Shown: positions 1 through 64,000 of the stretch, piece after piece
How the letters are laid out: every line of letters begins with the position of its first letter
How positions within the stretch are numbered: position 1 is the first letter of the stretch
Notes under the pieces: model-generated
Told to the model about the DNA's origin: nothing
The model's database searches: none
What the model saw: the letters and a program-made list of their open reading frames with translations, nothing else
Translations under genes and position numbers: made by a program
Source: Daucus carota subsp. sativus
Taxonomy: Eukaryota; Streptophyta; Magnoliopsida; Apiales; Apiaceae
NCBI RefSeq assembly: GCF_001625215.2
Contig: NC_030388.2
Span: forward strand, 25,532,558 to 25,596,557
Reading direction: 5' to 3'
Length of the DNA: 64,000 bases

Positions 1-1420
1 GTTTCAAGAGGTTGTTCTAGACTCCCAGTGATAGAACGCATCACTGGGATATTTTTGGATTAACAATTTTCATCAAATACCTTAAATTTTGACTTAAGAC
101 ATATTATAAGACATCTTTTGAACTCAATCTAAGTGCCTTAAATTATATTGACATGAGTAATTCAGCGGAGGTTGGAAAAAAAATTTACACTGTTTTTTCG
201 AGATTAGGGGACTCTAACACCCCTCTAGTCTTTTCTGATTCCGCCACCGAGCGTTGGGTATACCATCGGGGCGGAGGGAGTATAAAAGTAGGCGTATACA
301 TGTACATGTATATATATTCTCCGACAATAACCATGTGTTTAATAAAAAAAGAAGTTGATGCTAAGTTTAAAAACAAGGATTAAGCTTTATAGGCAGAATC
401 AAATAATGACAAAAGATCTTCATCTGAGGGTTACAATAGCAAGAAATCACGCGTGCAATACTTTAACCAACAGTAGACCAGATTATTTCTTTTTCTAAAT
501 TTATTTATTATTTTCTCGTCTCGCCTTTTGCTTTTTAAATTTAACAAATAGATCTACACTCAAACACCGAATCGTGCAGTGTATGGCGAATGTTTAGCAT
601 TTTATAACTGGCATGGTTTCCTTGCTTGTTTTCTGTCACCGTTTTGAGTGACTAGCAACTACTCTATATGCTAATTCAGTGTTTTTTAAATCAAAATGTC
701 TCCGAGAAAAATGTTTGACAGCTCTCCAAAAATATTTATTTGTTTAGATCATTTAATAAAAAGTGGAATCAGAAATATTTGGTGGAAACAACACGATTAG
801 TTAGAATATTTAATCGGACCATTGATCAGTATTAATTAGTATTATTTATAACATTAATATTAATATAAATATAATGATTATTTTTTTATTTTATTTTCTA
901 AAATTTTAATATTCAACCGATATTTGACAGATTAATTATCTATATAGCCAATTTTTAACTTATATCTTACAAATCATATTGAAATGCATCCGATTAATGA
1001 TTTGGCCCTCGGACAACTCTCGAAACATTTTTATTGACTTCAGCGGTAGTAATCGGTTAAGTTTGAAAGTTTATCAGGTGAAATTTAAATTCAGTTTTTC
1101 TGATGTGCGCACATGCTAAGGGTGAAATTTTATAAGTTTAAAAGATTTTAATTGATTTTTATATCTTAATAATGCTGGATATCCTGTAAATACAAACACA
1201 TCAATAAAAATCTCTCAAACATATGAAATTCCGTGTTTGGTATCTGCTCATAACCACTCACTAGACAAACCCATTTAAATTTATTTATATTTTAGTATCA
1301 AAATGAAAAAGGTTAAAGTCATGCAGTGATAAAAGGAAAACATAAAGAAGAGGTATATTCTAGTGTCATTGCTCCTAGTCTTGAATCGATGAGTAATAAA
1401 AAAATGGGCGGTGTCTACTA

Positions 1421-1701
1421 CTCCCTCCGTCCCTTTGAATTCTATACACTTTCTTTTTCGGGATGTCCCATTCAATTCTATACATTTCAAAACTTTCCCA
1501 AAATAGTAAGGTTTTATAATATAAAAATCTCACTCACCCACTAACTTCATTAACTTTTCCAAATTTTATCACTTAAATATTAGTGGCCCCACCACTTTAC
1601 CTACTTTTTTTTCTCTTTCTTATTACTTTACATTACTTTATACAGTTTTTTTAGTCTCCGTGCCCAATACAAATGTATAGATCCCAGAGGGACGGAGGGA
1701 G
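1421..1701. mobile_element. Stowaway-like MITE (Tc1/mariner)
   Basis: It begins with CTCCCTCCGTCCC after TA and ends with the inverted copy GGGACGGAGGGAG. The right-hand TA is changed to TG. Terminal repeats of this type with a TA target duplication are typical of plant Stowaway elements. No coding capacity. Confidence 0.8.
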
Positions 1702-2250
1702 TGATTACAAGACACACAGCACAAAAACTTGCTTTGGAAAGTAGGGACCTAAAGAGCTAGGCTAGCTGGCTTTGGTTGGTAGGCACATCATAAGCAACTT
1801 TTCTCCGCAATTTAATGCCTTGCAGTCTCAAGTAGATTTTTTTTTAATATTAGCAGAAAATATATTGACTATTTGATTGTATATTATGATGATGATGTTT
1901 TAGTTTTATGTATTACACTTCATGGCAGCTCTCGTGTGCAGCTCTCGTGTACTTATCATTTCTTGGACCACGTTACCGCACCCGAATACAGGCATTTATA
2001 TAAATATTTTCAAAAATGAACTTCGGTCGGATCTGGATTCCATATTTTTAGAGTTAAATGAGATGATTCAGGTAAATTATCTAATATTGATAATTATATT
2101 ATATTAATATTTTATAATTAAGATGTTCAACATTTTAGTTGGCAAGTTGAACATCTGTATTAAGATACTTTGGACAGTTAGGATTAAACGATTTTTAGAA
2201 CATGATTTCTGGGGATGTCGGTTAAATTCCAACATAACAAAAAGTATTTA

Positions 2251-2509
2251 CTCCCTCCGTCTCTAAAAACGTTTCTCGTTTGAAATGTCGGCACTGTTCA
2301 TAACATGAGACAAATTACTAATTTACGTCTAATATATAAGATAAAATATAGTCATGAGTGATCTTGTTGGATTCGTATTTATGAGTACTTTAATACAGTA
2401 AATTTTTTTTGTTTATTACTAATACAAAACTAAAAATATTATTGATTAAAAATGTGTGTTGGCAAACGTGAAAAGTACAAATGAGAAAAGTATTTAGGGA
2501 CGGAGGGAG
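2251..2509. mobile_element. Stowaway-like MITE (Tc1/mariner)
   Basis: Terminal inverted repeats CTCCCTCCGTC and GACGGAGGGAG lie directly inside TA on both sides (2249-2250 and 2510-2511). It is about 259 bp and non-coding, with AT-rich internal sequence. Confidence 0.85.
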
Positions 2510-3079
2510 TAGTATTTAATCCAAATGTGGCGGCCCAATTCGTAAGTGCAGAACTGAACCCGCTGGGTCCTTGAAAAACTCTCCCCTTTTCTGGGCCAAT
2601 ATATGTCAATACTGTATGGAGTACTATACTTTTATTTTTTAATAACTTACTTTATTTATTCTAAAAATTCTCACTAATATAGGAATATCTGTTTAATATT
2701 ATATTTGTTTCGAAATATTTGTTGCCTTTGAATTTGATTAAATTTTAACTTAAATTTAATTATATTATTTAATTTTAATTTTTTAGAAGTTACTGTAAAA
2801 TTATATATTATATACTATAAAATATACTTCAGATTTTATTATTAAACAATACACAAATAATATAAAAGGAAGGGAGTATAAATTTAGAGACTATAAATTT
2901 GTACTCAATAGTATCTGTCTAATATAAATTTTATTATAAGAGGGAAATAAGATTGTAACTTTGAGAACAAAATTGTCATTAACTAATGTTGACACGAGAT
3001 GAGAAAATATAAATAAAATTATTTATAATATTATAATTATGCTTGTGCGATATTTAGCTTATTCTTTTAATATTGGTAT

Positions 3080-3449
3080 CGGTGGCGGAACCAGGATTAA
3101 TTTCAACCCCGGACTGAACTATTATTAAAATTTCATCAAAAAAATTAAAAATAAATATGCATACCTTAATTGGTTAAGCGGTGACATCTTTACTGCCTTT
3201 TTTTAGGAAAGAATGGATGACAACCGAATTCTACGATTTTGCATATTTTGATAACGTTGTAAGATAACTTCTTCGTCTATGTCTTTAAATATGGTTTTCT
3301 TGATGTAAACCATCATGTTAATTGGCCTCTTTTTTATATATATATAATCATTTTTAAATTTGTCCCCGGGCTAAAAAATTTGAAATAAATAAATTATACT
3401 TATTATTTTTTCTCAGCCGGGGACTAGTCTCGCCTTGGTTCCGCCCCTG
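3080..3449. mobile_element. hAT-like MITE with 8-bp target duplication
   Basis: A 370-bp element flanked by a perfect 8-bp direct repeat ATTGGTAT (3072-3079 and 3450-3457). The ends are inverted copies: CGGTGGCGGAACCAGG at the left, and a right end that reads CAGGGGCGGAACCAAGG on the other strand. An 8-bp duplication fits the hAT superfamily. No coding capacity. Confidence 0.85.
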
Positions 3450-3654
3450 ATTGGTATGTGAGATGGTGTTCATTTTAAGTAATAGGGGTGTTTGATATGT
3501 TTAAAAGCCCGGCGGCTTGAAGTTTTATAAGTTAAAAGCATTTATTTATAAATGAATTAAAAATTACAACGGATACACTAATATTTTAGTTAAAATGCGG
3601 ATTTATAAATTTTAATTCAATTTATTTTTATGAATTGTCCAGTGTTGTAAAAAG

Positions 3655-3835
3655 CGGGAATCGGACTTAATCGGTGAAGTCACGGAACAAGAATTAATCG
3701 GGAATTAATTGGATTGATCGAAGATTGATCGGAGATTAATCGGATTGATCGGTGATTAATCGAAGATTTAATCAGTTTGACGAGTTACGAAATAGAGATT
3801 AATCGGTAATCGTGATTAATCAGCGATTTTTAGAA
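3655..3835. repeat. degenerate short-period repeat (AATCGG motif)
   Basis: Closely spaced variants of GATTAATCGG and GATTGATCGG occur at irregular 10-15 base spacing. The sequence looks like a decayed tandem array or a self-similar transposon fragment. No open frame of note. Confidence 0.6.
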
Positions 3836-4592
3836 CAGACGAATCGTCTGTGTAATTCTGATACATACAGATGGGCATGGGTTGGGAGATTGAAACAATG
3901 GAGAAATCACATGCATCCTGCCAACTTGGATTATACGTTGTTTTAGGTCTCTCTCCGGATCACAAGCTTGCACTGACAACATTATAATCATTTATGATTG
4001 CACGTGATGCTTATCCTTTTTATTTTATCGATTTTTTTAGTATATATCCATGGGCTAAGCAAAAATTATGCCGATAGACTCATTTTGATTTTCATTTTTT
4101 TTTTTTTTTTGAAAGTTTTGATTTTCATTTTTATTGACTCACATTTTTTAATAACGATTCATATACAACAATCACGTTAATTAAAATATTTCAAACATAT
4201 ACTCTTTTTGTTCCAAAAAAATGTCGTTTTGACCTTTTATACATATTTTGAGGTGTGAAAAAATCATACCTATAAAGGTAAATAAATACTTCTAAAAAAT
4301 CATACTTCTAAATAAATACTTGTCAGGATTAAAATTCGTACTCAAGAGTGTCCTGTGTTTAATTAATTCACAAGTGGGCAAGTTTTCCAGAATCTGAAGC
4401 AAGAAACTAACATCACATGCACTCGCACAGACTCACACACAAGTTCATCAGAAGCATATAATCCACCCAGCTTGATCAAAGATTTCAACTCTAAGGCCAA
4501 GCTTTCCCATTTGGGTCCTCTAAATTTAATCTAGAGCTCCATTCTTTTTCACCAAATCATTCAAAACAGCTCAATATTATTCTACTAATCCA

Positions 4593-7261
4593 ATGTTGAG
4601 AACTGAGCCTTCTTTCTGCATATACAATTCTGAAGATGGGATTGGAGATGACAAAGATGGAGAAAGCAGAGTCAGAAATGATGGATTAGAGAGGTGTGTG
4701 ACAATTGGTGATAAAATAGGAAGTGGGGATTTTAGTTTTGGTAAGAATGGTATGGGATTGATTGAGGAAGATGATGATGACAAGGAACAAGATGAAGAGA
4801 ATGAAGGGCTTTTTTATGGACTTGAGAAAATGAAAATTGAAGAGATTGAGAGGCCAGTGAGTCCTCCTATGTATCTGGCAACAGGGTTTGGGATGGATGG
4901 TAATGGTGTGGGAGGTGGTGGTGGTTTTGGTGTGGATTTCAACACTTCTTGTTTTGATCAAGTTGAGGATGTTGAGGAGTTTTACAAGAGCTTGGTTAGT
5001 GAGGATCCTTCTAATCCTTTGTTTTTGAGGAACTATGCTCAGCTTTTGCAGGTTGGTTGTAATCTCCTGATTTTGCATTTTTAGAAGATAGGATGTTTAA
5101 TTCATAAGGTTTCTTTTGTTAGTAATCGTAATGGCATCGATGATATATTTACATATCTTGAGTTATAGATGCAATTTCATGATTTCCTTGATTGGTGGTA
5201 TGCTAGGGTTTTTTGCTCATTAAGAACTTGTAGTAATATATGGTATCCGTTTTAAGGAGCTAATATACTGTGGTGATAGATTTTATAATCTCGAGCATAA
5301 GTAATGTTATCTTATTGTTTAAACGAATAAAAATTTAGAAGTTATGGATAAATTAACATGCTGTCTAAGCACAGATGACACTGGTTGCAGTAGTTAAATT
5401 GTTGAAACATTGTATTCCCTTTGTTGAGCTGCCTAAGTTCGGAACTGCACTGGCCAGAACAATTAGGAAACTGCTGGGAATTGAGAGATACATGATGTAC
5501 AACAGTTTCTGTTCCTCTATTGTTCCTTCATGAGCCTGTTGGCAAGTGATTGTGTGCGTTTAACTTACTTCTGTTTTAGTTTAATGATGAAGTTGTGAGG
5601 GATTGTCCTTCAATTAATGGTCTGCTTCATTTGTTCTTACAGTCCAAGGGAGATCTTGTTGGAGCAGAAGATCTATACTTCCAGGCTACATTAGCAGATC
5701 CTAACGACAGTGAGATAATGTTGCTTTATGCTAAATTGGTGTGGGAGCTTCACCATGACAAAGATAGGGCATTAAGTTACTTTGAACGTGCAGCTTGTGC
5801 TGCTCCTGAGGATAGGTGAGTAGTCCTTTGGTAATGCAAAAGTTCAATACTTCAATGTTGTATCTTGCGCTGGATAACTAAGCGGGACTCAGATCAATAA
5901 ATGATTTTATCTCTCACTGAGTGAACTGTGGCTAAAATACCTGTCTATCTTTTCCGTATTGTTGTTTATATAATAAGAAATTTTGCATTGCCATTTTTTG
6001 TTAGATAATCTTTTGAGAGCATGTTGTTTTTGCCTGTTTATATAATAAGAAATTTTGCATTGCCATTTTTTGTTAGATAATCTTTTGAGAGCATGTTGTT
6101 TTTGCCAAGTTTATGGTTCGTGCATGTATTTGGCTTTTAGATAAACCTCATTTGACAATTCTAATGAAATTGACTATATACATAAAAATATGCCAATATG
6201 AACTTCAACGGAAATTTACACTTTTTGGTCCCATCCCCTGCTAGCGGTCTAATTTTCCCTGTTGATGTGATTTCTTTTCTTCTTTTTCCAGTCATGTTCT
6301 TGCAGCATATGCTAGTTTCTTGTGGGAAGTAGACGATCATAAAGATTTTGCATCAACCAATGTCATTCAGGTTATCTCTTGATTTTGTTTTCAGATGATA
6401 ATGCATTGTATGCTATCCCTATTAACTTTCTGAATTACTTTTCAGTTAGAAGACAACATTCCGGCTGACATCCCAAAATCAGTCAACCAAGAAAAACCAG
6501 TTAGCACCGATCATATAGATATACCTACCGACGAAGGTGCCGATATAGAGGACTATTACAAGAAGATGGTTGAGGCTAACTCTTCCAATCCTTTGTTTCT
6601 GAAAAATTATGCACAGTTCCTGTATCAGGTGAAATATAAACGTCCTTTTGGCTATTCCTATTGGCAGTTAGTAACCGATCAACTCATATGTCTATTGCCA
6701 GCTGCTATTCAATGTTATGGAACGAATTTGTAGAACCTGTTTCTCTCTTACATAAAGTGTGCTTAGATTTATAACCCAAGTTAAGCCAAACTGAAAAGGC
6801 ATGCTCTATTTGTATTATGAATTAGTACAATGTCATGTTCAAGAAAGCAGTATAGACTACTTCTGTTTTATGAATAGCATGACTTGCCAAGTACCAAAAA
6901 TAGGCTTAACTAATGATTGTTTTTGCTCAGTCCAAGGGGGACCTTAAAGGAGCCGAGAATTACTACTCACGTGCAATACTAGCTTCCCCTCGAGATGGAG
7001 AAATCATTTCGCAGTATGCTAATTTGTTGTGGGAACTCTATCATGATCATGATAAAGCTTTGTGTTACTATGAGCGTGCAGTTGAAGCTGCTCCGGAAGA
7101 TAGGTACAAAGAGGCTAATTATTCTATTAACTCTAGTGTTTTTACATTTTCCTCATTCTTAAGATAAGACAAACTGGGGCCCTGTTTTCAGCCATATTCT
7201 GGCAGCATATGCTAGGTTTCTCTGGGAAACTGATGATGGAGACGAAGATAGCACAGAGTGA
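4593..7261 (+). CDS. tetratricopeptide-repeat-like protein, two duplicated modules
   Basis: Six exons: 4593-5051, 5643-5815, 6292-6370, 6446-6628, 6931-7103, 7192-7261, giving 378 residues with the frame kept throughout. The N-terminus is acidic and glycine-rich (residues 1-120), and the rest carries TPR-like helices. Exons 1(end)-2-3 and 4-5-6 encode two similar modules: an EEFYK/EDYYK helix, then NPLFL.NYAQ, then a SKGDL.GAE..Y helix with LLWELYHDHDKA-type sequence, then a short exon reading SH.LAAYA.FLWE. Intron phases repeat in the same order, so this is an internal gene duplication. The family matches plant 'tetratricopeptide repeat-like superfamily' proteins of unknown role. The start is the first Met of a long open exon. 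A 72-bp exact tandem duplication lies in intron 2. The biochemical function is not known to me. Confidence 0.85.
5963..6106 (+). repeat. 72-bp exact tandem duplication in an intron
   Basis: Positions 5963-6034 and 6035-6106 are the same 72 bases, beginning TGTTTATATAATAAG. It lies in intron 2 of the TPR-like gene and should not affect splicing. The lack of differences implies a recent event or an assembly duplication. Confidence 0.9.
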
Positions 7262-8751
7262 CATTCAGATGCCAGTTATCCAAACAGCAGAAACACCTAC
7301 AACGGATGCTCAGCGCATTGCTTCCGGTTGATGCTGCTATTAGCTTCTATGGCCTATAGATTTTAGCTAGTTAATAATTGATACATGTGATGTATCTTGT
7401 CCACTAACCTCAAAAACTTCCAAGGTTATCTGAAGCTGTAATCGTTTGTGCAGTGGCATAATAATGGCATCAAAATATGTTCTTGCTTCAATGTAATATG
7501 GATTAACATGTAGAACTTTAACATTCATATATTAAACAGGCTTATTCTATGTCTCTTTCAGCTTTATATGTATATCTAGTCTCTGCATTTGTTATATCTT
7601 TTTGGTTCTGACGAGTTTAAGAGAATCCTGGATGAGAAAAAAACAGGATATAAAGGAATAATTATTTTCATGATACATCAGTAACAGCAGTGTTTTGTAA
7701 ATTCCCAATTAATCTTGGAAAAAAAATTCACCAATTTATTGATTACATTCCGATTTGACTAAAAACCTCCAATATATCCAAATTCAGATAAATTCCTTGT
7801 AAATCCAAAATCTCTACACCATTAGTGACAGTAATATTCCAAAACAATTCCGATTACAATTTCTATACCATTATGTTGTGTTTGGTTGGGGTGAATGATT
7901 CCGGAAGAAATGGAATGGAAAATGAACTATTTTATGAACAATTTTTAAGAAATTTCATTCTTTACTCCATTCCATTCCTTACATCATGTGCTAGATATCA
8001 CGCCTTCAATTTGAAATGGAATGCTTCATTCTCTCTCATCCCCAATTTCTTCCCAAATCTCATCATAGTAATTTTGCACTTCCTCAAATATTTTCAAAAC
8101 TTTCTTCCTATCTCTATTAATTTCAAGTATTTTTACTCATTCCATTCCATTCCACCAAACACAACATTAGTGACAGTAATATTCCAAAGCCCGCCAACTT
8201 GACAACTTATTTAGCACATTTAGCACCTAGGGGTCTTAACTCGTCAAGAAAGCCAATACGTGCTATGCAAAAATGCAAGCAATAGTACCCATAAACAAAC
8301 CGACAATACTTCCGTGAGGATCCTCCATTGAGTTTGGTTATAACATTTACTAGTCTGCAATGAAATTTTGAACATTCAATCTCCTCAGGAGGCACCAAGC
8401 ACCAACAATATCACACAGTAAACCTTGAACTGAAAAAAAAACATGCAATTTTGCTCCATCGCAAAAATCTGAACTTCAAAAGTCTTGTAGGGTGATTTTA
8501 TTAAGCATGCATCACAAAATCTGCATTTAACTATCTTTCTCATGGAAAGAACAAGCACACACACTTGGACCTCACATAGCTAAGAAGCTATAAAAAGTTC
8601 TGAGTTCTGCATTTTTCATTGCCTATAATTGAAAGGCCTTCTATGTAAAAAAAATCCCCCTTTCCCAATACCTATACGATGAATGTGCTGAATTATAATG
8701 AGACTGCCCAAAAATGTGAGACTTTCAGAAACATAAATATTTAACAATCCT
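7262..8751. other. 3' flanks of two convergent genes
   Basis: This contains the 3' untranslated parts of the TPR-like gene (+) and of the G3BP-type gene (-), which converge here. Between them is a Harbinger-like MITE (7874-8166) in a short tandem repeat. No additional gene is visible. Confidence 0.6.
7874..8166. mobile_element. Harbinger-like MITE with TTA duplication
   Basis: A 293-bp non-coding element with inverted ends TGTTGTGTTTGGTTGG (left) and TGTTGTGTTTGGTGGAA (right end on the other strand). It is flanked by TTA on both sides (7871-7873, 8167-8169). It sits in the second unit of a short tandem repeat whose first, empty unit is at about 7808-7843, so the empty site can be read directly. 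Confidence 0.7.
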
Positions 8752-11700
8752 TCACTCTGAAGAGTTCTGGCCGTTGCTTGATACTTGCTGCGAAGATACT
8801 CGTTCTTGACGTTGACTGGGTCGATAGTATCCATTTCCGTTGCCTCGAGGTCTGCTGTGGTCACCATTTTGCCCACCACGGCTAAAGTTACGAACACTGA
8901 AGCGTCCCTTTGACGAATCCATGTGATAGCTACCCCTGCTGCTTCTACCTCTCCCTCCTGTTTCAAGATTTTTAAGTTAAATGACACGAAAATCAAACAT
9001 GTTACTTATCAGAGGCAGCAAGTAAAATTGTTGCATGTAAACAGTTGATTCATGCATTGCCTAAAAGGCAGCAAGTACAGAAAAAGGAAGCCCCATTAGT
9101 TGAGCAACAGCAAGCAATTATTTACAACTTGGCTTAAAATAGAAAAGGAAAATATACAATCCCACAAAATATCTCAATGGCTTTAGTATATGCAACTTGG
9201 CCTCCCCGTGAGGGGAAGAAAAAGAAAAAGAAAAAACTTGGCCTCCCAACTTACAAGGTATAATATGGAAGACCGTATAAATTTTTTGTCAGATAAATTT
9301 GTTGCATCTTAAAATACATGCATAATCAAACCTAGACTTCTAGTATGAAGTAGTACATATAAGAAACAGGGTTCTAAAAAGAGCCTAGCCATCCTCCAGG
9401 CGAGCCTATTCTAGAGTACTGCTTGTTCTGTTCTCTTGGTAATAAGAGACCGAACCCCCATGGAAAAAGGATGCATGTGTATTCAGCACTTGACCTTTAA
9501 CACAATAATAATGTAACATGTTCCCCATAATAGAGTGGAGAAGAGTTCGACTTTAGTCACATCACATCTGTTTTGAGTTTACTATAAGTTAAGTAGATAT
9601 TTAGTTCAAAAGGATGGAAAACAGAGTATGCACAAGAATCTAAAGTTAAAGTTTACTGCTTCTGCATGGACCCTGTCACATATAACCATCACATTTGCTA
9701 CACAATGTACAACAATATCCAATATTTAAGCAAAAAAACACAGCAACCCAATTGCCTAGAAAATCAAATTTAGAGGCAAAGACTATCAATGTCTCACGAT
9801 TCAAGCAGAAATTTTTAACAGCGATATTTCAATCACGGGTATTATAATATGCATAATAAATTTGTGTGCACAGTGCACATAATATGTAATTTAGTTGAAC
9901 ATGCAGTGCATGAGCTGGCAGTTGTCGGATAGAGTGTAAGTAATCTAAGCAAGTAGTAAATCGAACAAAAGGTTCCAACTTCAAGGAAAGGAGAAATTTT
10001 TGGGCACACAACTGACAACTATACCAGGTAGATCATATATAAGTGAAAATATAGAAAGTCACATAAGAACTTGGTGAGTATAACTAAAACATGCAGAGAC
10101 AGGACACAATATATATTATGGAGAATAAAGATTGCAGTGCATACGTCCTCCACGAAAAGCATTGACTCTGTCAGCTTTTCTCTCCTCAATATATGCTTGT
10201 TGTCCAGCAATCTCAACTGTTGATGCCTACAAAAAATTAGTGAATTATTGAACCCGCATACAATTTCAACTTTTAAAGTAACTTGCAGTAAACAGATTAT
10301 AAAGCAACTCCAAATGGGGACAACTTACCAATCTTGCAAAAAAATAACAGATGACACGAGGATAAATGAGTTTTGTTATGAAGAAATTCCAGGACCAGAA
10401 AAAAAATTCAGTTACTCTTACCTTTATTGCATTTTGAACTCCAGCTATATCTTCAAATTCCACAAACGCGTAACAGGCACCCAGCTCCTTCGGCTACAAA
10501 TTTGCAATTTATTTTTAGCACTAGATTAATATCAATTGTTGGGGCATACAAGCCAAAATTCTTAAATAGTTGACACAACTAACTTGTCTGGTTCTAATGG
10601 CCACGCCATCAGGCTTCAGTCTACCAAATTTCTTAAACTCTTCCTCAATTTCTGAAGCAGATGCAGTAGACGGCACATTTCTCACATAAACAGACTTTAC
10701 CTTAACTGAAAACATCGAGTTATACAGAAATCAGGGACTTCAGAAAAAAAATACTTGCAGACACAGTAAAAAACCACTTGTTTGTGGTAACTGATAACAT
10801 TTGCAGACACAGTGAGTTTGCATGTCAACAAAGAAAAACACAAAACAGATTTCTTTTTTGCAAATTCATCCAATTGATTTTCAGAGCAAGATTGTAGATA
10901 ATTTAAGCCATAGCAGTAATATGAAAGACAATTGAGACCTTCATGTACAGTAGTGCCTCAAAAGTTCTTTACATAATGTGTTTATAGACTTTCATCATTG
11001 AACAAGAATGAAACGAACGAAAGGAATGAACTAGAAAAGGTCACCTTCATCTTCTACAACAGAGATCTGTTCTACAGCCTCCCTCCCAAAACTATCAAGT
11101 GCAACTGAGGGTGTATAGGACTGCTGATCAGACGATGGCTCTGGTATATTTTCCCACTCTGAAGCAGGAGACGGCATCTTCTTGAAAGACGAATGAGCAT
11201 GTACAGCTGGCACAGATTGTCCTTTAGAAACCTGCAACTTCAAGATAACGATCAAGGAATTGAAAAAAATAATAAAAATCAGTCCCGTTTAGTGAAGCCG
11301 AAATGTCCTACTAAATTTTGGCTTTAGGACTCAAAAATGTATTCCATACAATTGAAGCATAAGTGTGTTTGTGAGGTTCCTCGGCCGGTTCCTCAATAGG
11401 AGTGGACGGATGTTCTTGTACAGGATTTAGAGTACTCTGAAGTGAACCATTTGACTGTACAGACTGTACTGCAAAGTTGCCTTTGATGATATTGTCAGTC
11501 TGTGGTACTTGCTGCAGCTGTTGCTCTGAGAAACTGTAATTATTAGTGGTGGGATTTTCCTTTACATTAGATGAACCAACAAATTCTCGGGCCTGGAAAT
11601 TTCCACCAAGCATGTAAGTTGGCACTGCAAAAGAAAAGTTTGTCATCCCATCTGCTTTTAAGTTAATTATATCAAAACACCAAATACATTTTTTTATTAC

Positions 11701-14700
11701 TACACCTAAACACACACATGTATGCTTGCATTCTTTCAGAACAAGCACCATAAGAATTTTGTTAATTGTTTATCATAGTAATCTATAAACTTTTAGATAT
11801 CAGAACCAAAATTTAGAACATATACATTATATCTTATTTAGCAAAAACAGAAACTGGCAAAAAAATCTACGTGCTTTCTCTGAGGTATACTCATCAGATT
11901 TCTGAATATTGTAACACACCATAAATTTCTCAGATAAGTACGTCAAGAAAACTTTAGATGGTACAAAGTTTTAACCACTCTCTCCCCAGGCCTATGATAT
12001 TTTTTTATCTTTTTAATCCTTATTAATATTAGAAAAGATAATTATTGAGTTGGCGGCGAGAAAGTCGACCTCATATATTCTCATAGATCCTCTCACCAAA
12101 AAATCTCTATCATTAACTTAATGGTTATATGCACATACATTTGTGAATAATACAAATACACACACGTGCATGAAGAGTTGTGAATTTAGAATAGTTCATA
12201 ACCATATAGCATCCCCCCCCCCCCCCCCTCCTCGCCAGTGTACTTTAGGATATGGCATCAATATGGCGTGTTTAGCATCCATATGGCATTTTTACGCCAT
12301 GGCACCTGCCCCAATATTTTCTTAATCTTCTTAAGTTTAATTATTTTCTTCTCTTCTTTATTTCTTATCTTTTTCATCTTTTTCGTCTCTTCTTCCAATT
12401 TTTATATTAACTTGGATTTACACAATGCAGACCACATGTTTGGTTAAATTCCTGTGCAGAATTTCAGACGAAAACATACAAAGTGCTTATGAAATGTGAC
12501 ATCTTTAAATTTATATATCCAGTGAAACACTAAATCTGAATTTTATGTTTAATGTGGATTTTAGCTTTAATATTATCAAAATTTTGTATATTTTATATAT
12601 TATATCTACACATATACCCTCTACTAGCGCCACGTAGCGGTTACGCCGTATAAACAATGTTCGTAACAATCATATACGCAACTAGAGGTAAGTAGCTTTT
12701 AAGTGGTAATGAGATCAAGATATCATTAAAGAATAAATATTTAAATAAAATAAATATAGACTGCGAGTTTTAGGACTTTATCAAGTTATTTATGCAACCT
12801 AAATCTTTCCAAATTTTCCATAAATTTACATAATAAAATTCAACACAAGTCCGTTAAGTACTTTCTCTAGGTAAAAATTCTTAGAACTCTGTGATTCTAC
12901 ATGTTTAATCAGGTTCTTTCAAATAACTAACTAAATGAATTCTGTATATATAATACCATTTAACTTTCATGCACACAGTAACTACCCTTTTTGCATTAAC
13001 AACTTAACCCAGATAATTTTTTTATTCTACTCTGTAAGTATAGTTCAACTTTCTCTTTCTATAATGAAAAATGAGTATACGCTTTATCATTTTCGACTCG
13101 TATCCTCCAGAAACAATCATAAAAATATAAAAGCACTACAAATATAATGAGAACTCTAAGAAAATTACAGTCATAAAAAAATAAAGAAGACTTGAAATAC
13201 CAAACAAACCCGGATGTTATTCATGAGCACAAATCCTCTTACGAATTCTGGTTGGTATGTAGGTTACTTAATAAATTACAAGTGCGAGCTGTATACCTGA
13301 CTCCTGAATAGAATTTGAAGCATGAAGCTTGGGATCATGAATGCTTGGAGATATATAGGCTACTGGATGTTGGTGAATTTGATCCTCCTCAATAAAGTGA
13401 AAAATATCACTGAGAACAAAAAATCCTGATTCTTGAGGTGCCAGAAAAAATGTCTGAACAAATTTTCTCCTGCCATTAAAATCTTTTAAAAGCACAGAAC
13501 CCGAAGCCATTATCAGCACACCTCCATTCCAAGATTCTAAAGAATTTGCTGTCTTGATTTCTATTCCAGTGTAGTTGAGTGACATGATAAGTGCATGTAT
13601 TTGCTGCAATGAAGAGAAAACAAGAGAGAATACTAATTACTATGTAATGATTCTTGCCAAATGACTAACACAATAGGGTTATCGAAGTGCATACTGCATA
13701 GTGTATTAATATCATACATAATATGCTCCAGGACTAATAATTAATATATTGGAAGCATACCTTATATAGAACTTTCTATAGTTACTGACTTTGCAGGTCG
13801 CATTAAGGAAACCAAATAGAGGGGGTGATTTGATAAGATGAATAGGATAAATTATTTATACCACCTACAACACCTAGTACGGCAATCTTATGTATTACCA
13901 TCTAGTAACATAATTATTTACAGGCAAGAAAAGTATCACATCCAATATAGCACTTTCAAATATTTATAAACTGACAAAACAATGATAAGGTTTAAACTAG
14001 GGTTGAGCAAAAATTCTCCAAACCGATCAAGAGCGACCAATCCAAGACATTCAAACTTCACACCGATTTTTACCGTTTATTAATGGTTTGGTTTGGTAAT
14101 CGTTTGATATATTAGAAACCGAATTTTTCCGGTTCGGTTTATGTTTTTACCTCCAGAGCAACTAAAACAACCAAACCTTAAATTAATACACTAATACACA
14201 TTTGTCATGTTACTCGTGTATGTACTACCAAGTATAAGTTTGAATCTATATAGTATGTATAAGCCCAAAGGCCCCAAACATAAAACAGGGCACTAATATC
14301 ATCCATTTGAAGACATGAACTTTTCTTCAAAATAATAACGAATTCTATTTTAAGATATCAATTTATATGCATGGTTTAGGTTTTAAAATATTAATGAGTT
14401 AAATTTTATAAAAAAATTGGTTTAGACCAAAACCCATCCGAACCAAACCAATTAAAATGTATCCATTTTTTACATAAAGTTTAGTTTCAATTTTGTATAT
14501 TGAGAATTGAGAAACCAAAAGTTTCGTTTTGGACCTTAAAACCGACCACACAAACCAACGCTCACCACTAGTTTAAACAGTAAACAATATTGTAATTAAA
14601 ACCTAAACTGATTATTGTTTAATATCCACACAACATGATTAAATTAACTCAAAGTGTACAGATTTTTTAACACACAAAATAAGTATACAAACTTTCAGAA

Positions 14701-15279
14701 CAGATGAAGTGCCATCAAATATACAAATTTGAAAGATGCTCATGCCCATCAATTTAACTATAACGATTACTTATATGGTAAAAGCATTATCGGAACAGTT
14801 GGGAGAGGCAAATAACAAGTCTTCTTTTGTATCCGTTGTGCGCCAGGAATGGAAGTAAGCTTCTTCTTCTTTTTTAATCTTAATTGCGACCAACAGTCTA
14901 AGTAAGACTCGAAAATCAGAATGAACAATATATAACAAAAATCCATAAAACACCTAAATCAGCAGTTACATGTCTCTACAGAGCAACTAAAAATATCAAG
15001 TATAAACTAAATAGTCTTCATTTTTAAATTGTGGAAGGGTCTTTAAACATTCTGAAAACTACACCAAAACGGCAAAACTAGATATAACTAAAAATAGTAT
15101 ATATAATACAAAAAATATACCAGCATTGCTGAAGCAGTCTCTCTAATATTGCCATCAGTACGAACAACAGTGCTGGCATCGGTATAGAATTGATGAACAA
15201 CTTCTGGAGTGCTCTGTAGCGCATTGTAATACTGCCCCACAAAATAAGTCCCAACCTACAATGACAAGCATTCATAAGC

Positions 15280-15314
<35 letters not shown>

Positions 15315-15437
15315 AGGAGAGAGGGAGGGGGAGAGGGAGGGGAGAGAGATAGAGAGAGAGAGAGATGGAGAGAGAGCGAGGGAGAGGGAGAGAGAGAGGG
15401 AGGGGGAGAGAGAGATGGAGAGAGAGCGAGGGAGAGG

Positions 15438-15499
<62 letters not shown>

Positions 15500-15538
15500 C
15501 TGAGCAGCAGTGAGGGGCAAGTGAAAGGGAGTCGCCAT
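8752..15538 (-). CDS. G3BP-like protein: NTF2 domain, RRM and RGG tail
   Basis: Nine exons (transcript order): 15500-15538, 15121-15255, 13297-13603, 11350-11624, 11045-11231, 10584-10705, 10422-10493, 10145-10226, 8752-8957; 474 residues. Exons 1-3 encode an NTF2-like domain (about residues 9-125: VGTYFVGQYYNAL, FYTDAS, a QTFFLAPQ strand and VLSDIFHF). The middle is acidic and low in complexity (exons 4-5). Exons 6-8 form an RRM (about 315-400) starting SVYVRNVP, with RNP1-like GACYAFVEF. The last exon is an RGG/RG-rich tail (RGRGRSSRGS, FSRGGQNG). This order is that of Ras-GAP SH3-binding (G3BP) proteins, RNA-binding factors of stress granules in the cytoplasm. Intron 1 is almost wholly CT repeats, and a hAT-like MITE lies about 180 bp upstream of the start. 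Confidence 0.93.
12213..12228. repeat. poly-C run
   Basis: Sixteen consecutive C residues in the 1.7-kb third intron of the G3BP-like gene (poly-G on the coding strand). Runs of this sort are unstable and often mis-sized in assemblies. Confidence 0.9.
13998..14570. mobile_element. hAT-like MITE with 8-bp target duplication
   Basis: A 573-bp element flanked by a perfect 8-bp repeat GTTTAAAC (13990-13997 and 14571-14578). Ends: TAGGGTTGAGC at the left; the right end on the other strand is TAGTGGTGAGC. It carries many subterminal CCAAACC/GGTTTGG motifs in both orientations. It lies in intron 2 of the G3BP-like gene. No coding capacity. Confidence 0.88.
15281..15496. repeat. GA/CT microsatellite filling an intron
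   Basis: Imperfect (GA)n on the plus strand, (CT)n on the coding strand. It fills about 216 of the 244 bases of intron 1 of the G3BP-like gene and begins within four bases of the 5' splice site. The open frames across it (Arg/Glu or Ser/Leu repeats) are artefacts of the dinucleotide repeat. Confidence 0.95.
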
Positions 15539-15720
15539 GGGAGACAGAAACCCTAATTAAACCCTAGATCTGCAGTGAGAAATGAAGAGTGTAGGGGAGC
15601 GGCTAAACACTAGTACCAAAACACTAGACACATGACAATATCTGAGGAATAAGTGCTGAAATTAAAATATTTGTAAGATAATTAGTAGATACCGAAAGAT
15701 TCTGTGTGTGTAGATAGAGG

Positions 15721-16331
15721 TAGGGGTGCCCGCGGGTCGGGTTGGGCGGATTATAGGTTAAACCCTAACCCAACCCATTTAGTTCGGTTTTTTTAATTTC
15801 CAACCCAACTAAAGATCGGTTTAAATTTCATCGGGTTGGGTCGGTTAGAATTTATTTCGGTTTGGGTCGGTTTGGGTTGGGTAGAATAGGTTATTAGAAA
15901 ATGAGTGTGAGGTAAGGTCACTTAGTTTTGTAATTTCACGATTTTTTCGAGATAAGGTGAGCTCATTATCGAGTTTATTTGCCAATAGCTTAGTTCTTAT
16001 TAAGCGGAACTCATGATTCGTTCAAATTAGAAATTGTTTCACGCGTTTATTATAAATTTAAGTAATATGTAATATATTTTTAGTTTAGATAGAAAGGCAC
16101 CTAAAATTGTTTCAGTAAAAACAAATAAAATATATGAAAATTAAATAAAATATGCGGGTCGGGTTAGAATGGGCGGGTTATAGGCAAAACCCTAAACCAA
16201 CCCATTTAAATCGGTTTTAATAATTTTCAACCCAATCAAAATTCGGGTTAAATATTTTCGGGTTGGTTTAGAGTCGGGTTAGGTCGGTTAGATCGGTTTG
16301 GGCGGGTTTTGATAACCCATGGGCACCCCTA
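15721..16331. mobile_element. hAT-like MITE with 8-bp target duplication
   Basis: A 611-bp element flanked by a perfect 8-bp repeat GATAGAGG (15713-15720 and 16332-16339). Ends: TAGGGGTGCCCGCGGG at the left; the right end on the other strand is TAGGGGTGCCCATGGG. Internal sequence is rich in GGGTTGGG/CGGTT subterminal repeats in both orientations. It inserted about 180 bp upstream of the G3BP-like start codon, so it may lie in the promoter. No coding capacity. Confidence 0.9.
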
Positions 16332-16339
16332 GATAGAGG

Positions 16340-18135
16340 AGTGAATAGCAGAGATGGGGGGTTTTGATGGATTGGGGAAAGAGTGAAGGTTTTTGTTCTT
16401 TTCGCTGCGTGTGTTTTTTGGTGTAGTTGCTATTATTACTTTTTTACAGTTTCACTGCTGCTCTCACTTGCATTCCTGCACGGACTCTCCGGTTACTATA
16501 GCAAATTACGATAATATCTGTTTTATGTTCATCGAATCAATTTTATGGATTTATCACCGCTATAAAAGATTGTGTCCCATTAATATTTATATTACGTTTC
16601 TATTTTTGAGTGTAAAATATAAATAATTTTTTTAGTACTAGAAACCACTCCAAAGGAAACTTTGCCGATATATGTGAAGATTGGAGAATCTCAGTGATTT
16701 TGCACCAAAACACGATATTACTTAGTAATTTCAAATTTCGGTCGTGATTTTCCTTCATCGTGCATGGCTGTTTTGTGATATAGCTGCTCGAAGGTTTCCT
16801 ATACAATAATACCGGAGGGGCGTTTGGCGGCGCTTCCGATGTGGATGAGAGAAGGTTTTCGAAGATGACAGTGAAAAATGAGAATTATCTGCGATGTTTG
16901 GAGAGTGTGTTTATGTATGATTGCTGTATGAATATCTACAATGTGTGGAGAGTGTGTTTATGTATGATTGCTGTATGAATATCTACAATGTGTGGAGAGT
17001 GTGTTTATGTATGATTGCTGTATGAATATGATAGGTTGCTTGAGTGTAAATGTGTGTAAAGTGTGAACATGAGTAGAGTATAGCAGAGGATCATTAACCT
17101 CTCCATCCTTAGTCTATTTCTATGTCACAAATTAAGGTTTAAGGATTAGGTTTTTATAAAATAATAAAATAACGGTTTTCTATAATATTTAGAATTAAAA
17201 AGTTGTTTTAAGTGTTTCATATAGTAGTTCCTCATCATATTTCAAAAATAATATTTAATCCAATATTTCAAATTCTAATGGTTTTATTTTAATGGCTTAT
17301 TCGATCATTTATGAGTACATTAACAACTGTATTTCAACAACTAAATTCCCACAACTATATTTTAATGGATTATAATATATATGATAGAATATATTTTTAT
17401 ATATATTCTATATGATTTTATTCCCATATTTAATTATATTTTGCATTGATTTGGACATTTATTTAATATATTTTCATGTTTTATTGTAGGGAATAAAGAA
17501 TTCCAAGTTGAGAAGGATTTGAAGCTAAAATAGCTATTTTATAGCTAAATTCTAAGGAAATTCGGATTTATTGGGTTTAACCCGATTTCTGCACTGTTTG
17601 GGCCATAACTTGAGTTCCGGATGTCAGAATTGAACGATCTTACAGCCCACGCGAAGCCCTTGAAATTTTCTTTAATTCAGAAGTGGTCCAAGAAGCAAAG
17701 TCCAATTGTAAAGGCTAGAAAACTGAACAGAAAAGAAAGCTGCGAATTTTGATACAGAATCCTACTTGGTTTTGGATTTCTATTTGTATATTAGTTTTAA
17801 ATATTAAAAGACATATATTATGAGGGGGAGGATTAGTTTTTATCATTGTACACTATTAGATTAGAATTAGGGTTAGTTAGAGAGACTTATGAGGATGCCA
17901 TGACTTCCAATATACAAGAGTATCCCCATCGGTATTCTAATGACTTCCTTAAATTTAGAATAAATAATTCAATTTCTATAAATCGGTGTATAATATTGAA
18001 TAACAACTTCAACAATCATCTCTATTTGTGTTCTCTATTACAATTATAGGTCTAAGTTCTATGAAATCCACAAAATATTGGAGTATTGGAATTTAAATTG
18101 GATAAAATATAATCTAATAATGATTTTTTTTTATA
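16340..18135. other. intergenic region, no gene seen
   Basis: No conserved coding sequence. Contains a 47-bp triple tandem repeat (16895-17028). At 17480-17920 there is a GC-richer block with transcribed-repeat character (for example GGGCCATAACTTGAGTTCCG at 17600), which could be an old LTR fragment or a noncoding transcript. I cannot assign it. Confidence 0.45.
16895..17028. repeat. 47-bp tandem repeat, nearly three copies
   Basis: The unit starting GAGAGTGTGTTTATGTATGA recurs at 16901, 16948 and 16995 with a period of exactly 47. Copies are identical apart from the ends. Confidence 0.9.
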
Positions 18136-18415
18136 CTCCCTCCGTCCCACCAGATTCTTTACAGTTTCCTTTTTGAGACGTCCCACTCGTTTCTTTACAT
18201 TACAAAACTTTCCTAAAATAGTTAATAGGTCTTACCACTTTCTCACTTTTTCTTACTTTTCACACTATTTTTACTCCATTATCTCTTTTTATATATTAAA
18301 AATCAATGGATCCCAGCACTTCACCCATTTTTCTTTCATTTTTCCACTACTTTATGCATATTTCTTAACCTCCATACCCAAAACCAATGTAAACAATTAG
18401 GTTGGACGGAGGGAG
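18136..18415. mobile_element. Stowaway-like MITE (Tc1/mariner)
   Basis: Inverted ends CTCCCTCCGTCC / GGACGGAGGGAG lie inside TA at 18134-18135 and 18416-18417. 280 bp, non-coding. Confidence 0.85.
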
Positions 18416-18443
18416 TAATAGTTTTAAACATATGAGCAGATTA

Positions 18444-18710
18444 CTGCCTCCGTCCCACAATACATGTCTCTTTTGGAATAAATTTTTGTCCCATAATACT
18501 TGTGCACTTTTAGTTTCCAATGCAAATATATTGACTTATTCCAAAATTACCCTTCTTGAAAATTGTATAACAATTAATGAAGGTTAAATAAGAGTCTACA
18601 TTCATGCATTTATTAGGAGTACAAGCGAGAAAATTTTATCTGATTAATGTTTTCTTAATACGCGTAATTTTTTCAAAAAAGACATGTATTGTGGGGAGGG
18701 GGGGGGGGGT
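18444..18710. mobile_element. degenerate Stowaway-like MITE
   Basis: The left end CTGCCTCCGTCCC follows TA. The right end is the inverted match of the subterminal ACAATACATGTC, then a poly-G tract instead of the expected GGACGGAGGGAG. It is adjacent to another Stowaway at 18136-18415. Confidence 0.6.
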
Positions 18711-19168
18711 TATGTTTTAAAATAGAAACGTTATAATTAAGAGAACAATTATTTTTATAAATCACAGTACACTATATTCTGCAATATAACTCGTAAAAAG
18801 TAGAATGATGTTAGTAATTATTAAAGTTGAAATATGTTAATGATTAATTAATAATTATGCTTAAGATTACTTATAAATGATAAATTATATATAAATTTAA
18901 ATTATAAGAGATATTATTTATGTATAAATTAAAAAATTATGATTATGATCCCAATACCAATTTAAATACAGACTTTATAAATAAATAAACCGTCAAGTTT
19001 AATTTAACCGCCAATTTGATTTGTTGAAGAGATAAACTGGTGGCCCTTTCCATTGTGCAAGCACGATTGGTTGGATTAGCCCACTTTTCCGTAGATTATA
19101 TATTCACTTATGCGGCTTTGTTGATTGCCTCTACATTGGGCAAATTTGGTCAATTTTTTAATGACTTA

Positions 19169-19563
19169 CAGCATCTCCAACCATCTAAAACCCTTGGCTA
19201 AAAAGTGAGTTGGCTTACTTAAAATAAAAAAATTTAGCCAACAGCTCCAAAAACTCAACTCCAACCATGCTCACCTGTTGTTTATAAATTTAGCCAACCT
19301 CCTATGGATGGCTAAATTTGTCGAACCTCTACAGGTCTGTAAAAAAATCTGTAGGAAGATTGTACATCATTTATTACCATATTGAACTGATATATTCTAT
19401 TTTAACAATTTAAAATATTAACAACATACTATTTTTAAATTATAGCCAACCAATATAGCCAGTACCATTGAAGCAAAATGTCTTGCAGGTTCAGCAAATT
19501 TTACATAATATTTTACAGGTCCAATTTAGCCAACGATTATAGCCAACGCCGTTGGAGATGCTC
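19169..19563. mobile_element. Harbinger/Tourist-like MITE
   Basis: Inverted ends CAGCATCTCCAACC and (other strand) GAGCATCTCCAACGG, flanked by TTA on both sides (19166-19168 and 19564-19566). 395 bp, non-coding, with repeated TTAGCCAAC motifs. A 3-bp TTA duplication fits PIF/Harbinger. Confidence 0.8.
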
Positions 19564-20090
19564 TTATATTTGCGATAATCTCATTTTTTTTTAATTTTTC
19601 AATGGAGAAAGGGTTCGCCTTCTTATATTTCTGCATCCAAGTTTTGACTTGTATTATGGATATTAATACGAACTGAACCATTATGGAAGGAAAAGATTTG
19701 ATTCAGAGGGAGAATAAGAGGCAAAAATTGAAACATAAAAATCATTTGATTCGTCGAATCTAAAAAAAGAAATAAGGCAAGTTCTATCCTTAAGCGACAA
19801 ATGGAAAATTTCTGAAAATTAAATCTCCGCCGTGAAATAGTGCACCTGCAAACCTTAATCGACGTTGGTTTTCAACCGGAAGACCGAGAGCCAACTATTG
19901 AGATCTAAAATACGAATTGAAACTTGTATTAAAAAGACAAGTGTCTTTATTATTTATTATTGTCATTTCATTAAAAAACAAACAAGTATATATTTTTCTC
20001 CCAAAAACAAGTGTTTATACCTGTTCCATGTTCAAATGCTGTTGCTGTTGCGTTAAAAATGAAATCCTTGTTCCGAAAACAAAAAAAAAG

Positions 20091-20171
20091 CGTGGTCGGC
20101 AGGATTCGAACCTGCGCGGGCGAACCCACATGATTTCTAGTCATGCCCGATAACCACTCCGGCACGACCAC
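20091..20171 (-). tRNA. tRNA-Ser (anticodon AGA)
   Basis: Read on the minus strand, GTGGTCG pairs with CGACCAC in the acceptor stem, with discriminator G at 20091. The anticodon loop is CTAGAAA (anticodon AGA) on a five-pair CATGA/TCATG stem. The T arm contains GGTTCGAATCC. The extended variable arm (GGGTTCGCCC) is that of a class II serine tRNA. There is no intron. The 81-base length is normal for nuclear serine tRNA without encoded CCA. Confidence 0.97.
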
Positions 20172-20952
20172 AAGATGAATGAATGTTTCCCAATTTGATA
20201 AATATTCTTTAGTAGCGATGCACGTAAACTTATTTTCTGTTCCTCAACAACTCTCGGCGCTCTTTGGTGTTTTGACGGATAATCTCTATTTTTTTTTGTC
20301 AGAATAAAAATGTGTAACTAAAATTATTATTCATAAAAAAATTAATCAAAAACAATTAATTTTGTTATGGATTCAAAAAATCTAAAATTACGTATCAAAG
20401 TCAAAATATCAAACTGAAATATAAAGGGAGTAACTCTTAACATGGAATCCTTTAAAAACTGGCAATCTGTTGGAGCTGTGTTCTTATTAGATTTCCAATG
20501 CCCAACCTTGGTTATTGATCATGCAATTTGTGAAGATGTTCTTACATGCAATATTCCTGGGTTTTATTAAATGGCGGAACAAAAAATTCATATTAATCGG
20601 GGTTAAAATTAAAAACAATTTTTTTAGTAATTATTTGAAATTATACAGTGCTTATAAGAAGAAAAACTATAGAAATTCATGTTCTTGGATTGATCCTGGA
20701 TTAAGAATTTACTATGCAATTGTGTGCAATGCTATGATATTTGAAATAGAAAAATGCTCATGGGATGATGCAAAAGAGAGACATTTTACCAGTGGCCTCA
20801 CAATATGATGAACATAGATAAGAAGTAGTACATAACACAATATCTTAGAGCATGTCTTAGTGACAATCAGACAAAAGATGAGTACCAAATTTTAAGACAA
20901 TAGAGTTTTAAAACACATAATGAGCTTCTAAACTTCCAATAAAGAACCAGAA
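20172..20952. other. spacer between tRNA gene and first DRP4 gene
   Basis: AT-rich spacer containing the 3' flank of the DRP4-like gene at its right edge. The longest open frame here (20515-20808, +) has no recognisable domain or codon pattern. A possible remnant of a Stowaway end (GGGAGTA) is at about 20425. Confidence 0.5.
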
Positions 20953-23091
20953 CTAAGCATCAGCCATGTCCATGATCTTAGCAAGAACGATCCTTGATTC
21001 CTTGAGTAAGCTAATACTCTTGTTCAACCTTTCCCTCTTCCCAGCAACCGAAGGCATTTCAATGAGCACGCGTTCAATGCCACCCTCTTTCGTATCCATG
21101 ACTTCATTAACGACTTCTGATTCCATTTTACCGTTTGCAAACCTCTGTATAGACAACATCAACTGAAGAGCAATGCAATCGACCATCCGTTTCAGAACAA
21201 TCTTCCAGTAAGCAGTCATTCTGCACTTCAGGTCAAATGCATCGTGTCTTATACCAGCAGGATAACTCCACAAATGAGTAACATCAATGCTCCCAAAATG
21301 TCCAAGATTAATCACTGTGTAATTCTGATTAAAATTACCACTGCAACTCATAAGATTCTTCCACTCTGTCAGATACTGAGGATCACTCGTATAGCCTCCC
21401 ATCTTCTCCATTTCCACGACCTCTAAAACTCGTTCAGTGGACTTCTCTTTGACACTAGAAATCAAATTGTGCGCTGCTCTTGTCATATGAGACTGAAACT
21501 GTGGATATTTCTCACAATGCTGCTCAACGACACCAATCACCACAGTTTCAACGTAGTCCCATACTTCTGCAATAAAGTCTGCAGCCATTTCTGAAATTGC
21601 TTTTATCTTTAGCTGTAGCAGAGCATGAAAAGCTGAACGAGGAAGAAAATTAGGCAGCGCAATTGCTTTAGTCTCCTTTAGCACCTCAATTTCATCAATC
21701 AAGAACTTCTCTGAAGAGCCATTATCAGAACTGCTTTTAATTTCTTCTGAGAACTTGTCAAGCATTTCAGCTAAACGAGCAGTACAATGCATACTTTTAT
21801 CATCAGGGTATTCATCAAACTCACCCCTCACAAGAAGTTTTTTCAAAGACTCTCTGGAAAAGCCCACAATCCTCATGAAAATAGCTATTGCCTCTGCAAT
21901 AGTAGACAGTTTTCGAGGCAGATTATTGAGCTCAGAAACATTTGCATTCAGCTTTACATTGATTTTCTTCACAATATCCGGCAAACATTTAGAAATAATA
22001 TTAGCTTGAATTTCCACAAGTCTTTTTGCCAGAACAGGAACACTAACCATCGACTTGTCAATCTTTTTCAGGAGCGGATGAGCCTGAAAAAGTTTAGTTT
22101 CTTTCATCCTCGCTTCTTCATAAGACTCATCACCAATCCGATTCCTCACACATACATAGCCAAGGCCTATCTTCACATCATCTGCCATCACCTTCTCATG
22201 CAATCCATCAGGAGCCTTATCTGATTTCATAACAACTGCCAGAGTCCTCTCTCCTGTTTTGTCCACAAGCTGTGACATTCTGATAGACTCACAGGTGGGA
22301 AAGTCGACAGTTGCAGAAAGAACATTGAGAATTATACTCTCCTCAGGCTTTACAAATTCCATTATCATTTCAGAAATTTGCTCATAGATATCCTCAGGCT
22401 GCCCGTGAACCGGAACCCTGGTAATACCTGTTTAAAAGTTTTATATAATGTCAAAGTACCTGCTAATCGATTATATATCAATACTCTGTTACTTAATTAC
22501 AGCTAGAAACTAATACATGAAATGTCATTTCTAGCATTGTTCATTTTTGGTTCAACGATGTTTTAATAGTTCGCGAAACATATGATTAAGAGAACTAAAA
22601 GGAGTATTAAGCATACCAGGCAAATCAATCATAGTGAGATCAGGGACACCATTTTTCTTCACCACAAGTGTCAAAGGAGTATGAGAAATCCCTTTTCCAT
22701 TGCCAGCAATCTCATCGGTGGCCATGTTAATCGCTTTCGCTACACTTAACTCATCTGTAGGAACTACTTTTGTAAGATACTCCAACTGAAGACTTGAGTC
22801 AGATTGTGCATGATTCTGCAGCCTGATGACAAGGGGGACCCTGGTACAAATTCCATCGCCGCGAGGCAAGCTGATACCAGCAACAGCAAGAGATTCCAGG
22901 ACACTGGACTTGCCAGAAGACTGGTCACCAACAACAACAATAGTAGGGAGCTGAATCCCTTCTTGCATAACATTAAGATCTCGAAGCTTGTCGATGGCAT
23001 CCAAGAGCGGTCGAATCCTATCATTGTAAGATGAGAGAAGGGATGCATCAACTCCAGGTACCTGGTCAACAGAATTTTCTTGAACTATCAT
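20953..23091 (-). CDS. DRP4-type dynamin-related GTPase (Mx-like), copy 1
   Basis: Two exons, 22617-23091 and 20953-22427, split within the DLPG motif; 649 residues. GTPase domain about 25-310: G1 GDQSSGKS (55-62), G2 Thr in GICTRVP (T83), G3 DLPG (156-159), G4 read as MKSD (225-228). A stalk follows, and a GTPase effector region lies at the C-terminus (IALQLMLSI onward). There is no PH or proline-rich domain, as in plant DRP4 and animal Mx proteins. It is the downstream member of a tandem pair with the gene at 24258-26366. Two differences from its paralogue fall in the GTPase core: Thr to Met in the G4 motif (codon 22228-22230), and a two-residue Val-Ala insertion just after the P-loop helix (about 22881-22889). 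Full length and uninterrupted, so probably expressed, but its nucleotide binding may be altered. Confidence 0.93.
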
Positions 23092-23140
23092 CTCTCTAAG
23101 TTTGAAATGTAGGATGTTTACAGAATGTTACTGAACAGTC

Positions 23141-23150
23141 CTTTATATAG
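23141..23150 (-). promoter_or_regulatory. probable TATA box of DRP4 copy 1
   Basis: CTATATAAAG on the minus strand, about 50 bases upstream of the start codon. It follows AATCCA, a context shared with the second DRP4 gene. Confidence 0.6.
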
Positions 23151-23505
23151 TGGATTCACAGGCTTGCATTCTATGCTACTTACTAGGACTACTAGTCAGA
23201 AACTGTTCAAATTCTTTTTCTTTTCCAGAGTTTTTACCTCTTGGAAAAGAATTAAGCTCATTAACAAGCAGACTTAGAAATACGTAGCATCATTACAGTT
23301 TACTTGTGTGGTGGTGGAGTCCCAAAGTAGTGCTTTGTGCAACACCTAATCACTCTTGGACTCTCCAGGAACAGTAAATGCAGGAAATTAATTTCTACTA
23401 GTGACCATTTTGTTGAGAATAAGTGTACTTGGCACTTGGGAAAGGAAAGGACCTAAAGGTCCATGAACACAACAACTTAATAATCTCTATGTTTTAATTT
23501 TTTTA

Positions 23506-23640
23506 CTCCCTCCATCCCAAATTAGATGTCCTTTTTGGGAAAAAAATTTATCCCAAAATAGTTGAGCCTCTCTCTTTTTAATGCACATTTATCAACAATC
23601 TTCCATTGTTACCCTTGCTTCCCAATGTACATATAAGCTG
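23506..23640. mobile_element. truncated Stowaway-like MITE
   Basis: It begins CTCCCTCCATCCC after TA. The expected inverted right end is missing, so the right boundary is approximate. Confidence 0.5.
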
Positions 23641-24257
23641 TTAAAATGTAATTGGCCAAAGAGAAAAGGAATTGGTTGATAAATGCTTTTGCCTTCACCT
23701 CATGTTCAGATCTAGGAACCGGAATCTAACCAGAATAAAGGTGAATATTTACTTGGCTGGAAATAGAGAATTTTAAATGTTTGTTCTCCTGAATGCAAAG
23801 AAATTTGTACAGAGTCGGTTGTTACTGTCTTTTCAACTTTAAGCAGTGTATCAAAAGTCTTATTTCCATATTTTCCATTAGACTATAATCACAAATTAGA
23901 AACTTGTTACTATGATCAATCTATGAACAAATTTATATTAGTAGACAGTTAAGTCTCACTGCACCTTCCTATGGACCATGTCTGCAATACAAATATCAGA
24001 AGTCTGCTTTATCAGATGTTTAAATTTTCGTAGCCTTCTATAAAACATTTCGAGTCATATTTTTCCTTAATTAAATAAAACTATAAGCGGGCAAAACTTT
24101 GTATAATCATCCAAAACTTAGTAGCAGTTTGAAAATGACAAATTGGAAGTTCATAGCACAACATCAGAGCACATCTTAATAATATAATAGCATATCATTA
24201 CCAAACCATAGTTATAAAGAGCTTACAAACTTGCAATTAGAAACTTGATTGCTTGAA

Positions 24258-26366
24258 CTAATCATCAGCCAGAGCAATATTATCAATGATCTTAGCGAGA
24301 ACCACCCTTGATTCCTTGAGTACACTAATACTTCTGTTCAACCTTTCCCTCTTCATAGCAATAGACGGCACTTCAATCAGCATACGCTCAATGCCACCCT
24401 CTTTTGTCTGCATAAACTCATTCACGATTTCCATTTCCAAGTCACAATTCACAAATCTCCGTATAGCCAGCATCAGTTGAAGAGCAATGCAATCAACCAT
24501 CCTTTTGAGAACAATATTCCAGTAAGCAGTCATTCTACACTTCAGGTCAAAAGCATCATTTCTTATACCATTAGGATAACTCCTCAGATGACTAACATCA
24601 ATGTTCCCAAAATATCCAAGATTAATCACCGCAGAAGTCTGATTAAAATTAATACTACTAGCGAGAAGCTTTTTCCACTCCACCAGATACTCAGGGTCAC
24701 ATGTATACTCAACAGTCTTCTCCATTTCCACAATCCCTGAAACTCGTTCAGTCGACTTCTCTTTGACACTTGATATCAAATTGTGGGCTGCTCTGGTCAT
24801 ACGAGACTGAAATTGTGGATATTTCTCACAATGACGCGCCAGGATCGCAATTACCACAGTTTCAACATAGTCCCATACTTTAGCAATAAAGTTGGAAGGC
24901 ATTTCTGAAATTGCTTTAATCTTGAGCTGTACCAAAGCATGAAACGATGAACGAGGAAGGAAATTAGGCAGGGCAATCGCTTTAGCCTCCTGTAGCTCCT
25001 TAATTTCATCAATGAGAAACTTCTCTGAAGAGTTATTGACAGAACTAACTTTTATTTCTTCCAAGAACTTGTCAAGAAATTCAGCTAAACGAGCAGAACA
25101 ATGCATATTCTTATCATCAGGGTATTCACCAAACTCACCTCTCACAAAAAGGTCTTTCAAGGACTCTCTAGACAATCCCACAATCCTCATGAAAGTAGCT
25201 ATTGCTTCTGGAACAGTAGACACTTTTTGCGGAAGACTGTTGAGCTCAGAAACATTTGCATTCAGCTTCATGTTGATTTTCTTTACAATATCAGGCAAGC
25301 ATTTAGATATGATATTAGCTTGAATCTGGACAAGCTTTTTCGCCAAAACAGGAACACCAACCATTGACTTGTCAATTTTTTTGAGTAGTGGATGAGCTTT
25401 AAAAAGCTTAGTTTCTTTCATTCTTGCTTCTTCATAAGACTCGTCACCAATTCGATTCCTCACACATACATAGCCCAGACCTATCTTAACATCATCCTCC
25501 ATCACCTTGGCATGCAATCCATCAGGAGCTTTGTCTGATTTGGTAACAACTGCCAAGGTTCTTTCTCCTGTTTTGTCCACAAGTTGAGACATTCGGATAG
25601 ATTCACACGTAGGGAAATCTACAGTTGCAGAAAGAACATTAAGTATTATACTTTCTTGTGGCTTAATAAACTCCATTATGATGCCTGAAATTTGCTCATA
25701 GATATCCTCAGGCTGCCCATGCACTGGAACTCTAGTAATCCCTGTTGAAAATTTTATTTTATGTTAACATAAATAAAAGCTAATAAGCAGAAAATAATAG
25801 CCATCAAATAGACTAATTGTTTAACAATCCTTTAATATTTTATGGTGTACATAACAATGATCAAAAGAACTAAATATAAAAAAGAGCATACCAGGCAAAT
25901 CGATCATAGTAAGGTCAGGGACACCATTTTTCTTTACCACAAGTGTCAAAGGGGTATGCGATATCCCTTTTCCACTACCCGCAATCTCATCAGTGGCTGA
26001 GCTAATCTCTTTCGCTACATTTGATTCATCTGTAGGAACTACTTTTGTGAGATACTCCAACTGAAGCTGTGTTTCAGATAGTGCATAATTCTGCAGCCTG
26101 ATAACAAGAGGGACCCTTGTACAAATGCCATCGCCTCGAGGCAAGCTGATACCAGCAAGAGATTCCAGGACACTGGACTTGCCAGAAGACTGGTCACCAA
26201 CAACAACAATAGTAGGGAGCTGAATCCCTTCTTGCATAACATTAAGATCTCGAAGCTTATCAATGGCATCTAAGAGCGGTCGAATCCTATCATTATACGA
26301 TGACACAAGAGATGCACCAACCCCAGATACCTCACTAGAATTTTCTTGATTTATGTAATTACCCAT
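24258..26366 (-). CDS. DRP4-type dynamin-related GTPase (Mx-like), copy 2
   Basis: Two exons, 25892-26366 and 24258-25741, with the intron at the same place as in copy 1 (inside the DLPG codons); 652 residues. The GTPase motifs are canonical: GDQSSGKSS, GICTRVP, DLPG and TKSD. A stalk and a C-terminal effector region follow; there is no PH or proline-rich domain. It is highly similar to the neighbouring gene along its whole length, so the two arose by tandem duplication. In the family, these large GTPases assemble on membranes; the physiological role of plant DRP4 is not well defined. Because its motifs are intact, this copy is the likelier to keep the ancestral activity. The N-terminus (MGNYINQENSS) differs from that of copy 1. 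Confidence 0.95.
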
Positions 26367-26398
26367 TTTGGCTTGTCACATTATGTTACTCCAGAGTC

Positions 26399-26408
26399 AT
26401 ATATATAG
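26399..26408 (-). promoter_or_regulatory. probable TATA box of DRP4 copy 2
   Basis: CTATATATAT on the minus strand, about 35-45 bases upstream of the start codon, preceded by AAATCCA as in copy 1. Confidence 0.55.
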
Positions 26409-28583
26409 TGGATTTATTCATGTAGCAATTAGCATGCCTGACTCTTGACTACTAAAACTGTTCAGATACAGAACTCTTCATTTCCAGAACTGTTTTCTCC
26501 TGGAATATGAAGAATGAAGCTCATTTAAAAGCACGTTTGGAAATACCAAGAATCAATACACTCCCCAGTTTTAATATTCAGTGTATGCACTTATTCTGTA
26601 CTGGAGACCAAGAGTTGTGACTAATTATATGAAAAAATTATGTTCTTTTAAATAACTTTCTAAAAAGCTGAAAATGAACTTTTTAAACAAGTAAATAACT
26701 GATTTAAAAAACTAACAAAATGAAACCTATTACATGTACCATCTGTTACTCATGCAGGACTGATATAATAAGGAAAATACTAAGAATATGAGTAGCATTA
26801 CATGCAGCCATTATACTGGTATTGTTCATTTGTTGGATAAATGAGGAGTGTTCAAAGATGCACTATGCGCAGACAGGGTTGCAAAGCTGATTTAATATTC
26901 AGATTTACTTTGTGACACTGGTAGACATCTGGGAAGCTGATAACAGGAGTCTCCATTGTTATTGCAGGTTTTGAAATGTCTTTCCTCCCTTATAGCTATT
27001 TCAATGCAATTCAGTATATTACAGTGATTCATGTGCTTCCAGGGAAAATGTGAAAAGATTTAGTTAAGGGGGGCCAGAACAGGACTGCAAATCTTGGATG
27101 TAACAGAGAAAAAAAGGTTGGGAATATTTAGCAGTAATGTAGTTCTAACAAACATCCCATTTTGGACATCAATAGAACTGGCTGCCACCACTTTTTTTTA
27201 TATCCAGTGTAATACAGAAAAAAAATAACAAGGATGGAATATACAACAGTTCCATATCTTCCACCTGTAGTGATTGAAGTAGTATAAATTTTGCTGCTGC
27301 TCGCGAATTGCCCTGTATCTTGTCGTTAATGCAAATTAAGTAGAGTTGAGCTGTTTATTTTCGATTCTGGATCCGCAACGGCTTGTACCAGCATTATGCA
27401 TAACCTTGATGTATAGTCCTTGTATAAGTATCTTACTATAGTAAATGGAAATTACAGCTGTTAATTTATAATTTCTAACCAAAAACATAAACTACTAAGG
27501 GTCCGGGAGGTCTGGGTCCCTGACATACATATGTCAGCAACGGAAAAAAGTTTTGGACAGCTTAACCCTAAGTTTTTGATGTACATACAAGAGGTGCTAC
27601 AGTATCATTCAACAGAAAATTGCCCCCTCCTAGGGTTTTTCACGTCCAACACTTTTTTCCGCTAGATGTATGCTAGTATCATTCGTATTATAGACTTAAT
27701 TAATGTACTGTCAAGAAATCTCATCAGCCTTTAATACCAGAAGAGTCATCCCAGTTGTTTCTGCTTTAAGAAGTGGTTCTAAGACTTGGTGAGTCTTGGT
27801 CTTTGTCACAGTAATGTAGAGGACAATAATAGTACTAGTATATTGCAAATGATTCACCGGATCAATGAAACATTTTGGCTCCACTAAAAGCCCTCCCACA
27901 AAAAGGCAATAATACACAAACAACACCAAGTTGGTGGTAAAAAGATTTCAGTACCCCATGAAATCATCTAAAACCAAGCTCAACAGACATCCAGTGAAAT
28001 CGTAGCTCGTTTCCGTTCAGTCTGGACTGTCCGCAGACCTTACTCTTACTTCTAAGAACGAAAAAATCCATTCTTCACCAGAAACCTGAGCTTTAGGAGA
28101 AATCTTGAGTTTTAATGAAAGAAAAGAAATATACTTTGTGTTTTAAAGTGTGAACTTAATATACTATTCCTTGGACCACTAGGGTACATAAAAATAAATT
28201 AGAGCAAAGCACATGCAAGAGCAGTGTTTAATTATGTAAAAAGAATGAAATCTCAGTGGGAAAGAAGAGAGTAATATTGAAGATAGATGAAAAAGAACAA
28301 GACAAAACTTATAACCTGCAATGAGCAAAAGAAGGGCCAATTTGTTAGTCCTTTTTTGACAAACATTCATTCTTACACCTCTTCCTCTGTTAAACTCTGT
28401 AATAAACAATTACTACAATCTTTCATCTTCCATTCTCAATCTCATCTCCACCATCAATACATTTTCCAATCCCCATCTCAAAAAGCTCTTCACCTCTATG
28501 GCCATCTTTTTCATTACTCAAAAAATAAAGGAAATAATCCACCTCAAAATTGAACTTTAGTTCACCAAAGCCATCCTCATATT
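26409..28583. other. intergenic region, no gene seen
   Basis: No conserved coding sequence. Contains an inverted-repeat element at about 27510-27680. The rightmost part is the 3' flank of the plasmodesmata-located protein gene. Confidence 0.5.
27510..27680. repeat. short inverted-repeat element (candidate MITE)
   Basis: CGGAAAAAAGTTTTGGAC at 27541-27558 is matched, with one mismatch, by the inverted copy at 27644-27661. Outside these, CATACAT motifs are also inverted on both flanks. Ends and target duplication were not established. Confidence 0.5.
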
Positions 28584-29785
28584 TCAATTATCTGCACAAA
28601 ATTTTAAAAAAAACCCCGCAAAAAATGAATTAAACACACACACAAACACATAATTTTGAAGTCAATGTAAAATGTGCTATTGACTTACCATCATTTTTCT
28701 TCAATAAACTCCTAGCAAAAAGCATACATATAACTAGAAATCCCACTCCAGCTGCCCCTCCTAATATAATTGCTACTGTCTTCCCTGTATTCTGCTGTGT
28801 ATCTACATTAATCAAAAGCCAAATTCCATTCAACTTTAGCTACTTTAAGACCCTCAATTAAGTCAATATTCATACATATGAAAAGAAGAATAACATAAAG
28901 AAAAAGCAAAAGAAAAGATAACAAAAGGGTTGCTTCATTAGCACAAGTTAATGGCAATTTTGTAATTATTTAATATAATAATGAAATTTTACCTGGTGAA
29001 GAAGAGGAAGTAGGAGTATATGGAGATGAAGATGAGGTTGGTGATGATCTCTTGGGAATCCCATTGGGATAATAACTATAACTAATAAAACACTTGTGAA
29101 GATAAATTTGACCAGAAATAGAGCTGCCACACTCAACTTGAGCTCTTTGAACTGCAGTTTTAACACAACTTCCACAATCTGAAGTCCCTAGATCACCTTG
29201 ACATTGTCCTAAAACAAACATGGACTCATAGCTAGTTGTATAGAAGCCATTCCCACTAGTGACTCCACTTTCGAGTGTCGAAAAGGCTGTGTCTCTCCTC
29301 TCTTGAAAGCCAGTCCCTCCTGCACTTGAACCTCCACAGGTCTTGTACAAAAGCTCAAGGCCTGAGATTTGAGCAAACCCAGCAACTTCATAGAGCATGT
29401 AGCAGCCCAGGAGCTGGATTCTTGCTGCCACAGGCTTGCCACAGAGCTTGTCAGTGAGGGTTGGGAGCCTGCTCACACAGTTGTAACAGTCCACATTTGA
29501 TAAGTCTCCTCTGCATTGGAAAAGGCCAGTGATTGTTGTTTGAGAAGTCCCTGTTGTGGTTTTGAAGAACCTGGTTTTTGAAGATTGTTGAACCAGGGTG
29601 CCATAGAGTGTTGAAATGGCTTGGGAGTAAACCCCAGATGGATCTGAGAGGGATTGTTTGGCACAACCCTTGTAGACCAATGTGTTGTAGTCTGGTGCAG
29701 ATTTGGGGTGAGCTATGAGCTCAAGATTTGCAAAGATTGTCAAGAAAAGAGGGAGGATGCAAAAGGGTTTTCTTGGTAAGCTCAT
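28584..29785 (-). CDS. plasmodesmata-located protein (two DUF26/Gnk2 domains, one TM)
   Basis: Exons 28993-29785, 28689-28802 and a proposed 8-base coding exon 28584-28591 ending in KKNDDN; 304 residues. Signal peptide about 1-30 (hydrophobic CILPLFLTIFANLELIA). First DUF26 domain carries CRGDLSNVDCYNC and the second CQGDLGTSDCGSC, both C-X8-C-X2-C. A Ser/Pro/Thr-rich linker follows, then a transmembrane helix (VAIILGGAAGVGFLVICML) and a very short cytosolic tail, with no kinase domain. This architecture is that of PDLPs, which sit in the plasma membrane lining plasmodesmata and influence callose and cell-to-cell movement. The tiny last exon is inferred from a good acceptor (TTTTGTGCAG) and from correct phase. 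Another acceptor at about 28315 would give a longer, unconvincing tail. Confidence 0.88.
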
Positions 29786-32356
29786 TCTGTAAAGCTTGTA
29801 TTTTTTATTGTTGGATATGTTTTTTTGAATGGCAAATCATGGGTTGATTATGAGAGATTGAAAGGTGTTGAGAAAATATTCTGGACCCTCTTGATAATCT
29901 TGATTTTGATAAAGAATGGGGAGTTGGGTTCTGATAATCTTGATTTTCTTGATTCTTTAACTTGCTCAAAATGGGTTCTTGGTTTTGGACTTGGATTTTG
30001 GATTCACTTTGTCTTTTGATGTGCAGTAAAGATGAGGTAGGAGCATCTTTTTTACCCAACTACTGTGTGTATTGTATCTTCTACAAAGTTGGTATACATG
30101 TATACAATTGGTTGTGCTAGACAGATCACACACATTTTGATACAATAGTATTGAAAACAATTGTTCTATCCTACTTAAAATAATGTAAAGCAAAAACATA
30201 AATAATTGGTAGAACAATAGTATTTCATATCTTTTAAAACATGTTGTACAAATCAGAAATCGGAGATATTTATGATAAATCCAAGATTTTTAGTAAGATC
30301 GGAGTGTAATCAATAAATTAATAGAATATTTTTTAAAAATTAATCAGAACCAGTTACATGTATACCATAAAAATGGAGCTAAAAAATGGCAGGGTAATGA
30401 TGCACTGTTGATTGGGTTGAAGAAACCAATTTCTCAGCAAATGGGTTGGTTGGAGTGATTAAGTAAAGAGAGTAGTACAAAGGTTGAAGAAATGCAAAGG
30501 AGGAGAGAGAGGGGGTGCAGGAGGAGCCTTGGATTGTGTGGTGAGGTAAGTTAAAACTGTATAAAGAAAGTTTGACCCAGGTGGAAGTGGAATAACAGTT
30601 GAGCTAGGCAGCTAGGGTTCGAAATGAAAATTGATCAAGAGTGTAGCAAGATTCTTTACTGCACATACTGTCATGCAAGAAAGTTGTGATTCTCTCTACT
30701 CGATTAGGGGGCTTCACAGGACTCTTTAATTTATTTTCATGTACTCCTTTGCACACACAACTAATGCCTTACAGTTATGCACTTAATAAATACTCGCCGG
30801 AGAGTAATGGCGAAAACTCAATGTCAAATCCGAGTTTTTTCTCGAAAATTTGATAAGTCTTAATATTTCAATTCAAAAATAAGTCGAAAAAAATAGTCTA
30901 ATTATAATTATTTGGACAATCCACAAATCCACCACAAATCCTCAAAAGATTATGATTTGTTGGTATAATTGACGATAATACTTATGTTTATAAACTTATC
31001 TTCATTCTTTCTCGATGTAGGATTGGGGTGTTACAGTAGTAGTATTGTTTTAAATCTAGTGCATCATGTAGGAATGTGTGCAATCAATTTGTTTTGACCT
31101 TTTCCGATATTACTTTAATTAATATTATTATATATTTTGATTCATTTACATGTAATTATATACATAATGATGAAAATAATAAAATACAAATTTGATTCCT
31201 TATTCGCAACTTCTATTCATATCCCCGTATGAATATCAAAAACTCAAAAATATTTGTGAAAATCTCCTAGAAGTCTTCTAAATATAATATAAATAATTAT
31301 ATTCCACATTAATTAGTACATTTTTAAGAGTATCAACTTCATCGATACTTTTTATATTCGTTTTTTATTTTATATTTTATTCACATGTAAATTAAAATAG
31401 AGAGAAAGGAAGGAGATGAATTGGAGAAACTAAATTTTTTTATCAACAAAGATAAGTTATGAACCACGTGGAAGCTCTTAAATTTATATAGAGCCTTTAA
31501 GAATCACTTCGAATTCTATATTGATCAATGATCTTTATTTTTCTACCTAAAAATTCTCGGAGACTTCTTGAAGATGCTCTCTTATCTTGAAATTTGAAAA
31601 ATCAATTTTAGATTAATTTACTCTCACCTGGTATCAATTTGAAATGAACGAAGTTCACATCAGAATTCATGCATGTACACCTAAAGAGCTAACCTAAACC
31701 ATCTCTATAAACAACTTCAATGGGGAGTGTTAAAAAAAGAAGTCAAAATATAATGTGGAATGATGTGACGTGACGGTCTCGTTGGTTCTCCGTTGGAGTG
31801 GGAGAAGTGTTAACGAAAATTGCCAACTTTTGACATCCTACTAAAAAAAAATAGACGTGCATTCAGGTTAAAGACATGTACTCTCGTATCTATTTATAGT
31901 TATAGTTATTTTATTACATCGACTACTTGAGTGCCAACAATTAGAGTAAAATTTAACAAGGATGCTACTAAAAATAATCTTCAAGAGAAAGAAAATAAAA
32001 TATTAGTAAGTTTCATGATTTGACAATATTAAAAATTTTGATTAATCTTGATTGGCACCTCTCATCCCATATATTGTAGATGTTCTAAAAATCTAAAAGA
32101 TGAAAAAAATTATTTAGGAATAATAAAAGTAGTAGGATTCCAAATATTTGAATATTCGATTGCAAATCTTTTTCCGAAATTTACTGCCTAAATTTGATAT
32201 CACAACTATTTTTTTTTTGTCAATCAAAATTCTTCCCCTTTCAGCTCCTCTTTCTAAATTGAAAGGTTTGTAATTTCATTACACCCTGATAATTATTATT
32301 TGATTGCAAATTTGTGTCTTTATTCTTGTTGTTGCAAGAAGAGGGTTGAGGGTGAT
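29786..32356. other. intergenic region between divergent genes
   Basis: The spacer separates the PDLP gene (-) and the TLDc gene (+) and must carry both promoters. No coding sequence is recognisable. The interior is AT-rich. Confidence 0.5.
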
Positions 32357-35300
32357 ATGTACTCATTAAAAGACAAAGTATCTGACAAGCTTTCTCTTCT
32401 CTTTTATGATTCTCCTTCAACCCATCCTCAATCCCAGGTACTTCTCTTCACATACATACATACATACATACATACATACATACATACATAAACGTGTGTG
32501 TAATCTAATATAATTGATGTAATGTGATTTCATGTTATTTGTTTTTATGTTGTTGCTTGATCATGTCTAATTTATGCTCATAATATGTGTGAAGATCTTC
32601 TATATATTGACATTTTGTTTGCTAGGTTAAATTGGATATGAATATTTATTGTGGCTCATTAATAACTGGATGAAAATTTTGGGAATTAATTTATAAATTT
32701 ATATTCCATAATAAAGTAGAAATTGCCCGTATGTAAAAAGCTTCTTAAGCTACAGCAACTATATCGATGTTAATATTAACTTTTATTAAAATATTTTATC
32801 TCTGGAATTTTTTGTATATGATCATGTTTTTTCCTACTGCTGCTTTGTATGTTCCTTGCCGTGATCCATATAGATGCATTTATTTCGATATTTCGATATT
32901 TATGTTGATTTTGGACCATATAAGTGCTTAATAACCATATGAACAATATATGTAATCTACATGATTCTTGGAATTTTGGCATGATTTTTTTAATCTTTTT
33001 TTACTCGATACAAGGTTGGTCTGTTATTATTTGCATTCGTTCCTAACTTTGTGATATAGGAACTGGTTTATGGAATTCCTTTTTCTTTTACATACTTCAT
33101 CAAATGAGATATTCATTATCATTATTTGTGGCAATAATAAAATATGTACTACAACTTTTCACATGTGCAGGCCACACAATATAGCAAGGAGGGAAAATCT
33201 TTGTCTTCTTTCCTTTCTTATGTTCTTCCATCAACAAGTTTTAAGGAATCCCGACTTAACAATGAAAATGATGACATTAAACCAATTCAGTCACAACCTA
33301 TTCGATGGAAAAATAGAAGTTTTTTACAACGAGATGTTTCTTTGAAAAACAATGTGAAATGTAAATTTAAGTGTGTAAATGAAGATTATCCAACTATACA
33401 ATGTCAACATACAGAGCAAGGCTCTGTAATCAGTCAAACATTTGATGAAAAAGAAATCTTTTGTACTCCAAAAGAAATTGAAGATGGAATCTCTAGGAGT
33501 ACGAGTGGTTGTGATACTTTTGAGGATGCAACTGATCAACATTGTTTCAGAAAGTTCATGCCCAAACTCACCGATGAGTCTCTTTTCCTCTATGCAGAAT
33601 TGTATGGATTTCTTCAACTAGCCCTTCCCAATATAGTTAAAGGTTGTGAATGGGTGTTATTATATAGGTAATATTGGTTTGAAGTTGTCACATATCATAT
33701 ATTTTTATAATTTCTCCTTCCATATTCTATTTATATGCGAACTTGGTTTTATATGGGTTTTTTTTACATAAAGGGCAGCACGGTGAAACATGGTATATCA
33801 CTTCGTACACTTATACGGAAGAGTGGTGACCTTCCAGGTCCTTGTTTGTTGGTATGCTTACATCTTCACTATTTTATATACTGAATGAGTTCAATATTAA
33901 TTTTTTTTATTTGGCATGATTTATACAATACATTTCACATAGATTACTGGAGATATGCAAGGTGCTATATTTGGTGGGTTGTTTGAGAGTCCTCTTGCAC
34001 CTACCGCCAAGCAAAAGTATCAAGTAAGTTATTTAACAATATGAAGCAACCTATTCATTTGAAACATCCACCCAAATAAAATAATTTTCATTATATTCTC
34101 TACTAGTATTCATTTTCTAACTAGTGCTATAAAATTATGCTTAATGTAAATTTGAACAGGGTACAAATCAAACCTTTGTATTCACGACCATAGATGGAGG
34201 GCCAAGGTTATTTAGGCCTAAAGGTACTCTCTTAGAGAAAATTGATATTGTCTTTTCACATATTTGTACAATACTCATTTAGTTAAAGCATTAATGTGTA
34301 TCATAATATATTCATGGAGACCTAATTATAATGTCATTGAAAAATTCTTTTACCCTCCCAAAAGCGATAATTTGCTTATCTGATTTTATTGAAGACTAGA
34401 GAGCAGTGAACGTTTGCTAATTGTGTTTGATTTGTAGTAGAGAGCAAGTTGTGGGCCAATAACATAAGGTCAGGGGAATGAGGGAAACAACAAGCAGAAG
34501 TATATAAGAATAAATATTTATTTTATAAACTGTAAAAAAAAAAACTGTATCAACTATTTTTCTTTCATAAAATCGTGTAATTTTAAGGTGTAGGCTTTGT
34601 TATAGAATTGTTGAAATAAGATCTATATCCTTCTTATGATGTGAGTGTCGATGCTAGTTTTGTGACCGTAAAGTGAGTGAGTATGATAGTCATTAGCGGT
34701 TAAATTTCTGTATATTATACTTTTTATTAAAGATTTTATACTACCCTCCATCCAAAAAAAATGATGGTTTACCGGTTAGATTTGATAGTTGTATCTTTTT
34801 TTGCATAAACTATCATTTTAAATACTCGAACATGCATCTTTTGAATTATTTTAGCTATTAATATATAAGTTAACATATATTTATTTTTATGTCTTGACCA
34901 TTATGATTTTGTTTTTAAATATGGTCAAATCGATTGACAAACTAACTGAGCTTGAGCGTAATAATAATGTTTGATTCCGTTGGCGTGCCTTCTAATCCTA
35001 ATTTCCTTTTCTCTTTCCCTCTCATATATAATAATATATGACATGTATAGATATATTTTAATGGGACATTTATTAATCCTAATAGCATATATAATATATG
35101 CAGATACGTATTGCAATAACATGTATTATTTTAATAGCGTGTTTATGATGTTTTTTTAGGTGCCAACCGATATTTCTATTTGTGCTTAAATGACTTGTTG
35201 GCATTTGGAGGAGGCGGAAATTTTGCTTTACGCCTTGATGGTGATTTGTAAGACCACTCTTTTCAACACTACATAGTTTTATTCATTTTTTTTCTTTTTA

Positions 35301-35779
35301 AATCGTAAATCATGATAGGTTAAATTTTAATTTTGTGGCAAGAAGGTTGTCTGGGACCAGTGGACCCTGTGACACATTTGAGAACCAATGTTTGGCTCAT
35401 AATCAAGAATTTGAATTGAAAAATGTTGAGGTAAGACCGAGTTTTTCAAGCTACCTTTATCGACTGTTTTTTAAATTTTGTTTTAATATGCTATGTTTTA
35501 CAAGTTACTTGATGAGAATATATTAGAAGCCAAGATATAAAGAACTATAGTTTTAATTTTTTTTTTAAAAGATAGAACATTTTTAGGTAGAATATCAAAA
35601 AATATAAACATGCTTTTTGGATTGGTCAGGGGATGATAAAAATAAAAAAATCCAAGAAAAAAAGGGAGAAGATATATATCCTTTATTTTTTTGATATTAT
35701 ATCCTAAATTGTTGTTTATTTTTTGTTTTCTTTTTTGCAGCTTTGGGGTTTTACACACTCGTCTCAATACACAAATTAA
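32357..35779 (+). CDS. TLDc-domain protein (OXR1/NCOA7-like)
   Basis: Eight exons: 32357-32437, 33171-33667, 33779-33851, 33943-34023, 34160-34223, 35160-35247, 35346-35430, 35741-35779; 335 residues. The N-terminal half is poorly conserved. From about residue 165 the protein is a TLDc domain: LTDESLFLYAELYGFL, CEWVLLYST.KHGISLRTL, GDMQGAIFGG, FVFTT, ANRYFYLCLNDLLAFGGGGN, FALRLDGDL, TSGPCDTF, and the closing FELKNVELWGF. TLDc proteins are linked to oxidative-stress tolerance and, in other eukaryotes, to V-ATPase regulation; the role of this plant member is not known to me. The start is the Met of MYSLKDKVSDKL, which resembles N-termini of plant TLD proteins. In-frame upstream sequence exists, so the start is not certain. 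Confidence 0.9.
32450..32491. repeat. (ACAT)n microsatellite
   Basis: About ten copies of the tetranucleotide CATA, just after the first exon of the TLDc gene. Confidence 0.9.
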
Positions 35780-37110
35780 AAGGGAGAAGAAAACTTGGAT
35801 TAGCGAGATGAAATATTTTCATAAATTTAAGCAAGATTTAATTGTTCTTTTATTTTCTCTGGAGCTATGATCTCTTTTTAACTCTGATAAATTTCTAGAA
35901 ATCATATGAAGTTAGGAGTTTGTCTTGTAGGTTTAGTTGTATTTGTTATTGTTTGTCATATGTTTAGTTTTTTTTTTTCTAAATATCTTATTTTTAAGGA
36001 ACTAGCTAAATTTTAAAGAAAAATATCATATTTATACTACAACAAGATATACTTACTTGAGTTATATAATAAACATAAGAAGATTTTTCCTAAAGACTAC
36101 AAATTTTGTACACGAAATAAATCAATTTCACTGGAAAAAATATAGAAGTAGATGATGCAATACAACACTCTTAACAGAAGAAAAAATTAACTCAAAATTT
36201 TGTTTAAGGCGGGAATGGTGGTAGTATGATCGTTTTTTAACCCAAAATTTATTTTGCCACTTTCTAGAAAAAATAATGCAGGGAATAATGCATTATTAAA
36301 TAACGGATTATTAAATGTAAAATTAATGTCATTAAATAAATAATTATGTTGATATATCTCGCTTATGGCATGTTGATATAAAGGAATGAAGAGATTATTT
36401 TGAGATATATTCATGGCTTAATCATGTGAAGAGAGAATATATATTCAATCAGAATATAGATTTACACACGTGCTAAACTATCTAAATTGATAAAATTTTG
36501 GGTTTTCATATTCTTTTATAAAGTGATATTTTTGCATATATACGCATATTCTTTTGTACTTTGTAAAAAGAAAAAAGATATTTTTCAATACCGATTTAAA
36601 CAGTTTTTTTAGTTTTTATTGTTAGAAAAAATTTTACCCCGCTTATTTCATGTAAAGTACTTATAATTTGTCATTATGATATATTTTAATTATATTTATG
36701 ACAAAATTTTATTTATTTAGGAAACTTTGTGAAATTTATATGTGCTATTCCGGTCTTGAAAGTATTAGATGGAAGATAATGTTAATGTATCATTTGAAAA
36801 TTCGAAAATAATGTATATAATAGAAAATTTATTAGAATTTTTTTATTAAAAGATTAGAATGCTCTTTTATGTCATAACCTCAATTCCAGTAGGCAATCTC
36901 AATGGAAAATCAGAAACTATTTGGCTGTCAATTGCAAGAATGGACCAAGACTACTAAGTGCTAGCAAATGTGTATCAAGTCTCCTTGTTTTCAAATGCCC
37001 TCAGATTCTGCTTGCTGACTACAGTTGTGAACTGTTTTATTAGGCCTTTGCTAATTATTTTCGGAAACAGGTGACCATTTCAGAGGCCAGCATCTTATCA
37101 GGGATTTGGT
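35780..37110. other. spacer between convergent genes
   Basis: 3' flanks of the TLDc gene (+) and the carboxypeptidase gene (-). AT-rich; no gene seen. Confidence 0.55.
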
Positions 37111-39392
37111 TTAACGTTGAGGGGGCGGCGTAGGAAGAGGAAGGGCGTGTAGAAATGAATGAAACAGAGTGAGGGCTTGGGATGGAGAGGTGAAGGGCAC
37201 TTCATGAGCTGCTCCTCTAACTGTCGCGAATGTCAGATATGTAACATTCTTTCCCTCTGTCAGTCTACCATATGACTGCCACCATCCTCCCACCTGCATG
37301 CAACTTACACTCAGAATAAAACCCGAAAGAGCAAATGTTCTGCACTTGTGCTGATTTTGATATAATGCATTTTTTCTTCAGAAGCAGGACATCTGATTTT
37401 AGTAATTCTCTTATTCTTAGTCGAATTAGGCCTATGTGTATGCATAAAATGTAGGATTTCACATATCCGCACCTGTTTTTTGTCGTACCAAGGGCCATAG
37501 TTTGTATAAGACTGGAGCTTTAAATCTTTGGCAAGCTTGTCAGCAATTATCCTGGTTTGAGTCAGTGGTATCTTTGAATCTTGGTCTCCACTTAATATGT
37601 AAAAAATACTGTATTAGTTCATGCTGCGCTTTGGTAGAGAGGGGGAGGGGGGAAAGCAATTTGTTAAATAAAACGCAAGATTTGAGAAGTTGGATACTTA
37701 CCTGTAGAGCAAGATGGGAATCCCTTTGTTTAGTAAGTATCTGACTAGGGGTATAATATTCAAAGCCAAGTTCTCTTCTTGATATACAAGAGGTCTTCAT
37801 GCAGGCGAACAATACAGATTCATGTTAGTTGCTTGATGAGAGACTAAGAGAGAGTTAGGGGGAGCAGAGTCGTACCCCTCACAGAAGTCCCAATGAAAAG
37901 GAAGGTGAGTTGTATTAGCATGTAATGCCTTCTGAACTTCGGGCTTATTTAGATATGTGAAAATCCTTGATTGAAGACAAGGGTCTCCCACAATTCCTCT
38001 CCTAGCAAACTGTTATCATTTGTTTTAACCATGCATTGCCAAGAATCATACAATAGATTAAAAAAAGACCTGGACTTGAATAACTTACTGCTTCATGGCT
38101 CTTCCCATGCAATCCCATAGGTTTAAACTGAGTGGTGGAAGTCGATGAGGACAAGCATATAGGTAGAAGGAGGTCATCACTTAGAACATCTGCTCCCATT
38201 TCATCTGAGACTCTGTTAAATACATCATTGCAGCCTTCTGACCAACCGGAATGAATGTATTCTTGTAGAAATTTAGAGTTGTTGCACACAGTCTTCTCCA
38301 GGTATAATGTCTCATCCGATATTGCTCCATGTGACCATAAGAATTCCCCAGCTTCTACACTGATTTCTATGTCTAGAAGTGGATTTCCCAGCTAGAAGTA
38401 TATAAATGAAAACTCATGTCAATCTGGGGAAAAAAAAAAGAAATAATTACTCCTTAGAAAACATTGAATAAGAGTTCATTACCCCAATTGCTTTGAGATT
38501 TATTGGCTGGGTGTTTTTCCCTTTATTGTGTTCAAGTATTAGTGCAGCAAGCTGTGGAATATAGTGTCCTGCATAGCTTTCTCCAACTAAAAAGAAGTCG
38601 GAGTCTTTATACATTGGAAATTCTTCGAGCCAGTTTATAATAAACGCCAAGTTATCCTTAGCTGCCATAGATGGAGAAACTTATAGACTTCTGGGGTAAG
38701 GTATATATATCCATTAATAATGATTAAGATGCTGAAATCCATACCAGTAGTCGTATCGTTCCACATGATATAGTCAGAGCTTGTGTTTGAGTATGAAAAC
38801 CCAACTCCAATAGGCGATTCCAGATACAACATGTTTGATTCTGCAGCCAGCAAAACAAACATTTCAAGAAAGCTACTGATATCATAGTCATCATAACATC
38901 GTTAAAAAAGTAGTCAGACTAAGATTGAATACCTAAGTTCCAAGAATATTTGTTCTTGATGAGGTTTCCTTTCTTGCCTGGTTGAAATGGACCATTTTCC
39001 ATGAATGCACCATATCCAAGTGAAGAACAACCCGGCCCTGAAGTTTCAAACAATTCAAAGCAAATTAACAAAGCTAATTTATCCGTTTTAGCTAAATAAA
39101 ACCAAAACTACACAGTCTGAACTCTGGATCAGTAATCATATATAAAGAAACCTCCATTGAGCCACAATGTTAAGGGACGTGAAAGGTGATCAGAAGTATC
39201 AGCTTCGACAAAGTAGTAAAACAAAGCTCGGCCATGTAGGGCATCTGTCACAATGTATCCTGAATGCTGTTGAAATGCAACATTCTCTGGTTGTCCCGGT
39301 AACTCTGTAATTGGTTCTGCACCGCACCACAGAACGTGGCTCAGCAACAAAACAAACGCTCCAAGAAAACGCAATGCATTAGTCACTGCCAT
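37111..39392 (-). CDS. serine carboxypeptidase-like protein (S10 family, SCPL45-like)
   Basis: Nine exons: 39152-39392, 38933-39037, 38745-38840, 38483-38661, 38089-38391, 37876-38009, 37702-37794, 37473-37590, 37111-37293; 483 residues. A signal peptide (about 1-25, [13 protein letters not shown]) is followed by [18 protein letters not shown]. The triad is present: Ser about 176 in GESYAGHY, Asp about 388 in SGDQDSKIP, His about 453 in RGAAHEVPF. The oxyanion-region motif [13 protein letters not shown] and the [11 protein letters not shown] motif are also intact. It is closest to the SCPL42-46 type of plant S10 proteins, which are secreted or vacuolar. Substrate unknown; it could be a peptidase or an acyltransferase, the latter being commoner in a different subgroup. 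An upstream in-frame Met (39470) would hide the signal peptide, so 39392 is preferred. Confidence 0.93.
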
Positions 39393-40693
39393 GAGGTAAG
39401 ATATAGCAACAAACTCCACACATTGTGAAGTATATGTACAAGTAGGAGAACCATGAGTGCCAACTGCCAATGATATATTGATGCTATTTAACGTAGGAGC
39501 GGACAGAACTGGTTGTTGTATAGGAATTTTGGTTACATTTGTTTCAGTGTGAATGTCTTGTGGGATTCCTTCTATTTTTGTGCCGGCTTGCTTTGTTGAT
39601 GGATTATGTGTTCGATATTCCAGGATGGATTCATATTGTGCGCCTTAGTTTAAAAATGATATACAATACAAGTAGTATCTGATGGTTTGTATTTGTAAGC
39701 TGTAAATTACAACTGCAAGTCAAGAATTGTTTATGGTATATGTACTTTGGAAGTGTCAATCTTAGCCAGATGAACAAAGCAGACTTGTTTTTTATGTAAA
39801 TCGCTGTATCAGCTAGCTGTCTTTATTCCTTGTTGATCCCATATACTGGGTTTGAATCTCTGTCACTGCAATATTATACTACGACATGAGCTCGTAAGAT
39901 TTACCAAAGAGCTCGTACGACATTCCTTACAGATTCATTCACCCAAGAAATACAAAATAAACAAGATCTGCAATTATAAAATTCTGAATGTTTTACAAGA
40001 ATTTTAAGATTGAATTTTTTAGCTGGAAGTCCAGCAATGTTTTCAATCCTGACATATTTAACAAGGTTTGCACTTCAACAAGTTATAACGACATTTGTAT
40101 GGGTGTTTCAGCACTGAGAAGATCAGAATAAACATTCAAAAGTACAAGTCTGTTGTTCATTGGGCAATTTAGTGAATGCTAAAAAATATATAACTATTAT
40201 ACTTTTAATGAATATAAAATCATTGACGCATGCACAAAAATTAGAGCTCTCATAAAAATTTGCTTTATAAAAAGTCGGGATAACTAGCATCACTTCACAT
40301 TACAAATTCTGTATATCAGATAAGCCTTGCCCATTTGATCACAAAAGGAGTTAATGACCAAACCTAATTTTATAATCTAGGATATCCTAATATTAGTTGC
40401 GTTCACATTGGAAAGAGAGGACTTTGAAATACCCAATATTTCAGTTCAAAGCGAAATAACATTGTAATGTAAAGATGACATTTTTCTCAGTTTCAAAATT
40501 AACTTCCCAGATTTGGGCACGAGCTAATTCTTTTTGAAGCAGATGCTCTGCGTCTATTAAATACAGGAAAATCTGCCGTCAACTATTACCTCTTCAGCAG
40601 CTCACACGGTACAATGATACTGTAACAAGAACTAGACAATGTAGGACTTGCTACAAAAGATTGATCCTACGCCTGAATTTGATGCATCCCTGC
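39393..40693. other. spacer between carboxypeptidase and PRP19 genes
   Basis: Promoter side of the carboxypeptidase gene and 3' flank of PRP19. No gene or clear element seen. Confidence 0.5.
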
Positions 40694-43600
40694 TTATGAC
40701 TCCATTACACTATCTTCCCCAGGCAACCCGAAAATCCGAAGGTTTCTATCCATCGACCCAACTGCTAAATATTTTGCATCTGGACCAAATTTTACAGAAG
40801 AGACTTTGCCTGTAATTACATAGGCAAAATTTAATCTTGGGCAATTTTTAATATATGATGTAATTTAGAAAATTTAACAGAGGGGGCAGCGGGTAGAGAG
40901 AGCGGGACCTGTGCCGGACAAATCAGGTAATACTTTTATACAATTCCATTCAGATTTCACGTTGGCAACTTGGTATACTCTGCAGCAATATAAACAACAA
41001 AATACAAGTGTCAGAATCTCATTAAATTAGGCATGTGATTCCACCATATATAGTTATATACTTGACTTTGTAAGATATGCATCGATCTCACAAGGTTTCC
41101 GGGTCTAGCTCTTGGAGCATCTGAGGAGATACCTAAAACATTCTTAAACCATATGATAAGCAGGAATACCAGTAATAAACCAACCTGATATCTGAGCCTC
41201 CAATAGCAAGGTAGCTTCCACTGTGATCAAAGTCCACTGAAAAAAGTAATTAATGACGTGTGAGAGGCTACATAAGCCGCTATGAAAGAAGAGTGTCATT
41301 TTCTTTCTCTTTACTGTAATACTCCCTCCGTCCCAATGAATTATATACATTGGGATCGGACACGGAGACCAAGAAAAAGTGTAAGAAATGAGTAAATTTA
41401 GATGGAAAGTGGGTAAAGTGGTGGGATCCACATATTTTTTAATAATAGATTTGAGATAGTGGAGTAAAGTAGTGGGTGTAATAGTGTTTTTATTATTATA
41501 TAATGGATATAGTGGGAGAATGTAGTGGGTGTAGTAGTGTTTTATATTATAAAAAGTTGCTATTTTGGGAATGTATAGAAATGATGGGACATCCCAAAAA
41601 GGAAACTGTATAGAATTGATTGGGACGGAGGGAGTAGTATTTTAAAAAAAAATAAAAATACCCCTCAGAAACTGAAACATTCCTTTTTTTTATATAACAA
41701 AAAATAATTTGGTTTTAGGCACGACAGTCCAGGCTAACACACAAAGTTAATTACAAATCCCAACAGAGTGCAACTTGATCTCAAGTCACAACACTTGGCT
41801 GTTCTTAAATTCAATTCAGTTGTCCCGAAAGTGAATTGTTGAAATTCATTCAATTGTTTCATAGTAAAGAGAAAACTTCTGTTCGGCACTGAAAACAACA
41901 AAAATAAATAAAAGAAAAGGATTCAACCATATGAAGCAGGATAATGATCACCATGACGTCACTATGATTTATCCAAATAATTAAATAAGCATACAATTCC
42001 CACATATTAGATTTGCTTAAAATCACATATGTAAGCACAAGATTTGGTCATGCTAATTATTACACTACCTGATTGTGTGGGTGTATCTTCATCATAAGGT
42101 GAAAATGTTCTGAAATTCTTTAATTTGCGGAGATCCCACAGTTTAACACCGTCTTGAGCAGCAGTCTGACGATTGAAGAGAAAACACTTAAGCTATGACA
42201 TTAAAAGTCTAAAAATTTGGCAATCTAGCATTTGTCAGTTACGAGAAACACATACCGCAAGAAAGTAACCGTTTTCTGAAAAAGATATAGCATTTACAGC
42301 CCCAATGTGGCCATCAAATCTCGCAACATTGGCCTGCAGGCAGAAAAACACATGAGTAATGTTTAACAGCAAGATGATAGCCAAATGAGTTTACAACTTA
42401 GATAGCATCATACTTGGCTTTTTACATCCCAGATCTTAACAACAGCCCCAGAGGTGCCTGTTCCAAGGATGAGACCATCAGGATGGAAAGCGGCAGATGT
42501 ATAGCCATCAGAGTTAGTAGTATCCGAAACCTGCAGAATTCCAGTACAGAATTCAGACCGGAAGTCATCAGAGTACTCAAATACATGTTTTTCTAAGGAC
42601 ATTAATGTGAGCATCAAATGAGTAGTGAGTCTTTATGTCTCCATATCATAAGAGGAAACAAGAGATACCTGTGCTAGACATGCACCAGAAGCAATATCGT
42701 AAAAGCACCATGTACTATCAAGAGAAGCTGTCACAAAGTAGTTGTTGGTTGCATGGACAGTGACAGCTTGCACCTGTCACAAATTGATCAGTTCTTCAAA
42801 TCAGTGGTTGGTAATGTAGGACGTAATGATGACACTCGAAGAGCTCCAATAATATGAACAGAAATAATGTATAAATAACTAATAGTGGCATACAGTAATC
42901 TCAAAAAAGTGAGACGAATTTGATTCAAATAATTTAAAGATATTACAATGGTCAACTTGAGGAGACAAATTTGGGATCTTTCAGAATAATCATGTTATCT
43001 CATGATATCAAATAAGAACCACAAATATCTTCAATACATGGGCTTACTTATGTTTCTTGATGCATGCTTAAATGAAGCATGAACATTTTCATACGAGTTG
43101 GAGAGATGAATTTATGTATTTATTTAATCGGTCAGGACTGATAGGATCAAACCGGCAGCTTCCGCCTTGACAGGCCGGTGGCTTTCTGTTGGTCAACAAC
43201 CAATAAAGTAATACATTTTAAAAATCAGGCTGAGTAATACTGTAATAGACAGGATGGTAGCATCAGTATCTCTGTTATGTTAGTATTACTGTGCTGATTA
43301 AGGGATATTTGTTTCTTTACATACTACTGCTAGTATTAACTTGGTGCGTCTATGAATAGACTTCTGAGTAGTATTTTCTGTTATGTTGTATATACCTCTC
43401 AACTCTCTCTCTCTCTCTCTAACTTCTCTACCTTTATCCGCAATCTATCATCCACTCTTTTAATCTCTGCTGTATCTCTAATATTAAGGGATATTTGTTT
43501 CTTTACATAATACTGCTAGTAATAACTTGGTGCGTCTATAAATAGACTTCTCAGTAGTATTTTCTGTAATGTTGAATATACCTCTCTACTCTACTCTCTC

Positions 43601-46600
43601 TCTCTCTCTCTCTCTAACTTCTCTACATTTATCCGCGATCTATCTTCCTCTCTTTTAATCTCTGCTGTATTTATAAGCTGAAAGCATAAAAAACAAACAA
43701 AACTACAAAATAGAGTTCCAGGTGAGCACAGATTGGCCAAACAGGAAGAAAGGGCTAGAGAAAAGAGACAGCATTACTGGCCTCTTTGTTTTATATAATT
43801 AAACACACTCAAACACCAATTTTGATTTGAATATCTCGACATCCCGGAAGAAAGGCGAAGGAAGTACCAATATGCTTGGAGTTTTAACAAGACTTAAACT
43901 AAAACCTCAACACATGTAACTTTATAGCCTCTTTTTTTGCTTTGGTGTAACTATACAGTCTTCCTCGATAGTTACCTTTCATAATTGCTATGTTACAAGG
44001 AATAAAACACTGACTGATGTTACATAGGACTTGGTTCGGTGTCAAAAAATTAATAAGTTTGCTTATAATAAGAGGCTTATTTAGGCTTGCATATTTTGGG
44101 GCCCAAATCTTGGCATCTGAGATATGAACTAACCTTGCTAACCCCAAATTTGGCAGCCACTTTACATTTCAAGAGTAAGGAAGAGAAACATAAATATACA
44201 GCCGTCTATATATGCTAACCTAGGCACATTTCTCCTCTCTTCTAAACTACTTCAGCATCTCCTTCCTTCCAGTTCAAATCCATGCTCTCACCATATATAT
44301 TGTTTTTCCTTCTACCTTCAAACCTATTTCAAGCCTGCTTGCTTAGTTTTCTTCATTCTTTATTTTTCTTATCTTTTCGAAAGTGTTATCCGCCAGAGTT
44401 ACCATTTGCAACCGGAATTGACTAACTAACATGGCAAATTTCAACGGCAAATCATGAACCTTGTAACTCTGAACTCAACAAAAAGTCCAATGCACATAAT
44501 CATATATTTTGTTAATTTGCCTGGTGGCCTAGTTGAAGAGTACATTTCTCGGAACACAACTAAGTTAAACTAGTCACATGACATAAATTTTTTTAACAAG
44601 TACTCCCTCCGTCCCAATGGGATGTATACTTTCACTGTTTGCACGCATTTTGAGGCTCCAATTAAGTATAATTGTATAATGTTTTTTCAAAATTTTTTTT
44701 TTTGAATAAAAGTTTAATCAAAATTTTAAAAAAAGTTGTGGAGCTATACTTTAAAGAGCCTTAAAAAGCGTGCCAAAAAGTAACGTATACCATCCATTGG
44801 GACGGAGGGAGTAGTCTACTAAAGAAAATGATATTATTTTCACCTCTGCTGTATGATCCTTTAAAACGTGTCGACAATCATAATTTCCACTATCTGACCC
44901 TTGCCATACGCGGACTGTCTGCAAATGCCAAATCCAAATAATGTAATTACGATAGGGAAAATGCCACATATTAACAGCATTTACAGAAGTACTGCAGAAA
45001 TTTCACAAGAAAGAACAAACTAAACAATCAATAACAAAATTAAAATGGATAATCAACAAGTGCCAAAAAGTGAAAACATAAACCCAACAAAAAGATGCCA
45101 ACCTTATCAGCAGAGCCAGTAACTACAAGTTCACCATCAGCTACAAATCTTACACTTGTCACCTAGTTAAAATAAACACGAACCACTCTAATCAGCAAAA
45201 TATCTTAACAGGAACTATAAAACATTGAAAAAGAAAAAAAAAACCTTTTTCGAGTGACCACTGAGTGTAGATAGGATCTCCCCTGAAGTTCTATCAAATA
45301 ATACAGCATTTGTATCGACACCACCAGTGGCAATGATATCCTGAAAAGAACACATGCCACAATATAAAATAATATGTATCACTAGCTCTCTTGAATGAGC
45401 AGTACTAAAATAAATTTAATGTTACTGCACTGCAAAGAAAGAGTTAAATCAAGATCATTGCTCTATGTTATCAAATGACTTCTGCTGTTCATAATTTGTC
45501 AAAGGAATACATTTACCATCCTTCCTAAATATAAATTGCAAGTAAATATATGATAGCGTACAGTAAGAAACATCCATTTCACTACGTGATGCAATTATAA
45601 GCTAACAACTTAATGTACAGAACTTGCACTAGGCGGCGACCAACAATTGAAATAATTCCCCTTATGTAAGCATAAACAAACCAACTACAGTAGCATAATA
45701 AAGGGAGGAAACGATAAACTAACATGTTCATTATAGCACATGTCTAGATATAGCCCAAGTAAGTATTGAAAACTAATTTTATGTAGAAACCAGTGTGTGT
45801 ATGATTAACAAAAACCAAAGTACCAAAAATACTGGGTATGAACTTAATATATATAAATGGTTTTTTTAGCATGTGCATGTTGAGATAAATACATGGATTG
45901 TACCCCTCACCTTTGAATTATGAATGTCCACAGATAAGATCCCTGGTTTGTTAGTTCTGTGAAGAGGATAACTATAGAGTTGGGTGTACCGCTCCACAGC
46001 ATCCACAAGAGCTAATGATGAAGAAATCTGCAGTATAGCAGCCATATATAGAAAATTAAGCGATTTCTACCAATTATGAGAAACACTAGTTATGACCAAA
46101 AAGTAAGTACGAGTAGCAAATTCCAATGATAATACAATGCCCTATTGGAGTGTCTGTATGATAAGTAAACTTATATTTTTTATATGGATGTAATACCTGG
46201 CGCCTTTTACGTTGCTGTGAAAGTGCTGCATTGCAATCAGTTAGCTCCTCAATAATTTTGGAAGAAATTCCTGGCCGCAATTTCTTCCCATCAGGACCCA
46301 ATTCCTCATCCTCGGAGGCTTCAGAAGACAATAAAAACAATTCCTAATATCAAATGTTGTATAAAACCAGGAAGTGAAAAACCTACGAATAGAGAACAGG
46401 TCATAAGTTCATTATCGTAAAAGATATATATCTGTGTGGAAACCTCTTTTCCCGTTGCTTAAAGTAGAACCATTTTCTGGTACTGCCGTAAATGTAGACA
46501 TGGGTATCTGTCTTTCTGCCTGTGCTAAGAGTGACCTTGCTTCATCTCGTTCTTTCTTTAGTCTAGCAATTACACGGCAAGCAGCATCATGCTGCCAAAA

Positions 46601-49600
46601 CATAGATATACCACATTGAATATATCTACGTACAGAAATTATATAAAATTCATACAAGAACCAACAGATGATGAAAAATAGACACCTGATAAAGGGCATG
46701 ACTAAGCTCTTCCCTTGCTGTATGCAGTTGTTTCTCCAATGCAAAATTTGATAACATGAGACCGTCCCATTCCTAGTATTAGAACAAAAATTATACACAC
46801 AAATAAAATAAGATATATTGTCAAAAGTAGAGGACTTTTTTAAAGTACATTGATATCATAACCAATACTGTACAGCCTAGCAGACCGAGTAGGTACCGAC
46901 AAGAGACAACATATATTCAGTGTCAACTACAAAATTTAATAATGGAACAAGCATCAATAGATACTCGCTGCTCTCATAAAAAAAGGTCATCATTTATAGT
47001 TTAACAAACTACCTATGTTCTATGGACTAACAGTTGTGTTGCATCCATTAAATACTCATGCATTGTTATTAGGGGTGCCCATGGGTCGGGTAGCCCAACC
47101 AAACCGACCCTACCCTCCACCTACCCGACCCAACCCAATAGTATTTAAGCCAAAATTCAATTGGGTTATAAATTGTTAAAAGTAGGGTGCCCATGGGTTG
47201 GGTAACCCGACCCTACCCAATCCTACTTCTAGCCAACCAAATGAGACGGTATGTGAATATCGCAACAACATTGTCCGATGAGACACTTCAACAAAAAAAA
47301 AAAAGGCTCACCGGCATCAGCCAAATGGACAGTATGTGAATATCGCAAAAGTTTTCTTATTACACATCAGCGTCCATTACACATATATCAAATATTTGTC
47401 AATGACGTTAAAGGGTACTTCAACAGATTGACCAAAGTATGATACTGTAATTTAAATGTATTAAGTTCAATTTGTATGTTATATAAAACAAATCACTTGA
47501 ATGCAGATCCAATTTACAGAAAAGAATACCTTTAGAGGTAATAGAAACAAAGGGAAAACGTGCTAACATATATACACCTACTTATCTGCCTTCCCTAATA
47601 AACATAATTAAAAATATCTTCTGAAACAATAATGATCATAACGAAATTACAAAAGATAAACATTACCTATATAAAGAAATTATGAAACAAATCAATGACA
47701 TGTCCATTGTGGGGTCAATCTATACTATCTATACTATACTATAATAAGCCGACATGGCTATAATTTGTAGTCGTACAAAATTTTGGTATGGTCATGTCTT
47801 AGTTATGTTTTTTTATTTGTTACTCTCCCTCTGAAACTAGAATTCTATAACATGCGCATTGTTAAACAGTTTCATATACTAAAAACACTCATCATAATAC
47901 ATCATCATATAATATTTCAGAAAAAAATTATAATGATGTTAAAATAAAGTTATAAATATCCAATTTTGAATACCTTTTTTTTAAAACAAGATCCTTCATA
48001 TAACTCTTTTTAACTCTAATCCGTTACACGACAAATATAGTATCCAAATATTAATAACAACAAAATATTTATAAATAGATAATAAATTATAAAAGCTGAA
48101 TTTTTTCGAGAAAATATAATTAGTTAGTTAATATAATTTAATTAAAATTCAATTCATTAATACTAAAATACTACTAAAATAATATTAAAATTTTAATTAT
48201 AAATAATAAATTACGAGTTGTATACCCGCCCGTGCTTCGCACTGGTTAAAGGCTAGTTGTAAACTAATAAGCTATTCAAGAGAACAGAAATTAAAATTAA
48301 TGTATTATCTTATCTCTAACTTTAAAACACAAATTCAAGACTGCAAAACTCCCATATGACATTACAGCCTTTTCACTAAAAGTTCAATAATTCAATATAC
48401 ATAAAGACCTGGAAGAACTACTTTACACTCTAGAAACAACTATATATCATGTCATCATTTAAGATATTATCCTACTCCCTCTGTCTCATTTATTTTGATC
48501 ACATTTCCTATTTTATATATCCCAAGTGTGTTGGTCACGATTCCTTATAAAGATGAATTGAGTGTTAAATATGTTAAATTTTATAAATAAATTCTTTAAT
48601 AATTGAACCTAAATTTGGTAGTTTCATTTGATTACTAAATGTTGATATTTGACACTGGACAAAATAGATGAAACGGAGCAATAACTTTTCACTACAATGC
48701 ATAAAAATCGGGAAATTTAAGGAAAGCACAGTATTGTACGGTTCACAAAAAACTATATGTAACAAAATAAGTTGCACAAGGAACCATGATCCGAGGCACT
48801 TACAATCTGGAACATCCCTAGCATCCCAGGAATGCTTGCAGCCTGTACTGGTCTTGGCTTTACAATCTGCATAGTTATTAAATGGAATTAACTTCGAAAC
48901 TGACACAAGCATTACTTACGAAAAAAATTATCACATGAAGACACACACATATATGTACCTTGGAAGTTTTTATTGGAACAAGGTCTTCCATAGTGAGGGT
49001 CTCCCCGGTAACCGGACATTTTCCGTAATCCTATTAGGAGAAGAAAACATAATCAACACAGCTTCTTACCAAAAAAATTCAACTCCAATACAATATCATA
49101 AACCCCCTCTTAAATGGTCAATGTATGATAAAGGGTACACATAGGGCATGTTTAAGTTGTAAAAACTGTACATGTAGACTAAGAAAAAAAAACCTTATTC
49201 CACAAAGATATATTCAATTTCGTAACAAAATTATTCATCACACTATTTCGCCCAAACATCAATTATTCCATAGATTTTCACCTAAATGATGTTACCTAAA
49301 CCCCCGAAACACAATAAACAAAAAACAACACTAAAGTTCATTTCATATTTATCAAAATCTAAACATTACTGCCACAGTAACCAAGAAACAAAACAAAAAA
49401 GAAATGCCTTTAATTTCTACATCATTACACGTAGCTGACAAACGAAATGCCTATTAAAAAAATCCTAAGTCGCGAGAAATGAAAACTAAAATCCACATTA
49501 CGATATCGAGTAACGAAACTGCTATAAACCCTAAAAATTAGAACGAAGAAAGAGCGGAACTGACGGAGATGTGGCACTCGATTAATCTCTTCTCGAAAAG

Positions 49601-49788
49601 AAGTCCAGACTTGGAAACAACTGGTTCGTCCGGTACTTCGCCGGAGACTGCAAAATTACAGAACCACAAAAAAGAGAAATTGGGTAAAATTAGATACATA
49701 GATGCAAGCAAGTTTAAGTGGAAACAGATATATAGAGATATGTGAATGTAGGGAGAAAGAGGAGGACGTGCTTACTTGAGCAGTTCAT
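40694..49788 (-). CDS. PRP19: pre-mRNA-processing factor 19 (PRP19/MAC3), U-box E3 ligase with WD40 repeats
   Basis: Eighteen exons: 49776-49788, 49565-49647, 48959-49030, 48804-48866, 46686-46772, 46444-46591, 46197-46318, 45911-46027, 45245-45340, 45103-45162, 44844-44918, 42669-42773, 42414-42530, 42256-42333, 42069-42165, 41185-41236, 40909-40979, 40694-40811. U-box at the N-terminus ([37 protein letters not shown]), then the PRP19 coiled coil ([21 protein letters not shown]) and a WD40 propeller from about residue 220. It is the core of the nuclear PRP19/MAC complex of the spliceosome and acts as a ubiquitin ligase. The summed exons are 1574 bases; removing 2 gives exactly 523 residues, which is the family length. 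The excess is in the CTCTCT near the start of the last exon (about 40795-40805): canonical splicing would stop after GTGKVSLL and lose the last 35 or so residues. The last 5' splice site (GTCCCG) is also weak. Confidence 0.92.
41322..41634. mobile_element. Stowaway-like MITE in PRP19 intron
   Basis: Inverted ends CTCCCTCCGTCCCAAT / ATTGGGACGGAGGGAG lie inside TA (41320-41321, 41635-41636). 313 bp in the intron between exons 15 and 16 of PRP19. Confidence 0.9.
43297..43672. repeat. 186-bp tandem duplication with TATA-like and CT-rich parts
   Basis: Two diverged copies starting ATTAAGGGATATTTG at 43297 and 43483 lie in the 2.1-kb intron 11 of PRP19. Each has TATGAATAG or TATAAATAG about 75 bases in, and then a (CT)n tract. 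The plan is like duplicated LTR or promoter sequence, but no primer binding site or polypurine tract is visible, so the origin is undecided. Confidence 0.7.
44603..44811. mobile_element. Stowaway-like MITE in PRP19 intron
   Basis: Inverted ends CTCCCTCCGTCCCAATGG / CCATTGGGACGGAGGGAG lie inside TA (44601-44602, 44812-44813). 209 bp. Its right end is only 32 bases from exon 11, close to the 5' splice site region. Confidence 0.9.
47070..47235. mobile_element. fragments of a hAT-like MITE
   Basis: TAGGGGTGCCCATGGG at 47070 matches the end of the complete element at 15721-16331. A second, same-orientation AGGGTGCCCATGGG lies at about 47187. No inverted partner is seen, so these are truncated or rearranged copies in PRP19 intron 4. 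Confidence 0.6.
47728..48256 (+). mobile_element. non-autonomous Helitron in PRP19 intron 4
   Basis: It begins TCTATACTATACTATAATAAG after A and ends CTAG followed by T, the A/T insertion pattern of Helitrons. Just before the end is a hairpin, CCCGTGC-TTC-GCACTGG with one mismatch. There are no target duplications or terminal inverted repeats. About 530 bp, AT-rich, non-coding. The 5' end could also be 9 bases upstream (47719), where another A-TC occurs. Confidence 0.75.
48475..48680. mobile_element. Stowaway-like MITE in PRP19 intron 4
   Basis: Left end CTCCCTCTGTCTCATTTATTTTG after TA, with an imperfect inverted right end AAAATAGATGAAACGGAGC. About 205 bp; right boundary approximate. Confidence 0.65.
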
Positions 49789-51568
49789 GGCAATTGAGAA
49801 TAGGCAGCTAGGGTTTTAGTCGAGAGAGAAAGGGGGGGGAGAGTGTGCGCGAGAGAGAGGGGAGTGTTGAAGAATGGTAGTCGATTATTAGGGATGGCTA
49901 TTTTTACTGCCACCGAATCTGTATATTTCGGTTAAGTATTTAAATTAAATCCCAACTATATTCGGATGCTCTGAATTTTAGACATACGGATCCAAAAACC
50001 AAAGTATATATATTGAACTTTGATTCTTAATACGCGTGTTTATTCCAAAATAGACCTATAAATTGAGACAGAAGGAGTATCATTTATAATTAGTTAAAAA
50101 TAAAAATCAATATCAATAAAAAATATTTATTTAAAAAAGATACTTATAGACGGAAGATTAAAATATATATTATTTTTGCTACTCGTTTATAATATATAAA
50201 AAATAATGTAAATGCAAGAATATCGTTTGGTTCGTGGAGCGATATGAGGTTTAAATTAGGGGTGTAATCGACTTGAGACGAGTCGAACACCTCTAGGCTC
50301 CACTCGAACTCGATTAAAAAGTTCGGAATTCGAGCTCGAGCTCAATCGAGATTTTAATTTTAAACTCGAAGCTCAGCTCGTGAAAAGTTGACAGGGTCGA
50401 GTTCGGCTCAAAATCTCAAATGATTTCACCATATATTAAGAAAGACTCGAACATGATCGATTCGGCTCGAGTTTAATTCGATTAAATATACAAAAAGATG
50501 CAATAATTAAATATTATGTATAATAGTAAGGATATAATATAAAAATAATTATGATCATACAGGCTCGATTCGCGAGCCGAGCAATATGAATTTCGAAATC
50601 GGCTCGGTGAACTATTTGAATAGCTCGACTTTGAGTTCGGCTCGATTATTTTCGAGGCAAATTCGAATATTTTCTGAGCCGAGTTTGAGCAGCTCACGAA
50701 TTGTTTGGCTCATTTACACCCCTTGATGGAATCAAGAATCAGGTTATGGTGGTATGGGGTTCTGGTATCATTTCTGATATCACGTGTTGGTTGAGTGTTA
50801 AAATAAATCTATTTAATTTCAAATGTTATTATGTTAATAGATTAAATTAAATTCATTTCCATTCATTTAAGATCAGTATCTTTAACAAAAAGTATAAATA
50901 TATACTTGGTAACAAGTTTTTAAGGATAGTTTGGTTTTAGAATCTGAGATTGGAATTAGAAATCGTATCAGTGTGACATGGGATTGAGGTATCATTTCTG
51001 ATATCATGTGTTTGTTTGAATGATTAAATAGACATCATTGATGAAAAATATATTGAATAATCATTTTTATTTAAATTGAAATATTATTTTAACTAAATTC
51101 TTTTAATATATTCTTGAGTTGTTGGTTTGTTTTGTATAAAAAACATATATGCAATTGTATAAATATAGATGACATAAAGAAAAAAGTTTTGATTTCTCGT
51201 AGCTATGCTTGAAACCCACCTCTCTGCTTAGATATAAAAAACACACACCTTTTAAATTTGAAGTATGAATTTCAAAATAATTTTTTCGTAACCAAACATT
51301 AGATATGGATTTAAAATGAATCAAACTCGTACTCGAAGAATTTGAACCAAATAAAACTTAAACAATTTTAAAAAGTACAAAAATTATACATAGAGTGAAA
51401 GTCCGTCAACTTGTCTGGACTCTGAAGATGGACTGACCCAATAAACAAAACCCTCTGCACCCGAAACTATAAGCCCAAATCTGAAATCATAAACTGAAAC
51501 CCTAAATTACACCTTCATATAAATATACACACATCTTACTAAGAACCCTAGTCTCATCAGCCACCACA
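49789..51568. other. intergenic region between divergent PRP19 and RPL23 genes
   Basis: Contains the promoters of PRP19 (-) and RPL23 (+). A hAT-like TIR element lies at about 50256-50725. AGGGTTT-type motifs near 49810 and ACCCTA near 51545 are common in promoters of translation-related plant genes. No other gene seen. Confidence 0.55.
50256..50725. mobile_element. hAT-like MITE, target duplication not found
   Basis: Left end TAGGGGTGTAATCGA; the right end on the other strand is AAGGGGTGTAAATGAGCC. The interior is full of GAGCTCGAG/CTCGA motifs in both orientations. The ends resemble the other TAGGGGTG elements here, but no 8-bp flanking repeat is visible, so one border may be eroded. Confidence 0.7.
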
Positions 51569-53364
<1,796 letters not shown>

Positions 53365-54088
53365 AGTGCTTGTTTTTCTATATAAATCTGTTATAGACAG
53401 TTTTGATAGGTGAATCAGTTGTTTTGCTCTTAAAAAATATTGGCCTGAATTGTCATGGTTGTGTTCATGTTCATTGCTAAATTAAGACTTTTGCAAGTTA
53501 TGGGTTTAAAATTTCAGAAGTTTCCGAAGCTGTGGGCTATATATGCTGATGTACTGTGCTTTTCTTATCACTTGGTTTTATATATATGTTGATATGCTTT
53601 CAGGCTTGGTCACTAGAATAATGTTAATGAGTCCGGTTAACAGGAACCCATCGATTAGTGTTATTAGTGGTTGGACTAGGAAATTTTGGAAATTTTTTGT
53701 ATGGAATGAGAATCTTATTTCAATTTATTACGAAGTTCTGAAATAAATAATACTTCCTCCGTCCCCCTAGGTAGTTTACTTTAGGGGACGAGAGTTTGGC
53801 ATGCATTCTAATGCTCTTTGAAAAATATAGTTTTGTAACTTACTCTATTATTTAATCTTTTTTCTTTTGAATAAAAATTTGATGTTTGAACTTTTACACA
53901 CAAAGATAAAATAACAAAAATAAGTTACGAAACTATGTTTTAAAAGAGTTTTATAATGTGTGTCGAACAGTGAAGTTAAAAGAGCTTTAAAATGCATGTC
54001 GAACAGAAAACGAGAGGGACGGAACTTTTAGGTTATGTAAGGGCAGCGCCTTTGGCTAGCATTTGCCATCAGTGTCATCCATCTTTTT
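53365..54088. other. spacer between convergent RPL23 and caleosin genes
   Basis: 3' flanks of both genes plus a degenerate Stowaway-like element at 53753-54024. No gene seen. Confidence 0.6.
53753..54024. mobile_element. degenerate Stowaway-like MITE
   Basis: Left end CTTCCTCCGTCCCCC after TA, weak inverted right end GAGGGACGGAAC. Ends have mutated; right border approximate. Confidence 0.55.
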
Positions 54089-55456
54089 CTAAATTCCTGT
54101 TCGGTAATTCTGGGCTAGTTTTTCAAATAAGCTCCCATCAAACAATCCCCTCATAAAATCCTTGGACACAAAACCATCCTCATCTTTTGCGATAATATAG
54201 AATAGTGTCCAACTACCCTTAGATTGAAGCCTGCAATCAGCATAAATATTAGTATCAACTGTGACCAGCTTTATTAAAACAGACTAGAGGCATGTTCGAA
54301 CCAGCCAACAATATCATGAGCAACTCGGTTTCCCTCGGTCATGTTCCACAGCTCTTTATATGTCATCTTCTCAGGATCCTTCTTCGCGTATCTGCTAAAC
54401 ATGTTCTCAAAGTTTACGGGCATGAACCTGCAAATATGCACACACTGAAATGGAAGTAAAGAGTACTGTGTTTCTGTTTCTGTGCGTCTCTCAAGGGTAC
54501 TAAAAGAGGTTCCAATTTAACAAAACTCATCTCATTTGTATCCATCGAATAGAGTATATCATTACCTTACCTTATGATTTCTATTCGTGATATGTTAAAG
54601 AGTCTTAACAGTATTGTTTACTATTATCACATTAAATCACGTTAAGTCATAAGTCGTAATTTTAAGCTCAGCCAAACAATCCAAACTATCTAATCTCTAG
54701 TTGTAATACCTCCCTTGGGCATCGTAGACTCCAGTATCACTTCCATGCTTGTCTTTATGAATGTTATCTATATATACAGGTAAAAGAAGAGAAGGGAACC
54801 ACCCCTGCAAAAGTATATAAACAATCGAGTAAAATGACAAGGCCTTAACATCTTACTGCAACATATAAAGTACAGCAATGTTTATGCAGAAGGACATGCA
54901 CTTACAGGGAGAGTTGGGTAGCTGTTGATTAGATTGAAACCAAATGCCAAAATGACGGAAAGAATCAAATTAAAACCAATCGCTTTAAATCCTGATTACA
55001 GAATAAAATTTACATTGTTTAGTAAGCAATCCTCATATTTACCACAAAAAGAGTATGATTTAAGACGCGGGGTTAATGAATTGGATGATAATCACCAGCA
55101 TAAGTCTCCCACGGATAAACTATGCCATCGTTGTTCTGATCAAAGAAAGCAACATGCTGTTGAAGAACACTCATTCCGCGATTCTTGGGGCCTTCTGTTC
55201 CAATAGGATGATCCGTGTCTGATGCAGTCAGTGCCCTTGCCTGATCTTTTCACATTTTTCATGATTTTTCAATAATTTTTAAGTGTTTGGATTCAAATTT
55301 CAAACTTTATATCAAATCAAAGTATGTTTTGTTAAAATTGTAGAAGAACAACTTACAAGGCTCTGAAAGCGAGTCCTCTAGATTACTTCCTATCCTTCTT
55401 CGAGTAGTCACTGGAGCCAAATGTGCCTCTGTTGCCATTGAATCATCCTTACTCAT
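54089..55456 (-). CDS. caleosin (peroxygenase-type oil-body/membrane protein)
   Basis: Six exons: 55357-55456, 55096-55245, 54906-54991, 54710-54804, 54302-54427, 54089-54230; 232 residues. Residues 58-80 carry [20 protein letters not shown], with one EF-hand loop (69-80) and a His (64) of the kind that binds haem. The hydrophobic stretch 85-107 is followed by the caleosin proline knot P-X3-P-S-X3-P (112-121). Then come [11 protein letters not shown] with a second conserved His, [14 protein letters not shown], and a C-terminal [10 protein letters not shown]. Caleosins sit on lipid droplets or the ER, bind calcium and act as peroxygenases in oxylipin metabolism. All conserved motifs are present. 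The start at 55456 (MSKDD) is chosen; MATEA at 55438 is also possible. Confidence 0.93.
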
Positions 55457-56379
55457 CTTTCTCGCCTTCTCTCTTCGTTTCTTTAGTGTTGATATCTCTT
55501 GTGGTCTGTTAACACTAAAATGGAAAAATGTAGTATTGATGCAATTTAACGCAGAGAAGACGTTAACTTGGACCCAAACCAGACACATAACTCACATTAG
55601 CTTGGTAACTAACCAGGCACATAACTCTGAACCTCTGTTGAGACTAATTTACGCCAACCATTTCGTGTTTAAAATTACTTTCTTGCCTGGTGCTCTGCAG
55701 AACTTGTGAAAGCATCAATTTCAGTAATTTACTCTGTTGCAGGAATTTGATTGGAAGCTGCAGTTTGATTACTTCTTCTAATCTTTGTTAGTTTGATACT
55801 AAATCCTTACGTGCTAAAATCATCATCGTCTTCCTTCTCTGTTAATGCATGATGCCGTAAAAATGCATCAAAACATGAGTTTATTAAGGTATGAATTTTG
55901 TAACAAACTTTTTATCATGCAGGTTTAATCACTTGGTCAACTAACTACTACCTGCTTAGTTGGAGTTGGTTTGTATTCTTGTCTGAAGCAATTTCAATTT
56001 TTATACCAGCAACTTTTGTGTTTGTTGTTCAGTTGGTGAAGTTCACCTGCAGTTGTTCAAAAATTGTGGCCTGTGGGAACCTGGATTTCATTTGAAATTC
56101 TAGATTTGATCAAATAACTTGTTTGGGAATTTGGATTTCATCTGAAATCCAGTCATTCAAATATTAGTATAAATCTGAGAATTTGAAATGACAACTCAAA
56201 TCCTGTCATTTGAAAGCAATCATTTGAAATGAAATGCATGTTTCCAAACGGCCTCTTATATTACTCAAAGAAACACAAGGGATGTCCAGAAATCCCCATT
56301 GACTGAGAAGACAATAATACTAAAAGCAGATAACAAAGGTAACAAATGAGATTCATACAAATTTCATCCAAAAAAAAAA
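55457..56379. other. spacer between gag-DC1 ORF and caleosin gene
   Basis: Upstream region of the caleosin gene and 3' flank of the gag-DC1 ORF. Repeated short TTTGAAAT/ATTTCA motifs at 56085-56250 suggest a small AT-rich element. I looked here for an LTR or polypurine tract belonging to the gag-DC1 ORF and saw none. Confidence 0.5.
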
Positions 56380-58137
56380 TCACTTTTGGGGACACCATTG
56401 ACCACATTCTTCGATCCTACCAGCCAATATGTTTTGCTTCATCAGCTCGACGCGGTTGAGAATCTGCTTCCTTACCATTCCATTCTTGGTACCATACAGA
56501 ACCTTAGAGGCTGCACATTTAGTATGAGCAACGACTTCGTAGCAAACATTACAACCATAATACCATAACTTTTGGTTAATGTTTTTCATGCATATTGCAC
56601 ATGAAAGACTTTTCCCCTCCTCAATTGGCTCACAAGAAGTGCGTAAACTGAGTGTGTGATCATGGCCTATATGTTGGATGCTGATAGGCAAAGTCACACA
56701 GTAGACATGGAGCTCATAATTGTGCTTCTTTTTGCTATCCAAACAACCAAACGAGACCCGTTCGTTTGGCTCACCACAGGCTGCACAATGGCTAGATGAT
56801 GTCGAAGCTTTGAGGCTGAGAGGGTGTGAGTGAGACTGGTGCTTGAGAGACTCTGGTATCAAAGCACAATGCACATCAAGAGAAAACTGGCAAGTAGCAC
56901 AATTATAATGAAATCCCTTACCAGAAGCACCACAAGCACAACAAAGAAACCTGCCACTGTGATTAGGGGTGTCAAGTAGGAGTGTTAAGGGGTGTTTCCT
57001 ATGGGCTACATCATGCATTTTGCGAGGCACTTTTGCACATAAGTAATGAAGGATATAATTGCATTCGACACAGCTATATGTTGGACCTCCAGACAATGCT
57101 AATCTGCAGCCAGAACAAAAAAGTTCTTCGTTGCTCGTTTTAGAGAAGGTCAAGGGATGCTCATGACTTATATGTTGAAGCTCCATTGCTCTCTTATTAG
57201 GTGTAAACAGGTCCTTCAAGGACTGAGGATATCCGTGCAGTCTGTAACATTTGTCGATGGTGTGACTATTTAATTTGCAATAACCACAGTGGAGGTGAAG
57301 GTCAGACTTATCAGGTGATATAAGGTTATGAGCTGACAAATAACTTTGGGAGTTCTTGATCAATGAAGAATAACTGTTTCTATGTTCAGATGCAATAGAC
57401 AGAACAGAAAGGCCTCTTTGGCTTTCTTCCTTCAAAACAAGAATATAAGCATCATCAGCCGATGGAAGAGGTTCCATAGAAAGTATATTTCTCCTTAATT
57501 TATCATAAGTCTCATTTAGACCAACAAGAAACTGCATCAAATTTTGTACGCGGAAATAATTTTCAGTGGATTCACAGCTACAAGAAGAGAAAAAGAGATA
57601 TAGGCTTGAATAATACCATATATCCTTCAACTTCTCATAATAAACTGTGACAGTATCATTGCCTTGCTTAAGACCTGCAAGGGCCTTCTGCAGGTTGAAT
57701 ATTCTCAGCCCTTCATCAGGCGAAAAACGATACAAAAGATCTTTCCATAGCTCAGCAGAGGAATTAGCATTAACATTCCTAAGAACAAAATCTTCATGAA
57801 GTGAATTAACTAACCATGACAAGACCATCTGATCTGCTCGACTCCAGGATGAAAACGCGACAGGATCATCCTCTGCACTAGGCTGCTTGATGGTTCCATC
57901 TATAAATCCCACCTTGTTTTTCACAGCAAGTGCCATCATCATTGCATCACTCCACTCCTTGTAGTTGTCACCAGTGAGTTGTGTGGACACAACAAGACTG
58001 TTCAGACTATCAGAAGGGTTTATGTAAAAAGGATCATATATGGAGCACTCAATATCAGTAGCAGAAGATAAAGATTGATGAGATGATAAAACTATACTTT
58101 TGCTATTAGCCATTGAATTGTGATGAAAATGATGCAA
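56380..58137 (-). CDS. Copia-type gag fused to four DC1 zinc-binding modules
   Basis: Single exon, 585 residues from 58137; a second Met at 58113 (MANSKS) is an equally likely start. Residues 35-310 are a Copia retrotransposon gag: the DPFYINPSDS entry, LTGDNYKEWSDAMMMAL, KNKVGFIDGTI, WSRADQMVLSWLVNSL, and a CCHC knuckle C284-X2-C-X4-H-X4-C297 followed by YRLHGYP. In place of protease, integrase and reverse transcriptase, residues 318-585 carry four DC1 (divergent C1) modules with repeated H..HPL, CX2C and C..C..C motifs. DC1 modules are zinc-binding and common in plant proteins of largely unknown role. Met318 (57186) opens a sequence, MELQHISHEHPL, like the start of an ordinary DC1 protein. 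No stop or frameshift in 585 codons, and no LTR seen nearby. Function unknown; nucleic-acid or capsid-like assembly through gag is only a guess. Confidence 0.9.
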   Translation of the reverse strand: MHHFHHNSMANSKSIVLSSHQSLSSATDIECSIYDPFYINPSDSLNSLVVSTQLTGDNYKEWSDAMMMALAVKNKVGFIDGTIKQPSAEDDPVAFSSWSRADQMVLSWLVNSLHEDFVLRNVNANSSAELWKDLLYRFSPDEGLRIFNLQKALAGLKQGNDTVTVYYEKLKDIWYYSSLYLFFSSCSCESTENYFRVQNLMQFLVGLNETYDKLRRNILSMEPLPSADDAYILVLKEESQRGLSVLSIASEHRNSYSSLIKNSQSYLSAHNLISPDKSDLHLHCGYCKLNSHTIDKCYRLHGYPQSLKDLFTPNKRAMELQHISHEHPLTFSKTSNEELFCSGCRLALSGGPTYSCVECNYILHYLCAKVPRKMHDVAHRKHPLTLLLDTPNHSGRFLCCACGASGKGFHYNCATCQFSLDVHCALIPESLKHQSHSHPLSLKASTSSSHCAACGEPNERVSFGCLDSKKKHNYELHVYCVTLPISIQHIGHDHTLSLRTSCEPIEEGKSLSCAICMKNINQKLWYYGCNVCYEVVAHTKCAASKVLYGTKNGMVRKQILNRVELMKQNILAGRIEECGQWCPQK

Positions 58138-58190
58138 GACTCAATTTTTCTAGTGTTGTACTAGCTCACAGAGTTGGTACCAGCAGAATA

Positions 58191-58197
58191 ATTTATA
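58191..58197 (-). promoter_or_regulatory. possible TATA box of gag-DC1 gene
   Basis: TATAAAT on the minus strand, 54 bases upstream of the first Met and 78 from the second. The spacing suits a short 5' leader. Confidence 0.45.
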
Positions 58198-61100
58198 GCA
58201 GAAAATGAGTTGTCCCACTCTCCAGTGTCTGGGGCCTGGAAGTACATCATTCAAGAAATATAAAAAGGTATTTTCATTGACATAATAAACGTTTAAGTTG
58301 GATTTTAGCATGTTGTAAAGGAATATCTCAATATTAATCATGATCTTGTGAAGTTAGCAGTATTACTCAAATGAATACGTATGAGTCACATGTTTTTTAA
58401 ATTAATACTACTATTAGATTAGTTGGAATGTGGCATACGAGGACTTGAACATGCACATCACTTGTTTCTACTTTCTATTAGCATCAAATCCCGCATTTTG
58501 GATTCGATTTTCGCTCACGGATAATCTGAATACTACTCGAAGTTTAAGTTTTAAAAAAAGAAGGAAGAAAGAAGAAAATTTGCACATGAGGCTGCAAATT
58601 ATAAAATGATTTGGTTTCGTGATTATACATTATTGTTTAGGTACATGCTGCCAGAGGATTATTAGTGTATATTAGGTGTGGATTACCTAACTTTAGACCT
58701 TGAATTTATATGTGACATTTCATATTTTTCTAAGAAAGTGTTTAATAAATTGAGATTATCTTTTTCCGGAAATGTTGGAGCACATGAGTTACAGGTTACA
58801 GAACTGTTCTTAATAATAAAGAAAGAGTGCGCTTCACATAAGTGTTCTTGAATTGACTTACTAGCTTAGCGGTCTGTTGTTGACTAGTAAATGCATGGAG
58901 GTCCCCCCGAAATCATTTCCCAGATGTTTAACAAAAAGTGGTTTACAATGATAATATTGGGGGTGTTTGGATCGAAGAAATCCGGGCTTTTTTTAAGGAG
59001 AAGCCCACTTCAGGAGCCCGAAGCCTGTTTGAACAAAAAAGTCAGAGCACTTTTTTTTTTTTTTTAATATTCTAAAACCGGAAGTTAGAAGCTCTGTTTC
59101 CTTACTTCTTCTATGTGCCTCTCTCTTTTTTTAACTTCTCTCATTAAAAACAAAACAACGTAACCCCTTTCCCAGCCTCACTCTGCATTTTGTTACCAAG
59201 TTTTATTTATTATCAATGATTTTTCTTTTTTTGTTTAAACATCAAGTTTAATTGTTTTGTATTTCAATTATTTTATGTTAAAGTTTAATTATTTTGTATC
59301 AAGTTTTATTACTCTTAAATATATTTAAATTATTTTGTATTTTAATTTGTTACCGATTTTTATCTATTATCAATGTAAAAACTTTTAAAAAATATTTTAT
59401 AATACCAAACATTGCATGAACTTATAAGTCAAAATATCCAAACACTACAAAAAACTTATAAGTTAAGGTTACCAAACATTTTAACAACTTAAAAGTTTTA
59501 CTTCTGCTTCTCACTTCTACTCCACTTCTTTAGTTTAAGCAAGAAGTTATTTCTTTTAAACTTGTCCAAACGACCCCATTGTCTTGAGATTAGTTAGCCG
59601 CGCTGAAAAACAGAAATACACTCTAGGCAACCCATGCTCGTTAATGCCCTGAATATCACGATGCGGAAAAATAGCCTCAAACACAATTTATTAATGCTGC
59701 ATTCTATAGCGTTTTGGATATTCATACAAAACTCTAGATAGTCTAACGTTGTGTTCTGGGTTAAAAGAATAGAACATTATGTTAGGGTTAAAAAGAACAT
59801 AACGCTAAATCATCAAGCATTTTGCTGGGTTAAAATAACAAAACGCTACACGATCTAGCGTCTTCTTTCCGGGCGTTAATAATTGGTATTTGGGGTCATT
59901 TTTTCTAAATCTGTTATTCTGGACATTATATCTCTATTTTGTGAGATATGTGGCCATTTTTCAATAATAGATATATTTAATAGTAAAATATATCTAAATT
60001 ATATTCTTTTTGGGTTAATACTAGTATGATTGTAGAAATTCACATCAATTTTCAAAGTATAAATTTACTCATGTACTTAAAGCTAGTAACTTGCACATTC
60101 ACTATTTTTTTGTACATTTTCTCTTCACTCCACTAACTTTTGTTGACTTTTTATGATAATAATTAAATACTTGTAAAAGTAGAAGATCAAATCAAATTGC
60201 CGTGCTCATCTGTATCTTACTGCAGCAAATTTTCTATCTCTATGAAGTTTTTCTTTCCACCGTTTGATCTTTAACTTCATATTTTCAAGACTGGATTAGC
60301 TTTGGATAACAAGTGATTGTAGCTGGAGCTAGAAGAAGACTCTTGCACGCATTGTTGATAAATCAAAAGAAGGATTCAGAAGAAGTACATCTTTATTGGA
60401 GTTTGACTTTCTATATTTGTCTTTATGTCTTTGCACTCTGGTTACTCAGTGAATTTCTATTTATGTAATTCACCGTTAAGCAAGTGGTCACTTGTAATGC
60501 TACGGGTGAAGTCCTCACAAGAATGTGTTCCACAAAGCTTTTATGTTGTCCATAACTGTTAAATTTCAAGCAATAAAATCCCATTAATATAACCATCAGT
60601 ATATGCATGTCATTTATATCAACCAAGAACATGTCACCTTATTTCAAATAATTGTAGATTCTAATTTCTAGATCAATAAAACTAAGCATCATTATATATA
60701 AGAGAACATTAAGGGAATTGATTAAGCACACAAGATACGAAAAATCAAAATCATGTCTAGCACAAATCTGGGTAAATATAAAACTAACAGTTATGAATTA
60801 CTGTAACAAATATAAAATTATTACCTGCAAATATATGATAATAGAGCACAATTTTTTTGGAGCAATTTCTTCATTGTTTACCTGAAATGGATATTTCATG
60901 AATTTATAAAGCATAACAAAAAAAATCATAGTGGAAAATTTTAAAGTAATAATTTAATATGGACGAAGTATAAGATTGTGTAAGTACATGATATCTGTAT
61001 GTAGAAACTCATATCAAATTATAATTTTTGTCATAAATGAAAGCTTTCAAGTACAATCTAGATCAGATTATAGGCAATTAAAATCTAATTATAAACTTGA

Positions 61101-61919
61101 AATCTAAATCAAACTTGAATCACCAGATTCTAACACAATTCGACTAATGTGTAATTCAAGAATTAATCAAAATCAAATCAATTCAAAAAGTGAAATCATA
61201 CGATATGATTTTTGTTAAAATAAGGTAAACTATGTTTAAAATTTAGGAAATACTGAAACAATAAATACATGTTATCGAGTTAAATTAAAATCGAAACTAA
61301 GCAATGACTTACCAAGTCATATTATGATGAAATTGGGATGTTGAATATCTTGCACGAATAAGAAGAAATAAGGCTCAACTACAATATTCATACAAATACT
61401 GAAGATAACCTCTTCGAAATTGGTGCAACCCTTTCGGATGCCTCCTTCTCTCTCAATCTCTGGTCTTCCTCATATGAGCGGCTAGGGTTTACATTCTTAT
61501 GAGATGTGTGAAGTAAGCCGAGAAAACATACATCTTAAATATATATACTGAGATATTGAATTTGGGCTACCAAGCCCATATAAAATATGGGCTTTCTAAG
61601 TCCTAATATTCATAGGATATATTTTAAATCAAAATTCTAATTAAACTAATTAAGTTTTATTTAGTTAATGTTAGCAAATATTTTAAAAAATAAATACATG
61701 CTTAATTTAGTATCACGATATAAATCAATACTCTTTAAATCAATCTTTACGCATGACTCTGTAGGTTATTAGTTTGCATGGTGCCAATTAATTAATATTT
61801 TATCATAAAATTGATAAAGGTATTTATCAAAAATACTATTATTATATTATTAAACTGGATGCAACTAAATGCAATTTCGATATTTTTACAAAAAAATATA
61901 TTTGCACAACCATATACAC
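58198..61919. other. gene-poor region
   Basis: AT-rich with no conserved coding sequence on either strand. Contains a TIR element (58960-59577) and otherwise only short random frames. GGCTAGGGTTT near 61480 resembles promoter or leader sequence of translation-related genes, but no such gene follows. Confidence 0.5.
58960..59577. mobile_element. TIR element (MITE), superfamily uncertain
   Basis: Left end GGGGTGTTTGGATCGAAG; right end on the other strand GGGGTCGTTTGGACAAG. A direct ATTG may flank it (58956-58959 region and 59578-59581), but the left copy overlaps a G run. Subterminal AAGCCC/GGGCTT and AAGTT motifs are repeated. No coding capacity. Confidence 0.6.
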
Positions 61920-63075
61920 ACACTAATGTCTATATACATGACGACACTGTCTAAATCTAATATGACATTAGGCAAAAAAAATATGTCAATGAAGCTGATT
62001 CCTTATGAGTTAGGAGTCAGATGGCTGCTTGCAGCCGTTAATATATTGATTTGTTGGATGATACACGAATACATTCGGAGTCATATGATCTTGCCCAAGC
62101 ACTGACCAAAGATGTTAACTGAGCATATGTTCAAGACGAAATAAATGATGAAGAAGATGTATTAGAGATGACAATAAAGCATATATACATACTAATGTAT
62201 ATATAGGGGTGTGCATTCGGTTCAGTTAACCGAAAACCGTACCGAAAAACCGAAATAATTTCGGTTCGGTTAACCGAAATTTAAATTTCGGTTCGATTTT
62301 CGGTAGCCAAATTTTGATATTTCGGTATTTCGGTTTTTCGGTTTTTTAACCACGGTTAACCGAAACCGAATGGTTAACCAATTTTGTTTATACTTTGTAA
62401 AAGAATTAGTATCCAGAAGCTAGGATCTGTAGTTTATGGAATCATGACAGACGATCTCTGTAAGAGATAAACATATAACCAGCAGGAAAATACTTTTAAA
62501 CTTCATTCTGCAACCGAGACTTTGATCATGTGTCAAAATACAAAAAACAGAATAAATTAGTTTACAAAAGATTGAGCTCTGAAAAGAGTTCATAGAGGTA
62601 GAACAATTTACCACAGATATATATCTCAACTTCCTGGACGACTGCAAATCTACAATACAGTAAATGCAAAGAACTCAATAAAATTTAACTTAAAAAGCGT
62701 TTGGACTCTGTAGTCAGTGCACACCAGCATATCTTAATATCTTCATAAAATTTTCAGATTTTAATTTATTATTTAAGAATTTCGGTTTATAAATTCGGTT
62801 AACCGAATGCACAGCCCTATGTATATATACATGACGACACTATCTAAGTCTCATATGACATTAGAATTTTATTTTTTTGTCAATGCAGCTGATTTCTTAC
62901 GAGTTAGGAGGAGTCAGATGACTGCTAGCAGCCGTTAATATATTGATTTGTTGGATGATACATTCGGGGTCTATGGTCTTGCCCAAGCACCGACCAAAGA
63001 TGTTTACTGAGCACATGTTCAAGATGAAATAAATGATGAAGAAGATGTATTAAAGATGACAATAAAGCATATAAG
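61920..63075. repeat. 270-bp tandem duplication, second unit split by a MITE
   Basis: Unit 1 is about 61920-62189; unit 2 starts at about 62190 and continues after the insertion to about 63075. Both contain CATGACGACACT, CAGCCGTTAATATATTGATT and AAATGATGAAGAAGATGTATTA. They differ at many sites, so the duplication is not recent. No reading frame is shared intact by both units; coding origin unclear. Confidence 0.85.
62204..62819. mobile_element. hAT-like MITE with 8-bp target duplication
   Basis: A 616-bp element flanked by a perfect 8-bp repeat TGTATATA (62196-62203 and 62820-62827). Ends: TAGGGGTGTGCATTCGG at the left; the right end on the other strand is TAGGGCTGTGCATTCGG. Subterminal GGTTAACCG palindromes and CGGTT repeats are dense near both ends, and the centre is unique. 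No transposase. It interrupts the second unit of the tandem repeat at 61920-63075. Confidence 0.92.
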
Positions 63076-64000
63076 AGAGAAACTACACTCGTTAAAGATG
63101 CTTGAGGTTCATAAATATTCTAAATCTAAGCAGCATAAGAATAAATTAGAATAGATTGATTTGTTGCTTTTAGAGTTTGGTGGAAAGATAAAGAAAGACG
63201 ACCAAGAGAGATGAAGAAAAAGGTTTTATTGGTTGATTTTAGTTGAATTTGTGATATGTTTTTAGTTGATTTTATGGCTGTGTTTGTCTATTAGTATTTG
63301 CCTCATAAGCGCACTTACTTCTCGATCTTTGCAACCACTTGCTACTTATTATAATTTGTTTTGCTACAAAATATTTTCGAAACAATGTATTTACAACTCA
63401 TATTTTTAGTTTAAAATTCAATTTTAAAATATTTCGAAACATGATATGAGGAAACAACATGAATGAAAGTTATAGACGATTAAAAGTGTTTTCCGAATCA
63501 TCAAAAATTATTAAAATCGAAACTAATTGAATTTATTACGAATTTTTACAAGATCTCTAATTTTTATAATCTATTAAAAAGTTACAAAAAAGATTTCAAT
63601 AATTTTGACTTTTATTATTTTAAAAAAATCTTTTTGTTTTCTTTAATAATTTTCAAAAATATCGTTTAGAAGGTTAAAAAAATTCAAATAAACATCTATG
63701 TATAATTAAATTTTAAATATTACCCAAACTAACCCCGAATCTTTTAAACTAACCCCGAATCTTTTAACAGAAAGGGTGCACAGTGATGCGCTAAAAATAA
63801 TAAATGAATGCATAGTGCAATTATATAAAGTATAAGCAATAAAGTGATTTTGACCAAAACGGTGAGTTGCAAAATGGAAAATGGCTACTTGAGTCGAACT
63901 CTTTTCAGTACTGCACTTAACTTTTCAAACACATTAGAAGAGCCAAGGATTAGATTACGGGGAACAACTAAAGCAAGCATAACATAATATCCATAAACAC
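63076..64000. other. gene-poor end of the window
   Basis: No conserved coding sequence. Contains a 20-bp direct tandem AAACTAACCCCGAATCTTTT (63726-63765) in two copies. Confidence 0.5.

Follow-up and report, generated by a model that had tools for sequence, protein, structure and literature searches.

Capsid genes of retroelements that hosts have retained are known mainly from animals, where Arc and PEG10 represent domesticated retroelement capsid genes, and the animal domesticated capsids stem from retroviruses or Ty3-type elements. Fv1 is likewise described as a host-kept gag, and Ty1 p22/p18, which includes the capsid C-terminal region of Gag (UBN2/Retrotran_gag_2), as disturbing particle assembly (PMC8458377). 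The roles of plant DC1 proteins are poorly known; a survey of tomato, where 15 of the 21 DC1 genes are intronless, connects them with responses to stress and light and with the gametophyte (PMC10707348). Gag (UBN2, UBN2_3) and C1_2 domains have each been found fused to NLR immune receptors (PMC4759884). Here we describe a carrot locus, in a window of 64,000 nucleotides (the whole stretch of DNA analysed; Daucus carota subsp. sativus, NC_030388.2, positions 25,532,558 to 25,596,557), where a Copia gag and a four-module DC1 protein share one reading frame, and which very probably represents a domesticated host gene.

The frame at 56380-58137 is open over 585 codons on the minus strand, and frame 1 of the plus strand in the same interval is full of stops. 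The initial annotation of this DNA had the open length right and left the strand unstated; its description of a Copia gag with a knuckle, followed by four DC1 modules and lacking pol, is borne out by Pfam and alignment. Retrotran_gag_3 is recognized at residues 41-87 (E 9.4e-18, 64.2 bits, cut-off 24.1), Retrotran_gag_2 at residues 66-241 (E 5.6e-7, 29.6 bits, cut-off 27), and C1_2/DC1 in four stretches (E 2.9e-31, 108 bits, cut-off 26), with the CCHC knuckle C284-x2-C-x4-H-x4-C297 located between the gag and DC1 parts. No pol domain is found among the five Pfam families listed up to E 1 in the window fusion protein. The listed start of the frame is a TTG, with the first ATG at residue 9 (58113), from which about 577 amino acids are encoded; as a second copy of the gene on contig C7 has a Met at the equivalent place, this ATG is likely the start codon. 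A PDB sequence search with a limit of E 1 returned three hits, all weak, the best being 1v5n (protein At1g60420; E 0.0092, residues 367-430), and the AlphaFold2 single-sequence model of the fusion protein reached a pLDDT of 33.9 and a pTM of 0.22, too low to inform on the fold.

Table 1. Features of the fusion gene and of its ribosomal-protein neighbor in the window. Borders of the DC1 modules were placed by eye.
Feature	Position	Strand	Evidence
Gag-DC1 fusion CDS, first ATG to stop	56380..58113	-	Frame and alignment with C7 copy
Copia gag/capsid region, residues 35-283	57289..58035	-	Pfam Retrotran_gag_3, Retrotran_gag_2; NG86 omega 0.176
CCHC zinc knuckle, residues 284-297, Gly before His changed to Ser	57247..57288	-	Alignments
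Linker, residues 298-317	57187..57246	-	Alignment with C7 copy
M318, fusion junction, aligned with start Met of unfused L052	57184..57186	-	DC1 alignment
DC1 module 1, residues 321-370	57028..57177	-	Pfam and alignment
DC1 module 2, residues 371-430	56848..57027	-	Pfam and alignment
DC1 module 3, residues 431-485, S468 versus Cys in C7 copy	56683..56847	-	Pfam and alignment
DC1 module 4, residues 486-549	56491..56682	-	Pfam and alignment
C-terminal tail, residues 550-585, by eye like L052 tail	56383..56490	-	DC1 alignment
Ribosomal protein uL14 (L23) gene, extent of C7-matching stretches, not a gene model	51550..53414	+	C7 match, Pfam Ribosomal_L14

Elsewhere in the window, also on the minus strand, two similar dynamin-like genes lie in tandem at 20953-26366, each as two long frames by eye; Dynamin_M and GED were found in the one of these four frames on which Pfam was run. 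A further minus-strand frame at 28970-29785 contains two Stress-antifung stretches (Pfam), which we take to be of the DUF26 type.

The genome searched comprises 441 Mb in 11 contigs, nine of them of 33-65 Mb, with the window on C8. A protein search identified one other full-length match in the same genome, the 78% identical copy on C7. Its frame of 584 amino acids is intact, ends at its own TAA two residues short of the end of the window protein, and matches the same gag and DC1 Pfam families (Retrotran_gag_2 at 42.3 bits, cut-off 27); no frame-breaking indels separate the two copies. The fusion is neither chance nor an assembly join, as the same join is present with an intact frame on a second chromosome, and the concern raised at the outset that it might be a single assembly join is thereby ruled out. 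Among the matches listed, none of the 73 other gag places adjoins one of the 150 listed DC1 places (by eye), in lists drawn from the 75 of 969 first-look candidates scored for gag and the 144 of 314 scored for DC1, so that decayed or distant copies could escape them. A search with the C1_2 family (150 of 806 candidates scored) recovers both fusion loci; it also scores in two of 14 control genomes, above the cut-off in one. A 565-amino-acid DC1 frame at C2:58.401 Mb shows DC1 modules and no gag in the 391 amino acids examined. Three Copia frames (C1:41.198, C5:24.408 and C1:21.120 Mb), read by eye for further host fusions, consist of gag followed by what are presumably pieces of pol. Relatives of the fusion were found neither in virus contigs nor in bacterial or archaeal genome contigs, a result with no bearing on other plants.

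L052, a DC1 protein of four modules that is encoded on C4 without a gag, aligns with the DC1 half from end to end; its frame spans 288 amino acids from the aligned Met. The two have the opening MExxHxSH in common, their C-terminal tails are alike by eye, and M318 is identical in both fusion copies. Position 57186, given as the junction in the initial annotation, is indeed the first base of the M318 codon. Because the alignment with L052 runs Met-to-Met and along the whole length, gag appears to have been set in frame before a complete DC1 gene, at the old start codon. L052 lies with L035 in a small group of DC1 genes lacking gag (C4:24.72 Mb), and these are among the closest relatives of the fused half observed within the DC1 family.

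Next, the surroundings of the two copies were compared. No LTR-sized direct repeats were found in 54000-60500, where the longest repeat family reported measures 44 bases, and none between the flanks of the window copy (flanks of 2.4-3.4 kb were compared at both copies). The same holds for LTRs at the second copy, envisaged when the frame was first described: the C7 flanks display no LTR-sized repeats, only matches of 26-36 bases. A uL14/L23 gene lies about 3 kb past the fusion stop in the window, tail-to-tail with it, and its duplicate on C7 is found at equal distance and in equal orientation beside the fusion copy there. Elsewhere the two segments have only short matches in common, repeat-like as far as examined; the synteny of the fusion copies rests on two genes, the fusion and uL14. 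The dS values of the pairs are nearly equal, 0.641 for the fusion (572 codons) and 0.680 for uL14 (97 codons). Given the same order and orientation and these near-equal values, the two genes would most simply have been duplicated together as a host segment, rather than by two insertions. As a separate observation, a repeat of about 220 bases at window positions 44594-44813 matches C7 at about 14352793-14353038 in both orientations, hence contains an inverted repeat, and has the look of a short mobile element.

The segment was most likely duplicated in a whole-genome duplication, which in carrot would be Dc-alpha. The Ks peaks reported for carrot are 0.551 +/- 0.06 for Dc-alpha, dated to 46-52 Mya, and 0.944 +/- 0.176 for Dc-beta (PMC6995200), and dS values of 0.64 and 0.68 are nearer to Dc-alpha, yet both somewhat above its peak. 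The fusion would accordingly be at least as old as the Dc-alpha duplication, about 46-52 Mya, and the suggestion that the open frame might be young is contradicted by a dS of 0.64. Near-identical copies of the uL14 exon number three among eight genome matches. The third, at C1:1.51 Mb, encodes nearly the same protein in the compared exon and has a dS of about 1.9 to the other two, and by this value it appears to mark an older segment. No trace of gag-DC1 was detected in the surrounding 20 kb, some 10 kb in each direction (L055/L056, C1:1502001-1522000; best tblastn E 2.6), and this segment sets no further limit on the age of the fusion.

We then estimated selection on the two halves separately, as had been proposed with the first description, in the single gene pair available from this one genome (window versus C7). 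By NG86, leaving aside the knuckle and linker as too short alone, omega is 0.176 for gag residues 35-283 (bootstrap 95% 0.12-0.25) and 0.148 for DC1 residues 321-549 (0.09-0.23). A pairwise maximum-likelihood (ML) codon model written for this analysis gave 0.144 for gag residues 35-310 and 0.178 for DC1 residues 318-585 and rejected omega = 1 for either half (p 2e-21 and 6e-18, respectively), and each of the four DC1 modules singly rejects it as well (ML, p 6e-4 to 1e-8). Strong purifying selection thus acts on the gag and DC1 halves alike, and the earlier suggestion that the frame is under selection stands. By eye in the alignment, residue 468 in module 3 (window 56734-56736), one of the usual Cys ligands and retained as Cys on C7, is replaced by Ser in the window copy. 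The difference may point to functional divergence between the copies, and with this zinc ligand lost the window copy could be relaxing.

The gag half was compared, in a tree and an alignment, with 18 Copia gags, the first of the 73 other gag matches. The gags of the window and C7 fusions form their own clade on a long stem in this tree, which is midpoint-rooted only and carries a long-branch warning. Sixty gag columns are conserved across 90% or more of these 18 Copia rows; both fusion copies retain 41 of them (42 in the window, 44 on C7), and 19 are altered in one or both. The Gly preceding the knuckle His is present in all 18 Copia rows and is replaced by Ser in the window copy and Thr on C7. 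The net charge of the 64 residues around the knuckle is +4 in the window and +1 on C7, versus +5 to +10 in the Copia rows, one of which (L015) is interrupted by a stop there; the window value thus falls short of the Copia minimum by a single charge. We read this pattern as a capsid body largely kept and a nucleic-acid binding presumably somewhat weakened, and the idea that the kept gag serves as a nucleic-acid binder is itself somewhat weakened by the lost Gly and the lower charge.

Aggregated, the data favor the view that a host gene took over a gag, one of two options offered in the initial annotation: two intact copies reside in a duplicated segment, omega is 0.14-0.18 and LTR-sized repeats are lacking. 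Several marks of a domesticated gag are found here: an intact frame at a fixed position, kept in two syntenic copies that have diverged to dS 0.64; a gag that belongs to no element and is nonetheless under purifying selection (in the one pair); and neither LTRs nor pol. In terms of origin, a Copia gag consisting of capsid and knuckle would have been placed immediately before the start codon of a complete four-module DC1 gene and in the same frame, and the fused gene would then have been duplicated with its ribosomal-protein neighbor, purifying selection keeping both copies. As for function, we tentatively propose that the gag half has retained a capsid fold, through which it would bind to itself or to Copia Gag, that several DC1 zinc modules would thereby be gathered in one multivalent complex, that the DC1 half would act as the effector touching host partners, and that genome packaging would no longer be selected. 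A somewhat more speculative extension is a plant-encoded capsid, tens of millions of years old, forming shells or lattices of the Copia kind that bear DC1 zinc modules, which might either trap living Copia Gag or represent a multivalent host signaling scaffold.

Whether the gene is directed at retrotransposons is a narrower question. As a Gag-type restriction factor, its gag half would co-assemble with living Copia Gag and poison or tag the particles, in the manner of Ty1 p22/p18 and Fv1, with DC1 as effector. A large part of the capsid core has been retained and the knuckle has been altered, and the Ty1 restriction factor sits in the UBN2/CA-CTD part of Gag (PMC8458377). The corresponding Retrotran_gag_2 (capsid C-terminal) domain, expected of such a factor, scores above the Pfam cut-off in both copies. 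Moreover, 31 of the 73 other listed gag places lie in open frames of at least 1,300 amino acids with no stop in the match (by eye), and hence possible restriction targets remain. However, gag is under purifying selection, its pairwise omega of 0.14 giving no hint of an arms race, and the fusion gag is only 31-40% identical to the 73 listed gag places, making co-assembly with present elements doubtful. We regard a restriction role as rather unlikely. A host scaffold role is as likely, because DC1 proteins are tied to stress, gametophyte and light responses.

The other option in the initial annotation, capture of a DC1 gene by a non-autonomous element of the Copia type that is mobilized in trans, is very improbable. 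The N-terminal gag is as in elements, with DC1 in the place of pol, but only two full-length copies were found among the matches listed, both beside the same ribosomal gene and about equally diverged, and LTR-sized repeats are missing; synteny and copy number thus contradict it. Of what defines a Copia element, the fusion has neither gag-pol nor LTRs nor dispersed copies. Just as improbable is that the DC1 half alone matters, with gag as an inert leader or DC1 translated from M318. This Met is indeed common to both copies and aligned with the old start codon, but gag has an omega as low as that of DC1, with neutrality firmly rejected, and is free of frameshifting indels; selection on both halves argues against an inert leader. 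An assembly join or decaying chimera, for which one might cite the zinc ligand lost from the window copy, can practically be dismissed in view of the same join and intact frame on another chromosome.

Retention of a Copia gag, fused to a complete plant zinc-module protein and preserved in two duplicated copies, would mean that plants, too, recruit capsids. The fusion provides a defined protein for asking whether DC1 proteins act clustered on a capsid-like scaffold, and also bears on whether plants hold Gag-based retrotransposon control. No report of a gag-DC1 fusion gene was found among the matches listed in the open-access literature, and the terms 'gag', 'UBN2' and 'retrotransposon' are absent from the main text of the DC1 surveys of tomato (PMC10707348) and Ipomoea (PMC13033517).

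Compared with known systems, the fusion resembles plant DC1 (CHP/CHR) proteins in having its DC1 modules in a single open frame, with a start and tail as in L052, and differs from them by the gag added in front. NLRs with integrated gag or C1 domains provide a second parallel; as far as described in that source, they include no protein with gag and DC1 but without an NLR (PMC4759884). Ty1 p22/p18 likewise derives from a Ty1/Copia-type Gag, the UBN2/Retrotran_gag_2 region corresponding to the capsid C-terminal domain (PMC8458377). In contrast, p22 is a product of the element and consists of gag only, whereas the fusion is encoded by a host gene of its own and carries DC1 modules. With the animal domesticated capsid genes (Fv1, Arc and PEG10) the fusion shares a host-kept gag at a fixed place and under selection, but here a plant Copia gag is fused to a multi-module zinc protein. 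Domesticated gags are already known, while the gag-DC1 combination appears to be new and, if the capsid-protein reading is true, would to our knowledge be the first case in plants of a Copia gag that has long been retained in fusion with a zinc protein of the host.
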